Shown here: positions 1-64,000 of the stretch, piece after piece | How the letters are laid out: the number at the start of each line of letters is the position of its first letter | Position numbering within the stretch: the first letter of the stretch is position 1 | Source: an uncultured Acetatifactor sp. | GTDB taxonomy: Bacteria; Bacillota; Clostridia; Lachnospirales; Lachnospiraceae | Reading direction: 5' to 3' | Length of the DNA: 64,000 nucleotides | Assembly (NCBI GenBank): GCA_944384205.1 | Contig: CALWSL010000011.1 | Coordinates: 49,242-113,241 of the forward strand | Program-made: the position numbers and the translations under genes | The notes under the pieces: generated by a model | Seen by the model: the letters and a program-made list of their open reading frames with translations, nothing else | Told to the model about the DNA's origin: nothing | Databases searched by the model: none

Positions 1-3000
1 GACAAAGCAAGGAGTTTTGCGGGAACAGATGGAACCGATGAATACGGACATGGTTCTCAAATGGCGTCCCTGATTCTTGCCAATACCCCGGAGAGTGTGC
101 GAATCATGCCCCTGAAGGTTATGGACGGGAGTGGGGTTGCAGAGACGGCGGATGTGGCGGAGGCGCTTTCTTATGCCTATGAAAACGGGGCGGATGTTAT
201 CAGCCTGTCCCTGAATGCCATTCTCAGCGGGGAGGAGGACCGGTTAACCTTTCTGATAAATGAGATTACACAGGCGGGGGTTCCCGTTATCGTATCTGCC
301 GGCAATGACAGGATGAATGTCAAAAGCCTGTTCCCGGCAAACGTGGAATCCGCCATGGTCATCGGTGCGGCAAATGGGGATTATGCCGCCTGTGATTTTT
401 CCAATTACGGCGATACCGTGGATTTCTGTGCATACGGGAAATTTAACGGCGAGTGGGGGACCTCCTTTGCAGCGGCATATGTGGTTTCCCTTGTGGCGGA
501 GCTGAAGGCATACGGGAAAGAGGATGCGGAAGAAATATTCCGTAAATATGCGGCATCCTATGAAAAAAGCGGGGATTGTGGTTGCGGACAGGGGTATCTT
601 TGGGTAGATTATGCAAAAACAGAGACTGCAGAAATAATGGAAACCACCGGCACCCTGTACCTGGGAGGGACCACGAAAACGGAAAAGAACATCGGAGCTG
701 ACCTTTGCAGTCTGGACTGGGAAAACATGGACGGAGAGGAACTGACGGCATATTTGGGAGAGACCGACAGCGAATACGTGGGCATGTTTTTATGTTCTTT
801 GACGGAAGAGGAATTCTCCCGGCTTAAGGATAAATGCACCATTTTAGACAGCATCATTACATCATTGACAGTCACTTATGACAGGGAAACGGGAGAATAC
901 GTCACACAAAAGAAAGAGGCGCATCCTTTTACGGATTATGCCATAAACGCCTATTTACGGAAAAAAGGGAAAATGGCGGTCTCCGCATGGATTATACAGC
1001 ATGGGAACGGATGTGGCGCAGTGACCTTCTATGTTTCCAACACCCCGCAGACAGGCAGATATAAGTTTGAAATTTTCGGGATGCAGGGAAAAGAGGCGTC
1101 GAATGTCAACGGCAATGCTGTGATGGCGGAAGAGCTTACCATTAACAGAACCGAACTTGTCAGCTCAGATAAAAATAAGTTTAAGCCTGCCATAGTGAAA
1201 AAAGAAACAGAAGACGGCAGAACAGACAATAGCATATCCCTTTATCTGACGGACGTAACTGTAAGGCATATCGCATGGGTATATGAGGAGGCTCTGAATC
1301 GTGATGAAGTGAAATTAATCCGATCCCAAAGTCTGTTAAGTCCGTGGAACGATGTCACAATCGAACCCCGGGACATTTATTACCGGCAGGAAAACGCGGC
1401 ACACAACAGACTGAATGGGGCAGATAACGGCAATGCGTTTTATGGAGTGAGCATTAAATTTGACGGCGTGGGGTCTCCGCAAACGGGGTATTATTATGCC
1501 CCGGCTTCCACGGCATACAGATATGAAGCGGCAGGATCGACACAGCCGGCATACAGTCATGATTATACAGAACTGACGGACGCAGGATTTATATTCCATG
1601 AAAGCCCCAAGACCCGCAATCCGATTGCAAACAACTTTAATTCCTTAACGTCGCCAATGAATGCCGTTCTTTTTAAAGGGCAGAAACAGGAATCCTACAC
1701 GGACTACCCTGACCCCATAGGGGGGTGTTCCATGTATCAGGCAAGCCGGCATTATGATTTATTTGTGATATCAAATATCCGTCGGATAACGGACAGATTA
1801 AGTTATTTGGAGGAAGCGGGGACTTTCACCTTAAACAGCCATCTTTACCAGATGAGCAGCACTGTCCATTATGCGGGTGATACGGGAAAGATAGCCATTG
1901 AAAATGATGTGGCGGAGTATATTTTTCATCTGGAACCAAATGAGTACACCGTGACTGCGGATGCGGACGGCGGAACGGTAACCGATTACCCCAACGACAG
2001 GGGCAGGCAGGTAACCGCAAGCTTCCCGGTAAAATATGGCTGTGTAGATTATGACAACATCGGCGGACTGGCGCCCCGAAAGGACGGATATGTCTTCGGG
2101 GGGTGGTATACGGAGAAAAATGGGAAAGGCGTGCAAGTCTGGGATAAAGATGGTTTGGCAAAAAGAAACGGAATTTGCTGGAGTTCTTCCGGTCGCTGGA
2201 AACACCCGGGCAACCTGACCGTCTATGCCTACTGGATTCCCAGCAGCTATGTGCAGTTGGATGCCAACTGGGGAACCATTACCGACTACATAGGCGGTGC
2301 CGGCAGCATCAACATCACCGGCTTTTTTACGGAGTATGGACAGGATTACTATGACGATATCGGCAGACTGTATCCTGTCAGGGACGGGTTTGTGTTCCAA
2401 GGATGGTACGTGGATCCGGAAGACCCGGACAATTCCGAAGGGAAGGATGTGGGACGTAACGGAGGCGTCATGGTATGGGGGGCGGATGGAAAGGCAGTGG
2501 GGGGTACTGGATTCTGGAGCAATGGCACTTGGAGTTATGACGGCGGCAACGTGGTTGCCTTCGCCCACTGGAGCCGCAGTACTTATAACGTCAAATTTGA
2601 CGCCAACGGCGGCGCCGGTTCTAAGCCAGCCATGTCAGCATTAAAGTATGGACAGACTTATCCCCTGTCTGTAAACACCCCGCCTTTCAACGGTTTTGCA
2701 AGAACAGGATATTCCTTTACAGGTTGGAACACCATGGCAGATGGAAAAGGTAAAACCATAGATGATGGAGAAAGCTTCAGTAATCTGACAAAAACCAACG
2801 ATGCAACAGTAACCTTGTATGCACAGTGGAGGGATACTACGCCGCCCTCTGTCAAAAATGAAACTGAGAGTGAACCGGAGCCTTCCTCCACATCCGATGG
2901 TATTATTTATGACTGGACAAATCAGAAAATTCTGTTGAAATTTACGGCTGCTGACAACGGAAGCGGTATGAAATCCCTGATTCTTTACGAAGGATACGGA

Positions 3001-3837
3001 ACAACAGGGACAGTTTTGCAAAACAGGACAGATGATGTGCAGTACCTCGTTTCCAAAGAAGGCATTCAAAAATATACCGTGGTTGCCACGGATTATTCAG
3101 GAAATACAGAAACGCTCTATATTACTACAAGGATAGACCATGTGACACCAAAAGGTGATTTTTCACTGGACTATGACGGATATAAGCTGACCGTTTCTGT
3201 TGACAATATCATAGAGGAATGCACTGGAAATAAAGCGTCCGGTTGCAGGGAGGCGTGGATTGACATAAAAGGACTGGACGGGAGCGGAAATATCCTGTAT
3301 GAGGATAAGTTGCCTCTTATCCTTATGACACCGGAAAATATTTATACGGGAGCTTCCTACGAGGGAGAGTTTGAACTGAGTGATGGCTTTAATTATGAAG
3401 CTGATTTTATTCGGGTGAATGCTTTTGTAAAAGACAATGCCGGAAATTATCTGCCTGCTGTAGGGGAAGAAACCGTGCCTGCTTTTACGGTGAAAGGATA
3501 TGTGGAGCGCTGTCTTGGTCCTGCAAGCCGGTGGAGCTGTGGTGAATCCGGAAATGTACATATATACGCAGCATCCTATGCTGATTCTGTGTCTATCGAA
3601 TATCCGGCAGCATGGATTACTTTAGACGATACCCTGGAGAGGCGTATCTATGATTACATGGGAAATCAGATAAAGGAAAGGAACGAAACGGATTTGTTTT
3701 CCATACCCCTGTATGCTGAGAATCGTGAGTACAGCATTATTGTTCATGCCTTCAAAAATGGACGGGAAAAAACGGTTACGTTGCCGGTGGTAACAGATGG
3801 TTCCGTTTTGGAAGAAATTCGGACGAGGCTGAGGTAA
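1..3837 (+). CDS. Secreted subtilisin-like (S8) protease with C-terminal InlB-type repeats, 5' truncated by the window edge
   Basis: The reading frame is open from base 1, so the true start and the catalytic Asp lie upstream. The catalytic His sits in the GHGSQMAS motif (His codon 49-51), the oxyanion Asn in VIVSAGND and the nucleophile Ser in GTSFAAA (Ser codon 463-465), so the protease domain looks active. After the roughly 190-residue visible protease part comes a long region I cannot assign. Three repeats of the Listeria-Bacteroides (InlB B/Flg_new) type follow, at about 1950-2240, 2250-2575 and 2580-2830, each ending near a GWY/GWN and a YAYW-, AHW- or YAQW-like segment. The C-terminal part has Ig-like segments containing DNAGN and DYSGN. 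No LPXTG or C-terminal membrane anchor is visible. The layout suggests a large cell-surface or secreted protease; the substrate is unknown. Confidence 0.85.
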   Translation, partial: DKARSFAGTDGTDEYGHGSQMASLILANTPESVRIMPLKVMDGSGVAETADVAEALSYAYENGADVISLSLNAILSGEEDRLTFLINEITQAGVPVIVSAGNDRMNVKSLFPANVESAMVIGAANGDYAACDFSNYGDTVDFCAYGKFNGEWGTSFAAAYVVSLVAELKAYGKEDAEEIFRKYAASYEKSGDCGCGQGYLWVDYAKTETAEIMETTGTLYLGGTTKTEKNIGADLCSLDWENMDGEELTAYLGETDSEYVGMFLCSLTEEEFSRLKDKCTILDSIITSLTVTYDRETGEYVTQKKEAHPFTDYAINAYLRKKGKMAVSAWIIQHGNGCGAVTFYVSNTPQTGRYKFEIFGMQGKEASNVNGNAVMAEELTINRTELVSSDKNKFKPAIVKKETEDGRTDNSISLYLTDVTVRHIAWVYEEALNRDEVKLIRSQSLLSPWNDVTIEPRDIYYRQENAAHNRLNGADNGNAFYGVSIKFDGVGSPQTGYYYAPASTAYRYEAAGSTQPAYSHDYTELTDAGFIFHESPKTRNPIANNFNSLTSPMNAVLFKGQKQESYTDYPDPIGGCSMYQASRHYDLFVISNIRRITDRLSYLEEAGTFTLNSHLYQMSSTVHYAGDTGKIAIENDVAEYIFHLEPNEYTVTADADGGTVTDYPNDRGRQVTASFPVKYGCVDYDNIGGLAPRKDGYVFGGWYTEKNGKGVQVWDKDGLAKRNGICWSSSGRWKHPGNLTVYAYWIPSSYVQLDANWGTITDYIGGAGSINITGFFTEYGQDYYDDIGRLYPVRDGFVFQGWYVDPEDPDNSEGKDVGRNGGVMVWGADGKAVGGTGFWSNGTWSYDGGNVVAFAHWSRSTYNVKFDANGGAGSKPAMSALKYGQTYPLSVNTPPFNGFARTGYSFTGWNTMADGKGKTIDDGESFSNLTKTNDATVTLYAQWRDTTPPSVKNETESEPEPSSTSDGIIYDWTNQKILLKFTAADNGSGMKSLILYEGYGTTGTVLQNRTDDVQYLVSKEGIQKYTVVATDYSGNTETLYITTRIDHVTPKGDFSLDYDGYKLTVSVDNIIEECTGNKASGCREAWIDIKGLDGSGNILYEDKLPLILMTPENIYTGASYEGEFELSDGFNYEADFIRVNAFVKDNAGNYLPAVGEETVPAFTVKGYVERCLGPASRWSCGESGNVHIYAASYADSVSIEYPAAWITLDDTLERRIYDYMGNQIKERNETDLFSIPLYAENREYSIIVHAFKNGREKTVTLPVVTDGSVLEEIRTRLR

Positions 3838-4520
3838 TGGCAATCGTATTTTTCTGCTGGGGGGTTATCTATGGAGTAGTGTCTGCGGGAATATTCCTGA
3901 TACAGAATATGGATGAAGAAGATTGGACAATAAAACGGAAAGAAAGAGTGATTTTGTTTGGCTGTAGCGGGATCAATAGTTTCTTGGTTTGTCACGTTTC
4001 CCGCATGGAAGGTGTAGCCGCGTTTATGCTTTCCGTTTTGGCAGGATGTCTGCTTTTTGCCTGTATAACGGATGGCAGGGCTTGCGTGGTGTTTCAGTTT
4101 ACATGGTGGGTTGCAGGTGCTGTGGGAGGCGGTCTGTTATACCGGAGTTATACAACAGACTGTACAGCATTATGGACGACGGATTTCCCACAAGAACAGC
4201 GCTTGTTGTCGTTGCTTTTTTATATCGTTCTGCAGGAGGTTATTTTTTGCAACGCATATGGAAGGGCGGACTGTCATGCCTTTGTGGTTTGCGCTTTGGT
4301 AGGGAGCGCGTTTGGCATGAATTTTCTGGGATATCTTATCCATATGATTTTGGCATTCAGTGGTCTTGCCATTACGCAGGCTTTTCGTCATAATATTAAT
4401 CAGAAAGGAAATTTAAAGCAGCCGGTTGCATTTCTTCCTTATATCACAATTTCTTTCTGGGCGCTGCTCTATGCGGTTTACAGTGCTCAAAATGGAATCA
4501 TAACAATCCTGAATATATAA
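3837..4520 (+). CDS. Polytopic membrane protein resembling A24 (prepilin/TadV-type) peptidase
   Basis: A 227-residue hydrophobic protein with about six membrane segments. Its ATG overlaps the stop codon of the subtilase gene by one base, implying translational coupling. Two Asp-containing segments resemble the two catalytic aspartate sites of A24 prepilin peptidases: ACITDGRACVV after the third hydrophobic segment, and YGRADCHAF, close to the GxGD/GGAD site of the family. The spacing and short length fit the TadV/CpaA branch that lacks the N-terminal methylase domain. The match is by eye and the first site lacks the usual Pro, so the enzymatic role is an inference. If correct, it would cleave leader peptides of pilin-like proteins at the cytoplasmic membrane face. 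No pilin gene lies in the window; any would be upstream. Confidence 0.55.
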   Translation: MAIVFFCWGVIYGVVSAGIFLIQNMDEEDWTIKRKERVILFGCSGINSFLVCHVSRMEGVAAFMLSVLAGCLLFACITDGRACVVFQFTWWVAGAVGGGLLYRSYTTDCTALWTTDFPQEQRLLSLLFYIVLQEVIFCNAYGRADCHAFVVCALVGSAFGMNFLGYLIHMILAFSGLAITQAFRHNINQKGNLKQPVAFLPYITISFWALLYAVYSAQNGIITILNI

Positions 4521-4562
4521 CAGTTCAGCCATGCAGAAATGATTGTGCATGGCTAAACTGTT
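4519..4562. terminator. Inverted repeat after the A24-like gene, possible terminator
   Basis: A 17-base arm (4519-4535) pairs with 4546-4562 with one mismatch around a 10-base loop, directly after the stop codon. There is no T-run after it on either strand, so it may act as an RNA 3'-end stabiliser rather than a classic intrinsic terminator. Confidence 0.5.
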
Positions 4563-4593
4563 ACAAGAATATTGTATATTTATGCGTACATTC

Positions 4594-4622
4594 TTGATTT
4601 TTGCCCGAAAAAATGATATAGT
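4594..4622 (+). promoter_or_regulatory. Sigma-A promoter for the amino acid ABC transporter
   Basis: TTGATT (4594-4599), a 17-base spacer and TATAGT (4617-4622), about 40 bases upstream of the start codon of the solute-binding protein gene. Confidence 0.7.
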
Positions 4623-4662
4623 AAATCAAATTTCAGAAAAGAAATAACAGGAGGATATCGTT

Positions 4663-5526
4663 ATGAAGAAATTATTGGCAATATTGATGGCATCGGTTCT
4701 TTGTGTAGCTGCATTAACTGCCTGTGGTGATACCACGACAGCTACAAGTGGCGAAGAGAGCACGGCTACAACAGTAACAGAGAGTGAAGAGAGTACTTCG
4801 GCATCTACAACAGAAGGCGAAGAGAGCGTATCTGCCGAAGTGGCAGAGAACACGGAAGAGGGCGTATTAGTTGTAGGTACAAACGCAGAATTCCCTCCCT
4901 TCGAGTACATTGGAGACGATGGTGAACCGGATGGCTTTGATATCGCATTGATTAAAGCGATTGGAGAGAAGCTTGGCATGGAAGTAAGGATTGAAAATAT
5001 GGAGTTTGCTTCTTTGGTAGCTGCTATTGGTAATAAAATTGATGTAGCTATTGCAGGTATGTCAGTTATGCCGGATCGTGAGGATGCGGTTGATTTTTCC
5101 GACTCCTACTATGAAGCAGTACAGAACGTAATTGTTTTGGCAGATTCATCCATTGCTTCTGCAGCGGATTTAGAAAATAAGACAATCGGTGTACAGATGG
5201 GTACTACAGGTCAGTATACGGCAGAGGAGATTGCAGGTGTAACGGTTCAGGCATACAATAAAGGTGTTGATGCAGTGAATGACTTAATCAACGGCAGAGT
5301 TGATGCAGTTATTATCGACAGAAATCCTGCAAAAGTATTTGCAGATAAATATGAGGGACAGATTGTAGCGCTTGAGGGGGACCAGTTCGGCTTTGAGGTA
5401 GAAAATTATGCGATTGCACTTCCCAACGGAAGCGACCTTGTAGAGAAAGTAAATACGGCGCTTGCTGAGTTGAAGGAAGACGGAACCTATGATGCGTTAG
5501 TTGCACAGTATATTGAAGGGGAATAA
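4663..5526 (+). CDS. Polar amino acid ABC transporter substrate-binding lipoprotein
   Basis: Binds an amino acid outside the membrane and hands it to the permease/ATPase encoded just downstream. The 287-residue protein begins with a lipoprotein signal peptide whose lipobox LTAC puts the lipidated Cys at residue 21. A Thr/Ser/Glu-rich linker follows (about 22-62), then a family-3 solute-binding domain with the usual opening VGTNAEFPPFEY and the DGFDIALIKAIGEKLG segment. Glutamine or another polar amino acid is the likely ligand from family resemblance, but the ligand cannot be fixed by reading. The RBS CAGGAGG precedes the ATG. A terminator-like hairpin at 5550-5582 separates it from the permease gene, which fits excess expression of the binding protein. 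Confidence 0.9.
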   Translation: MKKLLAILMASVLCVAALTACGDTTTATSGEESTATTVTESEESTSASTTEGEESVSAEVAENTEEGVLVVGTNAEFPPFEYIGDDGEPDGFDIALIKAIGEKLGMEVRIENMEFASLVAAIGNKIDVAIAGMSVMPDREDAVDFSDSYYEAVQNVIVLADSSIASAADLENKTIGVQMGTTGQYTAEEIAGVTVQAYNKGVDAVNDLINGRVDAVIIDRNPAKVFADKYEGQIVALEGDQFGFEVENYAIALPNGSDLVEKVNTALAELKEDGTYDALVAQYIEGE

Positions 5527-5549
5527 TTATTTATTTTTTACAAAATCAG

Positions 5550-5582
5550 GAGGATAATGGCTTGTGCCTTTATCCTCTTTTT
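5550..5582 (+). terminator. Intra-operon intrinsic terminator after the solute-binding protein gene
   Basis: GAGGATA (5550-5556) pairs with TATCCTC (5571-5577), with an inner GGC/GCC pairing, followed by TTTTT. It lies between the binding-protein gene and the permease/ATPase genes of the same transporter, so it probably sets partial readthrough. Confidence 0.65.
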
Positions 5583-5640
5583 GATATGATGTAACTGTTC
5601 AGCAGAAATACATTAACAATCAGAGAGTGAGGAACGCGCA

Positions 5641-6339
5641 GTGGAATGGTTTGATTCAATATGGGGGCATATCTATACTGCATTTATTGAAAAAGACAGA
5701 TGGAGGCTTTACATAAAGGGACTTGGCGTAACAATGGAGGTGGCGGTATTTGCCGCTTTGTTGGGTGTGCTGATAGGTACAATTATTGCGTTTATGAAAT
5801 TGTCGGTCAGACGAGACGGGAAAAAGACGATTCTTTCCCGCATCGCCAATATTTATATCGATATTATTCGTGGTACGCCTTCTGTACTGCAGCTCCTCAT
5901 TATGTGGTTTGTGGTATTAAAAAGCTGCCACAACGGAATCCTTGTAGCAGTCATTACCTTTGGCATTAATTCCGGCGCCTATGTGGCAGAGATTGTGCGC
6001 GCGGGTATTCTGGCTGTGGATAAGGGACAGACGGAAGCAGGACGATCTTTGGGATTGAATAAATTTCAGACCATGCGTTATATTGTCATTCCTCAGGCAT
6101 TTAAAAATATACTCCCTCCTCTGGGAAATGAGTTTATTGTGTTGATTAAGGAGACGGCTATCGTAGGTTATGTAAGTTTGAGTGATCTGACCCGCGTGGC
6201 AAATCAGATGACTTCCACGATTTATGATGCGTTTACTCCGCTGATTGGCGCGGCAGTTATTTATTTTATAATTATAAAAATACTTACTGTATTGTTACAG
6301 AAGCTGGAGAGGAGGCTGCGTAAGAGTGATAATCGTTAA
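5641..6339 (+). CDS. Polar amino acid ABC transporter permease (HisM/GlnP type)
   Basis: A 232-residue integral membrane permease of the polar amino acid uptake family. It has the N-terminal [14 protein letters not shown] segment, the [10 protein letters not shown] motif typical of this family, and the cytoplasmic EAA loop around [21 protein letters not shown] that contacts the ATPase. The start codon is GTG, with a purine-rich GAGTGAGG upstream. The stop overlaps the start of the ATPase gene by 14 bases, showing tight coupling. A single permease gene suggests it works as a homodimer. Confidence 0.88.
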
Positions 6340-7048
6340 GGATTTACATAAGGAATTTGAGGGAAATCATGTCCTGCGCGGCGTGAACTATCATATTCAT
6401 CCCGGCGAAAAGATTGTAATAGTGGGACCTTCCGGTTCCGGGAAAAGTACTTTTTTACGCTGTCTGAATCTGTTGGAGATACCTACCAGCGGAGAAATCT
6501 GGTTTGACGGACAACTGATTACGGATAAAAAGACTAATATTAACAAAGTCAGAGAGCATATGGGGATGGTTTTCCAGCATTTTAATCTGTTCAACAATCT
6601 GACGATTATGGATAATATCACATTGGCGCCCACCAAACTAAAGCTGATGAAAGAGGAGGAGGCAAAAGAGAATGCCCTGAAGCTTTTGAAGCGTGTGGGA
6701 CTTGCGGATAAGGCGGACGCTTATCCGGCTTCCCTCAGCGGCGGTCAGAAGCAGCGGATTGCCATTGTGCGTTCTCTTGCCATGAATCCGAGAGTGATGC
6801 TCTTTGACGAGCCTACCTCCGCATTGGATCCTGAGATGGTTGGCGAGGTACTTGAGGTTATGAAGGAGCTGGCTGACAGCGGCATGACCATGGTGGTGGT
6901 AACACATGAGATGGGATTTGCAAGAGAGGTAGGAACAAAAGTGCTCTTTATGGATGGAGGCAATATTATGGAGGAGAATACTCCCCGGGAATTTTTCACC
7001 AATCCGCAAAGTCCAAGGTTACAGGAATTTTTGTCCAAGGTATTATAG
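6326..7048 (+). CDS. Polar amino acid ABC transporter ATP-binding protein (GlnQ type)
   Basis: A 240-residue ABC ATPase that energises the transporter of the two preceding genes. It shows Walker [10 protein letters not shown], a Q-loop in [11 protein letters not shown], the signature LSGGQKQR, Walker [13 protein letters not shown] and the switch His in VVTHEMGFA. The start is GTG and lies inside the end of the permease gene. Length and motif set match GlnQ/HisP-type subunits. The operon appears to end here, since the next gene is unrelated. Confidence 0.92.
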
Positions 7049-7128
7049 AAAAAAACAGACAGGCTGTTGCGGAGGAGATATCTGTGACAGTCTGCTTTTA
7101 TAATAACGGTTTGTTTGGAGGATATGCT

Positions 7129-8178
7129 GTGATTACCATTTCGCTCTGTATGATTGTAAAAAACGAAGAGAAAATACTGGCCCGCTGTCTGGACAGTGTT
7201 GCGGATTTGATGGACGAAATCATTATTGTGGACACGGGTTCCACGGATGCGACAAAGGAAATTGCCGCCCGATATACGGATAAAATCTATGATTTTACAT
7301 GGATTGATGATTTTAGCGCAGCCCGCAATTTTGCATTCTCAAAGGCAGCTTGTGAATATATTTATTCCGCGGATGCGGATGAAGTGGTGTCGGAGGAAAA
7401 TCGTGGGAGGTTTCGGCAGCTTAAGGAGGTTTTGCTTCCGGAGATAGAGATTGTCCAAATGAAATACGGCAATCAACTGCAGCATGGAACCGTGTATAAT
7501 TTTGATGAAGAATATCGTCCAAAGCTGTTTAAAAGGCAGCGGGAATTTGTATGGGTGGAACCTGTTCATGAGACTGTGCGCTTAGAGCCTGTGGTGTATG
7601 ACAGTGATATTGTGATTACTCATTTGCCGGAGAATAGTCATGCAAAGAGGGATTTGCAGACCTTTGCCAAACAGCTTTTGAAGGGCTTCAGATTATCTAA
7701 ACGATTACATAATATGTACGCCAGAGAACTTTATCTGGCAGGAGATGCAGAGGATTTTGCGCAGGCACAAAAATTTTTTCTGGAATCCGTGGCAGATGCG
7801 GAGCGAAGTGCAGATGAAATGGTGGAGGCATGTTGTGTCGTTGCGAAGGCGGCAAGGCTTAAGGGGGACGATTACATGTTTTTCAAATATGTTTCTAAAG
7901 TGATTGCAGGAGAGGGCTGCTCGGAAATCTGCTGCGAGTTGGGACATTTTTATGAAGCGGCAGAGGATTATGAGGAAGCTTCTGTCTGGTATTACAATGC
8001 AGTCTATGAAACGGCGCCCGTGTTGAGCATTGCTGCGGGAGGAACAGAGGCGCTTGGGGGATTGGTGAGATGTTATAATCAGATGGGACTTACAGAGCAG
8101 GCAACGTTTTATCAGAAGGAATATGAACGGTTTGAAGAGGAAGCTACTGGACGAAAAAATACATGCGTGATACAATAA
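7129..8178 (+). CDS. Family 2 glycosyltransferase with C-terminal helical repeats
   Basis: A 349-residue GT-A-fold glycosyltransferase. It opens with SLCMIVKNEEKILARCLDS, has IIIVDTGSTDAT for nucleotide binding and SADADE as the metal-binding DxD-type site. The second half (about 200-340) is alpha-helical and TPR-like, as in the SunS-like group. I place the start at GTG 7129, with GGAGG 7 bases upstream, because family members begin right there. A second in-frame GTG at 7084 also has a good RBS and would add 15 residues. The substrate is unknown; a surface glycan or a glycosylated peptide or protein is possible. Confidence 0.8.
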   Translation: MITISLCMIVKNEEKILARCLDSVADLMDEIIIVDTGSTDATKEIAARYTDKIYDFTWIDDFSAARNFAFSKAACEYIYSADADEVVSEENRGRFRQLKEVLLPEIEIVQMKYGNQLQHGTVYNFDEEYRPKLFKRQREFVWVEPVHETVRLEPVVYDSDIVITHLPENSHAKRDLQTFAKQLLKGFRLSKRLHNMYARELYLAGDAEDFAQAQKFFLESVADAERSADEMVEACCVVAKAARLKGDDYMFFKYVSKVIAGEGCSEICCELGHFYEAAEDYEEASVWYYNAVYETAPVLSIAAGGTEALGGLVRCYNQMGLTEQATFYQKEYERFEEEATGRKNTCVIQ

Positions 8179-8244
8179 GCAGGATAAAAAACGGAATACA
8201 ATAATAAAGTAAGAGCGTGCCGCAGCGCGCAGAATGGAAGGATT

Positions 8245-9306
8245 ATGAGTTGGGAAGAAAATGTGCGTAGGGTGGTTCCTTACGTTGCCGGTGAGCAGCC
8301 GGACAAAGAAAATATGATTAAATTAAATACAAATGAATGCCCTTATCCCCCGGCACCGGGGGTAAAGAAGCTGGCAGAGAGTCTGAATGTGGACGCCCTG
8401 CGTTTATATCCCAATGCGGAGGCAGCCCCCCTTGTGAATGCCCTGGCAGAATATTACGGTGTAAAGCCATCACAGGTTTTTGTAGGTGTGGGTTCGGATG
8501 ATGTACTATCCATGGCTTTTTTGACCTTTTTTAACAGTGAAAAGCCGATTCTGTTCCCGGATATCACCTATTCTTTTTATGACGTGTGGGCTGATTTGTA
8601 CAGGATTCCCTATAAGACCTGTGCACTGGATGAGAATTGGCGGATTCGTCCCGAGGATTACAAACAGCAAAACGGCGGTGTGATTTTTCCCAATCCCAAC
8701 GCGCCTACCGGGGTATTGGAAAGTTTGGAACTGGTAGAAGAGATTCTGCAGGCAAATCGGGATGTTGTTGTGATTGTGGATGAGGCGTATGTGGATTTTG
8801 GTGGTGTAAGTGCGCTTCCTTTGATTGAAAAGTATGATAATCTGCTGGTGGTGCAGACGTTTTCCAAGTCTCGTGCCATGGCAGGATTGAGAATCGGTTT
8901 TGGTATCGGTAATGAAAAACTGATTCACTATTTGAATGACGCCAAATTTTCCTTTAATTCCTATACCATGAATCTGCCTTCGCAGGTGCTTGGTGTGGAG
9001 GCGGTGAAGGATGATGTGTACTTTAAGGCTACAACGGCTAAAATCGTAGCCACCAGAGAGCGGGTAAAAAAAGAGCTGACCAAGCTTGGATTTACGTTCC
9101 CGGATTCCAAGACCAATTTTATTTTTGTAACCCATAAAACGGTCCCTGCCCGGGAGATTTTTCAGGCGCTTCGGGAGGCAGACATTTATGTGCGTCACTG
9201 GGATAAACCGCGTATCGGCAATTATCTGCGTATCACGGTAGGAACGGACGACGAGATGGATTGCCTGATAAGTTTCCTGCGGAAGTATCTGGCAGAGAGA
9301 GATTGA
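8245..9306 (+). CDS. hisC: Histidinol-phosphate aminotransferase
   Basis: A PLP enzyme that converts imidazole acetol-phosphate plus glutamate to histidinol phosphate in histidine synthesis. The 353-residue protein has the HisC signature KLNTNECPYPPAPGV near the N-terminus, FPNPNAPTG, the PLP-contacting VDEAYVDFGG, and the Schiff-base Lys in QTFSKSRAMAGLRIGFG. Both length and opening match HisC. It is not in a his operon; the next genes are a methyltransferase, hslO and nadE. A related specificity, such as aromatic amino acids, cannot be excluded by eye. The RBS is AAGGA. Confidence 0.85.
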   Translation: MSWEENVRRVVPYVAGEQPDKENMIKLNTNECPYPPAPGVKKLAESLNVDALRLYPNAEAAPLVNALAEYYGVKPSQVFVGVGSDDVLSMAFLTFFNSEKPILFPDITYSFYDVWADLYRIPYKTCALDENWRIRPEDYKQQNGGVIFPNPNAPTGVLESLELVEEILQANRDVVVIVDEAYVDFGGVSALPLIEKYDNLLVVQTFSKSRAMAGLRIGFGIGNEKLIHYLNDAKFSFNSYTMNLPSQVLGVEAVKDDVYFKATTAKIVATRERVKKELTKLGFTFPDSKTNFIFVTHKTVPAREIFQALREADIYVRHWDKPRIGNYLRITVGTDDEMDCLISFLRKYLAERD

Positions 9307-9338
9307 TAAGCCGCAAAAGCGGCAGAATGAGAGGAACA

Positions 9339-10145
9339 ATGGAAGCGTATCAGGATTTTGCGTATGTGTATGACGAGTTCATGGATGCTACTCCCTATGG
9401 GGAGTGGTGTGAGCTTCTGGCGGAGCTGATAGAAAAATACGGTGTGTCAAAGCCCGAGCGGGATGTGGAAGAACTGTTGGATTCGGAACGGAATCTGGTG
9501 GTGGATTTGGGCTGCGGCACAGGTACGCTGACGGAATTGCTGTACCGGAAGGGATATGACATGATTGGCGTGGATTCTTCCGAGTCCATGCTGAATATTG
9601 CCATGGAAAAGAAAGAAAAAAGCGGGTCTGAAATTCTATATCTGTTGCAGGACATGAGAGAGCTTGAATTGTACAGTACCGTGGGAACGGTGGTCAGTGT
9701 CTGCGATTCCATAAACTATATTCTGGAGGAAGAGGAGCTTCTTACCGTGTTTTCGCTGGTGAATAATTATCTCTATCCCGGTGGAATTTTTATTTTTGAC
9801 TTTAATACGGATTATAAATATCGCGAGGTCATAGGAGACACCACGATTGCAGAGAACAGAGAGGACTGCAGCTTTATCTGGGAAAATTTCTATGACCCGG
9901 AGGAGGAGCTGAACGAATATAACCTGACCATTTTTGTCCGGGAGGAAGGTGATAGTTTCCGCAGATTTACGGAAACCCATCTGCAAAGAGGCTATACCGT
10001 GGAACAGATGCGCCGTCTTGTGGAACAGGCCGGCATGACGATTGTGGAGATATTGGATGCGGACACGAGAGAGAATGTGACCGATACCAGTGAACGGGTG
10101 TACATTGTTGCCCGCGAACAGGGAAAAGAAACAGCGATAGAGTGA
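9339..10145 (+). CDS. Class I SAM-dependent methyltransferase
   Basis: A 268-residue methyltransferase with the SAM-binding glycine motif VVDLGCGTGTLTELL, the acidic end of strand beta2 in GVDSSESML, and a motif IV-like region around SVCDSINYIL. The start is placed at ATG 9339 (MEAYQDFAYVYDEFMD), the conserved opening of this clostridial group, with GAGAGG just upstream. An in-frame ATG at 9327 is the alternative. The substrate is unknown. It sits 32 bases after hisC and just ahead of hslO, probably in one transcript. Confidence 0.8.
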   Translation: MEAYQDFAYVYDEFMDATPYGEWCELLAELIEKYGVSKPERDVEELLDSERNLVVDLGCGTGTLTELLYRKGYDMIGVDSSESMLNIAMEKKEKSGSEILYLLQDMRELELYSTVGTVVSVCDSINYILEEEELLTVFSLVNNYLYPGGIFIFDFNTDYKYREVIGDTTIAENREDCSFIWENFYDPEEELNEYNLTIFVREEGDSFRRFTETHLQRGYTVEQMRRLVEQAGMTIVEILDADTRENVTDTSERVYIVAREQGKETAIE

Positions 10146-10166
10146 AATGAAGAAAAGAGGGAGCTT

Positions 10167-11045
10167 ATGACAGATTATATAGTGCGGGCAACCGCAGCGG
10201 AAGCGCAGATACGTGCCTTTGCCTGTACCACAAGACAGCTTGTGGAAAAGGCAAGACAGGCGCATAACACCAGTCCTGTGGTGACGGCGGCGTTAGGGAG
10301 GCTGTTGAGCGCGGGTGCCATGATGGGTACCATGTTAAAAGGAGAAAAGGACATCCTGACCTTGCAGATTAAAGGTGACGGACCTGTGAACGGTCTGACG
10401 GTTACGGCAGATTCCAACGCCAATGTAAAGGGGTATGCCAATGTACCGGATGTGATTCTTCCTGCCAATTCCATTGGAAAACTGGATGTGGTAGGCGCCA
10501 TCGGACAGGGCGTGCTGAGTGTTATTAAGGATATGGGATTAAAGGAACCTTATGTTGGACAGACTGTATTGCAGACAGGTGAGATTGCAGAGGATTTGAC
10601 CTATTATTTTGCGACTTCGGAGCAGGTGCCGTCCTCTGTGGGACTTGGTGTGCTGATGGAGAAAGATAATACCGTAAAACAGGCGGGAGGATTTATTATT
10701 CAGTTGATGCCCTTTGCGGAGGATTCGGTGATTGATAAGCTGGAGCAGAATCTGTCAAAGGTTAGTTCGGTCACAAGCCTTTTGGATGCCGGAAATACAC
10801 CGGAGCAGATGCTGGAGCTTTTGCTGGAAGGGCTGAATCCTGAAATAACAGATACGATGACTACTGCTTTTCGCTGCAACTGCGATAAACAGCGAGTGGA
10901 AAAAGCATTGATTAGTATCGGAAAAGCCGAATTGCAAAGTATGATAGATGATGGCGAGGAGATAGAAGTGAACTGTCATTTCTGCAATTCTCATTATAAA
11001 TTCAGTGTGGATGAATTAAAAGATTTGTATCGGCGCGCAAAATAA
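10167..11045 (+). CDS. hslO: Hsp33 redox-regulated chaperone
   Basis: A 292-residue holdase chaperone activated by oxidation. It shows the conserved N-terminal core (VVTAALGRLLSAGAMMG, LTLQIKGDGP, VKGYANVPDV) and the C-terminal zinc/redox switch with four Cys as CNC (near residue 240) and CHFC (near residue 273). All four switch cysteines are present, so redox control should work. The gene is 21 bases after the methyltransferase gene, with an AGGGAG-type RBS. Confidence 0.95.
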   Translation: MTDYIVRATAAEAQIRAFACTTRQLVEKARQAHNTSPVVTAALGRLLSAGAMMGTMLKGEKDILTLQIKGDGPVNGLTVTADSNANVKGYANVPDVILPANSIGKLDVVGAIGQGVLSVIKDMGLKEPYVGQTVLQTGEIAEDLTYYFATSEQVPSSVGLGVLMEKDNTVKQAGGFIIQLMPFAEDSVIDKLEQNLSKVSSVTSLLDAGNTPEQMLELLLEGLNPEITDTMTTAFRCNCDKQRVEKALISIGKAELQSMIDDGEEIEVNCHFCNSHYKFSVDELKDLYRRAK

Positions 11046-11060
11046 GCAGGAAAGAGGATA

Positions 11061-11084
11061 GTGTGAAAAATAGATTTTTCACAC
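11061..11084. repeat. Intergenic hairpin with GTGTGA/TCACAC ends (copy D), hslO-nadE
   Basis: GTGTGAAAAA (11061-11070) pairs perfectly with TTTTTCACAC (11075-11084) around a 4-base loop. It shares its terminal sequence with the larger elements at 21671, 28776 and 36645. Two copies of the palindrome CAAATTTG follow at about 11086 and 11104. Confidence 0.6.
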
Positions 11085-11139
11085 ACAAATTTGTGCTGAC
11101 GCTCAAATTTGAAGGTTACCGGTAGCATGGAGGATTTCT

Positions 11140-13053
11140 ATGGAACAGGGATTTGTGAAGGTGGCGGCAGTCACCCCGAAGATTAAGGTGGCGGATCCGA
11201 AATATAATGCAAAGGTTATCTGTGAGAAGCTGCGGGAGGTATATGCAAAAGAAGCGAAAGTGATTGTCTTTCCTGAGTTGTGTATCACCGGGTATACCTG
11301 TGCTGATTTGTTTATACAGGAGCTTTTGCTGGAGGAAGCAGAAAACGCCCTTCTTTACATTGTGGACGCAACCAGGGGGCAGGACGCTGTTGTTATGGTG
11401 GGACTGCCTGTTGTAAGAGACGGCAGACTTTATAATGTGGCTGCCATTCTGCAAAACGGCAAAATCCTGGGGATGGTACCGAAGGCGAACATTCCTTCCT
11501 ATGCGGAATTCTATGAGGGACGTCATTTCACGGAGGGAAATACAGAGGTTGTAAGCTTTTATCTCAAGGGCGAGAAAATTCCGTTCGGAACAAATCTGTT
11601 GTTTGAATGTACGAATCTGAAAGGACTTGTTATCGGCTGTGAAATCTGTGAAGATTTGTGGGTGGCAAATCCCCCCGCAACCAATCATGCGCTGATGGGG
11701 GCGACGGTAATTGCCAATCTGTCTGCCTCGAATGTGACAGTGGCGAAAGACCAATACAGAGAGCTTCTGGTAAAATCCTCCAGTGCAAGACTTCTCTGCG
11801 GATATATTTATGCTTCGGCAGGAGAAGGAGAGTCCACACAGGACCTTGTTTTCGGCGGACACAATCTGGTTGCCGAGAATGGCGTTATATTGTCAGAGTC
11901 AAAACATTTTAAAGGCGAAACCATCTATGGAGATTTAGATATACAGAAAATTTTGACAGAGAGGCGGAGAATGGGAACCTTCGGAAAGGAGCCGCAGCAG
12001 TCCTATGTGAGAGTACCGTTTACCATTCAGATAGCGGAGACGAAGCTGAACCGGACCTTCGGCTGTATGCCCTTTGTCCCCGGTGACGAGGAGACCAGGA
12101 ACAAGCGATGCGAGGAAATCCTGTCCATTCAGTCCTACGGTCTAAAGAAACGTTATGAGCATACCGGCTTAAAAACAGCAGTGCTTGGTATTTCAGGAGG
12201 TTTGGATTCCACCCTTGCCCTGCTTGTGACGGTGAGAACCTTTGATATGCTTTCTTTGGACCCAAAAGGTATTATAGCGGTTACCATGCCCTGCTTTGGC
12301 ACGACGGACCGCACCTATGACAATGCCTGCAGACTGGCCCGTGTCCTTGGTGTTACTTTGGAAGAGGTGGATATCAGGGAGGCTGTGACCGTTCATTTCC
12401 GTGATATCGGACAGGATATGGAGAATCATGATGTGACATATGAGAACGGACAGGCGCGAGAGCGTACCCAGGTGCTGATGGACATTGCCAACCGTGCGAA
12501 TGGTCTGGTAATCGGAACGGGCGATATGTCTGAGCTGGCGCTGGGCTGGGCAACCTACAACGGAGATCATATGTCCATGTACGGCGTCAATGTGGGCGTT
12601 CCCAAAACCTTAGTGCGCCATCTGGTAAGATATTATGCGGATACCTGTGACAATAGGGAGTTGCAGGAGACGCTGCTGGATGTACTGGACACGCCGGTAA
12701 GTCCTGAACTGCTTCCGCCCGTGAAAGGAAATATCGCACAGAAAACCGAGGATTTGGTAGGTCCTTATGAGCTGCATGACTTTTTCCTGTATTATATGCT
12801 GCGGTGCGGTTTCCCGCCCGCAAAAATATATCGAGTGGCAAAGATTGCGTTTGTGGGACAATACGATGATGCGACGATTTTAAAGTGGTTAAAGACCTTT
12901 TACAGAAGATTTTTCGCGCAGCAGTTTAAGCGCTCCTGTCTGCCGGACGGACCCAAGGTGGGAAGCGTGGCGGTATCGCCGAGAGGGGATTTGCGTATGC
13001 CCTCCGACGCCAGCGCAAGGCTGTGGCTGGAACAGATAGAGGAATTAAAATAA
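11140..13053 (+). CDS. nadE: Glutamine-dependent NAD+ synthase
   Basis: Amidates nicotinic acid adenine dinucleotide to NAD+, drawing ammonia from glutamine. The 637-residue protein joins an N-terminal nitrilase-type glutaminase to a C-terminal synthetase. The glutaminase triad is visible as Glu in FPELCITGYTCADLF, Lys in VPKANIPSYAEFYE and Cys in GCEICEDLWV. The synthetase has the PP-loop GISGGLDSTLALL and IGTGDMSELALGW. The length matches the two-domain form. The RBS GGAGG precedes ATG 11140. It is separated from hslO by a hairpin-containing spacer of 94 bases. Confidence 0.95.
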   Translation: MEQGFVKVAAVTPKIKVADPKYNAKVICEKLREVYAKEAKVIVFPELCITGYTCADLFIQELLLEEAENALLYIVDATRGQDAVVMVGLPVVRDGRLYNVAAILQNGKILGMVPKANIPSYAEFYEGRHFTEGNTEVVSFYLKGEKIPFGTNLLFECTNLKGLVIGCEICEDLWVANPPATNHALMGATVIANLSASNVTVAKDQYRELLVKSSSARLLCGYIYASAGEGESTQDLVFGGHNLVAENGVILSESKHFKGETIYGDLDIQKILTERRRMGTFGKEPQQSYVRVPFTIQIAETKLNRTFGCMPFVPGDEETRNKRCEEILSIQSYGLKKRYEHTGLKTAVLGISGGLDSTLALLVTVRTFDMLSLDPKGIIAVTMPCFGTTDRTYDNACRLARVLGVTLEEVDIREAVTVHFRDIGQDMENHDVTYENGQARERTQVLMDIANRANGLVIGTGDMSELALGWATYNGDHMSMYGVNVGVPKTLVRHLVRYYADTCDNRELQETLLDVLDTPVSPELLPPVKGNIAQKTEDLVGPYELHDFFLYYMLRCGFPPAKIYRVAKIAFVGQYDDATILKWLKTFYRRFFAQQFKRSCLPDGPKVGSVAVSPRGDLRMPSDASARLWLEQIEELK

Positions 13054-13156
13054 ACGAAGGAGGGAAGGTTCTTATGAGAAGATATGTTTTGTTTGCATAG
13101 CAAGTGGCTATTGCAAGTAAAATTTATTTAGTTGTTATAGCCGTTTGCTATTCCTG
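13054..13156. other. Spacer after nadE with an 8-codon mini-ORF
   Basis: A very good RBS (GAAGGAGGGAAGG) precedes ATG 13074, but the frame closes after eight codons (MRRYVLFA, stop at 13098-13100). It could be a leader peptide or the stump of a lost gene. Nothing else is recognisable here. Confidence 0.3.
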
Positions 13157-13318
13157 ATGAATCAATATTACAAGGAGGCAAACATAGGCTATGTAAAAGC
13201 AGAAGAGATTCTGCCGATGGAAATGATAGAATTAATTCAGGAGTATGTTGACGGTCAGAATATTTATATACCGAGAAAAGCATACAGCGGATTGTCCGTG
13301 AAGAAAAGAGAACCATAG
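13157..13318 (+). pseudogene. Remnant of a small YVKAEEILP-type (CD3324-like) protein gene
   Basis: An open frame of 53 codons reads NIGYVKAEEILPMEMIELI followed by a QEYVDGQNIYIPRK segment. This resembles the N-terminal part of the small clostridial CD3324-family proteins, which are usually about 90 residues. Two signs of decay are visible. The RBS AAGGAGG (13172-13178) is followed at the right distance by ATA (13184-13186) instead of ATG, and the protein stops soon after IYIPRK. The upstream ATG at 13157 has no matching RBS. Function is unknown even for the intact family. Confidence 0.5.
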
Positions 13319-13329
13319 AGCGTTAAGAG

Positions 13330-13362
13330 AAGTCCCCTGTTCAGAGAGTGAGCAGGGGACTT
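13330..13362 (+). terminator. Hairpin, probable terminator
   Basis: AAGTCCCCTG (13330-13339) pairs with CAGGGGACTT (13353-13362). The downstream T content is weak (GCTATTAGTATT). The rest of 13363-13427 shows nothing recognisable. Confidence 0.55.
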
Positions 13363-13427
13363 GCTATTAGTATTCAACAGTTGTCGTACTTGGATTTGTG
13401 TATAAGCTTTAAGTTTAGCTATGCTAC

Positions 13428-13456
13428 TTGTTCCTATCTCGATAATATATTAAAAT
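13428..13456 (+). promoter_or_regulatory. Candidate promoter for the cell-wall-binding protein gene
   Basis: TTGTTC, a 17-base spacer and TAAAAT, about 90 bases upstream of ATG 13545. Confidence 0.45.
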
Positions 13457-13544
13457 AGTTATAGATGATTACACGCAGATAAATTGATAGATGATTTTGT
13501 TACAGGAATTCTATCATTGGTTTGTAAGAAGGGAGAAGTGCATT

Positions 13545-14510
13545 ATGTGGGTGAAAGGAATGCAGCGGATAGTATTGTTGATTGGATTATTATTGCTGGC
13601 AGGAGGAGGCTGTCTGACTGTAAGTGCGGAAGGGTTGAATGGATGGCAGACAGAGAATGGTAAGGATTATTGGTATGAGGACGGTGTGCGTCAGGGATAT
13701 GACCCAGAGAACTCCAACTATCGCGGCAAGGAAATTTATGATTCCAGTCAAAGAGCATGGTTCTGGCTGGATAATGCGGAAGGAGGAGCCAAGGCTGTGA
13801 GTAAGGATGTCTATCAGGAATCCGATGCCGGTCAGTGGGCGGAAAATAAAGAGACAGGAACCGGCAAGTGGGTGCGATATGATAAAGACGGACATATGGT
13901 GAAGGGTTGGGATGTCAATGAAAAAGGAATTTATTATTTTGATGAAACCTATGGCACCATGGCAAAGGGGTGGGTGGTTATAGGCTTTGACGGATATTTT
14001 TTTAACGAGTCCACCGGTGTGCTTGAGAAACCCCCTGTCTATTTCCTGCAAGGAGGATGGTATACCCCTCCCACATACAAAATTGATTCTCAGTATTGGG
14101 TTGAAAATGGCGTCATACAGGGAACTGATCCGGATAACCCCGACTACCGCGGCAAGGAAATTTATGATTCCAGTCAAGGAGCATGGTTCTGGCTGGATGC
14201 CGCAAATGGCGGCGCTAAAACTGTGAGCAAGGATGTCTATCAGGAATCCGATGCCGGTCAGTGGGCGGAGAACAAGGAGACGGGAACCGGAAAATGGGTG
14301 CGTTATGATAAAGACGGACATATGGTGAAGGGCTGGGATATCAGTGAAAAGGGAAGCTATTATTTTGATGAGACTTATGGTACTATGGCGAAAGGCAGAG
14401 TCACGATAGAGGGTGAGGAGTATGTATTTGATGAAGTGACCGGAGTGCTGATTCCCGAAGTACGGACGGAATGGGTTCGCCTTGGCAGATTATCCGCCGG
14501 GAAGAGCTGA
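13545..14510 (+). CDS. Secreted cell-wall-binding-repeat protein, 5' part of a frameshifted gene
   Basis: A 321-residue product with an N-terminal signal peptide (MWVKGMQRIVLLIGLLLL, cleavage expected after TVSA) and aromatic/glycine-rich repeats of the cell-wall/choline-binding type (WVRYDKDGHMVKGW, YYFDETYGTMAKG). Two units of about 142 codons are near copies: the segment beginning CGCGGCAAG at 13722 recurs at 14148. The start has GGGAG upstream. The frame ends abruptly at 14510, and the expected continuation lies in the next frame from 14482. Dropping one T of CCTT at 14482-14483 would restore WVRLADYPPG and one protein of about 525 residues. Expected role: a surface-attached protein. Confidence 0.75.
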   Translation: MWVKGMQRIVLLIGLLLLAGGGCLTVSAEGLNGWQTENGKDYWYEDGVRQGYDPENSNYRGKEIYDSSQRAWFWLDNAEGGAKAVSKDVYQESDAGQWAENKETGTGKWVRYDKDGHMVKGWDVNEKGIYYFDETYGTMAKGWVVIGFDGYFFNESTGVLEKPPVYFLQGGWYTPPTYKIDSQYWVENGVIQGTDPDNPDYRGKEIYDSSQGAWFWLDAANGGAKTVSKDVYQESDAGQWAENKETGTGKWVRYDKDGHMVKGWDISEKGSYYFDETYGTMAKGRVTIEGEEYVFDEVTGVLIPEVRTEWVRLGRLSAGKS

Positions 14511-15120
14511 TGGGAAAACCGGAATACATATGACCTGTGCAACCAGTTTGGCGCCAAACCAGTTATGGAAGGAAAATAAAAAAGTAGCATTATATGACCA
14601 AGCAGGTAAGTTGTGTGAGGGAAGACATGGAACTGTCAGAACAATAACAGATTCAAATGCTATTGCAATCATTATGAGAATGTATAGGAACGCAGGATAT
14701 ACTTATAATCCAAATGTGGATAAGCCGTCAGCGCTGGAGATGAACGGATGGTTTCGCAGTAATGGCAGGAGATATTATTTTGAAAACGGTGTAAAGTTTG
14801 CCAATAGGGAGTGGTGTGATCCTGCAACCGGTGAATGGTATTGGTTTGATGCTGATGGTTCTATGGCAAGAAATAAAGAAGTTTTTATCCCTTTTAACGC
14901 AGACCGTACAGAGGGAAAATGGGTTTATTATGACGATGCGGGTCACATGGTAAAAGGAGAAAGTTTTCACGGCGAGCAATGGAATTATTATGATATTGGG
15001 ACAAATAAATACTGGTATTATTATGATATCATAACAGGTATCATGCACCACGGATGGACAACGTTACCCGATGGAAGGTCTTATTACTATGATGAAATAA
15101 CCGGAATCCGTCAGGGATAG
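14482..15120 (+). pseudogene. 3' part of the frameshifted cell-wall-binding-repeat protein gene
   Basis: It continues the preceding gene after a +1 shift. It carries ADYPPGRADGKTGIHMTCAT, then SLAPNQLWKEN and GTVRTITDSNAIAIIMRMY, a conserved module of these proteins. Three more cell-wall-binding-like repeats follow (WFRSNGRRYYFENG, GEWYWFDADGSM, GKWVYYDDAGHMVKG). There is no RBS or credible start at the 5' end, only an in-frame TTG, so independent translation is unlikely. Confidence 0.7.
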
Positions 15121-15148
15121 TATATGGCGTTAGAAGACAAATAAAATG

Positions 15149-15199
15149 CAAAAGGACGGTATAAGGATGCGTTTAAACGGTTCTCACACTGTCCTTTTG
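15149..15199. terminator. Shared terminator between convergent genes
   Basis: CAAAAGGAC (15149-15157) pairs with GTCCTTTTG (15191-15199) around a large loop. It lies between the convergent surface-protein gene and the YdcF-like gene. Confidence 0.45.
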
Positions 15200-15259
15200 T
15201 ATTTGTTGAATTTCTGATTCAGGCAGTGAACAAATAAAAGAAGGAATAACGTTATAAAT

Positions 15260-16054
15260 TTAATTGCTTGAAGAATAGACAGGATTAGCCTCTCGCACCA
15301 ATTCGGGATACTCATGATACAATTCGCAAAAAGCATTTTTTACCTGTATGGGAATATCCACATGAGCAATGAAATTCTTCCCTTTGGGACCATACCCATG
15401 TTCATCGTCGGATAATCTTGGAATTTCTCCCATCAGCAGACTGATATATCTATTGATATCCCACATTCCCCAAATTTTCTTATCATACTCCAGGGCAGAA
15501 TTTTTTGCAATAACCTTTGCGGAATAGACGGCATAATTGATGATTTCAACATCATCACTTACATATTTTCTCAAGACAGCTTCCATTCGATGCTGCATGG
15601 TTGCATCCTGAGAGAGAATAATGCTCTGGAATGAAATTCCATTTTCTTTAAGTAAATCTAAAAGATAGGTAATGTTATTTCCACAGTTTGTAGATTTACA
15701 TTCCACAAAATCCGGTTCTAATCCATATTGATGCTTTAAATATTTTGCAAAGATTTCCGCTTCTGATAAACAGACCGTTTCAATGGCGGGAAACTCTTCA
15801 TACATTTTTGCACGTAAGGTTTCGGTAGTATGTCCTGCACCGCCGACTATAACAAATTTTTTGGCAATGTGATTTTTCATTGCCTGTGCGAGAACATCTC
15901 CACCGCACAGGATGCTTCCGCCGAAAAGCACCATAACATCTGCCTGTGTGATTCCATATGTTTTGAATAATTGTTCTGTTGTTAATTCTGCCACATCTCT
16001 TTTTCCACAGAACTGTCCCAAAATATTTATATTTTTTGCCGTGTTCCCCAACAT
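15260..16054 (-). CDS. YdcF-like protein (DUF218 family)
   Basis: A 264-residue protein of the DUF218 family, close in length to E. coli YdcF. The visible family features are VMVLFGGSILCGGDVLAQAM near the N-terminus, KKFVIVGGAGHTTETLR, STNCGNNITYLLDLLKENG and SIILSQDATMQHRMEAVL, which fit the Rossmann-like core. YdcF is reported to bind SAM; the role here is unknown. There is no signal peptide or membrane segment, unlike the SanA/ElyC branch. The start ATG (16054) has AGGGAG upstream on the minus strand. Confidence 0.75.
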   Translation of the reverse strand: MLGNTAKNINILGQFCGKRDVAELTTEQLFKTYGITQADVMVLFGGSILCGGDVLAQAMKNHIAKKFVIVGGAGHTTETLRAKMYEEFPAIETVCLSEAEIFAKYLKHQYGLEPDFVECKSTNCGNNITYLLDLLKENGISFQSIILSQDATMQHRMEAVLRKYVSDDVEIINYAVYSAKVIAKNSALEYDKKIWGMWDINRYISLLMGEIPRLSDDEHGYGPKGKNFIAHVDIPIQVKNAFCELYHEYPELVREANPVYSSSN

Positions 16055-16185
16055 GGTATTACTCCCTGTAAATTGAAATTTGTAACGCTATAATCATTCT
16101 ACTCTGTCAATCGGTTTTCGTCAAAAGCTTTTCAGATGAGAAAAATAGTGTAAAATAAAATTAAAAAATCACCCAGGGTCAGGTA

Positions 16186-16216
16186 TTGCTTGTGACGCAG
16201 CGTTATGTAGTATATT
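16186..16216 (+). promoter_or_regulatory. MerR-type promoter with 19-bp spacer
   Basis: TTGCTT (16186-16191), exactly 19 bases, then TATATT (16211-16216). The spacer carries the small dyad TGACGCAGCGTTA. An over-long 19-bp spacer with a dyad is the classic operator-promoter used by MerR regulators, here directly ahead of a merR-type gene, which suggests autoregulation. Confidence 0.65.
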
Positions 16217-16240
16217 CGGGGCGAAAGGAGGTGAAACGCT

Positions 16241-16990
16241 ATGTCGATGTATACGACGGGTGAACTGGCAAAAGCGTGTGGAGTTACTGTAAGGACTGTG
16301 CAGTATTACGATAAACAGAATCTTTTAAATCCCAGCGAACTGACTGAGGGCGGAAGACGTCTGTATTCGGAAGAGGACAAACAGAAAATGCTTCTGATTT
16401 GTACGCTGCGGGATTTGGGACTGACGCTGGACATCATCCGCAAAATTTTTAAAGAGCAAAATTCCCGTGAGGTCATAGAGGTCTTTCTGACAGAACAGAA
16501 GCTGATGCTTAATCAGGAACTGGAGAACAAAAAAAAGCAGATGGAAAAGATTGACTTCATTCTGCAGGGAATTCGTGGCTCAAAGGAATATTCCATCCAA
16601 TTAATAGGCGATATGGCGAATCTTATGGAAGCGAAGAAGAAACTGAAACAGGTTTATGCAATCATGTTAGCAGTAGGAATCATTATGGATATCATTGAAA
16701 TCGGAACCTTGGTTTTGTGGATTCGGACGGGAATCTGGATTTCTTTTGCAGTCGGAATGGTCATTGTGATAGCATTGGGATTTTTGATTAGCAGATATTA
16801 CTACAATAAGGTTGCATACATTTGTCCGGACTGCCACGAGATTTTTATACCAAGCTTCAAGGAATGTTTTTGGGCGCATCATACGCCCGGCACCAGAAAA
16901 CTTACCTGCCCGGTATGTGGGCATAAGAGTTTTTGCACCGAGACTTATCGGAAAGCGGAAGCAGTTGTGTTTGAAAAAGGAAGGATGTAA
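16241..16990 (+). CDS. MerR-family regulator fused to membrane segments and a zinc ribbon
   Basis: A 249-residue protein. Residues 3-70 form a MerR winged helix (YTTGELAKACGVTVRTVQYY, GGRRLYSEED). A helical dimerisation stretch follows to about 125. Two hydrophobic segments (about 138-160 and 166-186) suggest membrane anchoring. The C-terminus has two CxxC pairs (CPDC, CPVC) typical of a zinc ribbon. The RBS AAAGGAGGTGA is near perfect. It probably controls its own promoter at 16186-16216. The target genes and signal are unknown; a membrane or envelope signal would fit the architecture. Confidence 0.8.
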   Translation: MSMYTTGELAKACGVTVRTVQYYDKQNLLNPSELTEGGRRLYSEEDKQKMLLICTLRDLGLTLDIIRKIFKEQNSREVIEVFLTEQKLMLNQELENKKKQMEKIDFILQGIRGSKEYSIQLIGDMANLMEAKKKLKQVYAIMLAVGIIMDIIEIGTLVLWIRTGIWISFAVGMVIVIALGFLISRYYYNKVAYICPDCHEIFIPSFKECFWAHHTPGTRKLTCPVCGHKSFCTETYRKAEAVVFEKGRM

Positions 16991-16993
16991 AGA

Positions 16994-17036
16994 ACAAAAA
17001 CAGCGATTCCTGTTTAGATGGGAACCGCTGTTTTTG
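16994..17036. terminator. Bidirectional terminator between merR-like gene and 17073 gene
   Basis: ACAAAAACAGCG (16994-17005) with TTCC pairs with GGAA and CGCTGTTTTTGT (to 17036), leaving A- and T-runs on the outer sides. The two flanking genes converge here. Confidence 0.8.
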
Positions 17037-17072
17037 TGTGCGCTGTGTGTCGTAAGCGCACTGCGCTCATTT

Positions 17073-17582
17073 TCAGTCAATCGTAATATCTTCCGTTAAT
17101 TCCGTTATTGCGGAAGCCTTATCCAACGAATTCTGAATCGCCTCCAAAAGAACGAGCGAGGTATATTTGCTGTCTGATGTGTAGGTAATTCCCTCCAGTG
17201 ACTGCGTTTCATAGATTTGTGTGCAAATCGAATCAAAGGTAGGTTGGAGGAGAGGATACATGGTAGTGACAGCTTCGCTTAGGTTCACCAGACGTATGGA
17301 AGTGATGGCATCCTTTTCTACAATGACTTCCACATCCACGGTCTGCCCGCCAAGTACCAGTTCCGTGGCATAGATGCCGGGTATGTAGACTGCGTCTGAG
17401 GAGGCCTGCTCCGCATCGCCACTGCTTTCCGTTTCCGTAGGAGCCTGCCCGCCGGATTCCTCTTTGTCAGGCGAAAACATCATGATTAAAAGCACCACGA
17501 ATAAGATACCCAGCGCCACAAAAATACCTGTATAGATTAATTCCTTCATATGAAGTACGACAATTTTGGTTTTTGCACTCAT
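17073..17582 (-). CDS. Membrane-anchored protein, FMN-binding-domain-like
   Basis: A 169-residue protein with one N-terminal membrane segment (about residues 12-36), an acidic/Ser-rich linker (PDKEESGG onward) and an extracytoplasmic domain. The domain contains GIYATELVLGGQTVDVEVIV and a DSKYTSLVLLEAIQNSLDKA stretch. This two-strand/helix pattern is like small FMN-binding-type domains of clostridial exported proteins, but I cannot confirm cofactor binding. The start is placed at ATG 17582 because AAGGAG lies upstream of it; the frame extends further without an RBS. It is transcribed away from the glycosyltransferase-like gene. Confidence 0.65.
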   Translation of the reverse strand: MSAKTKIVVLHMKELIYTGIFVALGILFVVLLIMMFSPDKEESGGQAPTETESSGDAEQASSDAVYIPGIYATELVLGGQTVDVEVIVEKDAITSIRLVNLSEAVTTMYPLLQPTFDSICTQIYETQSLEGITYTSDSKYTSLVLLEAIQNSLDKASAITELTEDITID

Positions 17583-17693
17583 CCGTATTCTCCTTGAATC
17601 CACAGGGGGACTTTTTATATAAAATATGCGACGGAAGGGCAAAATATAACAGGGATTTCCCCGCCTTTTGGCATTGGATTCACAAAGAAAACA

Positions 17694-17722
17694 TTGACAA
17701 CAATATTTTGGATTGTTATGAT
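17694..17722 (+). promoter_or_regulatory. Strong sigma-A promoter for the 17768 gene cluster
   Basis: Consensus TTGACA (17694-17699), a 17-base spacer and TATGAT (17717-17722), about 45 bases ahead of ATG 17768. Confidence 0.8.
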
Positions 17723-17767
17723 GTGGACGTAAGAAAATGCAGGAAAAGGAAGAAAGGATTATTGCTC

Positions 17768-18730
17768 ATGAAAAACCTGATTTGCTGTGCCTTTGCCCAT
17801 AAAGACGGCTTCCGGACCTCCATGCAGACTGCAAAGCAGGCGGGACGGGATACGACGGAAATGTATCTGAAAAATATATTTGTGGCACTGGTATCTGCAA
17901 AGCTGCATAATCCTTCCGATGATGTGTGTTTTGTGACGAATTGCGAGTTACCCGGAAAGTGGGTGGAGCGTCTTGAGGGGCAGCACATCATGATAAAAAC
18001 GGTGCCCTTTACAGACTTTGAGGTTCCCCGAAGTTTCCCGTGGGCGCTGGCTTTTTATAAGCTGTGCGCGCTGCAGGCAGTGGTCGCGCAGGGGGAAGAC
18101 TATGCCCATATCCTTTTGATGGATGCGGACACCTATACTACTCGATCCTATCGGGAGTTGTGGGAGGAGGCTGACTTTGGGGTGCTGCTGTTTCCGGTTG
18201 GACACAGCTTTCAGCATTCCGACAGGGAAACCATCCGAAGAGATTTTCAGCGTTATTTCCCTGAGGCGGCAAAGGAAAAAAACATTGTACATTACGGCGG
18301 GGAATTTGTTGCGGGAAGTCCTGCAAGTTTAGAGAAATATCTGCAATTCTGCCGGTTGGTATATGATAAGGTAAAGACAGCCGGATATCAGATGGAGCCT
18401 CATGCGGGAGACGAGACTATCTGGTCCATTGCGGCGGCTCTGGCGAAGGACAAACTTACCGTGACAGAGGCGGGAGCTTATATTTACCGTTTCTGGACGG
18501 GGGATTTTTACCTTGTTTCGACAGTCACCGTATCAAATCCGGTGTGCATCTGGCACATTCCCAATGAAAAGGAAACAGGATTTCTGCGCATTTATCAATA
18601 TTATCAGAAGCACAGCGCATTTCCTGCCATACAGCGGTGCATGAAAATTTTTGGCATGAGAAAGGCGAAAAGACCTTTTAACCAATATACTTTTCTGAAT
18701 AAGCTGATGGGAAGGATGAAAGCGAAATAA
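17768..18730 (+). CDS. Probable GT-A-type glycosyltransferase, uncharacterised
   Basis: A 320-residue soluble protein. ILLMDADTYTTRSYRELW contains a DxD-type metal site at the end of a strand, and GGEFVAGSPASLEKYLQF followed by AGDETIWSI fits the acceptor-side region of GT-A enzymes, so I infer a nucleotide-sugar transferase fold. The N-terminal MKNLICCAFAHKDGFRTSMQ and the FTDFEVPRSFPWALAFYKL block look conserved, but I cannot name a family. The start at 17768 is chosen because the promoter lies just upstream and an AAGGA-type RBS is present. It is followed 3 bases later by a family 2 glycosyltransferase gene, supporting a joint role in glycan synthesis. Confidence 0.6.
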   Translation: MKNLICCAFAHKDGFRTSMQTAKQAGRDTTEMYLKNIFVALVSAKLHNPSDDVCFVTNCELPGKWVERLEGQHIMIKTVPFTDFEVPRSFPWALAFYKLCALQAVVAQGEDYAHILLMDADTYTTRSYRELWEEADFGVLLFPVGHSFQHSDRETIRRDFQRYFPEAAKEKNIVHYGGEFVAGSPASLEKYLQFCRLVYDKVKTAGYQMEPHAGDETIWSIAAALAKDKLTVTEAGAYIYRFWTGDFYLVSTVTVSNPVCIWHIPNEKETGFLRIYQYYQKHSAFPAIQRCMKIFGMRKAKRPFNQYTFLNKLMGRMKAK

Positions 18731-18733
18731 AAG

Positions 18734-19735
18734 ATGGAAAAGACAAAAATAAGTATTGTTGTTCCGGTCTATAATGTGGAGAAATATCTGGACAACAGTA
18801 TTACACATATTATCAATCAGACCTATAGAAATCTGGAAATTATTCTGGTGGACGACGGTTCCACGGACGGAAGCGGGCAGATTTGTGACAGATATGCCGA
18901 AAAGGATTCCCGCATCAGAGTAATCCACAAGAAAAACGGCGGTTCCAGCAGTGCGCGTAACTGTGGAATCGAGGCAGCCACAGGAGACTACATCGGTTTT
19001 CTGGATGCGGATGATTACGCGGATGAGACTATGTATGAGGTTCTGCATCGTGCGATGACAGAGACAAATGGTACCATCGCTCAGGTTATGTCCCGGGATT
19101 TTGACGAGGAGGGCAATCTGCTAAAGGATGCTTACCGCTCCTCAGGAAAGACGGTCTTTTTATCCCAAAAAGAAATGTTTCGCCTGCTGATGCTGCATGA
19201 GGGGGACAGCTCTTTCTGCACCAAGCTGATTCGGGCGGATTTTGCCAAAGGCTTTCGCTTTTCGGAAAACCGTCTGAATGAGGATTTTGAACTGATTTTA
19301 CGAATGCTTGAAAAAGTGGAGGGTGTATATTCCGTTGAAGAAGCGCATTATAATATTTTAATCCGGCAGGGGAGCAATCAGCGCAGCGGGTTTAAGCCAA
19401 ACCTTTATGAAGCGGTGATTGACAACAGCGATTTGGCTTTTGCCATGATGGAGAAGAACTTCCCGGAATTTCGGAAAGAGACGGAGCGTTTCTGGTTTGT
19501 GCAGAGATTGGATTATCTGCTGCATATTCCGGTGGAACAGATGACAAAGCATAATGTTTACTGCCGGAAGGTGTTAAGCGAGGTTCGTCAGGGTAAGGCT
19601 TTGTGGAAATCCAATCCCTTTTTGCAGGAAAAAGAAAAAAGGAATCTGACAATCCTGTCATGTTGCCCGAAACTCAGTAAACGGATACATGGCTTTATCA
19701 TGCGGTGGAAACAAAAAAGAGCAAGACATCTATAA
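18734..19735 (+). CDS. Family 2 glycosyltransferase
   Basis: A 333-residue GT2 enzyme. The N-terminal catalytic domain has ISIVVPVYNVEKYLDNSI, ILVDDGSTDGSGQICD, the SSSARNCGIEAA helix and the metal-binding FLDADDYADE. The C-terminal third (FSENRLNEDFELILRM) carries the ED-type segment that positions the catalytic base. There are no membrane segments. It is likely to build a cell-surface polysaccharide with its neighbour. It starts 3 bases after the previous stop, so the two are co-transcribed. Confidence 0.88.
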   Translation: MEKTKISIVVPVYNVEKYLDNSITHIINQTYRNLEIILVDDGSTDGSGQICDRYAEKDSRIRVIHKKNGGSSSARNCGIEAATGDYIGFLDADDYADETMYEVLHRAMTETNGTIAQVMSRDFDEEGNLLKDAYRSSGKTVFLSQKEMFRLLMLHEGDSSFCTKLIRADFAKGFRFSENRLNEDFELILRMLEKVEGVYSVEEAHYNILIRQGSNQRSGFKPNLYEAVIDNSDLAFAMMEKNFPEFRKETERFWFVQRLDYLLHIPVEQMTKHNVYCRKVLSEVRQGKALWKSNPFLQEKEKRNLTILSCCPKLSKRIHGFIMRWKQKRARHL

Positions 19736-19756
19736 TAGAGAATGGAGGTTAAGACT

Positions 19757-21088
19757 ATGACGAATTACACAAAAGAGGATATTATCAGACTGGTTGAGGA
19801 GGAGGATGTGGAGTTTATCCGTTTGCAGTTTACGGATATGTTCGGCAATCTGAAAAATATTGCGGTGACTGCCAGCCAGTTAGAGAGAGCTTTGAACAAT
19901 AAATGTATGTTTGACGGATCAGCCATTGATGGGTTTGTAAGAATCGAGGAATCCGACATGTATCTGTATCCCGATTATTCCACCATGGAGATTTTTCCAT
20001 GGAGACCCCAGCAGGGTAAGGTTGCCAGAATGATTTGTGATGTACATCGCCCCAACGGAGAGCCTTTTGAGGGGGATCCCAGATATGTGTTAAAGAAAGC
20101 AATCAAAGAGGCGGAAAAGCTTGGCTATATCTTTAAGGTGGGACCGGAGTGTGAATTTTTCCTGTTCAACACGGATGAGAATACCATGCCCACTACGGAA
20201 ACCCATGAACAGGCAGGCTATTTTGATATCGGACCTTTGGATTTTGGCGAAAATGCAAGACGCGATATGGTTATGACCCTGGAGGATATGGGTTTTGTCA
20301 TTGAAGCCTCTCATCATGAGATGTCGCCTGCCCAGCATGAGATAGATTTTAAATACGACGAGGCATTAAAGACTGCGGATAATATTATGACCTTTAAGCT
20401 TGCGGTGCGAACCATTGCAAAACGTCACGGTCTGCACGCTACGTTTATGCCGAAACCGAAGTCGGCGATTAACGGCTCGGGTATGCACATTAACATGTCT
20501 CTGCACAAGGATGGCAGAAATGTTTTTGAGGACAAGAGCGACCCTATGGGACTGAGTAAGGAAGCCTATTATTTTATCGGCGGAATTATGAAGCATATCA
20601 AGGGAATGGCGGCAATCACCAACCCTCTTGTCAATTCCTATAAGAGACTGGTGCCGGGATTTGAAGCGCCTGTCTATATTGCATGGAGCGCAACGAACAG
20701 AAGTCCTCTGATTCGGATTCCCTCTACAAACGGCGGGGGTACCAGAATCGAGCTGCGCAGTCCCGATTCGGCTGCCAATCCTTATCTGACGCTGGCTGTA
20801 TGCCTGATGGCAGGTCTGGATGGCATGATTAACAAAATTGAGCCTCCCGCAGCCGTAAACGCCAATATTTTTGCAATGAGTGTGGAAGAGAGAAAGGCAA
20901 TGCACATTGACCAGCTTCCTGAAACCTTAAAAGAAGCAGTGGAAGAGCTGGAGAAGGATACCTTTATCTGTGATGTGCTTGGAAAGCATATTGCTGAGAA
21001 GTACATTGCGGCAAAGAAGGAAGAATGGTTTCAGTATCGCGCCCAGGTTTCAGAATGGGAAATCGGAGAATATCTGTATAGATACTAA
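19757..21088 (+). CDS. glnA: Glutamine synthetase type I
   Basis: Makes glutamine from glutamate, ammonia and ATP. The 443-residue length and motif set match the Bacillus/Clostridium GSI-alpha form: CMFDGSAIDGFVRIEESDM, HEMSPAQHEIDFKY, KPKSAINGSGMHINMSL and ATNRSPLIRIP. The adenylylation-loop region of the beta form is not evident. The start is ATG 19757, with GGAGG 8 bases upstream; an in-frame ATG at 19742 overlaps that RBS. The gene is followed by an ANTAR regulator as in other clostridia, suggesting antitermination control of nitrogen genes. Only about 20 bases separate it from the upstream gene, so any promoter must lie inside that gene. Confidence 0.95.
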   Translation: MTNYTKEDIIRLVEEEDVEFIRLQFTDMFGNLKNIAVTASQLERALNNKCMFDGSAIDGFVRIEESDMYLYPDYSTMEIFPWRPQQGKVARMICDVHRPNGEPFEGDPRYVLKKAIKEAEKLGYIFKVGPECEFFLFNTDENTMPTTETHEQAGYFDIGPLDFGENARRDMVMTLEDMGFVIEASHHEMSPAQHEIDFKYDEALKTADNIMTFKLAVRTIAKRHGLHATFMPKPKSAINGSGMHINMSLHKDGRNVFEDKSDPMGLSKEAYYFIGGIMKHIKGMAAITNPLVNSYKRLVPGFEAPVYIAWSATNRSPLIRIPSTNGGGTRIELRSPDSAANPYLTLAVCLMAGLDGMINKIEPPAAVNANIFAMSVEERKAMHIDQLPETLKEAVEELEKDTFICDVLGKHIAEKYIAAKKEEWFQYRAQVSEWEIGEYLYRY

Positions 21089-21127
21089 GGTCTGCCTTAT
21101 AGTTTATGAAACGAAGGAGGTGGGCAA

Positions 21128-21676
21128 GTGACAAACATAATAGTGGTATTACCGAAGCTGGAGGACGCTAAGAGCATCAAAAATATTCTGGTGCGAAACG
21201 GCTTCCGCGTTACGGGTATCTGTACGACTGGGGCACAGGCGATTAGTCAGGCTGACGGTCTGCATGACGGTATTATAATCTGCAGCTACAAGCTGATGGA
21301 TATGGTATATTCTGAACTGCACGAGTATCTGCCCGCCGGGTTTGAGATGCTTTTGATGGCATCCCAGCATCTGATAAACGAATGCTATGGAAATGATATT
21401 GTGTGCCTGTCCATGCCATTGAAGGTCAATGATTTAATCAGTACCGTGGGAATGATGACGGAAGAAATAGAGCGGCGCAGACGAAGGAATCGGTTAAAGC
21501 CCAAGGTGAGGAGCGCCGAGGAGGAGGCTTCCATTCAGGAGGCGAAGGAGCTTCTGATGGCAAGAAACCATATGACGGAGGAAGAAGCACACAGATATTT
21601 ACAGAAAAGCAGTATGGACAGCGGAACGAATCTGGTTGAGACGGCGCAGATGGTACTGTCCATGATGAAAGCGTGA
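21128..21676 (+). CDS. ANTAR-domain RNA-binding antiterminator with degenerate receiver (NitR-like)
   Basis: A 182-residue response-regulator-like protein. Residues 1-115 form a receiver-like domain (NIIVVLPKLEDAKSIKNIL), but the place where the phosphorylated Asp is expected reads IIICSYKLMD, so phosphorylation is doubtful. A basic linker (ERRRRRNRLKPK) leads to a C-terminal ANTAR domain (IQEAKELLMARNHMTEEEA, ARG-type helices to 182) that binds paired RNA hairpins. A similar protein encoded after glnA in clostridia is the nitrogen regulator NitR. The start is GTG with AAGGAGGTG upstream. Its stop codon lies inside a hairpin repeat. Confidence 0.85.
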   Translation: MTNIIVVLPKLEDAKSIKNILVRNGFRVTGICTTGAQAISQADGLHDGIIICSYKLMDMVYSELHEYLPAGFEMLLMASQHLINECYGNDIVCLSMPLKVNDLISTVGMMTEEIERRRRRNRLKPKVRSAEEEASIQEAKELLMARNHMTEEEAHRYLQKSSMDSGTNLVETAQMVLSMMKA

Positions 21677-21735
21677 GAAGAAGTTCTAATGCTCACAGCA
21701 GTGGCTGTTTCGCAAAGAACTTCTATGTCTCACAC
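21671..21735. repeat. 65-bp intergenic hairpin element, copy A (ANTAR gene-dapF)
   Basis: GTGAGA and AGAAGTTCT on the left pair with AGAACTTCT and TCTCAC on the right. An inner ACAGC/GCTGT hairpin is also present. By my count it is identical to copy B (28776-28840) at 54 of 65 positions, with paired differences that keep the stem. The stop codon of the ANTAR gene (21674-21676) is inside the element. Confidence 0.8.
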
Positions 21736-21752
21736 GTAAGAAGGGAGAGCAT

Positions 21753-22619
21753 ATGAAATTTACGAAGATGCATGGCTGCGGCAATGATTATATCTATGTG
21801 AATGGCTTTGAGGAGCAGATCGCGCCGGAGAAAAAGCCGGATATCGTGCGCGTTTTGAGTGACCGCCATTTCGGAATCGGCGGAGACGGCGTTATTTTTA
21901 TCAATCCCGCTGAGGAAGCGGATTTTGAGATGGAGATGTATAATGCGGACGGCAGCAGGGCTGAGATGTGCGGAAACGGCATCCGCTGCGTTGCAAAGTT
22001 TGTATATGACAGGGGCATGACGGATGCTGCGCAAATCAGCGTTATCAGTGCCGGAAAAATAAAATATCTTGATTTGACAGTGGAAAAAAAGAATGCAGAT
22101 GACCGTGGAACCGTCACAAAAGTGCGTGTGAATATGGGAAGCCCGATTCTGACGCCTTCCCAAATCCCTGTGGTGGCAGACGGAGAACAGGTTGTAAACG
22201 AACCCATTTGGGTGGATGATAAGGAATACCGTATGACCTGTGTGTCCGTGGGAAATCCCCATGCGGTTATTTTTACGGAGGGCGTTGCGGATATGAAGCT
22301 GGAACAGATTGGTCCCTCCTTTGAGAATCACGTGCGCTTTCCCAACAGGATAAATACGGAATTTGTAGAGGTGCATGACAGGCAAACGGTATCTATGCGC
22401 GTATGGGAACGCGGAACGGGTGAAACCCTTGCCTGTGGAACGGGCTGCTGTGCGACAGCGGTTGCCTGTGTGTTAAATGGTTTGACGGATGATAAAATTA
22501 CTGTTAAACTATTAGGCGGTGAACTACAGATAGAGTGGGACCAAAAAGCGAATCTTGTTTTTATGACAGGCCCTGCAACTACTGTGTTTGATGGGGAAGT
22601 CGATATAGAGAAGTTATAA
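21753..22619 (+). CDS. dapF: Diaminopimelate epimerase
   Basis: Interconverts LL- and meso-diaminopimelate for lysine and peptidoglycan synthesis. The 288-residue protein starts with [17 protein letters not shown] and has both catalytic Cys sites, [15 protein letters not shown] and [11 protein letters not shown]. The RBS GGGAG precedes ATG 21753. It is followed 26 bases later by dapL, giving the two-step aminotransferase route from tetrahydrodipicolinate to meso-DAP. This implies DAP-type peptidoglycan. Confidence 0.96.
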
Positions 22620-22645
22620 GAAGATACCCCGGAGAGGAGATTGGC

Positions 22646-23866
22646 ATGGTTAAAGTAAATGATAATTTTTTGAAGTTACCCGGAAGCTATTTGTTTTCCA
22701 CAATCGCTAAGAAGGTGAATGCCTATTCTCAGGCTCATCCCGAAGCGAAGATTATCCGACTGGGAATCGGTGATGTGACACAGCCCTTGGCGCCTGCCAT
22801 CATTGATGCGCTGCACGGCGCGGTGGATGAGATGGCAAAGGCAGAGACCTTCCGCGGTTATGCCCCTGATTTGGGCTATGAGTTTTTGCGCAATGCCATC
22901 GCAGAGAATGATTTCAAGGCTCGCGGATGTGATATCAGCGCGGACGAGATTTTTGTGTCTGACGGTGCAAAGTGTGATTCCGGCAATATTCAGGAGATTT
23001 TCAGCCTGGATAACAAAATTGCAGTGTGCGACCCGGTTTATCCCGTGTATGTAGATTCCAATGTGATGGCAGGAAGAACCGGTACTTACAATCCTGCTAC
23101 CGAGACATGGAGCGATGTTATCTATATGCCCTGTACCGCAGATAATAATTTTGCGCCTGAGCTTCCGAAGGAAACTCCCGATTTGATTTATCTGTGTTTC
23201 CCCAATAATCCTACCGGTGCCACCATCAATAAGGCGCAGCTGCAGGAGTGGGTTGACTATGCGAATAAAGTGGGTGCGGTTATTATTTTTGATGCCGCTT
23301 ATGAAGCATATATTTCCGAGGAGGATGTGCCCCACAGTATCTACGAGTGTGAGGGGGCGAGAACCTGTGCGATTGAGCTTCGTTCCTTCTCTAAAAATGC
23401 GGGCTTTACCGGGGTACGTCTGGGCTTTACGGTCATTCCGAAGGAATTGAAGGTGGGAGATGTCAGTCTCCACGCACTCTGGGCGAGACGTCATGGCACC
23501 AAATACAACGGTGCGCCCTATATCGTGCAGCGCGCAGGCGAAGCGGTTTATTCCGAGGCAGGAAAAGAGCAGATCAAAAAGCAGGTTGCTTATTATATGA
23601 ATAATGCCCATTATATTTACAATGGTTTGAAGGAGGCAGGCTACACCGTTTCCGGCGGTGTGAACTCTCCTTATATCTGGCTGAAAGCGCCTAAGGGCAT
23701 GACAAGCTGGGAGTTTTTTGACTATCTGCTGGAAAAAGTAAACGTGGTAGGTACTCCCGGTTCAGGCTTTGGACCAAGCGGCGAGACCTATTTCCGTCTG
23801 ACTGCTTTCGGCAGCTATGAAAATACGGTGGAAGCCGTTGACCGTATCAAGAACGCAAACCTGTAA
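22646..23866 (+). CDS. dapL: LL-diaminopimelate aminotransferase
   Basis: A PLP enzyme converting tetrahydrodipicolinate directly to LL-DAP, bypassing the succinylase/acetylase steps. The 406-residue protein has the DapL opening [20 protein letters not shown], then [23 protein letters not shown], and the Schiff-base Lys in [18 protein letters not shown]. The length matches DapL rather than other class I aminotransferases, and the pairing with dapF supports it. A terminator follows at 23889. Confidence 0.95.
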
Positions 23867-23888
23867 TGCTGATTGCAGGTTCCTTTAG

Positions 23889-23914
23889 AAAGCCGTCTGG
23901 AAACAGGCGGCTTT
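23889..23914 (+). terminator. Terminator after dapL
   Basis: AAAGCCG (23889-23895) pairs with CGGCTTT (23908-23914) around a short loop. It is a modest terminator without a long T-run. Confidence 0.55.
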
Positions 23915-23942
23915 AAAGAATTACAGGGAGTTGGAGAAGGAA

Positions 23943-25079
23943 ATGAAAGAGAAGCGAGGACAAATTCTGTGGGGACTGTCGGGCATTCTGGTATTGGTGT
24001 CCGTGGCGGTTATGTATCTGGTTCATAGGGCGGTTCCATTTATGATGGATGATTTGTGGTATGCCACCAAGCTGTCCTCCGATACGCCGATTACATCCTT
24101 CGGGGACATTATCGAAAGCCAGATTTGGCATTATTATAACTGGGGCGGCAGAAGCATCACCCACGGAATGCTGCAGGTGACGCTGCTTCTGGGGGAACAT
24201 GCTGCGGACATTCTGAATGTGGCTGTGACGCTTCTTTTGGCGGGAACTATCTGCATTGTGGCAGGAAATGACGGAAAAAAGATGAGCTTTCCGTTTTTCT
24301 TTGGGGCAATCGGTATGTTGCTTGGGCTGAACGCTAACTGGAAAATGAGTATGTTCTGGCAGGCAGGCGCCGCCAATTATTTATATATTACCGTCTTTAT
24401 TCTTCTTTTTTTGCATTGTTATCTGCGGGAGGTGTCGGGAGAAGTAAGGAGGCTTCCCGGCATTACGCTCTGGATGATTCCGCTGGGACTTGTGACCGGA
24501 TGGAGCAATGAAAACATGGGTCCCGCCGCATGGGTAATCAGTGTGGTTGTAATTTTTCTGTGTATCAGGGAAAAGCGAAAAGTAAAGCTTTGGATGGTGC
24601 TGGGAAGTCTGTCTGCCCTCGCCGGAAGCATTCTGGTGGTTGCGGCGCCCGGCAACTTTGTCCGAAGCAGTCAGGTGGCATCCAACGAATACGGCGTGCT
24701 GTGGAATGTATTCTTACGCTGCTATGCGGAAAGTAAGGCGGCGTTGGAGTATCTGTTTCCGACCCTGCTGCTTCTTGGGTTCCTTTTGCTTATCAGCAAA
24801 GGCATGCTGCAGATTCCCATTGGCAGGAAAAATGCGTTGCTTTTGATTGCCGCGTTTGCTTCCTGGGGAGCCATGATTTTGTCCCCTCATTACCCGGACA
24901 GAGCCACTTTCGGCACCATGGTACTGCTTATCTGTGTGATTCTGTCGCTGACAAAGGATGTGCTTAAGAAGCGCAAAGAGCTGACGCCGTGGCTTTTCGG
25001 GGTGGCGGCTCTCATATGGCTGCGAGGTATGTATTTTCTGGGAGAATATCTGGCGTTATGCTGGGGTTGGATTAAGTAG
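23943..25079 (+). CDS. Polytopic membrane protein (DUF6056-like)
   Basis: A 378-residue protein with about ten hydrophobic segments and no signal peptide cleavage site. A short outside loop after the first segment carries FMMDDLWYATKLSS, and a YYNWGGRSITHG motif follows. An acidic DD after the first helix is seen in membrane glycosyltransferases of the GT-C type and in DUF6056 proteins, so a lipid-linked-sugar transferase role is possible but unproven. The start is ATG 23943, with GGAG 6 bases upstream; an in-frame TTG at 23931 is less likely. Another strand-matched gene follows after 63 bases. Confidence 0.65.
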   Translation: MKEKRGQILWGLSGILVLVSVAVMYLVHRAVPFMMDDLWYATKLSSDTPITSFGDIIESQIWHYYNWGGRSITHGMLQVTLLLGEHAADILNVAVTLLLAGTICIVAGNDGKKMSFPFFFGAIGMLLGLNANWKMSMFWQAGAANYLYITVFILLFLHCYLREVSGEVRRLPGITLWMIPLGLVTGWSNENMGPAAWVISVVVIFLCIREKRKVKLWMVLGSLSALAGSILVVAAPGNFVRSSQVASNEYGVLWNVFLRCYAESKAALEYLFPTLLLLGFLLLISKGMLQIPIGRKNALLLIAAFASWGAMILSPHYPDRATFGTMVLLICVILSLTKDVLKKRKELTPWLFGVAALIWLRGMYFLGEYLALCWGWIK

Positions 25080-25142
25080 GGATTTTAACGATACAGGATG
25101 AGTTAAAACGAGATTATAACAAATGACATATAGGAGGCAGAT

Positions 25143-26855
25143 ATGAAAACGGAAGCAGATTTACAGACGTTGCTTAGGCAGATAGACCATAAGGGGTATC
25201 CGGCGTACAAGGACACAAAGGGGAAATACCAGTTCCGGCAATATATTCTGTCTATCGATCATGTGCAGGGAGATCCTTTTGCATCGCCCTCCAAGGTCAG
25301 TATTCTGGTGCCGGGAAAGGCAGCAGGCTTTGATAAGAGCTGCTATGAAAATAAGTGCCGCAGGATTGCGTTTCAGGATTATCTTCTGCGCCGTGTGAGT
25401 GCGAAGATAAAGGACTATTCCTTCAAGGCGAAGGGTTCGGGAAAGAGCGGGCTTCTGGGCATCAGCCACCCCGGACAGGAAATTTTGGAGCGCAGTGCCT
25501 GTGCGGTAAATCCTGAAAACGGAGATATTACAATCCGCATGGAAATCGGGTTTCCTGCCAACGGCAGAACCATCAATGCCGGAGAACTGGGAAAGATTTT
25601 GTTTGATTTTCTTCCGCTTTGTGTGCGCCAGACATTGTTTGCCGCCTCCTGTCCCAAGGAGGGTCTGGAGAAGGTGCTGTTTCTGGCGGATGACCAGCAG
25701 TATATCCGTGAGGAGTTGAAAAAGCGGGGATTGGTGAGCTTTGTGGCAAACGGCGCGGTATTGCCTCGAAAGTCAGGTATTTCGGCGCTGCCCATGAAGG
25801 ACGCAAAGGCTTTTGGGTCTCCTGAGAGTATGGAAATCACGTTTGAGCTTCCCCACCACGGGAGGCTTTCCGGTATGGGAATTCAAAAAGGTGTGACGCT
25901 CATCGTGGGCGGCGGTTATCATGGAAAATCCACTTTGTTGGAGGCGTTGGAGCTGGGCGTTTATAACCATATTGCAGGGGATGGCAGGGAATATGTAATC
26001 ACGGATGACACTGCCATGAAGCTGCGCGCTGAAGACGGTAGGAGTATTCAGAAGACGGATATTTCCATGTTTATCCGAAATCTGCCGAACGGCAGGGACA
26101 CAAAGAATTTCTATACGGAGGATGCCAGCGGCAGCACTTCTCAGGCTGCGAACACGGTGGAAGCCATGGAGGCAGGGGCGAAGGTGTTTCTGATTGACGA
26201 GGACACCAGCGCTACTAACTTTATGATTCGCGATGAGCTGATGCAGCGGGTGGTGAGCCGCGACGTGGAGCCGATTATTCCCTTTATCGACAGGGTGCGG
26301 GAGCTGTATCATGAGCATGGAATATCCACAATTCTGGTGGCGGGTAGCTGCGGCTCCTACTTCCACAAAGCGGACTGTATTATCCGGATGAATCAGTATC
26401 AGCCTTTGGAAATCACTGCCTTTGCCAAAAAGGAAGCGGAGAATTTCCCATATACCATGGGAGACGTGGAGAAAGCAAAGGAGCCTGATTTCGGGCGGAT
26501 TGTAAAGAGGGATGCCGCCTTTGCAAGGGATGACCGCATCAAGATGCGCACGGACGGACTGGATGGATTTTCCATAAACCGTGAGGAGGTGGATATGCGG
26601 TATGTGGAGCAATTGGTGGATTCTGAACAACTGACAGCACTGTCATATATGTTGAAATACATGAAATTACAGGTCTTTGACGGAAAGAAGACCGTGGGGC
26701 AGGCGGTAGAGGAGATTTACCGCAGAATAGAAGAAAAAGGCTTTGTCGCCTTTTGCGGAGGCGGCAGTGTGATTCCCGGGAATCTTGCCATGCCCAGGCC
26801 GCAGGAGCTGTATGCGGCATTGAACCGCTGCCGGGCTTTGGTACAGATGGAGTAG
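25143..26855 (+). CDS. Predicted ABC-class ATPase (COG3044 type)
   Basis: A 570-residue cytoplasmic protein. The N-terminal 230 residues form a conserved domain of its own (IDHVQGDPFASPSKVSILVP). Then comes an ABC-like P-loop module with a Walker A-like IVGGGYHGKSTLLEALELG, a signature-like region around EDASGSTSQAANTVEAM and a Walker B AKVFLIDEDTSATNFM. DTSATNFM is characteristic of this ATPase family. A C-terminal domain ends with CGGGSVIPGNLAMPRP. The closest structurally known relative I recall is trypanosomal MRB1590, which binds RNA, so nucleic-acid remodelling is a guess. The cellular role in bacteria is unknown. Confidence 0.85.
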   Translation: MKTEADLQTLLRQIDHKGYPAYKDTKGKYQFRQYILSIDHVQGDPFASPSKVSILVPGKAAGFDKSCYENKCRRIAFQDYLLRRVSAKIKDYSFKAKGSGKSGLLGISHPGQEILERSACAVNPENGDITIRMEIGFPANGRTINAGELGKILFDFLPLCVRQTLFAASCPKEGLEKVLFLADDQQYIREELKKRGLVSFVANGAVLPRKSGISALPMKDAKAFGSPESMEITFELPHHGRLSGMGIQKGVTLIVGGGYHGKSTLLEALELGVYNHIAGDGREYVITDDTAMKLRAEDGRSIQKTDISMFIRNLPNGRDTKNFYTEDASGSTSQAANTVEAMEAGAKVFLIDEDTSATNFMIRDELMQRVVSRDVEPIIPFIDRVRELYHEHGISTILVAGSCGSYFHKADCIIRMNQYQPLEITAFAKKEAENFPYTMGDVEKAKEPDFGRIVKRDAAFARDDRIKMRTDGLDGFSINREEVDMRYVEQLVDSEQLTALSYMLKYMKLQVFDGKKTVGQAVEEIYRRIEEKGFVAFCGGGSVIPGNLAMPRPQELYAALNRCRALVQME

Positions 26856-26959
26856 TATATGCCGGGCAGCCAAAGAAGCACTGGAAAAGGAATATCATCT
26901 ATGGTAAAATGATATGAATTAATTTGGAGATTGTGTTAGGAAAAAGGAGACCCGGCGGG

Positions 26960-27940
26960 ATGAGCGATATCATTTTACAACTGAATCAAATACAGAAATC
27001 CTTTGAGGGCACCGAAGTTTTGAAGGGAATCGACTTAGAGATTGAGCGGGCGGAATTTATTACCCTTTTAGGATCTTCCGGCTGCGGAAAAACCACCACG
27101 CTCCGCATTATAGCCGGACTGGAAACGCCTGACTCTGGCAGCGTGCTTTTGGAGGGGCAGGATATTACTTCATTAGCGCCAAATAAGAGAAATGTAAATA
27201 CCGTTTTCCAGAATTATGCGCTGTTCCCTCATATGAGCGTGGAGGAAAATGTGGGTTATGGTCTGAAAATCAGAAAGGTACCCAAAGCGGAAATTGCGAG
27301 GAAGGTTTCCGAAATGCTAAAGCTGGTGCAGCTTGAGGAGTATGGAAAACGGCGTCCTGACCAGCTTTCCGGCGGACAGCGTCAGCGCATTGCCATTGCC
27401 AGGGCAGTGGTGAATGAGCCAAAGGTGCTTCTTCTGGATGAACCGTTGGGAGCGCTGGATTTGAAGCTGCGCAGGCAGATGCAGTTAGAATTGAAGCGCC
27501 TGCAGAAGCAGTTGGGAATCACGTTTATTTATATTACCCATGATCAGGAGGAAGCCATCAATATGTCTGACCGCATTGCGGTGATGAATCAGGGCGTGTT
27601 GGAGCAGGTAGGTACTCCCAACGAAATCTATTACCGTCCCCGCACAAGCTATGTGGCGGATTTTGTGGGAAATGCCAATATTATTCATGATGGAAGCGAT
27701 ACCTTTGCCATCCGTTCTGAGAATGTGCTGATAAACGGAGAGATTCCCTGTGTTCATGATGCGGTGGTATTGGAAAAGAGCTTTGCAGGAGGGCAGCTAC
27801 GAATTTTGTTCAGACTGTCTGACGGTCAGACTATAACGGCGAGCAGATACGGAATTGATGCAGATATACAGGTCGGCGGCAGTATCCGCATCGGCTGGAA
27901 GCAGGAACATGCGATAAAGGTGTTGGATGATGAAAAATAG
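26960..27940 (+). CDS. potA: Spermidine/putrescine ABC transporter ATP-binding protein
   Basis: A 326-residue ATPase of the polyamine importer. Motifs seen are Walker [12 protein letters not shown], the Q-loop in [13 protein letters not shown], the signature [10 protein letters not shown], Walker [12 protein letters not shown] and the switch His in YITHDQEEA. The C-terminal quarter (about 235-326) is a TOBE regulatory domain. The start is ATG 26960, with AAAGGAGA upstream; the frame extends 12 codons further without an RBS. The stop overlaps the permease start by 14 bases. Confidence 0.93.
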
Positions 27941-28781
27941 AAAAAGTAACTGGGCACTGCTTGCCCCGATGTATGTTTTTACAATTTTATTTGTGGCGTT
28001 GCCGATTTTGTATATGTTTCTATTGAGCTTTCTGACCAGAGCAGAGGTATGGGGCGTGGATTTTACCTTCACCCTTGACAATTATAAAAGGATTGGGGAG
28101 CCATTGTATCTGAATACCTTTGTGGAATCGTTGAAGCTGGCATTTTTATCCACACTTCTTGTCATGCTGATTGGATATCCCTATGGGTATTTTATGGCGC
28201 GGATGAGTGCAGTGTGGAAAAAGAGGATGCTGCTGCTTATCATGATTCCGTTTTGGACCAGTGCGTTGATTCGTCTTTATGGCTGGATTATCGTATTCCG
28301 TACAAACGGTGTGCTGGATAAGCTGCTGATGGGACTTCATATTACGGAGGAGCCCCTTAAGCTTTTGTATACGTATCCTGCGGTGGTTGTGGGAATGGTT
28401 TATTCCCTGCTTCCGTTTATGATTTTATCGGTGTATTCCAGTGCGGAAAAACTGGACTTCACTCTGGCGGAGGCAGCAAGAGATTTGGGCGCTTCCTCCT
28501 TCAAAGCATTCTGGACGGTAAGCTTTAAGCTGACCCTGCCGGGACTGTTATCGGGGGTGATTTTATCCTTTATTCCGTCTATGGGACTGTTCTTTATTGC
28601 AGATATTTTAGGCGGCAATAAGATTGTGCTGGTAGGAAGCGTGATACAGGAGCAGCTTACGAAGGGCAGGAACCAGCCTTTCGCAGCGGCGCTGTCGGCG
28701 GTTCTCATGGTACTGACAACACTGATGATTCGTATTTACCGCAAGGTAACAGGTACTTCGGAGCTGGAGGGACTAGTGTGA
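27927..28781 (+). CDS. potB: Spermidine/putrescine ABC transporter permease
   Basis: A 284-residue inner-membrane permease with about six segments. The EAA loop around [20 protein letters not shown] contacts PotA. The [12 protein letters not shown] and [12 protein letters not shown] segments fit the PotB subfamily, and its place between potA and potC agrees. Translation starts inside the end of potA (ATG at 27927 or 27930). The TGA stop codon lies inside hairpin element copy B. Confidence 0.9.
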
Positions 28782-28840
28782 AGAGAAGTTCTAAGGCTCA
28801 CAGCAGAGGCTGTTTCGCCAAGAACTACTAAACTTCACAC
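28776..28840. repeat. 65-bp intergenic hairpin element, copy B (potB-potC)
   Basis: GTGTGAAG pairs with CTTCACAC, AGTTCT with AGAACT, GGC with GCC, and an inner ACAGC with GCTGT. The element has the same length as copy A. Differences at positions 7-8 are matched by changes at 58-59, and position 20 by position 44, so the stem is preserved. The potB stop codon (28779-28781) lies within it. Confidence 0.8.
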
Positions 28841-28857
28841 TGAAAAAAGGAGTGTCC

Positions 28858-29631
28858 ATGAAAACGAAGAAATGGTGTTTTGTATATGTAGGAGTGATTA
28901 CGGCAATCACGTATATTCCCATACTGGTTACCGTAGTTTATTCTTTTAATGAATCGAAGATATCATCTGTCTGGGAAGGCTTTTCGCTGAAATGGTATGC
29001 GGAGCTTTTTCAGGACAGGGATTTGAGGGAAGCTCTGATAAACAGTCTGATTCTGGCGGTATTGTCCTGTTTTTTTGCCGTAATAATCGGAACTTCAGGC
29101 GCATTGGGGATGTATAAAAAGAAAAGCCGCTTAAACGATGCGGTGGGATATATATCCATGCTGCCGATTATGATACCGGAGATTATCCTTGGCATGGTAT
29201 TTTTATCCGTATTCTCCCTGATGGGTCTGCCCTTTGGTATGGTAACGCTGGTAATTGCCCACACTACCTTCTGTGTACCATATGTTTATTCGATGGTAAA
29301 GGCGCGTCTGGTAGGGATGGACAAATCTTTGGAGGAGGCGGCGCTGGATTTGGGAGCTTCCGGGGTGAGAGTGTTTTTTGATGTGACCCTGCCTTTGATT
29401 GCGCCTGCGATTTGGTCCGGCGTAATGCTGGCGTTTGCTATGTCCTTTGATGATGTGGTAATCAGTATTTTTGTCACAGGTCCCAGAGTGAACACTCTGC
29501 CTGTAAAAATATATACGAAGCTGAAAACGGGAGTAACGCCGGAGATTAACGCATTGGCAACGTTAATGCTGGCGATAACAATTTTGCTTTTAATCGGGGC
29601 GCACCTGATTGGCAAAAAGAAAAATAAATAA
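28858..29631 (+). CDS. potC: Spermidine/putrescine ABC transporter permease
   Basis: A 257-residue permease, the second membrane subunit of the polyamine importer. The N-terminus YIPILVTVVYSFNESK is typical of PotC. The EAA loop is in LEEAALDLGASGVRVFFDVTLP, and FAMSFDDVVISIF is the conserved PotC segment. The start is ATG 28858, with AAGGAG 5 bases upstream; GTG 28852 overlaps that RBS. It is separated from potB by the hairpin repeat but clearly belongs to the same operon. Confidence 0.92.
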   Translation: MKTKKWCFVYVGVITAITYIPILVTVVYSFNESKISSVWEGFSLKWYAELFQDRDLREALINSLILAVLSCFFAVIIGTSGALGMYKKKSRLNDAVGYISMLPIMIPEIILGMVFLSVFSLMGLPFGMVTLVIAHTTFCVPYVYSMVKARLVGMDKSLEEAALDLGASGVRVFFDVTLPLIAPAIWSGVMLAFAMSFDDVVISIFVTGPRVNTLPVKIYTKLKTGVTPEINALATLMLAITILLLIGAHLIGKKKNK

Positions 29632-29646
29632 GAGATGAGGAAAAAT

Positions 29647-30708
29647 ATGAAGAAATGTATGACATTATTACTCTGTCTGTCTTTGGCAGTTGCGGCATTG
29701 ACAGGCTGCGGCAGCGAAACAGAAAAACAAGAGGGAAAAATCGGCGGAGAAATGAACCTTTATACCTGGGACGGTATGTTTCCTCAGGAGGTTTTGAGCG
29801 GCTTTGAGGAAGAGACCGGCGTCCGTATCAATTATTCTAATTTTGACTATGATGAGGATATGCTGGCAAAGCTGGAAGAAACACAGGGCGGCGATTATGA
29901 TTTTGTGATTGCGGACGATTATATTATTGAACTTGTGATTGCGGAAGGACTGGCACAGAAGCTGGATACCGCAAAGCTTGAAAATTATAATAATCTGAAT
30001 CCGGTATTTATGTCACAGTTCTATGACCCTGACAATGAATACACGGTTCCCTACGGTGCAGGCATTCCTTTGATTGTGTATGACCCTGCACTGACAGATG
30101 TGGAGATTACAGGATATGAGGATTTGTGGAATCCTGCCCTGGAAGATAACGTGGCGATTACGGCAAACTATCGCGTCATCAATGGCATCGCCTTAAAAAC
30201 CATGGGTGAATCCTTCAATACCGAGGATTTGAGTGTGATTCAGGCGGCAGGGGATAAGCTGCTTGAGCTTGCTCCGAATATCCGTGTGATTAATGACAGC
30301 AATACCCAGGACTATGTGGTAAGCGGTGAGGTGGCGGCGGCATTTCTCTACACTTCCCAGGTGTATACGGCATTGAATGCAAGAGACGACCTTGAGGTAG
30401 TGTACCCCAGCGAGGGGCTTGGCTTCGGCATCATGGCGGGCTTTATTCCTTCCGATGCTCCCAACGCGGAAGCGGCATATGCCTTTATCGATTATATCAA
30501 TCGCCCTGAAAATGCGGCAAAATGTTTTGAATACATCGGCTACTACTGTACGAATAAGGCAGCTGAGGAATTCATTTCCGAGGAAATGAAGGAAATGATT
30601 GTGCTGCCTGAGGGTGTGGCAGAGGGTGAAATTATTCAGAACATTTCTCAGGATGCCGAGGATCTGCATGCGGAGATTTGGAATCAGTTCAAGTCGGCAT
30701 GCGATTAA
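29647..30708 (+). CDS. potD: Spermidine/putrescine-binding lipoprotein
   Basis: A 353-residue polyamine-binding protein of the importer. The lipoprotein signal peptide ends in LTGC. The mature part has NLYTWDGMFPQEVLSGFEEE, DFVIADDYIIELVI and the VPYGAGIPLIVYDP region. In PotD several aromatic/acidic residues clamp the polyamine; a Trp in the YTW segment and nearby Asp residues fit that. The start is ATG 29647 with GATGAGG upstream; ATG 29635 is an alternative. It is the last gene of potABCD and is followed by a strong terminator. Confidence 0.92.
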   Translation: MKKCMTLLLCLSLAVAALTGCGSETEKQEGKIGGEMNLYTWDGMFPQEVLSGFEEETGVRINYSNFDYDEDMLAKLEETQGGDYDFVIADDYIIELVIAEGLAQKLDTAKLENYNNLNPVFMSQFYDPDNEYTVPYGAGIPLIVYDPALTDVEITGYEDLWNPALEDNVAITANYRVINGIALKTMGESFNTEDLSVIQAAGDKLLELAPNIRVINDSNTQDYVVSGEVAAAFLYTSQVYTALNARDDLEVVYPSEGLGFGIMAGFIPSDAPNAEAAYAFIDYINRPENAAKCFEYIGYYCTNKAAEEFISEEMKEMIVLPEGVAEGEIIQNISQDAEDLHAEIWNQFKSACD

Positions 30709-30745
30709 AGCGATTGACTGAAAAAGAATTTTCAAAAAAATGCGG

Positions 30746-30787
30746 GAAACGGCGTAGCTTGCAGGCTATGCCGTTTCTCCGTTTTGC
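30746..30787 (+). terminator. Terminator of the pot operon
   Basis: The arm GAAACGGCGTAGC (30746-30758) pairs with GCTATGCCGTTTC (30765-30777) around a 6-base loop, then a T-rich stretch. Confidence 0.8.
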
Positions 30788-31015
30788 AGGTCATTCAGTA
30801 AAGACGCGGGGAGTATTCCCACAAGGTCATAGGAAATGTCAATCTGCTGTTCACTATTCTTCCTGTTCCTGTTCGCTAACAAAACGTTTGTAGGTGGCAT
30901 TTCTGCCCGCTTTGTGATATTTTTTCTTTCACTCCCTACAACACCGAACAGAGCGATTTTGCCAAACTTTGAAACAAGAAAATGGAAATATCTTAAAAGA
31001 AATTTTGTTTTTATG
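30788..31015. other. Spacer without a recognised gene
   Basis: I see no supported gene here. Open frames exist on both strands, the longest on the minus strand at 30766-31080. None has a convincing RBS or recognisable protein, and the minus-strand frame reads through the pot terminator. Confidence 0.5.
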
Positions 31016-31079
31016 TGTAAGGTAGACTTGACATAGCGCCGCCTTTTCGGTAAAGTATATATGTAAGGTAAACCTGACA
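31016..31079 (+). promoter_or_regulatory. Promoter with an 18-bp direct repeat, likely operator of the HTH gene
   Basis: TGTAAGGTAGACTTGACA (31016-31033) recurs as TGTAAGGTAAACCTGACA (31062-31079), 16 of 18 identical. Each copy is an imperfect palindrome (TGTAAGGT/ACCTGACA). The first copy holds a perfect -35 TTGACA (31028-31033), and the second lies where the transcript would begin. The arrangement suits repression by the HTH protein encoded just downstream. Confidence 0.55.
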
Positions 31080-31094
31080 CGTAGAGGTGTTGTT

Positions 31095-31301
31095 TTGATA
31101 AACAAGGTAAAAGAGTTTCGAGAAAAATTTAATCTAACTCAAAAAGAGCTGGGTGAAAAGATTGGAGTTTCCCGTCAAGCCATAAATGCAATCGAAACAG
31201 GTAAATTTGACCCGTCTATCTGGCTGGCGTATGATCTGGCAAAATATTTCGGTTCAAATATTGAAGAAATATTTGATTTTGAAAGGAGCGCAAGAAAATG
31301 A
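31095..31301 (+). CDS. Small XRE/Cro-CI-type HTH regulator
   Basis: A 68-residue protein that is almost entirely one helix-turn-helix domain: LTQKELGEKIGVSRQAINAIETGKFDPS, continuing to LAYDLAKYFGSNIEEIF, is the YozG-like pattern. The start is TTG 31095 with AGAGG upstream. It overlaps the next gene by ATGA (31298-31301). Small HTH proteins paired with a membrane protein in this way usually repress their own operon, and the direct repeats at 31016-31079 are the likely site. Confidence 0.85.
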   Translation: MINKVKEFREKFNLTQKELGEKIGVSRQAINAIETGKFDPSIWLAYDLAKYFGSNIEEIFDFERSARK

Positions 31302-31756
31302 AAATCTTGAGAAAACCGCAGACAAATGCAGCAATTATTTCAATCGTCTCTATCTTCTATGCTCTGGTGTTTATACTGATTTCTGGACATATGGAATTTG
31401 AGCGAATATTAAATCATGCAGACACATTAAGTAGTGCCTTTTGGACTGAATGGTCTGCTTTCTTGAAGCAAGGGAACATGAAATATATTGGTTACACCTA
31501 TATCGTGGTGGCACTTGCTATTGTACTCCTTTCATTTATTCGGAAACGAGACTATGACGAATATCAAACCGGCATATTAGGAAAAGGGGTTATGGTGATG
31601 GGGACAGCCATGGTGTTTCTATTTCCTATAGCACTTTTGTTAGTTTTGAGTGATCCGCTGTATTCTATTGAAACGCTGATGTTCCTTGTTGTTGCTCATT
31701 GGTCTACTGTCCTAATTGCAGATTTAATATATGTCGTTAAGTGGGTGAAATCTTAA
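31298..31756 (+). CDS. Membrane protein paired with the HTH regulator
   Basis: A 152-residue protein with four hydrophobic segments (about 12-30, 62-80, 95-116 and 125-146) and no cleavable signal peptide. It overlaps the HTH gene by four bases, so the two are translated together. Proteins of this size and arrangement are common next to YozG-like regulators, but their function is unknown. The sequence becomes AT-rich directly afterwards and then changes to mobile-element remnants. Confidence 0.7.
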   Translation: MKILRKPQTNAAIISIVSIFYALVFILISGHMEFERILNHADTLSSAFWTEWSAFLKQGNMKYIGYTYIVVALAIVLLSFIRKRDYDEYQTGILGKGVMVMGTAMVFLFPIALLLVLSDPLYSIETLMFLVVAHWSTVLIADLIYVVKWVKS

Positions 31757-31859
31757 AATGAAAAAGTATATGTAGAATATATTACTTATTTTGATAACAC
31801 CTATTTATATTGTCAAAATTGTTTTGAAAACTTGATAATCATGTATTACTCAAACGCCT

Positions 31860-32021
31860 GTGCGGATTTATTCTGCATTCGGTTGCATTGATACAGAAGT
31901 CGGGAACGAGTACGGACGGAGCAGAAGCACAGCGAATTACTGGAAGCATGCGGCATTGAAGCAGTTGAGAAAGGAATGGTTAAAAACAGAACATGAGGAA
32001 CAAGAAACTGATATCCTTTGA
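31860..32021 (+). pseudogene. Fragment of a conjugative-element ORF
   Basis: An open frame without an RBS reads FGCIDTEVGNEYGRSRSTA, then NYWKHAALKQLRKEW, and stops at 32019-32021. It overlaps the next fragment by 29 bases. Its position ahead of an ORF8-type HTH remnant suggests the 3' end of the usual upstream gene of a Tn916-like or similar element. I cannot name the protein. Confidence 0.4.
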
Positions 32022-32195
32022 AGTCATTGAAAAAGCTGTCGCCGGAGAACCGGAAGCCATAGACGCAGTATTGCGGCACTATGCCGGACATATCAAATAC
32101 CGGTCTACCATCGGGGATATATCAACGACGATATTCAAGACCGTCTGAAAGCACAGCTTATCAAAGCTATCCTAGAATTCCGTTTTGACAGGTAG
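31993..32195 (+). pseudogene. Frameshifted HTH-domain protein of a Tn916-type conjugative element
   Basis: From ATG 31993 the frame reads KKLISFEVIEKAVAGEPEAI and AVLRHYAGHIKYRS, the typical start of the small helix-turn-helix protein found near the integrase end of many Firmicutes conjugative transposons. It then shifts near 32115 and runs to a stop at 32146-32148. The proper C-terminus (DIQDRLKAQLIKAILEFRFD) is readable in another frame to the TAG at 32193-32195. One frame change therefore inactivates it. This marks an old, decayed element. Confidence 0.65.
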
Positions 32196-32213
32196 GAAGT
32201 AGCAAAGCCAGAA

Positions 32214-32260
32214 AAAGCCGTCAAGGATAAAATGCACGCTTGCGTGTCCTTGACGGCTTT
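32214..32260. terminator. Strong hairpin after the element remnant
   Basis: AAAGCCGTCAAGGA (32214-32227) pairs perfectly with TCCTTGACGGCTTT (32247-32260), a 14-bp stem with a 19-base loop. Confidence 0.7.
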
Positions 32261-33000
32261 CCCCATCTTTGCTGTTGGGCGGCTAAGAGAGCGCAATCGG
32301 ATAAACCGCTTACGTTCTCAATCCATTATGGAATGATACGTGGTGGAGGGCTTCTCTCGCTTGATTTAAGAGGCATTACAGCGACGATAAGGACAGGGGG
32401 GAAGGTTTTATACTCCCACCCTCAAAAACAGTATTCTATTGCGTAACATAGCAAACGATATTTCTTTGCGCTGTCGCTTCTGTTCCATTCTTTTCCGTTC
32501 CGGCGGCTCTGCCGCTTTTCCAACATAGGGGAATCCAAGATGGGTGGTCTATGCTCACTCGGATAATTACCACCATTTTGTTACGCAGTAGAAAGGCAAT
32601 TTTGAGGGAAAAGGTATAAATCCCTTGTAGCGTGGGAAATGCGCCCGCAAAGCCGCTTGTAGCAGTGCTTTTTCAGCCCCTATTACGTAACAAAGGGCAT
32701 GAAAAAAGCGGGCAAGAAACGCTTTGTTTCCTACTCGCCTTTTTCTGCACCCTGTATGGCAGCTACCCTATTTCAGTTTGTCGGTTGATACTGTTTTATG
32801 AGTAGCTACCATTATTAGATTGTTTTTTGCTTTTCTTCATAATCCATAAGGATTAACATATATAGCATATAACCGGAGAGGTGATGTTCCGAAAGTATGA
32901 TTTCCATCATACCCACGGGAATAAAAGACCAGATATATTTTTCACGATAATACCACGGACTGACAGTTTATAAAAAATTTATTTGTGTTTTTGTTTACAA
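32261..33000. other. Non-coding remnant of a mobile element
   Basis: No gene can be supported. The stretch resembles the non-coding end region of conjugative elements: it contains several short GTAACA/TGTTAC sites (near 32443, 32578 and 32686) and the phrase CCCCTATTACGTAACA near 32678. A similar CCCCTATTGCGTAACA occurs in the element at the right edge of the window (near 63658). No integrase gene or clear att pair is visible. Confidence 0.45.
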
Positions 33001-33100
33001 CGTGATAATCTACAACCATCATAACATTCGTTCCGGCAAGCTCTGCCGGGAAATCCCATTTTTATTTATTACCATAAATCACAAAGGAGGATATCAGTGT

Positions 33101-34102
33101 ATGCACAATACATTAAAGGAGCATTTTCCGCTCATCCGGGAGAGAGGGGAGGTGCTTGCCGGTATTCAGGAAAATCCGAAACTCTCCGGTATTTTTCACC
33201 GATGGCGGGCAGAACAGCAGGAGGAATTCTTAGATTTCTGCACGGGCGTGCGGGGCGTGAAGCTTTTGTATGACGCCTTTTTCAAGGAAATCATGAACCC
33301 GGAATACGACGCGGGGCGTCTGGAGGAGTTTTTGTCGGAGCTGCTAAAGCAGCGGGTGAAAATCGTGAAGGTGCTGCCCAACGATTCCGTGCGGATTGCC
33401 GTAGAAAACAGCCTGCTGGTAACGGACCTGGTGGTGGAGCTGGCGGACGGGAGCCTCGCCAACATCGAGATACAGAAAATCGGCTACCGGTTTCCGGGGG
33501 AGCGGGCAGCCTGCTACTCGGCGGATTTACTATTACGGCAGTATAAGAGAATCCGGGATGAGAAGAAAAAGAAGTTCAGCTACAAGGACATAAAGCCTGT
33601 CTATACCATCGTCCTGTTTGAATGCAGCCCGGTGGAATTCCATCAGTTTCCCGATACCTATCTTCATTATGTCGAACCGAAATCGGACAGCGGGATTTCG
33701 TTAAATTTAATTCAAAAATATCTCTTTATTCCCCTTGACATCTTTCAGAAAATTTATCACAATAAGGATATAACCAGTAACGCTGACGCATGGCTGGCAT
33801 TCCTGTGCATGGACGGGGCGGAGGATGTAATCCGGCTGATAACCGCCTACCCCCGGTTCAAGCCCCTGTATGAGGAAATATACCGGCTGTGCTTAAATAC
33901 GGAGAAGATTATGGGATTGTTTTCAAAGGAATTACAAATTTTAGATGAAAATACGGTGCAGTACATGATGGACGAGATGCAGGAGACCATCAATAAGCAG
34001 CAGGGTACTATCAATGAGATGCAGGAGCAGCTTGGCGAAAAGGATGCCGCAATCCAGGCACTGCAAAAACGTATCAAAGAATTAGAGTCGGGGCAAAAAT
34101 AA
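33101..34102 (+). CDS. Rpn-family PD-(D/E)XK nuclease / putative transposase
   Basis: A 333-residue protein. The nuclease core is seen in LLYDAFFKEIMN and TDLVVELADGSLANIEIQ, where Asp and the EIQ segment correspond to the metal-binding D...ExQ site of Rpn/YhgA-like proteins. The SADLLLRQYKRI region follows. The last 60 residues form a heptad-like coiled coil (MDEMQETINKQQGTINEMQE). Rpn proteins are DNA endonucleases that promote RecA-independent recombination; several paralogs per genome are usual in gut clostridia. The start is ATG 33101, with AAAGGAGG upstream. Confidence 0.85.
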   Translation: MHNTLKEHFPLIRERGEVLAGIQENPKLSGIFHRWRAEQQEEFLDFCTGVRGVKLLYDAFFKEIMNPEYDAGRLEEFLSELLKQRVKIVKVLPNDSVRIAVENSLLVTDLVVELADGSLANIEIQKIGYRFPGERAACYSADLLLRQYKRIRDEKKKKFSYKDIKPVYTIVLFECSPVEFHQFPDTYLHYVEPKSDSGISLNLIQKYLFIPLDIFQKIYHNKDITSNADAWLAFLCMDGAEDVIRLITAYPRFKPLYEEIYRLCLNTEKIMGLFSKELQILDENTVQYMMDEMQETINKQQGTINEMQEQLGEKDAAIQALQKRIKELESGQK

Positions 34103-34111
34103 TTTTAGGTA

Positions 34112-34140
34112 TTGACAATTAGCAGAGAATTCAATATGAT
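34112..34140 (+). promoter_or_regulatory. Promoter of the T-box/aspS-gatCAB operon
   Basis: TTGACA (34112-34117), a 17-base spacer and TATGAT (34135-34140); transcription should begin near 34147, at the start of the T-box leader. Confidence 0.85.
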
Positions 34141-34146
34141 AAATAA

Positions 34147-34480
34147 GGAAAAATGCAGAGAAGGAGACTCTTGTCATGGAAAGCGACAGGAATACGGCGT
34201 CACCGACTGAGAGCGCTGTTTGTGGGAAATGACGAAGGGAACACTCCGGAGCAGGCTGTCTGAACCGGATTTTGTTGTGGGTTTCAACGCTTTTTAGAAC
34301 CATACAGCAGTTTTGCAAGTAGGGCAGCACGTAACACGCGTTAAGTGTAAGAGTGGGTAGACCGGGCTCATCTTTGATGGAAGATGCGGTTTGCCAATGC
34401 GGGTGGTACCGCGGATAATAGTGTGCAACACAGGTTGTTTATCCGTCCCGGAGCATGGAAAGTCATGCTTCGGGACTTTC
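34147..34480 (+). promoter_or_regulatory. T-box leader riboswitch with GAAC (Asn/Glu) specifier
   Basis: It senses uncharged tRNA and controls the transamidation operon. Stem I runs from about 34155 to 34255. The specifier strand reads GAAGGGAACACTCC, with AAC at 34240-34242 just before the A-CTCC that re-enters the helix against GGAG (34163-34166). This is the same register as in the glyQS T-box. The overlapping codon GAA is 34239-34241. The antiterminator carries the T-box sequence GGGTGGTACCGCGG (34401-34414), so the bulge is UGGU. The competing terminator pairs GTCCCG and AGCATG (34445-34456) with CATGCT and CGGGAC (to 34476), followed by TTT. Confidence 0.92.
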
Positions 34481-34494
34481 TAGTGCGTAAAAAT

Positions 34495-34518
34495 GCGTGT
34501 TGTCCGGTGACAACACGC
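34495..34518 (+). other. Second hairpin in the aspS leader
   Basis: GCGTGTTGTC (34495-34504) pairs perfectly with GACAACACGC (34509-34518) around CGGT. It lies after the T-box terminator and before aspS. Confidence 0.7.
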
Positions 34519-34523
34519 CAGAG

Positions 34524-34544
34524 AGAATGCTGCGCATTCTTTTT
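34524..34544 (+). terminator. Additional intrinsic terminator between T-box and aspS
   Basis: AGAATGC (34524-34530) pairs with GCATTCT (34534-34540), a three-base loop, then TTTT. It lies downstream of the T-box terminator and about 40 bases before the aspS start. Confidence 0.65.
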
Positions 34545-34582
34545 AACAAACACGACGCAACGGCGTCAGAAAGAGGTAAACT

Positions 34583-36319
34583 ATGTACAGGGATATGACA
34601 ATGGAAGAAATCGGAGAACAACACATCGGGCAGACATTACAGGTAGCGGGCTGGGTAGAAAATATTCGTGACCATGGTGGTGTATCCTTTATTGACTTAA
34701 GAGATATGTATGGCGTCCTGCAGATTGTAATGCGGGACACAGATTTGTTGAAAGGTATCACGAAGGAAATGTGTCTTTCCATTAAAGGAATCGTGGAAAA
34801 AAGAGATGAGGAGACCTACAACCCTAAGATACCTACAGGTACGATTGAGTTAGAAGCAAAGGAAATTACGGTGCTGGGCAAGGTGTATCAGCAGCTTCCC
34901 TTTGAAATTATGACGTCTAAGGAGACCAGAGAGGATGTGCGTTTGAAATATCGTTATCTGGATCTTAGAAACAGTAAAGTAAAGGACAATATCATTTTCC
35001 GTTCTCAGGTTATCAGTTTTCTGCGACAGAAGATGACGGAGCTGGGATTTTTGGAAATTCAGACCCCCATTCTCTGTGCTTCCTCCCCGGAAGGCGCCAG
35101 AGACTATATCGTACCTTCCAGAAAATATAAGGGGAAATTTTATGCGCTGCCGCAGGCACCCCAGCAGTATAAGCAGCTTCTGATGGTATCGGGCTTTGAT
35201 AAATATTTTCAGATTGCTCCCTGTTTCCGTGACGAGGATGCAAGAGCAGACCGATCCCCGGGAGAGTTTTACCAGCTTGATTTTGAAATGAGCTTTGCCA
35301 CACAGGAGGATGTGTTTAAGGTGGGCGAGGAAGTATTATCCGCTACCTTTGAAAAATTTGCACCCCAGGGGTATGAAGTGACAAAGGCGCCGTACCCTAT
35401 TATCAGCTACAGGCGGGCAATGCTGGAATTCGGTACCGATAAGCCGGATTTGCGCAACCCTCTCCGTATTATGGATGTGACGGATTTCTTCCAGAAATGT
35501 ACCTTCAAGCCCTTCATTGGCAGAACGGTCAGAGCCATCAAGGTCCATGCGGAAATGTCCAAGGGCTTCCATGAGAAGCTTCTTAGCTTTGCAACCTCCC
35601 TCGGTATGGGTGGACTGGGGTATCTGGAAGTGGAAGAGGATATGTCCTACAAGGGACCGATTGACAAGTTTATTCCCGAAGAGCTTAAGGGAGAGCTGGC
35701 TTCTCAGGCAGGATTGCATGCGGGAGACACTATTTTCTTTATCGCAGACAAGGAGGAGCGTGCAAATTACTATGCGGGACAGCTTCGTATTGAAATCGGC
35801 AACAGGCTTGACCTCTGCGAGAAGAAGGCATATCGATTCTGCTATGTGAACGATTTCCCCATGTATGAGCTTGACCCCGAGACAAAACAGATTGGCTTTA
35901 CCCACAATCCTTTTTCGATGCCTCAGGGCGGATTGGAAGCATTGCAGACAAAGAATCCGCTGGATATACTGGCATACCAGTATGATATTGTCTGCAACGG
36001 TGTGGAGCTTTCCTCCGGCGCGGTAAGAAATCATGATATGGAAATTATGGTAAAGGCATTTGAAATTGCGGGTTACGATGAGGAGACTTTGAAAAATAAG
36101 TTCGGCGCCCTGTATCAGGCATTCCAGTTTGGTGCGCCGCCTCATGCTGGAATGGCGCCCGGCGTGGACCGAATGTTAATGCTACTTCGCAATGAGGAAA
36201 ATATCAGAGAAGTCATTGCATTCCCCATGAGCGGTTCCGCCCAGGATTTGATGTGCGGAGCGCCTGGCGATGTGACAGAGCAGCAGCTCCGGGAGGTACA
36301 CATCAAGGTTAGAGAGTAA
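34583..36319 (+). CDS. aspS: Aspartyl-tRNA synthetase, probably non-discriminating
   Basis: Charges tRNA-Asp and probably tRNA-Asn with aspartate. The 578-residue bacterial-type enzyme has an N-terminal OB fold ([21 protein letters not shown]), class II motif 2 ([16 protein letters not shown]) with the [12 protein letters not shown] segment, the bacterial GAD insertion (about 285-400) and motif 3 ([13 protein letters not shown]). It heads an operon with gatCAB, whose product converts Asp-tRNA-Asn to Asn-tRNA-Asn. Non-discriminating charging is therefore expected; this is inferred from context, not from a residue I can point to. An AGAGG-type RBS precedes ATG 34583. Confidence 0.95.
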
Positions 36320-36350
36320 GGAAAAAGGAAGATGTGACAGGAGGAAGGAA

Positions 36351-36641
36351 ATGGCAAATATCATAGATGATGCAACAATAGAGTATGTAGGCATCCTTGC
36401 CAAGCTGGAGCTTTCCGATGAGGAAAAGGAGCAGGCAAAGAAGGATATGGGCAGTATGCTTGACTATATTGATAAGCTTGGCGAGCTGGATACCACGGGG
36501 ATTGAACCGATGTCCCATGTGTTTCCGGTACAGAATGTGTTTCGGGAGGATGTTGTGACCAACGGAGACGAGAGCGAAAAGACACTGCGCAATGCACCGG
36601 AGCAGAAGGACAATATGTTTGTGGTACCGAAAACAGTGTGA
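36351..36641 (+). CDS. gatC: Asp/Glu-tRNA amidotransferase subunit C
   Basis: A 96-residue small subunit that clamps GatA to GatB. It has the typical [21 protein letters not shown] helix, the [17 protein letters not shown] segment and the C-terminal NVFREDVV with a late VPKTV. The RBS GGAGG precedes ATG 36351. It starts 31 bases after aspS. A 119-base spacer with two hairpins separates it from gatA, unusual for this otherwise tight operon. Confidence 0.95.
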
Positions 36642-36644
36642 ATA

Positions 36645-36704
36645 GTGTGAAAAGAATATCTAAGGCGTCAAAGTACAACGCCTAAGATATTCCATATTTC
36701 ACAC
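36645..36704. repeat. Intergenic hairpin with GTGTGA/TCACAC ends (copy C), gatC-gatA
   Basis: GTGTGAAA (36645-36652) pairs with TTTCACAC (36697-36704), and AATATCTAAGGCGT pairs with ACGCCTAAGATATT with one mismatch. The gatC stop is also written in a GTGTGA (36636-36641) nine bases upstream, as if the element end were duplicated. Confidence 0.75.
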
Positions 36705-36706
36705 AT

Positions 36707-36732
36707 GAGAATGCTTCTTCAGAAGCATTCTC
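36707..36732. repeat. Perfect 11-bp hairpin before gatA
   Basis: GAGAATGCTTC (36707-36717) pairs with GAAGCATTCTC (36722-36732) around TTCA. There is no T-run, so it is more likely an RNA processing or stability element than a terminator. Confidence 0.6.
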
Positions 36733-36760
36733 CCCAAAGAATTAATATAGGAGAATAAGT

Positions 36761-38203
36761 ATGGACATTTTATCATATACGGCGGTGGAGCTTGCGAAAG
36801 CGATTAAAGAGGGAAAAACCACCGCAGTGGAAGCAATGCAGGCAGTGCTTGACCGGATAGAGGAGAAAGAGCAGACCATCAATGCTTATGTGACGGTGGA
36901 CAGGGAAAAAGCACTGAAAAAGGCGGCGGCTGTGCAGCAAAAGATAGAGGCGGGGGAGCTTGCCGGACCTTTGGCTGGCGTTCCCGTGGCAATTAAGGAC
37001 AATATGTGTACCGAAGGAATGCTCACCACCTGCTCTTCTAAAATCCTGAATAACTTTATTCCCACGTTTTCGGCGGAAGCGGTTCTGAATCTGGAGAAGG
37101 CGGGAGCGGTTCTCATCGGTAAGACAAACATGGATGAATTTGCCATGGGTTCCACCACGGAGACCTCCGCTTATGGCGTGACAAGGAATCCACGCAACAC
37201 GGAACATGTACCGGGCGGCTCTTCGGGCGGTTCCGCGGCGGCTGTGGCGGCAGAAGAGTGCTTTTTTGCACTGGGTTCCGATACCGGCGGCTCCATCCGA
37301 CAGCCTGCTTCCTTCTGCGGTGTGGTTGGTATGAAACCTACCTATGGAACGGTATCCCGTTATGGTCTGATTGCCTATGGTTCCTCCCTGGATCAGATTG
37401 GACCACTGACAAAGGATGTGACAGATTGTGCCACAGTGCTGGAGATCCTTGCGTCCCATGACAGCAAGGATTCTACCTCCGTGGAGAGACAGGATACGGA
37501 CTTTACTTCCGCCCTGAAACGGGATGTCAAAGGTATGCGTATCGGGATTCCCAGAGACTACTTCGGAGAGGGCTTAGACCCGGAGGTAAAGGATGCGGTG
37601 CTTTCTGCAGCAAAGGTTCTTAAGGAACAGGGCGCCATTGTAGAGGAATTTGATTTAAGTCTGGTGGAATATGCCATTCCGACTTATTACACGATTGCGG
37701 CGGCGGAGGCAAGCTCTAACCTGGAGCGTTTTGACGGTATCAAATATGGTTATCGCACCCAGGAGTTTGCAGGGCTTCACAATATGTACAAAAAGACGCG
37801 CTCCGAGGGCTTTGGAGCGGAGGTAAAGAGAAGAATTATGCTGGGTTCCTTCGTACTCAGCTCAGGATATTATGACGCCTATTATTTAAAGGCTCTGCGT
37901 GTGAAGGCGTTGATTAAGAAAGCGTTTAATGATGCGTTTGCCAAATATGACGTCATCTTAGGACCGGTGGCGCCGACCACAGCGCCCAGGCTGGGAAAAA
38001 GTCTGTCAGACCCGATTAAGATGTATCTGGGCGATATTTATACCATTTCCGTAAATCTGGCAGGACTGCCGGGTATCAGTATCCCCTGCGGAACAGACAG
38101 CAAGGGACTTCCCATCGGTCTGCAGTTAATCGGCGACTGTTTCTGTGAGAAAAAACTGATCCAGACGGCGTACACGTTTGAGCAAAGCAGGAAGGGAGAA
38201 TAG
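36761..38203 (+). CDS. gatA: Asp/Glu-tRNA amidotransferase subunit A
   Basis: The glutaminase subunit, an amidase-signature enzyme of 480 residues that releases ammonia for GatB. The catalytic Ser-cisSer-Lys set is visible: Lys in VPVAIKDNMCT, Ser in PGGSSGGSAAAVA and the nucleophile Ser in GSDTGGSIRQPASFCG. YGVTRNPRNTEHVPGG and LPGISIPCG fit GatA rather than other amidases. The RBS GGAG is 9 bases ahead of ATG 36761. The stop is two bases before gatB. Confidence 0.96.
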   Translation: MDILSYTAVELAKAIKEGKTTAVEAMQAVLDRIEEKEQTINAYVTVDREKALKKAAAVQQKIEAGELAGPLAGVPVAIKDNMCTEGMLTTCSSKILNNFIPTFSAEAVLNLEKAGAVLIGKTNMDEFAMGSTTETSAYGVTRNPRNTEHVPGGSSGGSAAAVAAEECFFALGSDTGGSIRQPASFCGVVGMKPTYGTVSRYGLIAYGSSLDQIGPLTKDVTDCATVLEILASHDSKDSTSVERQDTDFTSALKRDVKGMRIGIPRDYFGEGLDPEVKDAVLSAAKVLKEQGAIVEEFDLSLVEYAIPTYYTIAAAEASSNLERFDGIKYGYRTQEFAGLHNMYKKTRSEGFGAEVKRRIMLGSFVLSSGYYDAYYLKALRVKALIKKAFNDAFAKYDVILGPVAPTTAPRLGKSLSDPIKMYLGDIYTISVNLAGLPGISIPCGTDSKGLPIGLQLIGDCFCEKKLIQTAYTFEQSRKGE

Positions 38204-38205
38204 CG

Positions 38206-39636
38206 ATGGCAAAACAATATGAAACTGTGATTGGTCTGGAAGTGCATGTTGAGCTGGCGACCAAAACAAAAATATTCTGCGGCTGTTCCACCGCTTTCGG
38301 CGGTGCGCCGAATACCCATACCTGTCCTGTCTGTACCGGTATGCCGGGTACGCTGCCGGTATTGAATAAGCAGGTGCTGGAATATGCGGTTGCCGTGGGA
38401 CTGGCGACTAACTGTGAGATTACAAGATATTGCAAATTTGACCGAAAAAATTATTTTTACCCCGATAACCCTCAGAATTATCAGATTAGCCAGCTTTATC
38501 TGCCCATCTGCAGAAACGGTCATGTGGATATTGAGACGAAGGACGGCGTAAAAGCAATCGGTATCCATGAGATTCATATGGAGGAGGATGCGGGCAAGCT
38601 GATTCATGATGAGTGGGAGGATGTAAGCCTTGTGGATTTCAACCGTTCCGGCGTGCCTCTCATCGAGATTGTTTCCGAGCCTGACATGCGCAGCGCCGAG
38701 GAGGTTATCGCGTACCTTGAGAAGCTGCGTATGACCATTCAGTATCTGGGCGTATCCGACTGTAAGCTCAATGAAGGCTCCATGAGAGCGGACGTGAATT
38801 TGTCCGTGCGGGAAGTGGGGGCGACAGAGTTTGGTATCAGAACAGAAATGAAAAATCTGAATTCTTTCCGTTCTATCGCTCATGCCATTGAAAACGAGCG
38901 GGAGCGTCAGATTGATTTGCTGGAAGCAGGACAAAAAGTGATTCAGGAGACGAGACGCTGGGATGAGAACAAGGAATACTCCTATGCCATGCGTTCCAAG
39001 GAGGATGCTCAGGACTATCGTTATTTCCCTGACCCTGATTTGGTTCCTGTGCAGATTACTGATGAATTTTTGGAGGAAATCAGAGCAAAACAGCCGGAGT
39101 TCCGACCTGAGAAGATGCAGCGCTATAAGGAAGAGTATGATATCCCCGATTATGACATTGATATTATTACCGGCTCCAAGCATATGGCGGACCTGTTCGA
39201 GGCAACGGTGGCAATCTGCAATCAGCCGAAAAAGGTGTCTAACTGGCTCATGGGTGAGACCCTGCGTCTGTTAAAGGAAAAGGATATGGACCCGGAGGAT
39301 ATCCGTTTTTCACCGGACCATCTGGCGGGACTTATCAATTTGACGGAGCAGAAGGTTATTAACTCCACGGTGGCAAAGGAAGTCTTTGAGGAAATATTTG
39401 AGACGGACATAGACCCTGAGCAATATGTGGAGGAGAAGGGGTTAAAGACTGTCAATGATGAGGGCGCGCTGCGAAAGACCGTTGAGGAGGTAATTGCTGC
39501 CAATCCCCAGTCTGTAGAGGATTACCGAAACGGCAAGGAGAAGGCAATCGGCTTCCTTGTGGGTCAGACCATGAAAGCCATGAAGGGCAAGGCGGATCCC
39601 GCCAGCGTGAATAAGCTGTTGAAGGAGCTGCTGTAG
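38206..39636 (+). CDS. gatB: Asp/Glu-tRNA amidotransferase subunit B
   Basis: The kinase/amidotransferase subunit that activates and amidates mischarged tRNA. The 476-residue protein has the signature VIGLEVHVELATKTKIFCGC, the zinc site CGCS...CPVC, DRKNYFYPDNPQNYQISQ, and the SMRADVNLSVR segment. The C-terminal helical and YqeY-like tail domain runs from about residue 300. The GGGAGAA RBS lies within the end of gatA. Confidence 0.96.
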   Translation: MAKQYETVIGLEVHVELATKTKIFCGCSTAFGGAPNTHTCPVCTGMPGTLPVLNKQVLEYAVAVGLATNCEITRYCKFDRKNYFYPDNPQNYQISQLYLPICRNGHVDIETKDGVKAIGIHEIHMEEDAGKLIHDEWEDVSLVDFNRSGVPLIEIVSEPDMRSAEEVIAYLEKLRMTIQYLGVSDCKLNEGSMRADVNLSVREVGATEFGIRTEMKNLNSFRSIAHAIENERERQIDLLEAGQKVIQETRRWDENKEYSYAMRSKEDAQDYRYFPDPDLVPVQITDEFLEEIRAKQPEFRPEKMQRYKEEYDIPDYDIDIITGSKHMADLFEATVAICNQPKKVSNWLMGETLRLLKEKDMDPEDIRFSPDHLAGLINLTEQKVINSTVAKEVFEEIFETDIDPEQYVEEKGLKTVNDEGALRKTVEEVIAANPQSVEDYRNGKEKAIGFLVGQTMKAMKGKADPASVNKLLKELL

Positions 39637-39666
39637 GTTATATAATTATGTAGTGGAGGGATTATC

Positions 39667-40008
39667 ATGAGTAAAAGACTATATTGTATTTGTGCGGTAC
39701 TGCTGATTGCATTTACCTTGTCCGGCTGTTCACGGAACCAGGAGGAAGCGAATGGAAGAATGCTGATTATGGCGTATGATAAGCTTTACGAAGGTAATTT
39801 GAGTGAAGATAACGCTACCTGTATGGGAGATTCCGGATGTGTCGGAGGGATTATCGTTTCTACCGTTTGGGAAGATGAAGTCCCCACTTCAAATGGGCAG
39901 ACAAATTTCGGAGAGCTGGGAAGTCATTACACAAAAGGTAGTGATGAAATGATTGCGGTTTTTATCAGTGAAAAGGACAGTTGGTATAATTTTTACAGGG
40001 TAAAATAG
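39667..40008 (+). CDS. Small lipoprotein of unknown function
   Basis: A 113-residue protein with a lipoprotein signal peptide ending in LSGC (Cys at residue 21). The mature part has two further Cys close together (TCMGDSGCVGG) that could form a disulfide. I do not recognise a family. GGAGGG lies upstream of the ATG. It follows gatB by 30 bases in the same direction and is closed by a strong terminator, so it may be co-transcribed with the gat operon; no functional link is evident. Confidence 0.7.
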   Translation: MSKRLYCICAVLLIAFTLSGCSRNQEEANGRMLIMAYDKLYEGNLSEDNATCMGDSGCVGGIIVSTVWEDEVPTSNGQTNFGELGSHYTKGSDEMIAVFISEKDSWYNFYRVK

Positions 40009-40024
40009 GGACAGAACAAAATAT

Positions 40025-40070
40025 AAAAAACGATGTGCATCGGACAAGAAAATCATGCACATCGTTTTTT
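40025..40070. terminator. Strong bidirectional terminator
   Basis: AAAAAACGATGTGCAT (40025-40040) pairs with ATGCACATCGTTTTTT (40055-40070), giving A/T-runs on both sides. It lies between convergent genes. Confidence 0.9.
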
Positions 40071-40083
40071 GCAGGAGTTCTTC

Positions 40084-40839
40084 CTATTCAAACAAATATT
40101 CAATAAACTGTATTGCCGTTTCCACATGGGAGGAATTAATCATAACACCGATAGCCGCATAATCTCCGGAAAAGTAGTAGACGTTTGTCAGTTTCTCACA
40201 GTCCGTCACATAGATGCCCACAGGAATCGGTTCTTCCATCTCTTCGGGCTTGTCGGGGTCGGGGGCTTCCGGCGCCACAAAGTTTACATCATAGCTTGCG
40301 TCGCTGTCTAAAAGATCAATATAAGCCTGGTCTACATAATAGAAATAGGGCTCATATCTGGCAATCTGCTCTTCGGTTAAAATTTCCCGCAAATCATAGA
40401 ACATTCCCTGATTTGCCTGAGTGGGAAAAACATCCTCGCCGCCCACAATCACATCAATCTCTCCGGCAGAGGTATAAACCAGCAGGCGCTGCGACGAGCT
40501 TGTGGCTAATTCGTTTGCCGCATCGGCGCCAAGATCCATCGTACTGTCAAAAGTGACCTGATATTCGTTTAAATCAATATTGAAGTATTCCGCAAAGTCC
40601 TCCATAAAGGGAGTGGTAACTTCTTCACCGCCCAGAGAAACGCTGTTTAACAGAGCAGCAAAGAAAGCGGTGTCCTTTTGGGTAACCACGTCATGTATCA
40701 GCAGTACAATCAGTCCGATAGCGCATATCACTACAATGGTATGATACTTATAGTAGCACCAGAAATATTTTGCCTTATCCTGAAAGCTGCCGTTTTTAAT
40801 TTTTTCACGTTCTTCTTTAAATTCGTCCATTACCGGCAT
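40084..40839 (-). CDS. Membrane-anchored protein of unknown function
   Basis: A 251-residue protein. The cytoplasmic N-terminus (MDEFKEEREKIKNGS, WCYYKYH) is followed by one membrane segment (about 35-51) and an external acidic domain. The outside part includes DVIVGGEDVFPTQANQGMFYDL, which looks like the ligand lobe of a periplasmic binding protein but is too short for a full one. I recognise the type as common in Lachnospiraceae but cannot name a function. The promoter at 40872-40900 lies on the same strand. Confidence 0.65.
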   Translation of the reverse strand: MPVMDEFKEEREKIKNGSFQDKAKYFWCYYKYHTIVVICAIGLIVLLIHDVVTQKDTAFFAALLNSVSLGGEEVTTPFMEDFAEYFNIDLNEYQVTFDSTMDLGADAANELATSSSQRLLVYTSAGEIDVIVGGEDVFPTQANQGMFYDLREILTEEQIARYEPYFYYVDQAYIDLLDSDASYDVNFVAPEAPDPDKPEEMEEPIPVGIYVTDCEKLTNVYYFSGDYAAIGVMINSSHVETAIQFIEYLFE

Positions 40840-40871
40840 GGCAATACCGTCCTTCCTCTTAAGCTATTCCT

Positions 40872-40900
40872 ATCATAAAGGTTTGCATTGTGAATGTCAA
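40872..40900 (-). promoter_or_regulatory. Consensus promoter, minus strand
   Basis: On the minus strand TTGACA (40900-40895), a 17-base spacer and TATGAT (40877-40872), some 33 bases ahead of the 40839 start. Confidence 0.8.
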
Positions 40901-40941
40901 TAAAACCGAAGTTATCAGAATCTAAAAAAAGGATAAAATGT

Positions 40942-40970
40942 TTGCAAGATATAGAAAGATGTTATATCAT
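40942..40970 (+). promoter_or_regulatory. Promoter for the 41020 gene
   Basis: TTGCAA (40942-40947), a 17-base spacer and TATCAT (40965-40970). Its position supports a start codon at 41020 rather than the longer open frame beginning at 40894. Confidence 0.7.
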
Positions 40971-41019
40971 TAATTTACACAGTTTTTGTGATAAAAAGAA
41001 AAAAGGACAGGATAAAAAA

Positions 41020-41517
41020 ATGAGTGATACTTATGTAGAATGCCTTGTAAAGGCAAAACAACCGGGAATTGCGAAATTCTTCAGAGGCTTCCTGATTGTG
41101 CTTACCGTGTTTTTTGCGCTTTTTATGTTGTTTGCGGGAATCACAGCGCTGCTTCTGGCGGTTGTATGCGGATTGGGAGCATACTTCCTTAATTTGTTTA
41201 CGGATTTGGAGTATGAATATCTGTATCTGGACAGAGAGCTTATTGTGGATAAGGTAATGGCAAAGACCAGAAGAAAAAGAGTTGCCACCTATTCCATAGA
41301 CAGATTGGAAATTATGGCTCCGATAAGGTCTTATCATTTAGACAGCTATAAGAATCGTGATGTTAAAGTGAAGGATTACAGTATCCATCAGGAATTAAAG
41401 CCTGATTTGCGGTATGTAATGTATTATGAGGGCGGATTGAAGATTCTGCTCAGCCCATCGGAAGAACTTGTCAAGGCAATGAAGAATGTGGCACCGCGTA
41501 AAATATTTACCGAATGA
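41020..41517 (+). CDS. Small membrane protein (DUF6106-like)
   Basis: A 165-residue protein. It starts MSDTYVECLVKAKQPG, has two adjacent hydrophobic segments (about 24-62) and a cytoplasmic C-terminal domain with YLYLDRELIVDKV and RKRVATYSIDRLEIMAP. That pattern resembles small bacterial PH-like/DUF6106 domains. The function is unknown. The start is ATG 41020, with AGGACAGGA upstream and a promoter about 50 bases ahead. Confidence 0.7.
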   Translation: MSDTYVECLVKAKQPGIAKFFRGFLIVLTVFFALFMLFAGITALLLAVVCGLGAYFLNLFTDLEYEYLYLDRELIVDKVMAKTRRKRVATYSIDRLEIMAPIRSYHLDSYKNRDVKVKDYSIHQELKPDLRYVMYYEGGLKILLSPSEELVKAMKNVAPRKIFTE

Positions 41518-41553
41518 TTTTTTGTATTTCTTAAATTTTTGTAAATTTTGATG

Positions 41554-41582
41554 TTGACAGTGTAATTAATCTTTGGTACACT
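41554..41582 (+). promoter_or_regulatory. Promoter of guaB
   Basis: TTGACA (41554-41559), a 17-base spacer and TACACT (41577-41582), leaving a short 40-base leader. No purine riboswitch fits in that leader. Confidence 0.75.
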
Positions 41583-41589
41583 CATTTGA

Positions 41590-43083
<1,494 letters not shown>

Positions 43084-43096
43084 ATAAAAGCTTTAG

Positions 43097-43127
43097 AGCG
43101 CATGTCGGTTGATATGCGCTTTTTTTG
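43097..43127 (+). terminator. Terminator of guaB
   Basis: AGCGCAT (43097-43103) pairs with ATGCGCT (43114-43120), followed by seven Ts. Confidence 0.9.
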
Positions 43128-43137
43128 TTGTCAGAAA

Positions 43138-43157
43138 TTGTATAAAAAAATATACAA
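43138..43157. repeat. AT-rich palindrome upstream of the GGDEF-EAL gene
   Basis: TTGTATA (43138-43144) pairs with TATACAA (43151-43157) around six As, 70 bases before the start codon. It is a possible regulator binding site. Confidence 0.4.
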
Positions 43158-43228
43158 TTTTTGTAAAATATGTTAAACTACTAATGTTTGGATTTGGCAA
43201 AAAAATATATAAGGGGTATCAGATAAAA

Positions 43229-45808
43229 ATGGTTTATCAGGAGTTAATCAATAAAGGGGAGTTACAACGCCTTCAGGACGAGTTCAGTTCTGCTGCGGGA
43301 ATATTGGCGTACGGTCTTGACGCTGCGGGCAGGCGATTTACAAATCTGTCGGGAGCGGAAGCGCTGAAAAGGGAGTTTAAAGAGTATCTTGCATCCGGCA
43401 GGGTTCAAAATGTGTTGGAAAGAGTGGAGGACGGTTCCTTGGAGGATCTTGCTGTCGAGGAGGTCGATGAAATAAACGGCATGATTGCGGCAATTGCCGT
43501 GAGAGTGGAAGAGGAAACTCTGTTCTACTGGATATTGATGTGCGCAGACAGGCAGACGGAAAGGATGCGCTTTTACCGGATTGCAGATTTTGTCCGGGAT
43601 GCAAGTTATACACTGATTGTCAATAAAATATTGTGCTTTCAGGCCCAGACAGAGTGCCGTCACTGTCAAAGCGCACAACAGGAAATGAGCAGGGATTTAC
43701 ATACGATAGAAGCGACTGCTGCGATTGTGCAGTTGCTGGACAGTGATGAACCGATAGAAGGGATTATTGCCAAATGGCTTCGTGTCTTGGGTGAATATTT
43801 ACAGGTTGACACGGCACAGGTATTCAGACTGCATACGGATGACACTTTGATGGATGTGGTTTGTGAATGGAGAAAAAAGGGAATGGTTTCTCTATTTGAT
43901 ATGACAAGCAATCTGCCTGTATTCCATTTTCTTCAGACGTCAAAACCCCTTGTACTGTCTCCTGACGGTTCAGGGAGCGAATATCAGGCGGAGCTTGCAG
44001 AGCTGGGTATCAAGGCGGCTATGACATTTCCGCTCAACAGGCATAAAAACGGGCAAGGAATGGTTATGTCCCTGAATCACAGAAAAGAGAAGCACATCTG
44101 GAGCATGAAGGAGATTAAGTTTATCTCGGATGCTGTGAAGATGCTGCAGAGCATACTGACAAAACGGATGCAAAAGACATCCCTGGCGGATTCCCATGCT
44201 GCATTGAAAGCAACGCTGGACAATGTAGGCTGCTCCGTTTATGTGGCGGATAAAAAGACGCAGGAAATGCTTTTTGCAAACAGAAAATTACAGAATACCT
44301 TTGCCCGGGAATTGCAGAACGGTTCTTTTCAGAAATTAATTTATAAAGGAGTCAACGGAGACCGGAAAAGCGGTTCCTTTGAAATTTTTCTGGAAGAGAA
44401 GGAACGCTGGTACGACCTGCTATACAAGGAGATTGTATGGATAGACGCAAGAATGGCAACGCTGTATTCCCTATATGACATTACGGATAAAAAAATATAC
44501 CAGAGAAAGATTGAGAAGCAGGCATATACCGACTTTTTGACCGGATTGTATAACCGCATGTGCTGCGAAAGAGATTTGGCGAGACAGATTGATGAGGCAA
44601 AAAAGAACGGCGAGACAGGTGCGATTCTGTATCTTGATTTAGATGATTTTAAACATATTAACGACGGACTGGGACACCAGTATGGAGACGTCCTGTTAAA
44701 AGCAATATCCCACGCGCTTAAGAGTATCAAAGGAATTCAAAAAACCTGCTATCGTATGGGCGGCGATGAGTTTGTTGTTATGATATCACCCCGATATTTT
44801 TCTGAATTCGAGAGAATCATTGATGAGATAAAGATGATATTTACGAAGCCCTGGTATTTGAAGGATGCGGATTATTACTGCACCATGAGTATGGGTATTG
44901 TTACCTTTCCGGGAGCAGGAGATTCCGTGGCGGATTTAATTAAAAAGGCGGATATCGCCATGTATGAGGCGAAAAAAGGCGGAAAGAACAGAATAGCCAC
45001 TTATCAGGACGGTAACGATTTCGCTTCCGGAAGAAGACTTAGTATGGAAAAAAATATGCGCGACGCTACGGTTGCAGGCTACAAGGAGTTTGAGGTTTAC
45101 TATCAGCCCATTATCAATGTGGAGACGGGAGGAAAACAATGCGCCGGAGCAGAAGCCCTGATTCGGTGGAAAAGCAAAACGCTTGGCTTTATCCCCCCTA
45201 CAGAGTTTATTCCACTGGCAGAGTATCTGGGACTGATTAATCCCATTGGCAATTTTGTGCTGAAAGAAGCATGTGCACATTGCAGGGCGTGGAATGACAA
45301 CGGATTTCCCGATTATAAGGTGAGCGTCAATCTGTCGGTAATTCAGCTTCTGCAAAACGATATTGTGAAGATTGTGAAAAAAACCTTAAAGGAGACAAAG
45401 GTCAATCCTAAAAATCTGACGCTTGAGGTGACTGAAAGTCTGGCAATTAACGATATGGAGCGTATGAAGGAGATTCTGAATAAAATCAAGGCGCTCGGAG
45501 TGCAGATTGCGCTGGATGATTTCGGCACAGGATATTCTTCCCTGAATCATATCAGGGAGATTCCCATCGATGTGATAAAGGTAGACCAGAGCTTTGTAAA
45601 GGATTTGGCGGAGGACCCTTATTCCCAGTCCTTTATTAAAATGATAGCGGAGCTGGGGGAGACTATCGGAGTAAGCATCTGTGTGGAGGGAATTGAGACC
45701 CGCGAGCAATACGAAGTATTGCAGGGCATGAAAGTGAAGTACATACAGGGTTATTACTTTGACCGTCCTATGGAACGCATGAAGTTTGAAGAAAAATATG
45801 TGAGCTAA
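43229..45808 (+). CDS. GGDEF-EAL protein with N-terminal GAF-like sensor
   Basis: An 859-residue c-di-GMP turnover protein. The N-terminal third has a helical region and a GAF-like domain (about 160-310), then a PAS-like segment (KATLDNVGCSVYVADKKTQE). The GGDEF domain carries an intact RMGGDEFVV (about residue 510); no RxxD inhibitory site is seen in front of it. The EAL domain keeps EALIRWKSK, SVNLSV, LEVTES, DDFGTGYSS, IKVDQSF and CVEGIET, so phosphodiesterase activity should be intact. No membrane segments are seen. The start is placed at ATG 43229 with AAGGGG upstream; ATG 43184 has no RBS. Confidence 0.9.
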   Translation: MVYQELINKGELQRLQDEFSSAAGILAYGLDAAGRRFTNLSGAEALKREFKEYLASGRVQNVLERVEDGSLEDLAVEEVDEINGMIAAIAVRVEEETLFYWILMCADRQTERMRFYRIADFVRDASYTLIVNKILCFQAQTECRHCQSAQQEMSRDLHTIEATAAIVQLLDSDEPIEGIIAKWLRVLGEYLQVDTAQVFRLHTDDTLMDVVCEWRKKGMVSLFDMTSNLPVFHFLQTSKPLVLSPDGSGSEYQAELAELGIKAAMTFPLNRHKNGQGMVMSLNHRKEKHIWSMKEIKFISDAVKMLQSILTKRMQKTSLADSHAALKATLDNVGCSVYVADKKTQEMLFANRKLQNTFARELQNGSFQKLIYKGVNGDRKSGSFEIFLEEKERWYDLLYKEIVWIDARMATLYSLYDITDKKIYQRKIEKQAYTDFLTGLYNRMCCERDLARQIDEAKKNGETGAILYLDLDDFKHINDGLGHQYGDVLLKAISHALKSIKGIQKTCYRMGGDEFVVMISPRYFSEFERIIDEIKMIFTKPWYLKDADYYCTMSMGIVTFPGAGDSVADLIKKADIAMYEAKKGGKNRIATYQDGNDFASGRRLSMEKNMRDATVAGYKEFEVYYQPIINVETGGKQCAGAEALIRWKSKTLGFIPPTEFIPLAEYLGLINPIGNFVLKEACAHCRAWNDNGFPDYKVSVNLSVIQLLQNDIVKIVKKTLKETKVNPKNLTLEVTESLAINDMERMKEILNKIKALGVQIALDDFGTGYSSLNHIREIPIDVIKVDQSFVKDLAEDPYSQSFIKMIAELGETIGVSICVEGIETREQYEVLQGMKVKYIQGYYFDRPMERMKFEEKYVS

Positions 45809-45811
45809 GTA

Positions 45812-45840
45812 TTGCAAAAAAACGTTAAACCCTGTAATAT
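45812..45840 (+). promoter_or_regulatory. Promoter of the purine-end genes
   Basis: TTGCAA (45812-45817), a 17-base spacer and TAATAT (45835-45840), just after the GGDEF-EAL stop and before the IMP cyclohydrolase-like gene. Confidence 0.6.
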
Positions 45841-45878
45841 AAGTGCTGATTATCAAGTTATTTTCAGGAGGAAAAAGA

Positions 45879-46586
45879 ATGTTATCACTGGAGCAGGAAT
45901 TGAAAAACAATGCGTATCCCGGCAGAGGTATTGTAATCGGCAAATCCGCAAACGGAAAATATGCTGTAACCGCTTATTTTATTATGGGGCGCAGTTCAAA
46001 CAGCCGTAACCGTATTTTTGTGACAGAGGGTGAGGGCATCCGCACAGAGGCGTATGACCCTTCCAAGCTGGAAGATCCCAGTCTGATTATTTATGCACCG
46101 GTCAGAGTGCTTGGAAACAAGACCATTGTGACCAACGGGGACCAGACCGATACCATCTATGAGGGAATGGATCACCAGCTTACCTTCGAGCAGTCCTTAA
46201 GATGCAGGGAATTTGAGCCGGACGCACCAAACTACACCCCCCGTATCTCAGGAATTCTGCATGTGGAGGGCGGTAAGTACAGCTATGCAATGTCTATTTT
46301 GAAGAGCAATCACGGCGACGGTTCTTCCTGTGTCCGCAACACTTTTGCTTACCAGACTCCCCTTGCAGGAGAAGGGCACTTCATCCACACTTATATGCAC
46401 GACGGCAATCCTCTTCCCAGCTTTGAGGGCGAGCCAAAGCAGGTAGAGATTCCCGATGATATGGACGCATTTACAGATATGCTGTGGAACAGCTTGAATG
46501 AGGATAACAAGGTTTCTCTTTTTGTAAGATATATTGATATTGCAACAGGTACTTACGAGACCAGAATCGTAAACAAGAATCAGTAA
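45879..46586 (+). CDS. IMP cyclohydrolase, PurO-like
   Basis: Closes the purine ring (FAICAR to IMP), the last step of IMP synthesis. The 235-residue protein resembles the stand-alone, archaeal PurO-like IMP cyclohydrolase family rather than the N-terminal domain of PurH. Visible family features are GRGIVIGKSANGKYAV, FIMGRSSNSRNRIF, and the SNHGDGSSCVRNTFAYQT stretch. The start is ATG 45879 with CAGGAGG upstream. The gene that follows encodes the preceding step, so the two replace bifunctional PurH. Confidence 0.85.
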   Translation: MLSLEQELKNNAYPGRGIVIGKSANGKYAVTAYFIMGRSSNSRNRIFVTEGEGIRTEAYDPSKLEDPSLIIYAPVRVLGNKTIVTNGDQTDTIYEGMDHQLTFEQSLRCREFEPDAPNYTPRISGILHVEGGKYSYAMSILKSNHGDGSSCVRNTFAYQTPLAGEGHFIHTYMHDGNPLPSFEGEPKQVEIPDDMDAFTDMLWNSLNEDNKVSLFVRYIDIATGTYETRIVNKNQ

Positions 46587-46628
46587 GAATAATAAGGTAT
46601 GCAGTCCTGCATACAGATAGGAGCCGAA

Positions 46629-47807
46629 ATGAACGAAATCGAATTAAAATATGGTTGTAACCCCAATCAGAAGCCTTCCAGAATCTATATGGAGGACGGA
46701 AGCAAGCTGCCTGTAACCGTGTTAAACGGCAAACCGGGATATATTAACTTTCTGGATGCTTTTAACGGCTGGCAGCTTGTAAAGGAATTAAAGGAAGCAA
46801 CCGGTCTTCCCGCAGCAACCTCCTTTAAGCATGTATCCCCTGCGGGTGCGGCAGTTGGTCTTCCGCTGGATGAAACACTGGCAAAAATCTACTGGGTGGA
46901 CGATTTGGGAGAGCTTTCACCGTTAGCCTGTGCTTATGCGAGAGCGAGAGGCGCGGACAGAATGTCCTCCTTCGGGGATTTTATTGCACTGTCAGATGTA
47001 TGTGACGTTGATACCGCAAAGCTGATTAAGAGAGAGGTATCGGACGGTGTTATCGCTCCGGGCTATACGGAGGAAGCGCTGGCTATTCTGAAAGAAAAGA
47101 AAAAAGGCGGCTATAATATTATTCAGATGGATGCCGGTTATACTCCTGCCCAAATCGAGAAAAAACAGGTATATGGCATTACCTTCGAGCAGGGCAGAAA
47201 CGAGCTTGATATCAACGGGGATTTGCTTTCCCATATCGTGACAGACAATAAGGAGATTCCCGAAAAGGCATTAATCGATATGAAGATTGCGCTGATTACG
47301 CTGAAATATACCCAGTCCAATTCCGTATGCTATGTAAAGGACGGACAGGCAATCGGTATCGGCGCAGGGCAGCAGTCCCGTATTCACTGTACCAGACTTG
47401 CAGGCAGCAAGGCAGATAACTGGTTCCTTCGTCAGTCTCCCCGGGTGCTGGGACTTCAGTTTGTTGACGGTTTAGGCAGAGCAGACAGAGACAACGCGAT
47501 TGACGTCTACATTGGCGATGAGTATATGGATGTGCTGGCAGACGGGGCATGGGAGCGCATTTTTAAGGAAAAACCGCCTGTATTTACCAGAGAGGAAAAG
47601 AGAGCATGGCTTGATAAGATGCAGGATGTTACGCTTGGCTCCGATGCTTTTTTCCCGTTCTCCGACAATATTGAACGCGCACATAAGAGCGGTGTGAAGT
47701 ATATTGCACAGCCGGGCGGTTCTGTTCGTGATGATGCAGTTATCGAGTGCTGCAACAAATATGATATGGTAATGGCATTTACCGGCATCCGGCTGTTCCA
47801 CCACTAA
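46629..47807 (+). CDS. AICAR transformylase, stand-alone
   Basis: Transfers a formyl group from 10-formyl-THF to AICAR. The 392-residue protein corresponds to the C-terminal AICAR transformylase domain of PurH only. The catalytic Lys-His is in SFKHVSPAGAA; ARARGADRMSSFGDFIALSD and GAGQQSRIHCTRLAGSKAD are also family features. The N-terminal IMP cyclohydrolase domain is absent; its job is done by the upstream PurO-like protein. The start is ATG 46629 with TAGGAG upstream. A strong terminator follows. Confidence 0.9.
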   Translation: MNEIELKYGCNPNQKPSRIYMEDGSKLPVTVLNGKPGYINFLDAFNGWQLVKELKEATGLPAATSFKHVSPAGAAVGLPLDETLAKIYWVDDLGELSPLACAYARARGADRMSSFGDFIALSDVCDVDTAKLIKREVSDGVIAPGYTEEALAILKEKKKGGYNIIQMDAGYTPAQIEKKQVYGITFEQGRNELDINGDLLSHIVTDNKEIPEKALIDMKIALITLKYTQSNSVCYVKDGQAIGIGAGQQSRIHCTRLAGSKADNWFLRQSPRVLGLQFVDGLGRADRDNAIDVYIGDEYMDVLADGAWERIFKEKPPVFTREEKRAWLDKMQDVTLGSDAFFPFSDNIERAHKSGVKYIAQPGGSVRDDAVIECCNKYDMVMAFTGIRLFHH

Positions 47808-47814
47808 AGCTTAT

Positions 47815-47853
47815 AAAACCCCGACATATCTTCATGGTATGCCGGGTTTTTTT
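47815..47853 (+). terminator. Terminator of the purine gene pair
   Basis: CCCGACATA (from about 47820) pairs with TATGCCGGG with one bulge, followed by seven Ts (47847-47853). Confidence 0.85.
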
Positions 47854-47942
47854 GCAGGAACAGTAAAAAATGGTTTATTAATTTCCTCTTGTGTGTTAAG
47901 ATAATTAGATGAGAGACTGATATTGTGTGAGAGGAACTTACC

Positions 47943-49625
47943 ATGAGTGAAATGGAAAATAATAAAGAATCGAAAAATTTTATTGAACAGATTATTGAGA
48001 AGGATTTGGCAGAGGGTGTTTATGATACCGTACACACCCGTTTTCCCCCGGAGCCAAACGGATATCTGCATATCGGACATGCTAAGGCAATTCTGGTAAA
48101 TTACGGCTTGGCACAGAAGTATGGCGGTAAATTCAATATGCGTTTTGATGATACCAACCCTACCAAGGAAGACGTTGAATTTGTGGAATCCATCAAAGAG
48201 GATGTCCTGTGGCTTGGTGCAGACTGGGAGGACAGACTGTTTTTTGCCTCCGATTATTTTGACCGGATGTATGAAGCGGCAGTAAAGCTGATTAAAAAGG
48301 GTAAGGCATATGTGTCGGATTTGACGGCAGAGCAGATTAGGGAATATAGAGGAACATTTACGGAGCCCGGGAAAGAGGATCCTTCCTCGAATCGTTCCGT
48401 AGAGGAAAATCTGAAGCTGTTTGAAGAGATGAAGGAAGGTAAATATGCAGATGGTGAGAAGGTACTTCGTGCCCGCATCGACATGACCTCTTCTAACATT
48501 AACATGCGTGACCCGGTTATCTATCGTGTAGCGCACATGCCTCACCATAATACCGGTGACAAGTGGTGCATTTATCCCATGTATGATTTTGCTCATCCCA
48601 TTGAGGATGCTATCGAGGGAATCACCCATTCTATCTGTACGTTGGAGTTTGAGGATCACAGACCTTTATATGACTGGGTTGTAAGGGAGCTGGAATATCC
48701 GCATCCCCCCAAGCAGATTGAACAGGCTAAGATGTATTTGAAGAATGTAGTTACCGGCAAAAGATATATTAAGAAGCTGGTAATGGACGGTATTGTGGAT
48801 GGCTGGGACGACCCGAGACTGGTGTCGATTTCAGCGCTCCGCCGCCGTGGTTTTACACCGGAATCTATCAGAAGATTTGTAGAGATGTGCGGCGTTTCCA
48901 AGGCGCATTCCGTTGCGGACTATGCAGCGTTGGAATACTGTATCCGTGAAGATTTGAAAGCAAAAGCGCCGCGTTATATGGCAATATTGGATCCGGTAAA
49001 GCTTGTGATTGACAACTATCCTGAAGGACAGACGGAACTGTTGGAAGCAACGAATAATCCGGAGAATGAGGCATTGGGAATCCGACAGATTCCGTTCGGA
49101 AGGGAACTTTATATTGAGAGAGACGACTTTATGGAGGAACCTCCCAAGAAGTACTTCCGTATGTTCCCCGGCAACGAGGTGCGTCTGATGAATGCTTATT
49201 TTGTGAAATGTACCGGTTGTGTGAAGGATGCAGACGGCAGGGTTATCGAAGTACATTGTACTTACGATCCGGCGTCGAAGGGCGGCAACAGTCCTGACGG
49301 CAGAAAGGTAAAAGGAACGATTCATTGGGTTTCTGCAAAAGATGCCGTCACTGCTGAAGTGAGGCTCTATGAAAATATTATTGATGAGGAAAAGGGCGTT
49401 TACAATGAGGACGGCAGTCTGAATCTGAACCCAAATTCCTTAACGGTATTAAAGGAGTGTTTCCTGGAGCCTGCGTTTGCCGATGCAAAGGCATATGACA
49501 GCTTTCAGTTTGTGAGACAGGGATTCTTCTGTGTGGATGCAAAGGATTCCAAACCGGGAGCGCTGGTTTTCAACAGAATCGTATCCTTGAAGAGCTCCTA
49601 TACGTTACCAAAAAATGATAATTAA
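47943..49625 (+). CDS. glnS: Glutaminyl-tRNA synthetase
   Basis: Charges tRNA-Gln directly with glutamine. The 560-residue class I enzyme has [17 protein letters not shown] with the HIGH motif at residues 43-46, and [17 protein letters not shown]. It also has the GlnRS-specific [19 protein letters not shown]. The second class I signature is divergent ([11 protein letters not shown] where VMSKRKL-type sequence is usual). The C-terminal part is the anticodon-binding beta-barrel region. With GlnRS present, the gatCAB product in this genome is mainly needed for Asn-tRNA-Asn. An AGAGGAA-type RBS precedes ATG 47943. Confidence 0.93.
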
Positions 49626-49663
49626 TAGACGGCGCAGATATGTGGCGCAGAAAGAGGAAGAAA

Positions 49664-50503
49664 ATGGCAGGTGTTTTGTCTGGATTAGCCGGACTCGGCT
49701 TGGGTAATTTGGAAAATATGGATATTTATGAAGAGCCTCAGACAGAAACTGAGAAAAAGAAAGCGGAAGCAGTGAAAGTGGACGAGAAAGATTTGATTTA
49801 TGATAAGACCTTGGAATGTCCCGTGTGCGGAGATAAGTTTCCCACAAAGATTGTAAAAACCGGTAAGGCAAAGCTGCTCGGAACGGATGATGATATGCGT
49901 CCAAAATATGAAGGAATTGATCCGGTAAAGTATGATGTGGAATTATGTCCCAAGTGCGGTTATGCGGCGTTGACCAGATTTTTCCCCAATATTACAAGCG
50001 GACAGGCAAAATTAATACGGGAGAATATCAGTCAGAAGGTTCGTATTCACGCTTTTAACGGAGAGATTTATACTTATGAGGAAGCAATGGAGCGCTACAA
50101 GCTGGCGCTTGCCAATGCGGTAGTAAAGCGTGCGAGGACAAGCGAAAAAGCATACATCTGTTTAAAGAGCGCATGGCTTCTCCGCGGCTATGTAGAACAC
50201 CTTGCAGAAACCGGAGATACGAAGGATACCGCAGAACTGAAAGCGCAGGAGGAAGAATACCTGCAGAATGCCTACAATGGTTTTATCGAAGCGAGACAGT
50301 CCGAGACTTTTCCTATGTGCGGAATGGATGAGGTTACGGTAGATTATCTGATAGCACAACTGGCAACTCATTTCAAAAAGTATGATGTAGCAAGTAAGCT
50401 GGTGGCTTCCATTCTGACGTCACCGTCAGCGAATACACGCATGAAGGATAAGGCGCGTGATTTGAAAGAGCTGATTCTGGCTGACCTGAAGAAAAAGGGT
50501 TAA
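49664..50503 (+). CDS. DUF2225 family protein
   Basis: A 279-residue cytoplasmic protein. Two CxxC pairs (LECPVCGDKF and VELCPKCGYAAL) form a likely zinc site, followed by a helical, TPR-like region (EEAMERYKLALANAVVKRA, YVEHLAETGDT). This is the DUF2225 pattern; the function is unknown. The start is ATG 49664 with AGAGGAAG upstream; the longer frame from 49640 lacks an RBS. It lies 38 bases after glnS. Confidence 0.8.
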   Translation: MAGVLSGLAGLGLGNLENMDIYEEPQTETEKKKAEAVKVDEKDLIYDKTLECPVCGDKFPTKIVKTGKAKLLGTDDDMRPKYEGIDPVKYDVELCPKCGYAALTRFFPNITSGQAKLIRENISQKVRIHAFNGEIYTYEEAMERYKLALANAVVKRARTSEKAYICLKSAWLLRGYVEHLAETGDTKDTAELKAQEEEYLQNAYNGFIEARQSETFPMCGMDEVTVDYLIAQLATHFKKYDVASKLVASILTSPSANTRMKDKARDLKELILADLKKKG

Positions 50504-50519
50504 ACGGGGATGACAGACA

Positions 50520-51980
50520 ATGTATGATATGACCATACGTTTACAGGCAAATGGTGAGAAATGTCTGTATGAACAGATTTACGAGCATATCAGACAGGAG
50601 ATAAAGGAAGGGAAGCTTCTCGCAGGAGAGAGGCTTCCCTCCACGCGTTCTTTGGCGGAATATCTGCAGGTGGCACGAAGTACTGTGGATTATGCTTATG
50701 ACCAGCTTCTCAGCGAGGGATACATTGAAGCGAAGCCCTACAGGGGATATTTTGTCTGTTCTACCGAGGAACTGCAGGAGCTGGGACAAGGGCTGTCTGT
50801 GTATTCGACAGAAGAGAAGAGAGATGGGGAACGTGAGATTTCTGCAGGACTGCCAAGAGGACAAGATACAGAATTGTATGCCGGAAAGGAAACGCCGCGC
50901 TATGATTTTTCGCCAAATGGAATTGATATGTCGGGCTTTCCCTTCGGAGTGTGGAAGAGATTAACCAGAAATATATTAAATGATGGAAACAGCGAGCTTT
51001 TTTCTCAGGGCGAAGCACAGGGGGATTACGATTTGCGGCTTACCATCAGCAGGTATCTGCATTCCTCCCGGGGAGTAAACTGTTCTCCGGAACAGATTAT
51101 TGTGGGTGCGGGAAACGACTATCTGCTGATGCTTTTGGAGAAGATTCTGGGCAGGCATGTGAGGATTGCCATGGAGAATCCCACTTATAAGAGGGCGTAC
51201 CGTATTTTTAAGTCTTTCGCTTATCAAATTGTAACAGTAGATATGGACGAGAGCGGGATGAAGGTATCCGAGCTTAGGAAGGAAAATGTCAGTGCGGTGT
51301 ATGTGATGCCCTCTCATCAGTATCCCACGGGAGTGGTTATGCCGATTGGACGCAGAGCAGAGCTGCTTCGCTGGGCGAACGAGGATGCCGGCAGATATCT
51401 GATTGAGGATGATTATGACAGTGAATTCCGGTACCGGGGAAAGCCCATTCCTTCCCTGCAGGCATCGGATGAGCACGGAAAAGTTATCTATATCGGAACC
51501 TTCTCCAAGGCTATCGCGCCGGCAATTCGTGTCAGTTATATGGTTCTGCCGCAAACGCTGTTGAAAAAATACAGAGAGGAGTGCGGTTTCTACTCCTGTA
51601 CCGTGTCCCGCATTGACCAGCGGATATTGAATGAATTTATCAGGGACGGTTATTTTGAACGGCATCTGAATAAGATGCGAAAAATTTACCGGGGCAAGCA
51701 TGATTTACTGCTGGAATGCCTGAAGCCCTTTGGGGAAAGCTTTCAGGTATCGGGTGAACATGCAGGACTGCATCTGCTCCTTGTGTCAAAGGGCGATATG
51801 CAGGAGAGAGAGCTGATTCGCACTGCGGCAAAGCAGGGCGTAAAAGTGTATGGTTTGTCGGGGAGTATGGTCGATTTTTCTGACCGTAGGGCTACCATAC
51901 TGCTGGGCTTTGGCGGTCTGGAAGCCGAAGACGTTGTGGAGGGAGTTAAGCTTTTGGAGCAGGCATGGCTTCCTAAATGA
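50520..51980 (+). CDS. MocR-type regulator (GntR HTH fused to aminotransferase domain)
   Basis: A 486-residue transcription factor. Residues 5-75 are a GntR winged helix (LYEQIYEHIRQEIKEGKLL, RLPSTRSLAEYLQVARSTVD). From about 120 a fold-type I aminotransferase-like domain follows, with the PLP Lys in IGTFSKAIAPAIRVSYM and IEDDYDSEFRYRGKPIPSLQ, typical of PdxR/GabR proteins. MocR regulators use PLP or amino-substrate complexes as effector. There is no pdxST or gab operon next to it, so the target is unknown. A terminator follows. Confidence 0.88.
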   Translation: MYDMTIRLQANGEKCLYEQIYEHIRQEIKEGKLLAGERLPSTRSLAEYLQVARSTVDYAYDQLLSEGYIEAKPYRGYFVCSTEELQELGQGLSVYSTEEKRDGEREISAGLPRGQDTELYAGKETPRYDFSPNGIDMSGFPFGVWKRLTRNILNDGNSELFSQGEAQGDYDLRLTISRYLHSSRGVNCSPEQIIVGAGNDYLLMLLEKILGRHVRIAMENPTYKRAYRIFKSFAYQIVTVDMDESGMKVSELRKENVSAVYVMPSHQYPTGVVMPIGRRAELLRWANEDAGRYLIEDDYDSEFRYRGKPIPSLQASDEHGKVIYIGTFSKAIAPAIRVSYMVLPQTLLKKYREECGFYSCTVSRIDQRILNEFIRDGYFERHLNKMRKIYRGKHDLLLECLKPFGESFQVSGEHAGLHLLLVSKGDMQERELIRTAAKQGVKVYGLSGSMVDFSDRRATILLGFGGLEAEDVVEGVKLLEQAWLPK

Positions 51981-51982
51981 TA

Positions 51983-52014
51983 GAAACGCCGCAGAATCGA
52001 AGCTGCGGCGTTTC
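51983..52014. terminator. Bidirectional terminator
   Basis: GAAACGCCGCAG (51983-51994) pairs perfectly with CTGCGGCGTTTC (52003-52014). It lies between convergent genes. Confidence 0.8.
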
Positions 52015-52023
52015 CAAAGTGTT

Positions 52024-52389
52024 TTAATTGTCATGAATAGGAGGCATCTCTTCGGAGGAATCATCCTCGTCAAAGAATTCTTCTACAGTTTCCTCCACCT
52101 TTTCAGCGGTCTGGGCGATTTTTTCCAGAGGGGTGAAATCGGATGAGTCTTTCTCCTGTGAGCTGCTGTCCTCAGATGTGCCCTGTCCTTCTCTGCCAAG
52201 AGGAACATAATTGCGAGAAGAATCATCTGTATCATCATCTAATTCATCGCTGAAATCATCATAGTCGTCATCATCATCCTGGAATATGGAAGTCTCTGCG
52301 TCCTTTTTGCGGACAAAATAATAGGCTGCAGCGGCTGCCGTTCCTACTGCTGCAGTAAAAAACAAGAATTTACCGAATTTTTTTGCCAT
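52024..52389 (-). CDS. Small acidic membrane-anchored protein
   Basis: A 121-residue protein with a single N-terminal hydrophobic segment (about 6-25, FGKFLFFTAAVGTAAAAAYY) followed by a highly acidic, Asp/Ser/Glu-rich tail (DDDDDYDDFSDELDDDTDD). It resembles YtxH-like small membrane proteins only in layout. The function is unknown. An AGGAG RBS precedes the ATG on the minus strand. It is divergent from the TetR-type gene and may share its control region. Confidence 0.7.
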   Translation of the reverse strand: MAKKFGKFLFFTAAVGTAAAAAYYFVRKKDAETSIFQDDDDDYDDFSDELDDDTDDSSRNYVPLGREGQGTSEDSSSQEKDSSDFTPLEKIAQTAEKVEETVEEFFDEDDSSEEMPPIHDN

Positions 52390-52469
52390 AGGTAACTCCT
52401 TTCCATTTTGGTAGTTATACCAATATATTAATACTATTTTGTGAAAATGAAAAGAGATTATGTAAAGAT

Positions 52470-52498
52470 TTGAAAAAAATTTATAGATGTGCTACACT
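52470..52498 (+). promoter_or_regulatory. Promoter of the TetR-type gene
   Basis: TTGAAA (52470-52475), a 17-base spacer and TACACT (52493-52498), about 30 bases before ATG 52527. Confidence 0.7.
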
Positions 52499-52526
52499 AA
52501 TATATGTTTGTCCGGAGGATAAGTGC

Positions 52527-53132
52527 ATGAATGCCAAGTTTTTTGACCTGAAAAAAGAAAAACAGGATAGAATGATTAACGCTGCCTTGAAGATATTTGC
52601 GCTTCATGGCTATCGCCATGCCAGTACGGATGATATTGTGCGGGAGGCAGCCATCAGTAAGGGGCTGTTGTTTCACTATTTTGGGAGTAAGGTGGGCATT
52701 TATACTTTTGTATACGACTATAGCGTCAGATATATGACGCTGGAGTTGAAATCCACGGTAAATGGGGAAGAAACGGATTTATTTGAACTGGTGAAGCAGT
52801 CGGAGTGTGCCCGCATGCACGCAATGCGGGGATATCCTTATATGCAGCAGTTTTTGAACCGCTCCATGTCTGAGGATGTCAGTGAGGCGCTGCTTGCCAT
52901 TGAGGAGAAGAGGGACATTCTGCTGGAGGCTTATGAGGGAATCAGGAGGCAGATGGATTTTAGTACGCTGCCCGCAGGAATAGACGGCGAAAAGCTGTAT
53001 AAGATGCTGGATTTAACCATTAAGGGATTGATGACGGAGCATTTTTTGAATGCCTCCTTCCAGCCGGAGATGCTTTATCAGGAAATTGTGGATTATATAG
53101 ATATGATAAAACAGATTGTATATCAATCATAA
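52527..53132 (+). CDS. TetR-family transcriptional regulator
   Basis: A 201-residue regulator. The N-terminal HTH (RMINAALKIFALHGYRHAST, then DIVREAAISKGLLFHYFGSK) is a canonical TetR DNA-binding domain; the rest is the helical ligand domain. The start is ATG 52527 with CCGGAGG upstream. It stands alone between a divergent small membrane protein gene and a convergent DUF6062-like gene, so its target may be itself or the 52024-52389 gene. Confidence 0.9.
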   Translation: MNAKFFDLKKEKQDRMINAALKIFALHGYRHASTDDIVREAAISKGLLFHYFGSKVGIYTFVYDYSVRYMTLELKSTVNGEETDLFELVKQSECARMHAMRGYPYMQQFLNRSMSEDVSEALLAIEEKRDILLEAYEGIRRQMDFSTLPAGIDGEKLYKMLDLTIKGLMTEHFLNASFQPEMLYQEIVDYIDMIKQIVYQS

Positions 53133-53190
53133 CGGGACTGTCTGCACTTTGATTTTTAATCACAGATGCACCAGTCCCGCCTTGTTTTTT
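53133..53190. terminator. Terminator between TetR and DUF6062-like genes
   Basis: CGGGACTG (53133-53140) pairs with CAGTCCCG (53172-53179), with further inner pairing, then a T-rich run. The genes converge here. Confidence 0.7.
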
Positions 53191-53193
53191 CCT

Positions 53194-53955
53194 TTATTTA
53201 CTCATTTTGTAAACGGGGTCCGCGGGATAGCCGCCCTTTAGTTTCTGCATTCCGCGCTGAATGGCGTCTCTGGAGTTTTTCCAGTCGGCATCTTTGTTGC
53301 GGTAATCGAATTTTTCCACCATCCAGGATACATCCTCCTCCAGACGTTTCATGTTTTCTTCCATCAGAGGCAGAACCATGGTGTAAAAGGCTTCCCGTTC
53401 CTTGTCGGAAAGCTGCAAATCGGCAGCTTCACATAAATCCCCGAAGTGGGGGAGACAAAAGCCCTTGCTGTTCTGAATCTTCTCACGGAAGGCTGCGTCC
53501 TGCTTAAACAGGTAGAAAAAGGTGTCCAGATATCTGGCGTAAGTCTCTTTGTACTGCGTACAGATATAGCAGGAGGCTTCTTTTTCCCTGATCCACACAC
53601 CGATAGGATTTTTGCTTTCCGTATTTTTGCGAAGCTTGTCCTTGAAGGAGGTTTTACCCGGACGGAAGCCGGAAAACTGCTTTTGCATTTCTCCAATCAT
53701 TTTTTTATAGTGGGTTTTCAGAATCCAGGCATTTCCCAAAGTATTGCCATAGTCAAACATTTTTTGGAAATGCGTACGGCAAAAGCCCGCCTTGTCGGTC
53801 ATTTCTCTGATGTCTGCCTCCATGTAGGAGGATCCGGAACCTAACACGAAGTCTAACAGCTCCTGTTCAATGTTTCTTTCAATAAAGCAAAAGGGGCATT
53901 CGTCCTGTGCATTGACGGCATCATTTAAGGGGATAGTATATAATTTTTCTTTCAT
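53194..53955 (-). CDS. DUF6062-like cysteine-containing protein
   Basis: A 253-residue cytoplasmic protein. It has two CxxC pairs, ECPFCFIERN near the N-terminus and SCYICTQYKETYARYL in the middle, each followed by a Cys/His segment (AGFCRTHFQKMF and KGFCLPHFGDLC). The repeated CxxC...FC..H pattern suggests an internal duplication binding metal or an iron-sulfur group. The function is unknown. The start is ATG 53955 with GAGGA upstream; the longer frame from 54057 has no RBS. Confidence 0.75.
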   Translation of the reverse strand: MKEKLYTIPLNDAVNAQDECPFCFIERNIEQELLDFVLGSGSSYMEADIREMTDKAGFCRTHFQKMFDYGNTLGNAWILKTHYKKMIGEMQKQFSGFRPGKTSFKDKLRKNTESKNPIGVWIREKEASCYICTQYKETYARYLDTFFYLFKQDAAFREKIQNSKGFCLPHFGDLCEAADLQLSDKEREAFYTMVLPLMEENMKRLEEDVSWMVEKFDYRNKDADWKNSRDAIQRGMQKLKGGYPADPVYKMSK

Positions 53956-54150
53956 GATTGTCCTCGTTTCTGTGAGCTTTTGCATACGTCTATTGTAAGG
54001 GATTTGGGTGCAAATGGCAATGAAAAGTATGACAAAATTGCTACAGCTTTGTAACAAAATGTAAGCGAAAATTAAGAATTATTTTGTTGTATTGTTTTGA
54101 GACGGAGGCTAGTATATATAGTATAGAAGAAATGAAAGATGTGATAACTC

Positions 54151-55497
54151 TTGGTATTCAGTAGTATAGAATTTATACTCTATTTCCTTCCTGTATTTTT
54201 CCTGATTTATGGAATGGTCCCCAAGAAATATAAGAACATGGTGCTTCTGGCGGGAAGCTTAATTTTCTATGCTTTTGGGGAAATGGAATATTTGCCGCTG
54301 CTGCTGGCATCTGTGGTGACAAATTTCTGCTTCGGGTTATATCTGGGGCAGGGAAATCGGAGACATAATAAACGGAAAAAGTTGTTTTTAATAGCAGCGA
54401 TTAGCGGTAATGTGGCAATTCTGCTGTTGTTTAAGTATGGTATCGGAGAAGCGGGACTTCCTCTTGGAATCAGCTTTTATACCTTTCAAATGTTGTCCTA
54501 TCTGATTGACGTCTATCGCGGAGAGGTCAGGAGGGCGCGCTCAGTTGTAAACTTTGCTGTCTATGTCACGATGTTTCCGCAGCTTACTGCGGGACCCATT
54601 GTAAAGTATGGCGAAGTGAGAAAAGAATTAAAGGACAGGGAATGCACGCCGGCAGGGATACAGGAAGGGTTGGGAACTTTTATTCTGGGACTTGCCTATA
54701 AGGTGCTGCTGGCTGACAGGATAGGGTTGTTATGGCACGAGGTACAGGTGACAGGCTTTGAAAGTATTTCAACGCCTCTCGCATGGCTGGCGGCAATTGC
54801 GTATTCCATGGAAATTTATTTTGATTTTTACGGCTATTCCCTGATGGCAGTGGGGTTGGGAAGAATGCTGGGCTTTCGGCTGCCGGAAAATTTCCGTACG
54901 CCTTATATGGCGCGTTCGGTTCGGGATTTTTATCGCAGATGGCATATTACGCTGGGCAGGTGGTTTTGTCAGTATGTATATATTCCGCTGGGGGGAAACC
55001 GCCGCGGAGAACTGCGGACCGTTGTAAATCTGCTGGTGGTCTGGCTGCTTACGGCGGTGTGGCACGGAAGTACGGCAAATTTTCTGTTGTGGGGCGGGCT
55101 GCTGGTATTCTGCATTATAGTGGAGCGACAGGCAGAGCGGCTTGGCATCGGAAAAAAGTTAAAGGTGCTGCCTCATCTGTATCTGTGGTTTGTGATTCCG
55201 ATTACATGGGTGTGTTTTGCCAATACGGATTTTTCGCAGCTTTTGGTATATCTGGGCAGAATGTTCGGTATTGAATTCGGTGTTCCCATTATCCGCGGAG
55301 ACTGGCAGAATGCGCTTGCAGATTATAAGTATTTGTTTGTGGCAGCCTTTTTCTGCTGTACAGGGCTTGTGCAGAAGGTATATTGCAAATGGAAAGACAA
55401 TATTCTTGTGAAGCTGCTTCTGGCGGCATTATTGTGGATGTGCGTGGAAAGGCTGTTTATGGAGGGCAATAATCCATTTATGTATTTCAGATTTTAG
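54151..55497 (+). CDS. MBOAT O-acyltransferase (AlgI/DltB-type)
   Basis: A 448-residue polytopic membrane protein with about ten segments. Family features are the opening VFSSIEFILYFLPVFFLIYG, PLGISFYTFQMLSYLIDVYRG, MFPQLTAGPIVKYGE, FRRWHITL-like DFYRRWHITLGRW, and the catalytic His in TAVWHGSTANFLLWG. It moves acyl (usually acetyl) groups across the membrane for transfer to surface polysaccharide. The start appears to be TTG 54151 with no clear RBS. It is followed 5 bases later by an SGNH-type protein gene, the usual partner. Confidence 0.9.
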   Translation: MVFSSIEFILYFLPVFFLIYGMVPKKYKNMVLLAGSLIFYAFGEMEYLPLLLASVVTNFCFGLYLGQGNRRHNKRKKLFLIAAISGNVAILLLFKYGIGEAGLPLGISFYTFQMLSYLIDVYRGEVRRARSVVNFAVYVTMFPQLTAGPIVKYGEVRKELKDRECTPAGIQEGLGTFILGLAYKVLLADRIGLLWHEVQVTGFESISTPLAWLAAIAYSMEIYFDFYGYSLMAVGLGRMLGFRLPENFRTPYMARSVRDFYRRWHITLGRWFCQYVYIPLGGNRRGELRTVVNLLVVWLLTAVWHGSTANFLLWGGLLVFCIIVERQAERLGIGKKLKVLPHLYLWFVIPITWVCFANTDFSQLLVYLGRMFGIEFGVPIIRGDWQNALADYKYLFVAAFFCCTGLVQKVYCKWKDNILVKLLLAALLWMCVERLFMEGNNPFMYFRF

Positions 55498-55502
55498 GGA
55501 AG

Positions 55503-56486
55503 GTGAAGCAGTTGAGGAAAATAATAAATCGGATACAGCAATGGCTGTTGGTGATTTTAGTGATATTGACAGGCGCGGGATATTTAACGGCGTCCGGTAA
55601 CTGGCAGGTGTATGCGAAGCCTTTGTATGCTGTGCAGCAATGGTGGAATGGGGAGGAAAATGCAATTGAGGAAGAGACAAAGGAACTGACGGCGAGGCAA
55701 GAAGCGGATTCCGAAGAAGAGATAACGGATGCTTCGGAAGAGTTTACGGAAGACGCGACAGAAATTATGGCAACAGAATCTGACGGGAGCAGTGGGGAGA
55801 TTCATGAGACCACGGAGAATAAGCAGGATGACATACAGGAGGAGCCGATAACGTATCGGAAACCAGAGGAAATAGAATATGTATCCGTGGAAGATGATTA
55901 TTTCCGGGATGCCGTTTTTATCGGAGATTCCAGAACGGTGGGATTGTATGAATATGCGGGGTTGGAGGACATTTCCACCTTCTATGCTTCTACCGGGCTT
56001 ACGATTTATAAGCTGTTTGATGCGCCTATCGTGGAAGTAGAAGGGCAAAAGCAAAAAGGAACAGTGGAAGAGGCTTTGCGTGAAAATAACTTTTCTAAGA
56101 TATATCTGATGATAGGAATCAATGAAATGGGTACAGGCACCGTGGACAGCTTTATGGAAACCTATGCCGGGGCAGTGGAGCATCTGCGGGAGCTGCAGCC
56201 CGATGCAGTCATTTATTTACAGGGAATTATGAAGGTGACTACGGAGCGTTCCGGAAAAGGGGATTATATCACCAATGAAGGCATAGAGGAAAGGAATGAA
56301 CGGATTGCGGAGCTGGCTGACAATGTGAATATTTATTATCTGGATGTGAATCCTTTGATATGCGATGAAACGGGAGGAATGGAAGCCTCCTACACTTATG
56401 ACGGGGTGCACTTGAAAGCGCAATATATCTCCATTTGGTTGGACTATCTGAAATCACATGCAGTTGACAAACTTCTGCTTGACTGA
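55503..56486 (+). CDS. Membrane-anchored SGNH/GDSL-type acyltransferase partner
   Basis: A 327-residue protein. One N-terminal membrane segment (about 13-33) is followed by a long Glu/Thr-rich linker (about 50-120) and an external SGNH hydrolase-fold domain. The catalytic Ser is in FIGDSRTVGL (about residues 139-148), the Asn block in MIGINEMGTG, and the Asp-x-x-His in YTYDGVHLK near the C-terminus. Together with the MBOAT protein it probably O-acetylates a cell-surface glycan. The start is GTG 55503 or, with AAGGTGA as RBS, TTG 55512. Confidence 0.85.
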   Translation: MKQLRKIINRIQQWLLVILVILTGAGYLTASGNWQVYAKPLYAVQQWWNGEENAIEEETKELTARQEADSEEEITDASEEFTEDATEIMATESDGSSGEIHETTENKQDDIQEEPITYRKPEEIEYVSVEDDYFRDAVFIGDSRTVGLYEYAGLEDISTFYASTGLTIYKLFDAPIVEVEGQKQKGTVEEALRENNFSKIYLMIGINEMGTGTVDSFMETYAGAVEHLRELQPDAVIYLQGIMKVTTERSGKGDYITNEGIEERNERIAELADNVNIYYLDVNPLICDETGGMEASYTYDGVHLKAQYISIWLDYLKSHAVDKLLLD

Positions 56487-56507
56487 TGACTTGTGAAAAG
56501 ATATCAT
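56479..56507 (+). promoter_or_regulatory. Promoter of the uracil permease gene
   Basis: TTGACT (56479-56484), a 17-base spacer and TATCAT (56502-56507), about 30 bases before ATG 56540. There is no room for a PyrR attenuator. Confidence 0.65.
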
Positions 56508-56539
56508 GAAAACATGATTATTCACAGGAGGGCGGTTTC

Positions 56540-57934
56540 ATGAGTGGGAAAAATGAAAAAAATCAAACGGTATTGGGGGAAAACGGCATCTATGATGCCA
56601 AAAGTTTAGGTACGCCGAAGGTTATTCTGTTAGGCTTGCAGCATATGTTTGCCATGTTCGGGGCAACGATTCTGGTTCCCATGCTGACAGGTCTTGATGT
56701 CTCGACCACATTATTGTTTGCAGGGTTGGGAACTTTGTTGTTTCATCTTCTGACCAAGGGAAAGGTTCCTGCTTTTTTGGGTTCTTCCTTTGCTTTTCTG
56801 GGCGGTTATGCAGCAGTTGCGCCTATGAATGACGCGGCAGGAAATGCGGTTTCCAATAAAGAGCTGTTACCTTATGCCTGCTTTGGTGTGGCATGCGCGG
56901 GGTTGGTGTATCTGGTGCTGGCTTTGTTAATTAAAATTTTCGGAACAGGAAAGGTAATGCGCTTTTTCCCGCCGATTGTGACGGGACCTATTATTATTGC
57001 TATTGGTCTGACACTTTCCAAGTCGGCAATAGACAACTGCTCCAATGACTGGCTGATAGCGTTTGCAGCAATTGTACTGGTAATTGTCTGCAATATCTGG
57101 GGCAAGGGAATGGTAAAAATTGTTCCGGTTATTATCGGTGTTGTCGGTTCCTATCTTTTGGCGGCTGTTTTGGGACGAGTTGATTTTTCGGCAGTGGCGG
57201 AGGCAGACTGGCTGGGTATTCCAATTCATTGGGAGCAGACGGCATTCTCTGTTCTGTCAGGTGGGGACACGGCATTGCTGATTACTTCCGTTATTACGAT
57301 TATGCCCATTGCATTGGCTACTATTGTAGAGCATATCGGAGACATTTCGGCGATTTCTTCTACGGTTGGAATTAATTATATTAAGGAACCGGGGTTGCAC
57401 CGCACGCTGCTTGGTGATGGTCTTGCCACAATTATGGCGGCGCTTTTCGGCGCACCTGCAAATACCACCTATGGCGAGAATACGGGCGTGTTGTCTCTGA
57501 CAAAAGTGTATGACCCACTGGTAATCCGTATTGCGGCAGTTTTTGCTGTTTTGTTTTCCTTTTCTCCGAAGATTGCGGCTATTATTGGGTGTATGCCCGC
57601 TGCGACCTGCGGCGGCGTATCCCTTGTGCTGTATGGTATGATTTCCGCAGTCGGTGTTCGCAATATTGTGGAGACACAGGTTGATTTTACCAAGAGCCGC
57701 AATGTTATTATCGCTGCATTGATTCTGGTACTTTCCATCGGTATCAATTACAGCACCGCAGGAGCCGTTGCGTTCCATATCGGCGATTTGACAGTCAGCT
57801 TTTCCGGTCTGGCAGTCGGTGCGCTTACCGGTATTGTCCTGAATGCGATTCTGCCCGGAAAGGATTATGTGTTTGATGTGGAAAAGCCGGATGATACGGG
57901 CGTGAGCTTTGCGGTAAAAGGACAGGAAAAGTAG
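56540..57934 (+). CDS. Uracil/uracil-xanthine permease (NCS2 family)
   Basis: A 464-residue nucleobase:cation symporter with about 14 membrane segments. It has the opening LGLQHMFAMFGATILVPMLT, the substrate-site Glu in TIVEHIGDISAIS, and GAPANTTYGENTGVLSLTKV, which match UraA-type uracil transporters. The DUF-like C-terminal tail is short and hydrophilic. The RBS CAGGAGG precedes ATG 56540. It carries its own promoter and terminator. Confidence 0.9.
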   Translation: MSGKNEKNQTVLGENGIYDAKSLGTPKVILLGLQHMFAMFGATILVPMLTGLDVSTTLLFAGLGTLLFHLLTKGKVPAFLGSSFAFLGGYAAVAPMNDAAGNAVSNKELLPYACFGVACAGLVYLVLALLIKIFGTGKVMRFFPPIVTGPIIIAIGLTLSKSAIDNCSNDWLIAFAAIVLVIVCNIWGKGMVKIVPVIIGVVGSYLLAAVLGRVDFSAVAEADWLGIPIHWEQTAFSVLSGGDTALLITSVITIMPIALATIVEHIGDISAISSTVGINYIKEPGLHRTLLGDGLATIMAALFGAPANTTYGENTGVLSLTKVYDPLVIRIAAVFAVLFSFSPKIAAIIGCMPAATCGGVSLVLYGMISAVGVRNIVETQVDFTKSRNVIIAALILVLSIGINYSTAGAVAFHIGDLTVSFSGLAVGALTGIVLNAILPGKDYVFDVEKPDDTGVSFAVKGQEK

Positions 57935-57982
57935 GTCATGGCATTGTCAGACAGCGCATAAATATAAAGAAATGGATTTTGA

Positions 57983-58012
57983 AAAGGAGTATCTGCGTAA
58001 GGTACTCTTTTT
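57983..58012 (+). terminator. Terminator of the uracil permease gene
   Basis: AAAGGAGTA (57983-57991) pairs with TACTCTTT (58003-58010) and is followed by further Ts. Confidence 0.7.
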
Positions 58013-58041
58013 GCGTCTGCACGGCATGAGAAAGTTTTTAT

Positions 58042-58070
58042 TTGGCTGAGTTGCCGGAGCAGAGTATAGT
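58042..58070 (+). promoter_or_regulatory. Candidate promoter of the M19 peptidase gene
   Basis: TTGGCT (58042-58047), a 17-base spacer and TATAGT (58065-58070); the start codon follows 16 bases later, giving an almost leaderless but RBS-containing transcript. Confidence 0.5.
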
Positions 58071-58085
58071 AAAATGGAGGTTGAA

Positions 58086-59081
58086 ATGAAGGTAATAGAT
58101 ATGCACTGTGATACAATTTCAAAATTATGGGAAGAAAGAAAAGAAGGAAGAGATGCTTTTTTAAATGAGAATACCGGACATTTAGATGTAAAGCGGATGT
58201 GGGAAAGTGGATATCTGTTGCAGAACTTTGCGCTTTTTGTGAATAAAGAAAGCGGTGCGGACCCATGGGAGACGTTGTGTGAGCTTTACCAGGTGTATCA
58301 GGAGGAAATAAAAAGAAACAGCGATGTACTTTCGCCTGTGCTTCGGTATGAGGACATTGCGGCAAATGAGGCGGCGGGGAAGCTGTCCGCTATGCTTACC
58401 GTGGAAGAGGGGGCTGTTTGTAAAGGTGAGATAGAGAAACTTCGGGAATTGTACCAAATGGGGGTAAGAATGCTGACGCTTACCTGGAATTATCCGAACG
58501 AGTTGGGATATCCCAACCTGGACAGAACAAAAGGAAGTTTTGCAGAAATCTTTTTTACGCCAAATACAGAAGGGGGACTGACAGAAAAAGGGCGTGAGTT
58601 TGTAGCAGAAATGGAGCGGCTTGGAATGATACCGGATGTGTCCCATCTGTCCGATGCAGGATTTTATGATGTGCTGGAGAATACGCACAAGCCTTTTGTG
58701 GCGAGCCACTCCAATGCAAGAAGTATCTGCAGAAGCGTCCGTAATTTGTCTGATGATATGATTCGCAGGCTTGCGGAAAGGGGCGGTTGCATGGGGTTGA
58801 ATTTCTGTGCGGATTTTCTGCGGGAGCCTGTTATCGGAGAGAAAAATCCGGGTACCATTGAGGATGTAGTGCGCCATGCCCGGTATATTACGAATCTGGG
58901 AGGAATGGAAGTGCTGGGACTGGGGAGTGATTTTGACGGCATTGATACCAATGAAGGATTACCCGGTGCAGAGAGTATGGGGCTCTTGTGGGACGCTTTG
59001 CAAAGAAGCGGCTACCGGGAGTCTGAGCTTGACAGGATATTTTGCGGGAATGTGCTGCGGGTGTATCGGGATACGCTGTAA
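58086..59081 (+). CDS. Membrane dipeptidase family (peptidase M19)
   Basis: A 331-residue zinc dipeptidase. Metal ligands expected for the family are visible: HxD in DMHCDTISKLW (residues 7 and 9), the bridging Glu in LTVEEGAVC, and His in DVSHLSD and VASHSNARSI. GLGSDFDGID near the C-terminus is the conserved family end motif. There is no signal peptide, so it is likely cytoplasmic and splits dipeptides. The start is ATG 58086, with GGAGG upstream; the ATG at 58074 overlaps this RBS. Confidence 0.92.
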   Translation: MKVIDMHCDTISKLWEERKEGRDAFLNENTGHLDVKRMWESGYLLQNFALFVNKESGADPWETLCELYQVYQEEIKRNSDVLSPVLRYEDIAANEAAGKLSAMLTVEEGAVCKGEIEKLRELYQMGVRMLTLTWNYPNELGYPNLDRTKGSFAEIFFTPNTEGGLTEKGREFVAEMERLGMIPDVSHLSDAGFYDVLENTHKPFVASHSNARSICRSVRNLSDDMIRRLAERGGCMGLNFCADFLREPVIGEKNPGTIEDVVRHARYITNLGGMEVLGLGSDFDGIDTNEGLPGAESMGLLWDALQRSGYRESELDRIFCGNVLRVYRDTL

Positions 59082-59143
59082 GCTGGCATTTCAACTGTAA
59101 ACGGTAGACAAGAATAATTTTAAATTTATGGGAGAGATGAAAG

Positions 59144-59887
59144 ATGGAATGGAATTCAATATTATATGATAAAAAACACGATTTTGTCGCTGAATACGGG
59201 AAAGGATTATTGGAATTTATACCGGATAACAAGGAGCAAACAATCTTGGATTTGGGCTGCGGCACCGGTACGCTGACGGCGCAATTAGTCAATCTGGGTA
59301 GTAAAGTTATGGGTGTGGATAGTTCGCAGAATATGATAGATAAAGCAAAGGAACAGTTTAGCGGCATTGAATTCAGAGTATGTGATGCACTTGATTTACC
59401 TTTTGAAAAAGAATGGGACGTGGTTTTTTCAAATGCTGTTTTTCATTGGATAGATGACCATAATGCTTTGGTGAAAAATATTCATAAAGCATTGAAACCA
59501 AATGGATTATTGGTGTGTGAGTTTGGCGCAAACGGTAATATAGCAACGATTGAAAATGCGTTTGCAAAGGCTTATAAAGAATTGGGGTATGATTATCGCC
59601 CCAAATTTAATTTCCCTACGGCAGAGAGCTTCGGTAACATATTAACGGATAACGGGTTTGTAATTGATAATATTTGTGATTATGACAGACCAACTATATT
59701 AAAGGACGCGGAACAGGGATTAGCTAATTGGATGAAGCAGTTCTTTGCTTCTGAATTGGCAGTAATGCCGGAGGAGATGCAGACTGTTGTTTTTGAAAGG
59801 GCTGCAGAATTAGCAAGAGCTTCCCTTTGGAATGGGAAAGAGTGGGTTGCGGATTATCGAAGACTAAGAGCAGTTGCACATATATAA
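59144..59887 (+). CDS. Class I SAM-dependent methyltransferase
   Basis: A 247-residue methyltransferase with LDLGCGTGTLTAQLVNLG (SAM site), MGVDSSQNMIDKAKEQF, and SNAVFHWIDDHNALVKNIHK. The last matches the trans-aconitate/ubiE-like group with HW after strand 4. The substrate is unknown. The sequence around it is more AT-rich than upstream genes. The RBS GGGAGAG precedes ATG 59144. Confidence 0.85.
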   Translation: MEWNSILYDKKHDFVAEYGKGLLEFIPDNKEQTILDLGCGTGTLTAQLVNLGSKVMGVDSSQNMIDKAKEQFSGIEFRVCDALDLPFEKEWDVVFSNAVFHWIDDHNALVKNIHKALKPNGLLVCEFGANGNIATIENAFAKAYKELGYDYRPKFNFPTAESFGNILTDNGFVIDNICDYDRPTILKDAEQGLANWMKQFFASELAVMPEEMQTVVFERAAELARASLWNGKEWVADYRRLRAVAHI

Positions 59888-60127
59888 TTGCATTTGAAAT
59901 GTGAGATTACTAGACCACGGTGTGTTTTTGCATGATTAATTTTAACAGATAGTGTTATAGAATAAAAATGATGACGATATTATTAAATTTTGTTAATATA
60001 TTATTGTAACAAATTTATAATATAATTTCAAATATCATAAATGAGGGAAGTGATTCCGTTGGGATGTAATATGTACTGAAATTAAAGTATGAAAATTTTA
60101 TGGAGAATGTAAAGAGAAAGGAATATA
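59888..60127. other. AT-rich spacer
   Basis: No gene is recognised. It is strongly AT-rich with TATAAT-like strings near 60020, so it probably holds the promoter of the small secreted protein gene, but I cannot fix one -35/-10 pair. Confidence 0.4.
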
Positions 60128-60451
60128 ATGAATATGAAGAATAAGATAAAAATAATTGTAACAATAATGTCATTGAGCGTTATGTTGCTTGGTGGAGTAA
60201 TTACTGTGCATGCAGAAACATGCCCGCCGCATGACACAAAACCAGTGCTTAAATTGAGTACGGTTATAGGGCAAACAACACACGATTATTTAAAAGAAAT
60301 CAGACATAATCTTGACGGAACGACAACATATATTTATGGGTTATGTACGGTAACCACTTATTCTGATAAATATGATTATGTGTGTACAAAATGTAACACA
60401 GTGACAGGAAGTACTACAGGTACACATGTAACACATAGTGATTCACATTAA
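60128..60451 (+). CDS. Small secreted protein of unknown function
   Basis: A 107-residue protein with a clear signal peptide (IIVTIMSLSVMLLGGVITVHA, cleavage before ETC), leaving a mature product of about 80 residues. That part has Cys at TCPPH, at LCTV and in a CxxC pair (YVCTKCNTVTG), and ends in a His/Ser/Thr-rich tail (HVTHSDSH). This could be a disulfide- or metal-stabilised small domain. I do not recognise a family. AAAGGAA lies upstream of ATG 60128, a weak promoter region precedes it, and a strong terminator follows, so it is monocistronic. Confidence 0.65.
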   Translation: MNMKNKIKIIVTIMSLSVMLLGGVITVHAETCPPHDTKPVLKLSTVIGQTTHDYLKEIRHNLDGTTTYIYGLCTVTTYSDKYDYVCTKCNTVTGSTTGTHVTHSDSH

Positions 60452-60458
60452 ATAATGG

Positions 60459-60497
60459 CGGACTGCCAGAGTTATGTTATTTGGCAGTCCGTTTTTT
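60459..60497 (+). terminator. Strong terminator
   Basis: CGGACTGCCA (60459-60468) pairs perfectly with TGGCAGTCCG (60482-60491), followed by six Ts. Confidence 0.9.
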
Positions 60498-60539
60498 CAC
60501 TTTATATTTGAGCCGCCAAAGGCGGCATGGAGGATTGGT

Positions 60540-62813
60540 ATGAAAAGCAAGGGAATTGCAGTTATTTTGTTACTGTGCATGCTTTTGAGCGCCTGCGGCA
60601 GTTCGCAGCAGACTGGAGAAAGTACAGACACCGATAGTGCCGAGGAGTCCGTGTCCGCTTCTGTGACTTCCGCAACGGATGAGGTAGAGGAGATTGTTTG
60701 GAAAGATATTCCGGATGTGGATGAGGCGTTGCAGGAATATCTGCCGGAGAATGGAAGTTATAAGGAAATTTTGTGGGATATGGCGGGAGATACCGTATAC
60801 CGCTTTGTGAGGCTGCTGGCAGAGGAGGGATGGACAGAAGGATATTGCCTGCAAAAGCTTGTCAATCCTTATGAGAAATGGGAGTGTCAGGCGGTGGGAT
60901 TGACAGATTGGATAGAGGGTGTGCAATGCTATGTAGAAGAGGCATCCCTCACCAAGGATGGAAATTTACAGTTGTTGCTTTCTGACACAGAGCGTGAGAA
61001 CTTTTATTGGGCAGAATGGACAGAAGAAGGACCATATACGGTTCTGCCGACCAAAATAGAAGGTTCTCTTTTGAATGCTGATTTTTTATCATCCAATGGT
61101 AAGAAGTGGTATATAGACAGTGACAGGTGCTCCTATTTGTATCTCAATTCGGAATTTCAGTTTTACGATGCAGATTTTACTTCTAAAACGTATGGAAGTC
61201 AGGATATGCGGGGAATGTTTTATCAGGTCACACAGACGAATGATGGAACCTATGTATGCGGAAATGATATGGGATATCGATTTACAATCTGGGATGCGGA
61301 GACGGGGGCAACGGTATTTTCTGCAAAGGAAGCCGGTGCGATGGAGTCAGAGGGCAGGGTGATATTTGCTTCCTCAGAGGAGGTGTATCTATGTAATACG
61401 TCTTCTCTTTTGCGATTTTCACTCAAAGATGGTTCGAGGGAAATACTACAGGGATTTGAAAACGAAGGGTATCTTCTCAGCTATGTGTATGCAGGGACGA
61501 TCAGGGATGATGGTACAGTGGTATTGTTGGCAAAATCCAATGCGGAGACAATGCTTTTGGAGATACCGGAAAAACCAGAAATGAATTTAAAGCAGGAACT
61601 GGAATTCGCTATATCCTATACACCATCGCCCTTTTTACGGGAACTGGTGGCAGATTTTAACAGACAGAATACAGAGTACAATGTCACTTTGCGCTTTCCT
61701 GAGGCAGACGAAGACTGGAATGACTTCAGGAGTAGAATAACGGCGGAAATAGGCAGCGGCGGAGGACCGGATATCATAGATGACAATATGTTGGATATTG
61801 GGGAAGCTGTGCGGAAGGGATATCTTAAGGACATGACAGATGCCTGTGTACAGGAAAAGGACAGAATATGGGAAGCTGCATGGGCAACCGGCGAGGTGAA
61901 TGGTAAAAATTACATGATTCCCTACAGTTGTCGTCTTTGGACGCTTGTCAGCAGTGAGGAACTGGTGGGGCGGCAGGAAACATGGAATTTGACACAGTTA
62001 GAACAGTGTCTGAACGATTCCGGATGCAGCGCAGCCTTAGGCGGTATCAATACCGGAGAACTGGAACCGGAAGCTGTTTTTTATTATTTGGGAATTTTCA
62101 GCAAATCGGATTGTGGTCTGATAGACTGGGAGAATGGAATCAGCCATCTGAATGACCAAAATGCAGTGAAGCTGATGGAATTTGTAAAGCAGCATATGGA
62201 TACAGGTGAAATGGAAGAACAGGGAGAACGCATTGCAGAAGGGGAAATTCCGGTTGTTTTGACAGATATCTATGATATTAGTACCTTGCAGCTTGTGGCG
62301 GCTTTGTTTCATGATAAAGAGATATATATCGGATTTCCTGTGGAACAGGGAGAAAAGGGCAGTTTTCTCTCCTGTGACGGGGTGATGGTGAACCAGGCAA
62401 GCCAAAAGGAAGCGGGAATTAATGAATTTGTTTCTTATCTGCTCTCTCCTAAGACGCAACAGAAGATTGCTGCAAAAGCGTGCGAGGGGATGGCAGGAAT
62501 TGGCTTGGCAGTGGACAAGGAAGCGTTGGAATTGTTTTGCGAATATGCTTTGGAAGGGAGATATGTAGATGATTATGTGACGCTGGTCAACACATATAAT
62601 GGTTTTGAATATGAAAGTATGGTACTTATTCGGGAAAGCGTAGAAAAATTCCGCAATGCGTTTGAAAGTGCAGGACCAATGCCGGACACGCAAATGCTTT
62701 ATTCCATTATTGCAGAGGAGGCTCCGGCATATTTTTCAGGTAGCAGGACGGCAGGGGAGGTATGTGATGTTATACACAACAGAGTGCAGTTATATCTGAA
62801 TGAACTGCAGTAA
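60540..62813 (+). CDS. Large lipoprotein: solute-binding (family 1) domain with N-terminal propeller-like extension
   Basis: A 757-residue lipoprotein (lipobox LSAC, Cys near residue 19). After an acidic Ser/Thr linker, residues about 45-370 show repeated short beta motifs with Asp/Gly turns and aromatic residues, compatible with a beta-propeller or similar fold. From about 375 a family-1 extracellular solute-binding domain follows (LRELVADFNRQNTEYNVTL, GGGPDIIDDN, YMIPYSCRLWTLVSSEELV). No permease or ATPase gene is adjacent, so it may serve a distant sugar-type ABC transporter or act as a sensor. The start is ATG 60540, with GGAGG upstream. A small GCCGCC-AAA-GGCGGC hairpin lies just before the RBS. 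Confidence 0.75.
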   Translation: MKSKGIAVILLLCMLLSACGSSQQTGESTDTDSAEESVSASVTSATDEVEEIVWKDIPDVDEALQEYLPENGSYKEILWDMAGDTVYRFVRLLAEEGWTEGYCLQKLVNPYEKWECQAVGLTDWIEGVQCYVEEASLTKDGNLQLLLSDTERENFYWAEWTEEGPYTVLPTKIEGSLLNADFLSSNGKKWYIDSDRCSYLYLNSEFQFYDADFTSKTYGSQDMRGMFYQVTQTNDGTYVCGNDMGYRFTIWDAETGATVFSAKEAGAMESEGRVIFASSEEVYLCNTSSLLRFSLKDGSREILQGFENEGYLLSYVYAGTIRDDGTVVLLAKSNAETMLLEIPEKPEMNLKQELEFAISYTPSPFLRELVADFNRQNTEYNVTLRFPEADEDWNDFRSRITAEIGSGGGPDIIDDNMLDIGEAVRKGYLKDMTDACVQEKDRIWEAAWATGEVNGKNYMIPYSCRLWTLVSSEELVGRQETWNLTQLEQCLNDSGCSAALGGINTGELEPEAVFYYLGIFSKSDCGLIDWENGISHLNDQNAVKLMEFVKQHMDTGEMEEQGERIAEGEIPVVLTDIYDISTLQLVAALFHDKEIYIGFPVEQGEKGSFLSCDGVMVNQASQKEAGINEFVSYLLSPKTQQKIAAKACEGMAGIGLAVDKEALELFCEYALEGRYVDDYVTLVNTYNGFEYESMVLIRESVEKFRNAFESAGPMPDTQMLYSIIAEEAPAYFSGSRTAGEVCDVIHNRVQLYLNELQ

Positions 62814-62921
62814 AAGACAATTGTAAGAGACTTTGGGACTGTAGACTTAGAAGTGTTTGACAATAAATTTCTGTAATGGTAAATTCATTTTGTTAGGAGA
62901 CACCGTTTATTAACCGGAAAC

Positions 62922-63368
62922 GTGCATGAGCCGATTATTGACCGCGCCGACTTTGAAACCGTACAGCGGATTTTGGAAAACGCGCCCGTCAAACGCCCTA
63001 ACGGGGAAATCCACCCTTTGTCGGGCTTGCTTTTCTATAAGGATTGCGGCACAAAAATGCACATCCGCATAGATTACAGGAACGGCGGCAAGCGGCACGT
63101 TGCCTATTGCAGTGAGTACCACAAGGGAAAAGCCAAAATCCCAAAGTGTCATTCCCCGCACATCATTGACACGGACTTGCTCATGCAGACCGATGGGACA
63201 AAGAAACAGCAGAAATGTATCCCGCAAATCATGACGAGCAACCGGCAGTATTCAAGGGAGTACCGGACGCGAAACTTTGAAAAGCAACGGGAGTATGAGC
63301 ATATCAAGGCGTGGGAATACCGGGCAAGGAGAAAGGCGCAGACCGTCGCCGCACAGCCCGCACTGTAA
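62922..63368 (+). pseudogene. Fragment of a large serine recombinase fused to element-derived sequence
   Basis: A 148-codon frame. The first 60 codons (HEPIIDRADFETVQRIL, NGEIHPLSGLLFYKDCGTKM) match the end of the recombinase domain and the zinc beta-ribbon of transposon site-specific recombinases (TnpX/TndX type). The catalytic N-terminal domain is missing, and only part of the ribbon remains. From TSNRQYSREYRTRNF onward the sequence looks like a different element-borne protein, rich in Arg/Lys. No RBS precedes the GTG. It marks the edge of a GC-richer mobile region that continues past the window. Confidence 0.6.
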
Positions 63369-63445
63369 ACAGAATAACCGACAACCGAGAGGGATTTTCC
63401 GACTACGGGAAATCCCTTTTTCGCGCCCGGAGAAAGGAGCCGCCT

Positions 63446-63745
63446 ATGGCAGAACAGAATGGGACGCCCGCCGAGCCCCGGAACCCCGACAGTATCATCA
63501 CGACGCAGAGGAACGGGCAGACTATTGTTGCGGAATTGTTTTTCAACAACAGTGGCACAGAAACATTCCGCGACAAGCTGCTCAAAATGATACTTGCCGA
63601 AAGTTTGTGTCTATCCGCGTCTGACGGTCAAGAGCCGGGGAAAACACCCGAAAAATGCCCCTATTGCGTAACAGGGGCGCAGAAAGGAGCTTGCATGAGA
63701 ACAGGGCTTACCAAACAGGAAAAGACCACCGATATTTGGTTTTAG
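63446..63745 (+). CDS. TnpW-like transposon-encoded small protein
   Basis: A 99-residue frame from ATG 63446 with AAAGGAG upstream. The central part (IVAELFFNNSGTETFRDKLLKMI) resembles TnpW proteins of clostridial mobile elements, in which a short beta strand is followed by a helix with an ETxxDKxxxLI-type pattern. The last 50 residues are unlike TnpW and contain a CPYC pair. The role in transposition is unknown. It belongs with the recombinase fragment and sigma-factor start around it. Confidence 0.5.
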   Translation: MAEQNGTPAEPRNPDSIITTQRNGQTIVAELFFNNSGTETFRDKLLKMILAESLCLSASDGQEPGKTPEKCPYCVTGAQKGACMRTGLTKQEKTTDIWF

Positions 63746-63856
63746 AAAGACCGCTTCTTTTTCCGTCTGACCGCCCCATACAGTGAGGAACGGCGCCGAG
63801 CCGCCAGCGAAGCGGCGAAAGCAGCCGCGAGCAATCTCACGCGAAGTATGGTATAA
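63695..63856 (+). pseudogene. Small element-borne ORF interrupted by an in-frame TAG
   Basis: ATG 63695 has AAAGGAG upstream and is in the same frame as the TnpW-like ORF. It reads TGLTKQEKTTDIWF, then TAG (63743-63745). The frame stays open to 63854-63856 as KDRFFFRLTAPYSEERRRAA and an Ala-rich helix. The continuous protein-like sequence across the TAG suggests a nonsense mutation in a small ICE protein of about 52 residues. Confidence 0.35.
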
Positions 63857-63939
63857 TTTTTTGAAAAAGTTTTGAATTTGATGTAGTATTCGCCGCTAAA
63901 ACCGTAGTATATAGGTAAAGCCAGAAAGGAGGCGGTGAG

Positions 63940-64000
63940 ATGATAGATGATGAAAAAATCATAGACCTGTTTTTTGAGCGTTCCGAGCAAGGCATACGGG
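63940..64000 (+). CDS. Start of a sigma-70-family (ECF-like) sigma factor, cut by the window end
   Basis: ATG 63940 with AAAGGAGG upstream begins IDDEKIIDLFFERSEQGIR, the usual opening of the small sigma-70-family factors found in clostridial genomes and mobile elements (region 2 follows after this). Only 20 codons are in the window. Confidence 0.6.
   Translation, partial: MIDDEKIIDLFFERSEQGIR

Follow-up and report, generated by a model that had tools for sequence, protein, structure and literature searches.

A composite hairpin repeat often placed at stop codons, in the sense direction of the gene, in an uncultured Acetatifactor and its relatives

Small interspersed repeats usually gather loosely near gene ends. 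Among the described systems, the BOX elements of Streptococcus pneumoniae are composites of separate stem-loop modules, some of them in tandem, that occur in many copies and have terminal inverted repeats that pair in the fold; the same account puts at 36 the pneumococcal genes whose stop codon comes from BOX (PMC3049150). REP and BIME sequences are described as dispersed extragenic hairpins, found singly or in mosaic clusters, with a stem broken by a short bulge and in some cases within 15 nt of a stop codon (PMC6006769, PMC12306157). In E. coli 446 of 4,072 REPs are reported within this distance, REPs protect mRNA, and those less than 16 nt from the stop lower translation and stall ribosomes; palindromes have also been counted in some Bacillota (PMC12306157). 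The attC sites of integrons are located behind the gene; two paired boxes are constant in them, the spacer is unpaired and the terminal structure varies, their shape being kept over their sequence (PMC2727003). MITEs, finally, are short, highly base-paired and present in many copies with terminal inverted repeats. The family described here is like each of these systems in the features of build and placement just named, and its kind, the composite palindromic interspersed repeat, is already known. For the family itself, its tie to stop codons and its orientation, we found no description in Rfam or in the literature searched.

The window, i.e., the whole stretch of DNA analysed, spans 64 kb of a draft genome of 44 contigs and 3.15 Mb (G000). 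A preliminary description had reported in it two copies of a structured 65-nt element with 54 of 65 bases identical, and its coordinates, length and identity were correct on recount. Copy 1 (21671-21735, forward strand) overlaps the stop codon of an ANTAR-domain gene and precedes dapF, and copy 2 (28776-28840, forward strand) likewise overlaps the stop of a gene for an ABC permease, the first in a pair (potB/potC-like). The compensatory changes claimed for them are real, as among the 11 differences GA/AG at positions 7-8 goes with TC/CT at 58-59, and T/G at 20 is paired with A/C at 44. Missed in that description was that the sites are no arbitrary intergenic positions, as both repeats contain the TGA with which the upstream gene stops (21674-21676 and 28779-28781); in relatives free of the element the ANTAR gene has its stop at the equivalent place. 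A chance origin of the likeness between the two copies is excluded, because a DNA search of the whole genome with copy 1 as query returned copy 2 at E 4.9e-15 and the best further copy at E 3.1e-22. Together with their flanks, both copies have a folding energy of -28 to -34 kcal/mol on either strand, with z-scores of -3.6 to -7.7 against dinucleotide shuffles.

Two covariance models were used, R1, built from five copies, and R2, built from 19 copies of a 60-nt class. Run unfiltered over the 64 kb, R2 found three clear copies. The third one, missed in the preliminary description, is a copy of the 60-nt class (36645-36704, forward strand; R2 match at 36643-36706, E 2.3e-18) that begins 3 nt past the stop codon of gatC, the GatC product being assigned by Pfam, and precedes gatA. 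It is followed at 36705-36733, on the same strand, by a companion hairpin, called A (ATGAGAATGCTTCTTCAGAAGCATTCTCC), whereas copies 1 and 2 consist of the core hairpin, called B, alone, with neither hairpin A nor a further module, C. There is also a possible degenerate mini-copy at 11059-11086 of the forward strand, containing GTGTGAAAAATAGATTTTTCACAC, 13 nt past the stop of Hsp33, although this match is weak (R2 E 0.064). Nothing reached the Rfam gathering score across the whole window or in 11 element loci; a Histone3 match was below the cut-off and outside the element, and two microRNA matches were far under the cut-off.

In the 60-nt class, hairpin B is built from three stems, of 8, 9 and 7 bp; a one-sided 3-nt bulge separates the first two, a mismatch the second and third, and a loop of 7 nt closes the hairpin. 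The mismatch is A.A on the strand of the upstream gene (T.T on the complement), and the commonest loop on that strand is AAAGTAC (37/77). The 65-nt class, to which copies 1 and 2 belong, has the same two outer stems and a tip of 3-bp and 5-bp helices around a GAA/GA internal loop (as read on the complement of the gene strand), and in an 82-nt class the tip is branched. The predicted hairpins of full-length copies range roughly from -14 to -46 kcal/mol. Among 18 distinct copies of the 60-nt class, 17 of the 24 pairs were changed on both sides (7.5 in shuffles) and 95.6% of the cells were paired (81.2% in shuffles), all slid controls being far lower. The unpaired features vary little, as in 77 distinct copies the mismatch was A.A in 73 and the bulge was AAG, ATG, AAA or ATA in 75. 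In other words, the structure of hairpin B outlasts heavy sequence change. Since lengths and unpaired features stay constant while the sequence of the stems varies freely, the pattern suggests that B is recognised by its shape, and the same constancy disfavours simple repair of a palindrome.

The preliminary description had proposed a dispersed repeat of this lineage, its structure kept by compensatory changes, and a covariance-model search for more copies; the search brought further copies with the pairing preserved, and together with the covariation these bear the proposal out. In the source genome R1 gave at least 18 matches, 15 of them at E <=4.5e-6, and R2 at least 34 distinct copies at E <=7.6e-6, which with one copy found by R1 only makes at least 35, some in tandem, some with an extra inserted hairpin and some shorter. 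Across 61 genomes R1 had matches in 15, its own genome counted. Within the genus, 111 of 138 genomes had R2 matches (E 0.01), and in 16 of the 138 there were 31-39 matches each among those listed, hence at least 31 copies; copy numbers per genome are lower bounds throughout, and the model E-values are rough. Of 295 genomes sampled evenly across the order, 17 matched, ten of them outside the genus and some weakly. Among the records with the element are L023, an uncultured Acetatifactor MAG, and L030, a MAG of the Lachnospiraceae. Identical copies exist too. Three 60-mers in the source genome are identical, and a genome of another genus (G316) carries six identical 65-mers at different places, behind unrelated sequence, with a common TA just upstream and modules A and C downstream. 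The G316 unit had no match in a phage and plasmid search, nor did viral contigs match one exact pattern of the 60-nt class, and carriage by phage or plasmid was discarded on these null results.

For the study of placement we used a set of 144 distinct sites. Of 115 matches, 6 repeated one already counted on the opposite strand and 10 were partial or tandem pieces, which left 99; 21 R1 copies from the source and other genomes brought the set to 120, and 25 more to 145, of which 144 are distinct. The fetched copies are the best-scoring matches and not a random sample, and the three weakest matches of the source genome (L111-L113) were excluded. On the sense strand 62 of the 144 sites have the stop of a frame of 100 codons or more directly next to the element (-1 to +4 nt; the abutting class), as against none on the opposite strand. 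With frames of at least 50 codons and stops at -2 to +4, the figures are 58/120 sense, 3/120 opposite and 48/2400 at random positions. This abutting class is a strong placement signal, and we take the placement to be our chief result. In all, 114 of the 144 sites have a long sense-strand frame ending up to 60 nt upstream or inside the element: besides the abutting class, 40 end inside and 12 end 5 to 60 nt upstream, and at the remaining 30 sites there is no long frame on the sense strand. Part of the frames that run into the element may be due to chance, and they are not strong evidence since the opposite strand has 31 of them in 144 sites (and 19 ending upstream).

The stop triplet is partly a property of the 5' end of the element itself. 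The base just before B on the gene strand is A at 142 of 144 sites, a stop triplet in any frame is found at the 5' end at 109 sites (23-42 in six shifted controls), and it is used in frame at 62 of the 87 such sites that have a long frame. Stops in all three frames were considered as the sole reason for the sense orientation and rejected, both strands being above the shuffles (64 of 77 copies sense and 68 of 77 opposite; two kinds of shuffle gave means of 33 and 25). Very often the repeat is placed at a stop codon in the same direction as the gene, and at some sites B supplies the stop of the upstream gene itself. The upstream genes seem to be ordinary ones, with dnaK in six of the fetched genomes. 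From their sequence ends we take others to be S11-like, L23-like, atpG-like and sugar-permease-like, and the same holds for the names dnaK, HPr, glnA and aspS-like in other genomes. There is an exception to this placement: in G026 (L235) and in the Acetatifactor MAG (L023), B follows, in sense direction, a T-box-like leader that precedes the aspS-like gene, although the Rfam T-box match of L235 (E 2.9e-7) is below the gathering score.

The repeat is a composite unit with hairpin B as its core, followed mostly by hairpin A and at some sites by module C. At 121 of the 144 sites B is followed by the start of hairpin A (e.g., GAAGAATGCC..GGCATTCTTC) at a distance of no more than 5 nt, where shifted controls gave 16 and 7; the exact core of module C (GTTTGTGCC) is found downstream at 31, against 1 in a control. 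The B-A-C unit also occurs in tandem, at two loci every 133 nt (L195, L207) and at a third with periods of 128 and 176 nt (L184), and at one locus of G061 five B units stand head to tail. This composite build was not recorded in the preliminary description, which also missed that the copies are tied to stop codons with the orientation of the gene and that the occupied sites turn over between related species.

Whether an orthologous site holds the element varies from one related species to another. In the dapF neighbourhood B was found in none of 80 related loci, the two matches of that set lying elsewhere. At the end of dnaK it is present in 6 of 30 loci, in copies that differ in class and stems, while the genome nearest by DnaK identity (G010, 92%) has a dnaK end without B; in 4 of the 30 the end was unreadable, and the models gave no match at those dnaK ends. 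At the end of the HPr gene 2 of 30 loci have B. The two genomes concerned (G109 and G110) share B at dnaK, and their HPr proteins are 99% identical over 86 residues, yet at HPr they carry different B elements next to a near-identical hairpin A. Their junctions differ as well (FLKG* and FLKGSV*), the repeat supplying the last codons and the stop in G110; in the other relatives shown HPr ends one to four residues past the equivalent glycine. This turnover of sites between related species points to a spreading repeat rather than to a fixed regulator of an operon, although where several species have B at one gene, as at dnaK, an old function could also account for it.

How far the likeness to the known systems goes can be seen from their defining features. 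The BOX organisation, distinct stem-loop modules in fixed order and some in tandem, is found in B-A-C; the likening concerns organisation, and the lineage is another one. BOX is reported with target-site duplications and as over-represented between convergent genes (PMC3049150), whereas hairpin B has the tight tie to stops on its sense side and no duplication was found at its flanks, as these matched at 4, 3, 5, 0, 0 and 0 sites for lengths of 2-7 nt against shuffled-partner means of 5.5, 2.4, 3.3, 0.4, 0.2 and 0. As for REP, the position of a REP regulator, up to 15 nt downstream of a reading frame, is the one seen at the 62 abutting sites. However, hairpin B is larger and does not have the foot by which REPs are defined, GT[AG]G at 0-2 nt 5' of the hairpin foot (PMC6006769), this motif being present at 1 of 144 sites on the sense strand and at none on the other. 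The Y1 transposase (PF01797) is found in 49 of the 138 genomes, G000 among them, and absent from 11 of the 16 with at least 31 copies, and no B lies within about 1.5 kb of 10 Y1 loci; a REP with its Y1 transposase was set aside for the lack of the foot motif and of linkage at these loci. Along similar lines, B lies at ordinary chromosomal genes and not at cassettes, and it has no R-box consensus: RYYYAAC / GTTRRRY boxes at its ends were found at none of the 144 sites in each arrangement tried, and no integron integrase (TIGR02249) was over the cut-off in 138 genomes, and an integron attC was rejected. Weaker tyrosine-recombinase matches were found in 135 of the 138 genomes and in 14 of 14 controls. 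A MITE with target duplication or a partner insertion sequence was likewise rejected, as neither was found: besides the lack of duplication at the B flanks, a search of G000 with one arm at up to 3 mismatches revealed no half-element, 15 of its 16 matches being in copies already catalogued and the remaining one in a degenerate match that is weak.

Our preferred reading, which we hold to be fairly probable, is a palindromic repeat, non-autonomous and dispersed, with a composite build like that of BOX and BIME. It has the behaviour of a repeat that spreads but is restricted to gene ends, or directed to them, in a single orientation. The unit would spread through machinery acting in trans or through recombination among copies, and B would be tolerated at gene ends because the protein is left almost intact. 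In transcripts B would form a hairpin at the stop codon. Its likeliest effects, if it acts as REP does in E. coli, would be to protect the mRNA upstream against 3' exonucleases and to hold back ribosomes at termination; by this analogy the element probably shapes the ends of messenger RNAs. The role in mRNA processing or differential stability that the preliminary description had put forward is plausible, because both flanking ORFs run in the sense direction of the element at 34 of 45 loci. The tests made (REP transposase, integron integrase, B flanks and the one-arm search of G000) turned up neither a mobilising enzyme nor a target duplication, nor any autonomous partner. Some observations count against the BOX/BIME reading. 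Only the abutting class is strong, as the run-in frames are 40/144 against 31/144; 12 of the 114 long frames end 5-60 nt upstream; 30 of the 144 sites have no long frame; and the sites include one kind, at the least, where a T-box-like leader takes the place of the gene end.

Much of the same evidence could be read as a cis-acting RNA selected by the host, i.e., an inherited hairpin of the 3' UTR or between cistrons that a host protein binds or cuts and that is maintained because it serves gene control, a reading in line with the preliminary description. The strong covariation, the constancy of bulge, mismatch and lengths, the sense orientation with its anchoring at the stop and the recurrent genes, e.g., dnaK in several species, would all agree with it. 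However, occupancy is patchy at orthologous sites, identical copies sit at unrelated loci, and 27 of the 138 genus genomes have no match, even if weak copies may escape, and we judge it unlikely. Nor does covariation alone prove selection on RNA, because template-switch repair between the arms of a palindrome also yields paired changes. Such repair could maintain neutral palindromes with no selection on structure, but arm-to-arm correction should erase both the bulge, which persists in four main forms (75/77), and the A.A mismatch (73/77), and the placement at stop codons would be left unexplained. This reading is already shown to be incomplete and seems highly improbable. Ordinary intrinsic transcription terminators would also place hairpins at gene ends, often with a second hairpin next, yet no U run follows B (T is found at 36 of 144 sites at +1 and at 4-13 per position from +2 to +6), which tells against a plain terminator; moreover, the copies are alike in sequence and length, some even identical, and some lie between genes of one operon, e.g., gatC-gatA. 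As an account of the family, terminators are barely credible.

A different alternative is a single-stranded DNA recombination site recognised by structure, attC-like or like those of HUH transposases, in which the antisense strand would fold and be cut and the targeting machinery would give the anchoring at stops. The two constant stems, the one-sided unpaired spacer and the variable tip are close to the geometry described for attC (PMC2727003), and at one site, HPr, a whole hairpin has been exchanged. G.U pairs in 77 distinct 60-mers, with the loop-closing pair dropped, favour the antisense strand by 25 to 10, a weak excess that is only suggestive as a strand test, since that is the strand from which the models were made and ascertainment may explain the bias (7 to 3 in the own-genome set). 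The missing attC boxes (0/144), integron integrase over the cut-off (0/138) and REP foot, together with the absence of PF01797 in 11 of the 16 genomes with at least 31 copies, tell against it, and we regard it as very unlikely. We also see as quite unlikely that a mobile hairpin is inserted by machinery that locates the 3' end of a gene and senses in which direction the gene runs (e.g., where transcription or translation exposes single strands), and that knows the folded strand by its shape and not by its sequence, which would allow whole hairpins to be exchanged at one stop codon, in effect an attC-like element that targets stop codons outside integrons.

The family thus combines a tight tie to stop codons in one orientation, at least 31 copies in 16 of the 138 genomes of the genus and turnover between close relatives. 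This makes it possible to ask in testable form how a repeat that does not code reaches the ends of genes, and how a hairpin at the stop codon alters the decay of mRNA and the termination of translation in these bacteria. It is a matter for annotation as well, because in some genes, such as that for HPr in G110, the last codons and the stop are supplied by the repeat.

Within the window, a third copy of the core hairpin B, of the 60-nt class and accompanied by the companion hairpin A, lies between gatC and gatA (36645-36733); it had been overlooked in the preliminary description, which listed two 65-bp copies. There is also a very short hairpin, GTGTGAAAAATAGATTTTTCACAC, 3' of the Hsp33 stop codon (11059-11086), which looks like a mini-copy of B that has lost one inner arm. 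The same appearance, again with one inner arm gone, was seen at locus L111 (GTGTGAGAAGAATTTCTAATCTCACAC).

In a named Lachnospiraceae MAG, a B of the 82-nt class is found together with A and the third module C (L030, 2219-2304). The gene 5' of this B has an end that we take to resemble glutamine synthetase; in the window, the ANTAR gene is directly preceded by a glutamine synthetase gene. At two other loci (L235, 500-830, and L023, 6590-6751) the insertion point of B is not a stop codon but the end of a leader that is T-box-like and precedes an aspS-like gene. Five head-to-tail B units occur in genome G061 (L190, 555-847).

The own draft genome (G000) contains one full-length Y1 (IS200/REP-type) transposase gene (C23:39437-39793), and B was absent from the 3-kb locus around it (L145). 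In five relatives without B, another recurrent hairpin (GCACAGGGCAT..CCTGTGC or similar) separates the 3' end of dnaK from the next gene, namely in G016 (L245), G122 (L256), G006 (L263), G128 (L269) and G030 (L267).

Downstream of the HPr gene, the closely related genomes G110 (L300) and G109 (L301) share a nearly identical hairpin A, but the B hairpin that occupies the interval from the end of HPr to this A differs between them, and so does the HPr terminus. At L216, L224, L210 and other sites, the upstream reading frame enters B and stops at -19, i.e., inside the element, and different proteins there have an element-encoded C-terminal tail, e.g., ..KCEKNF.
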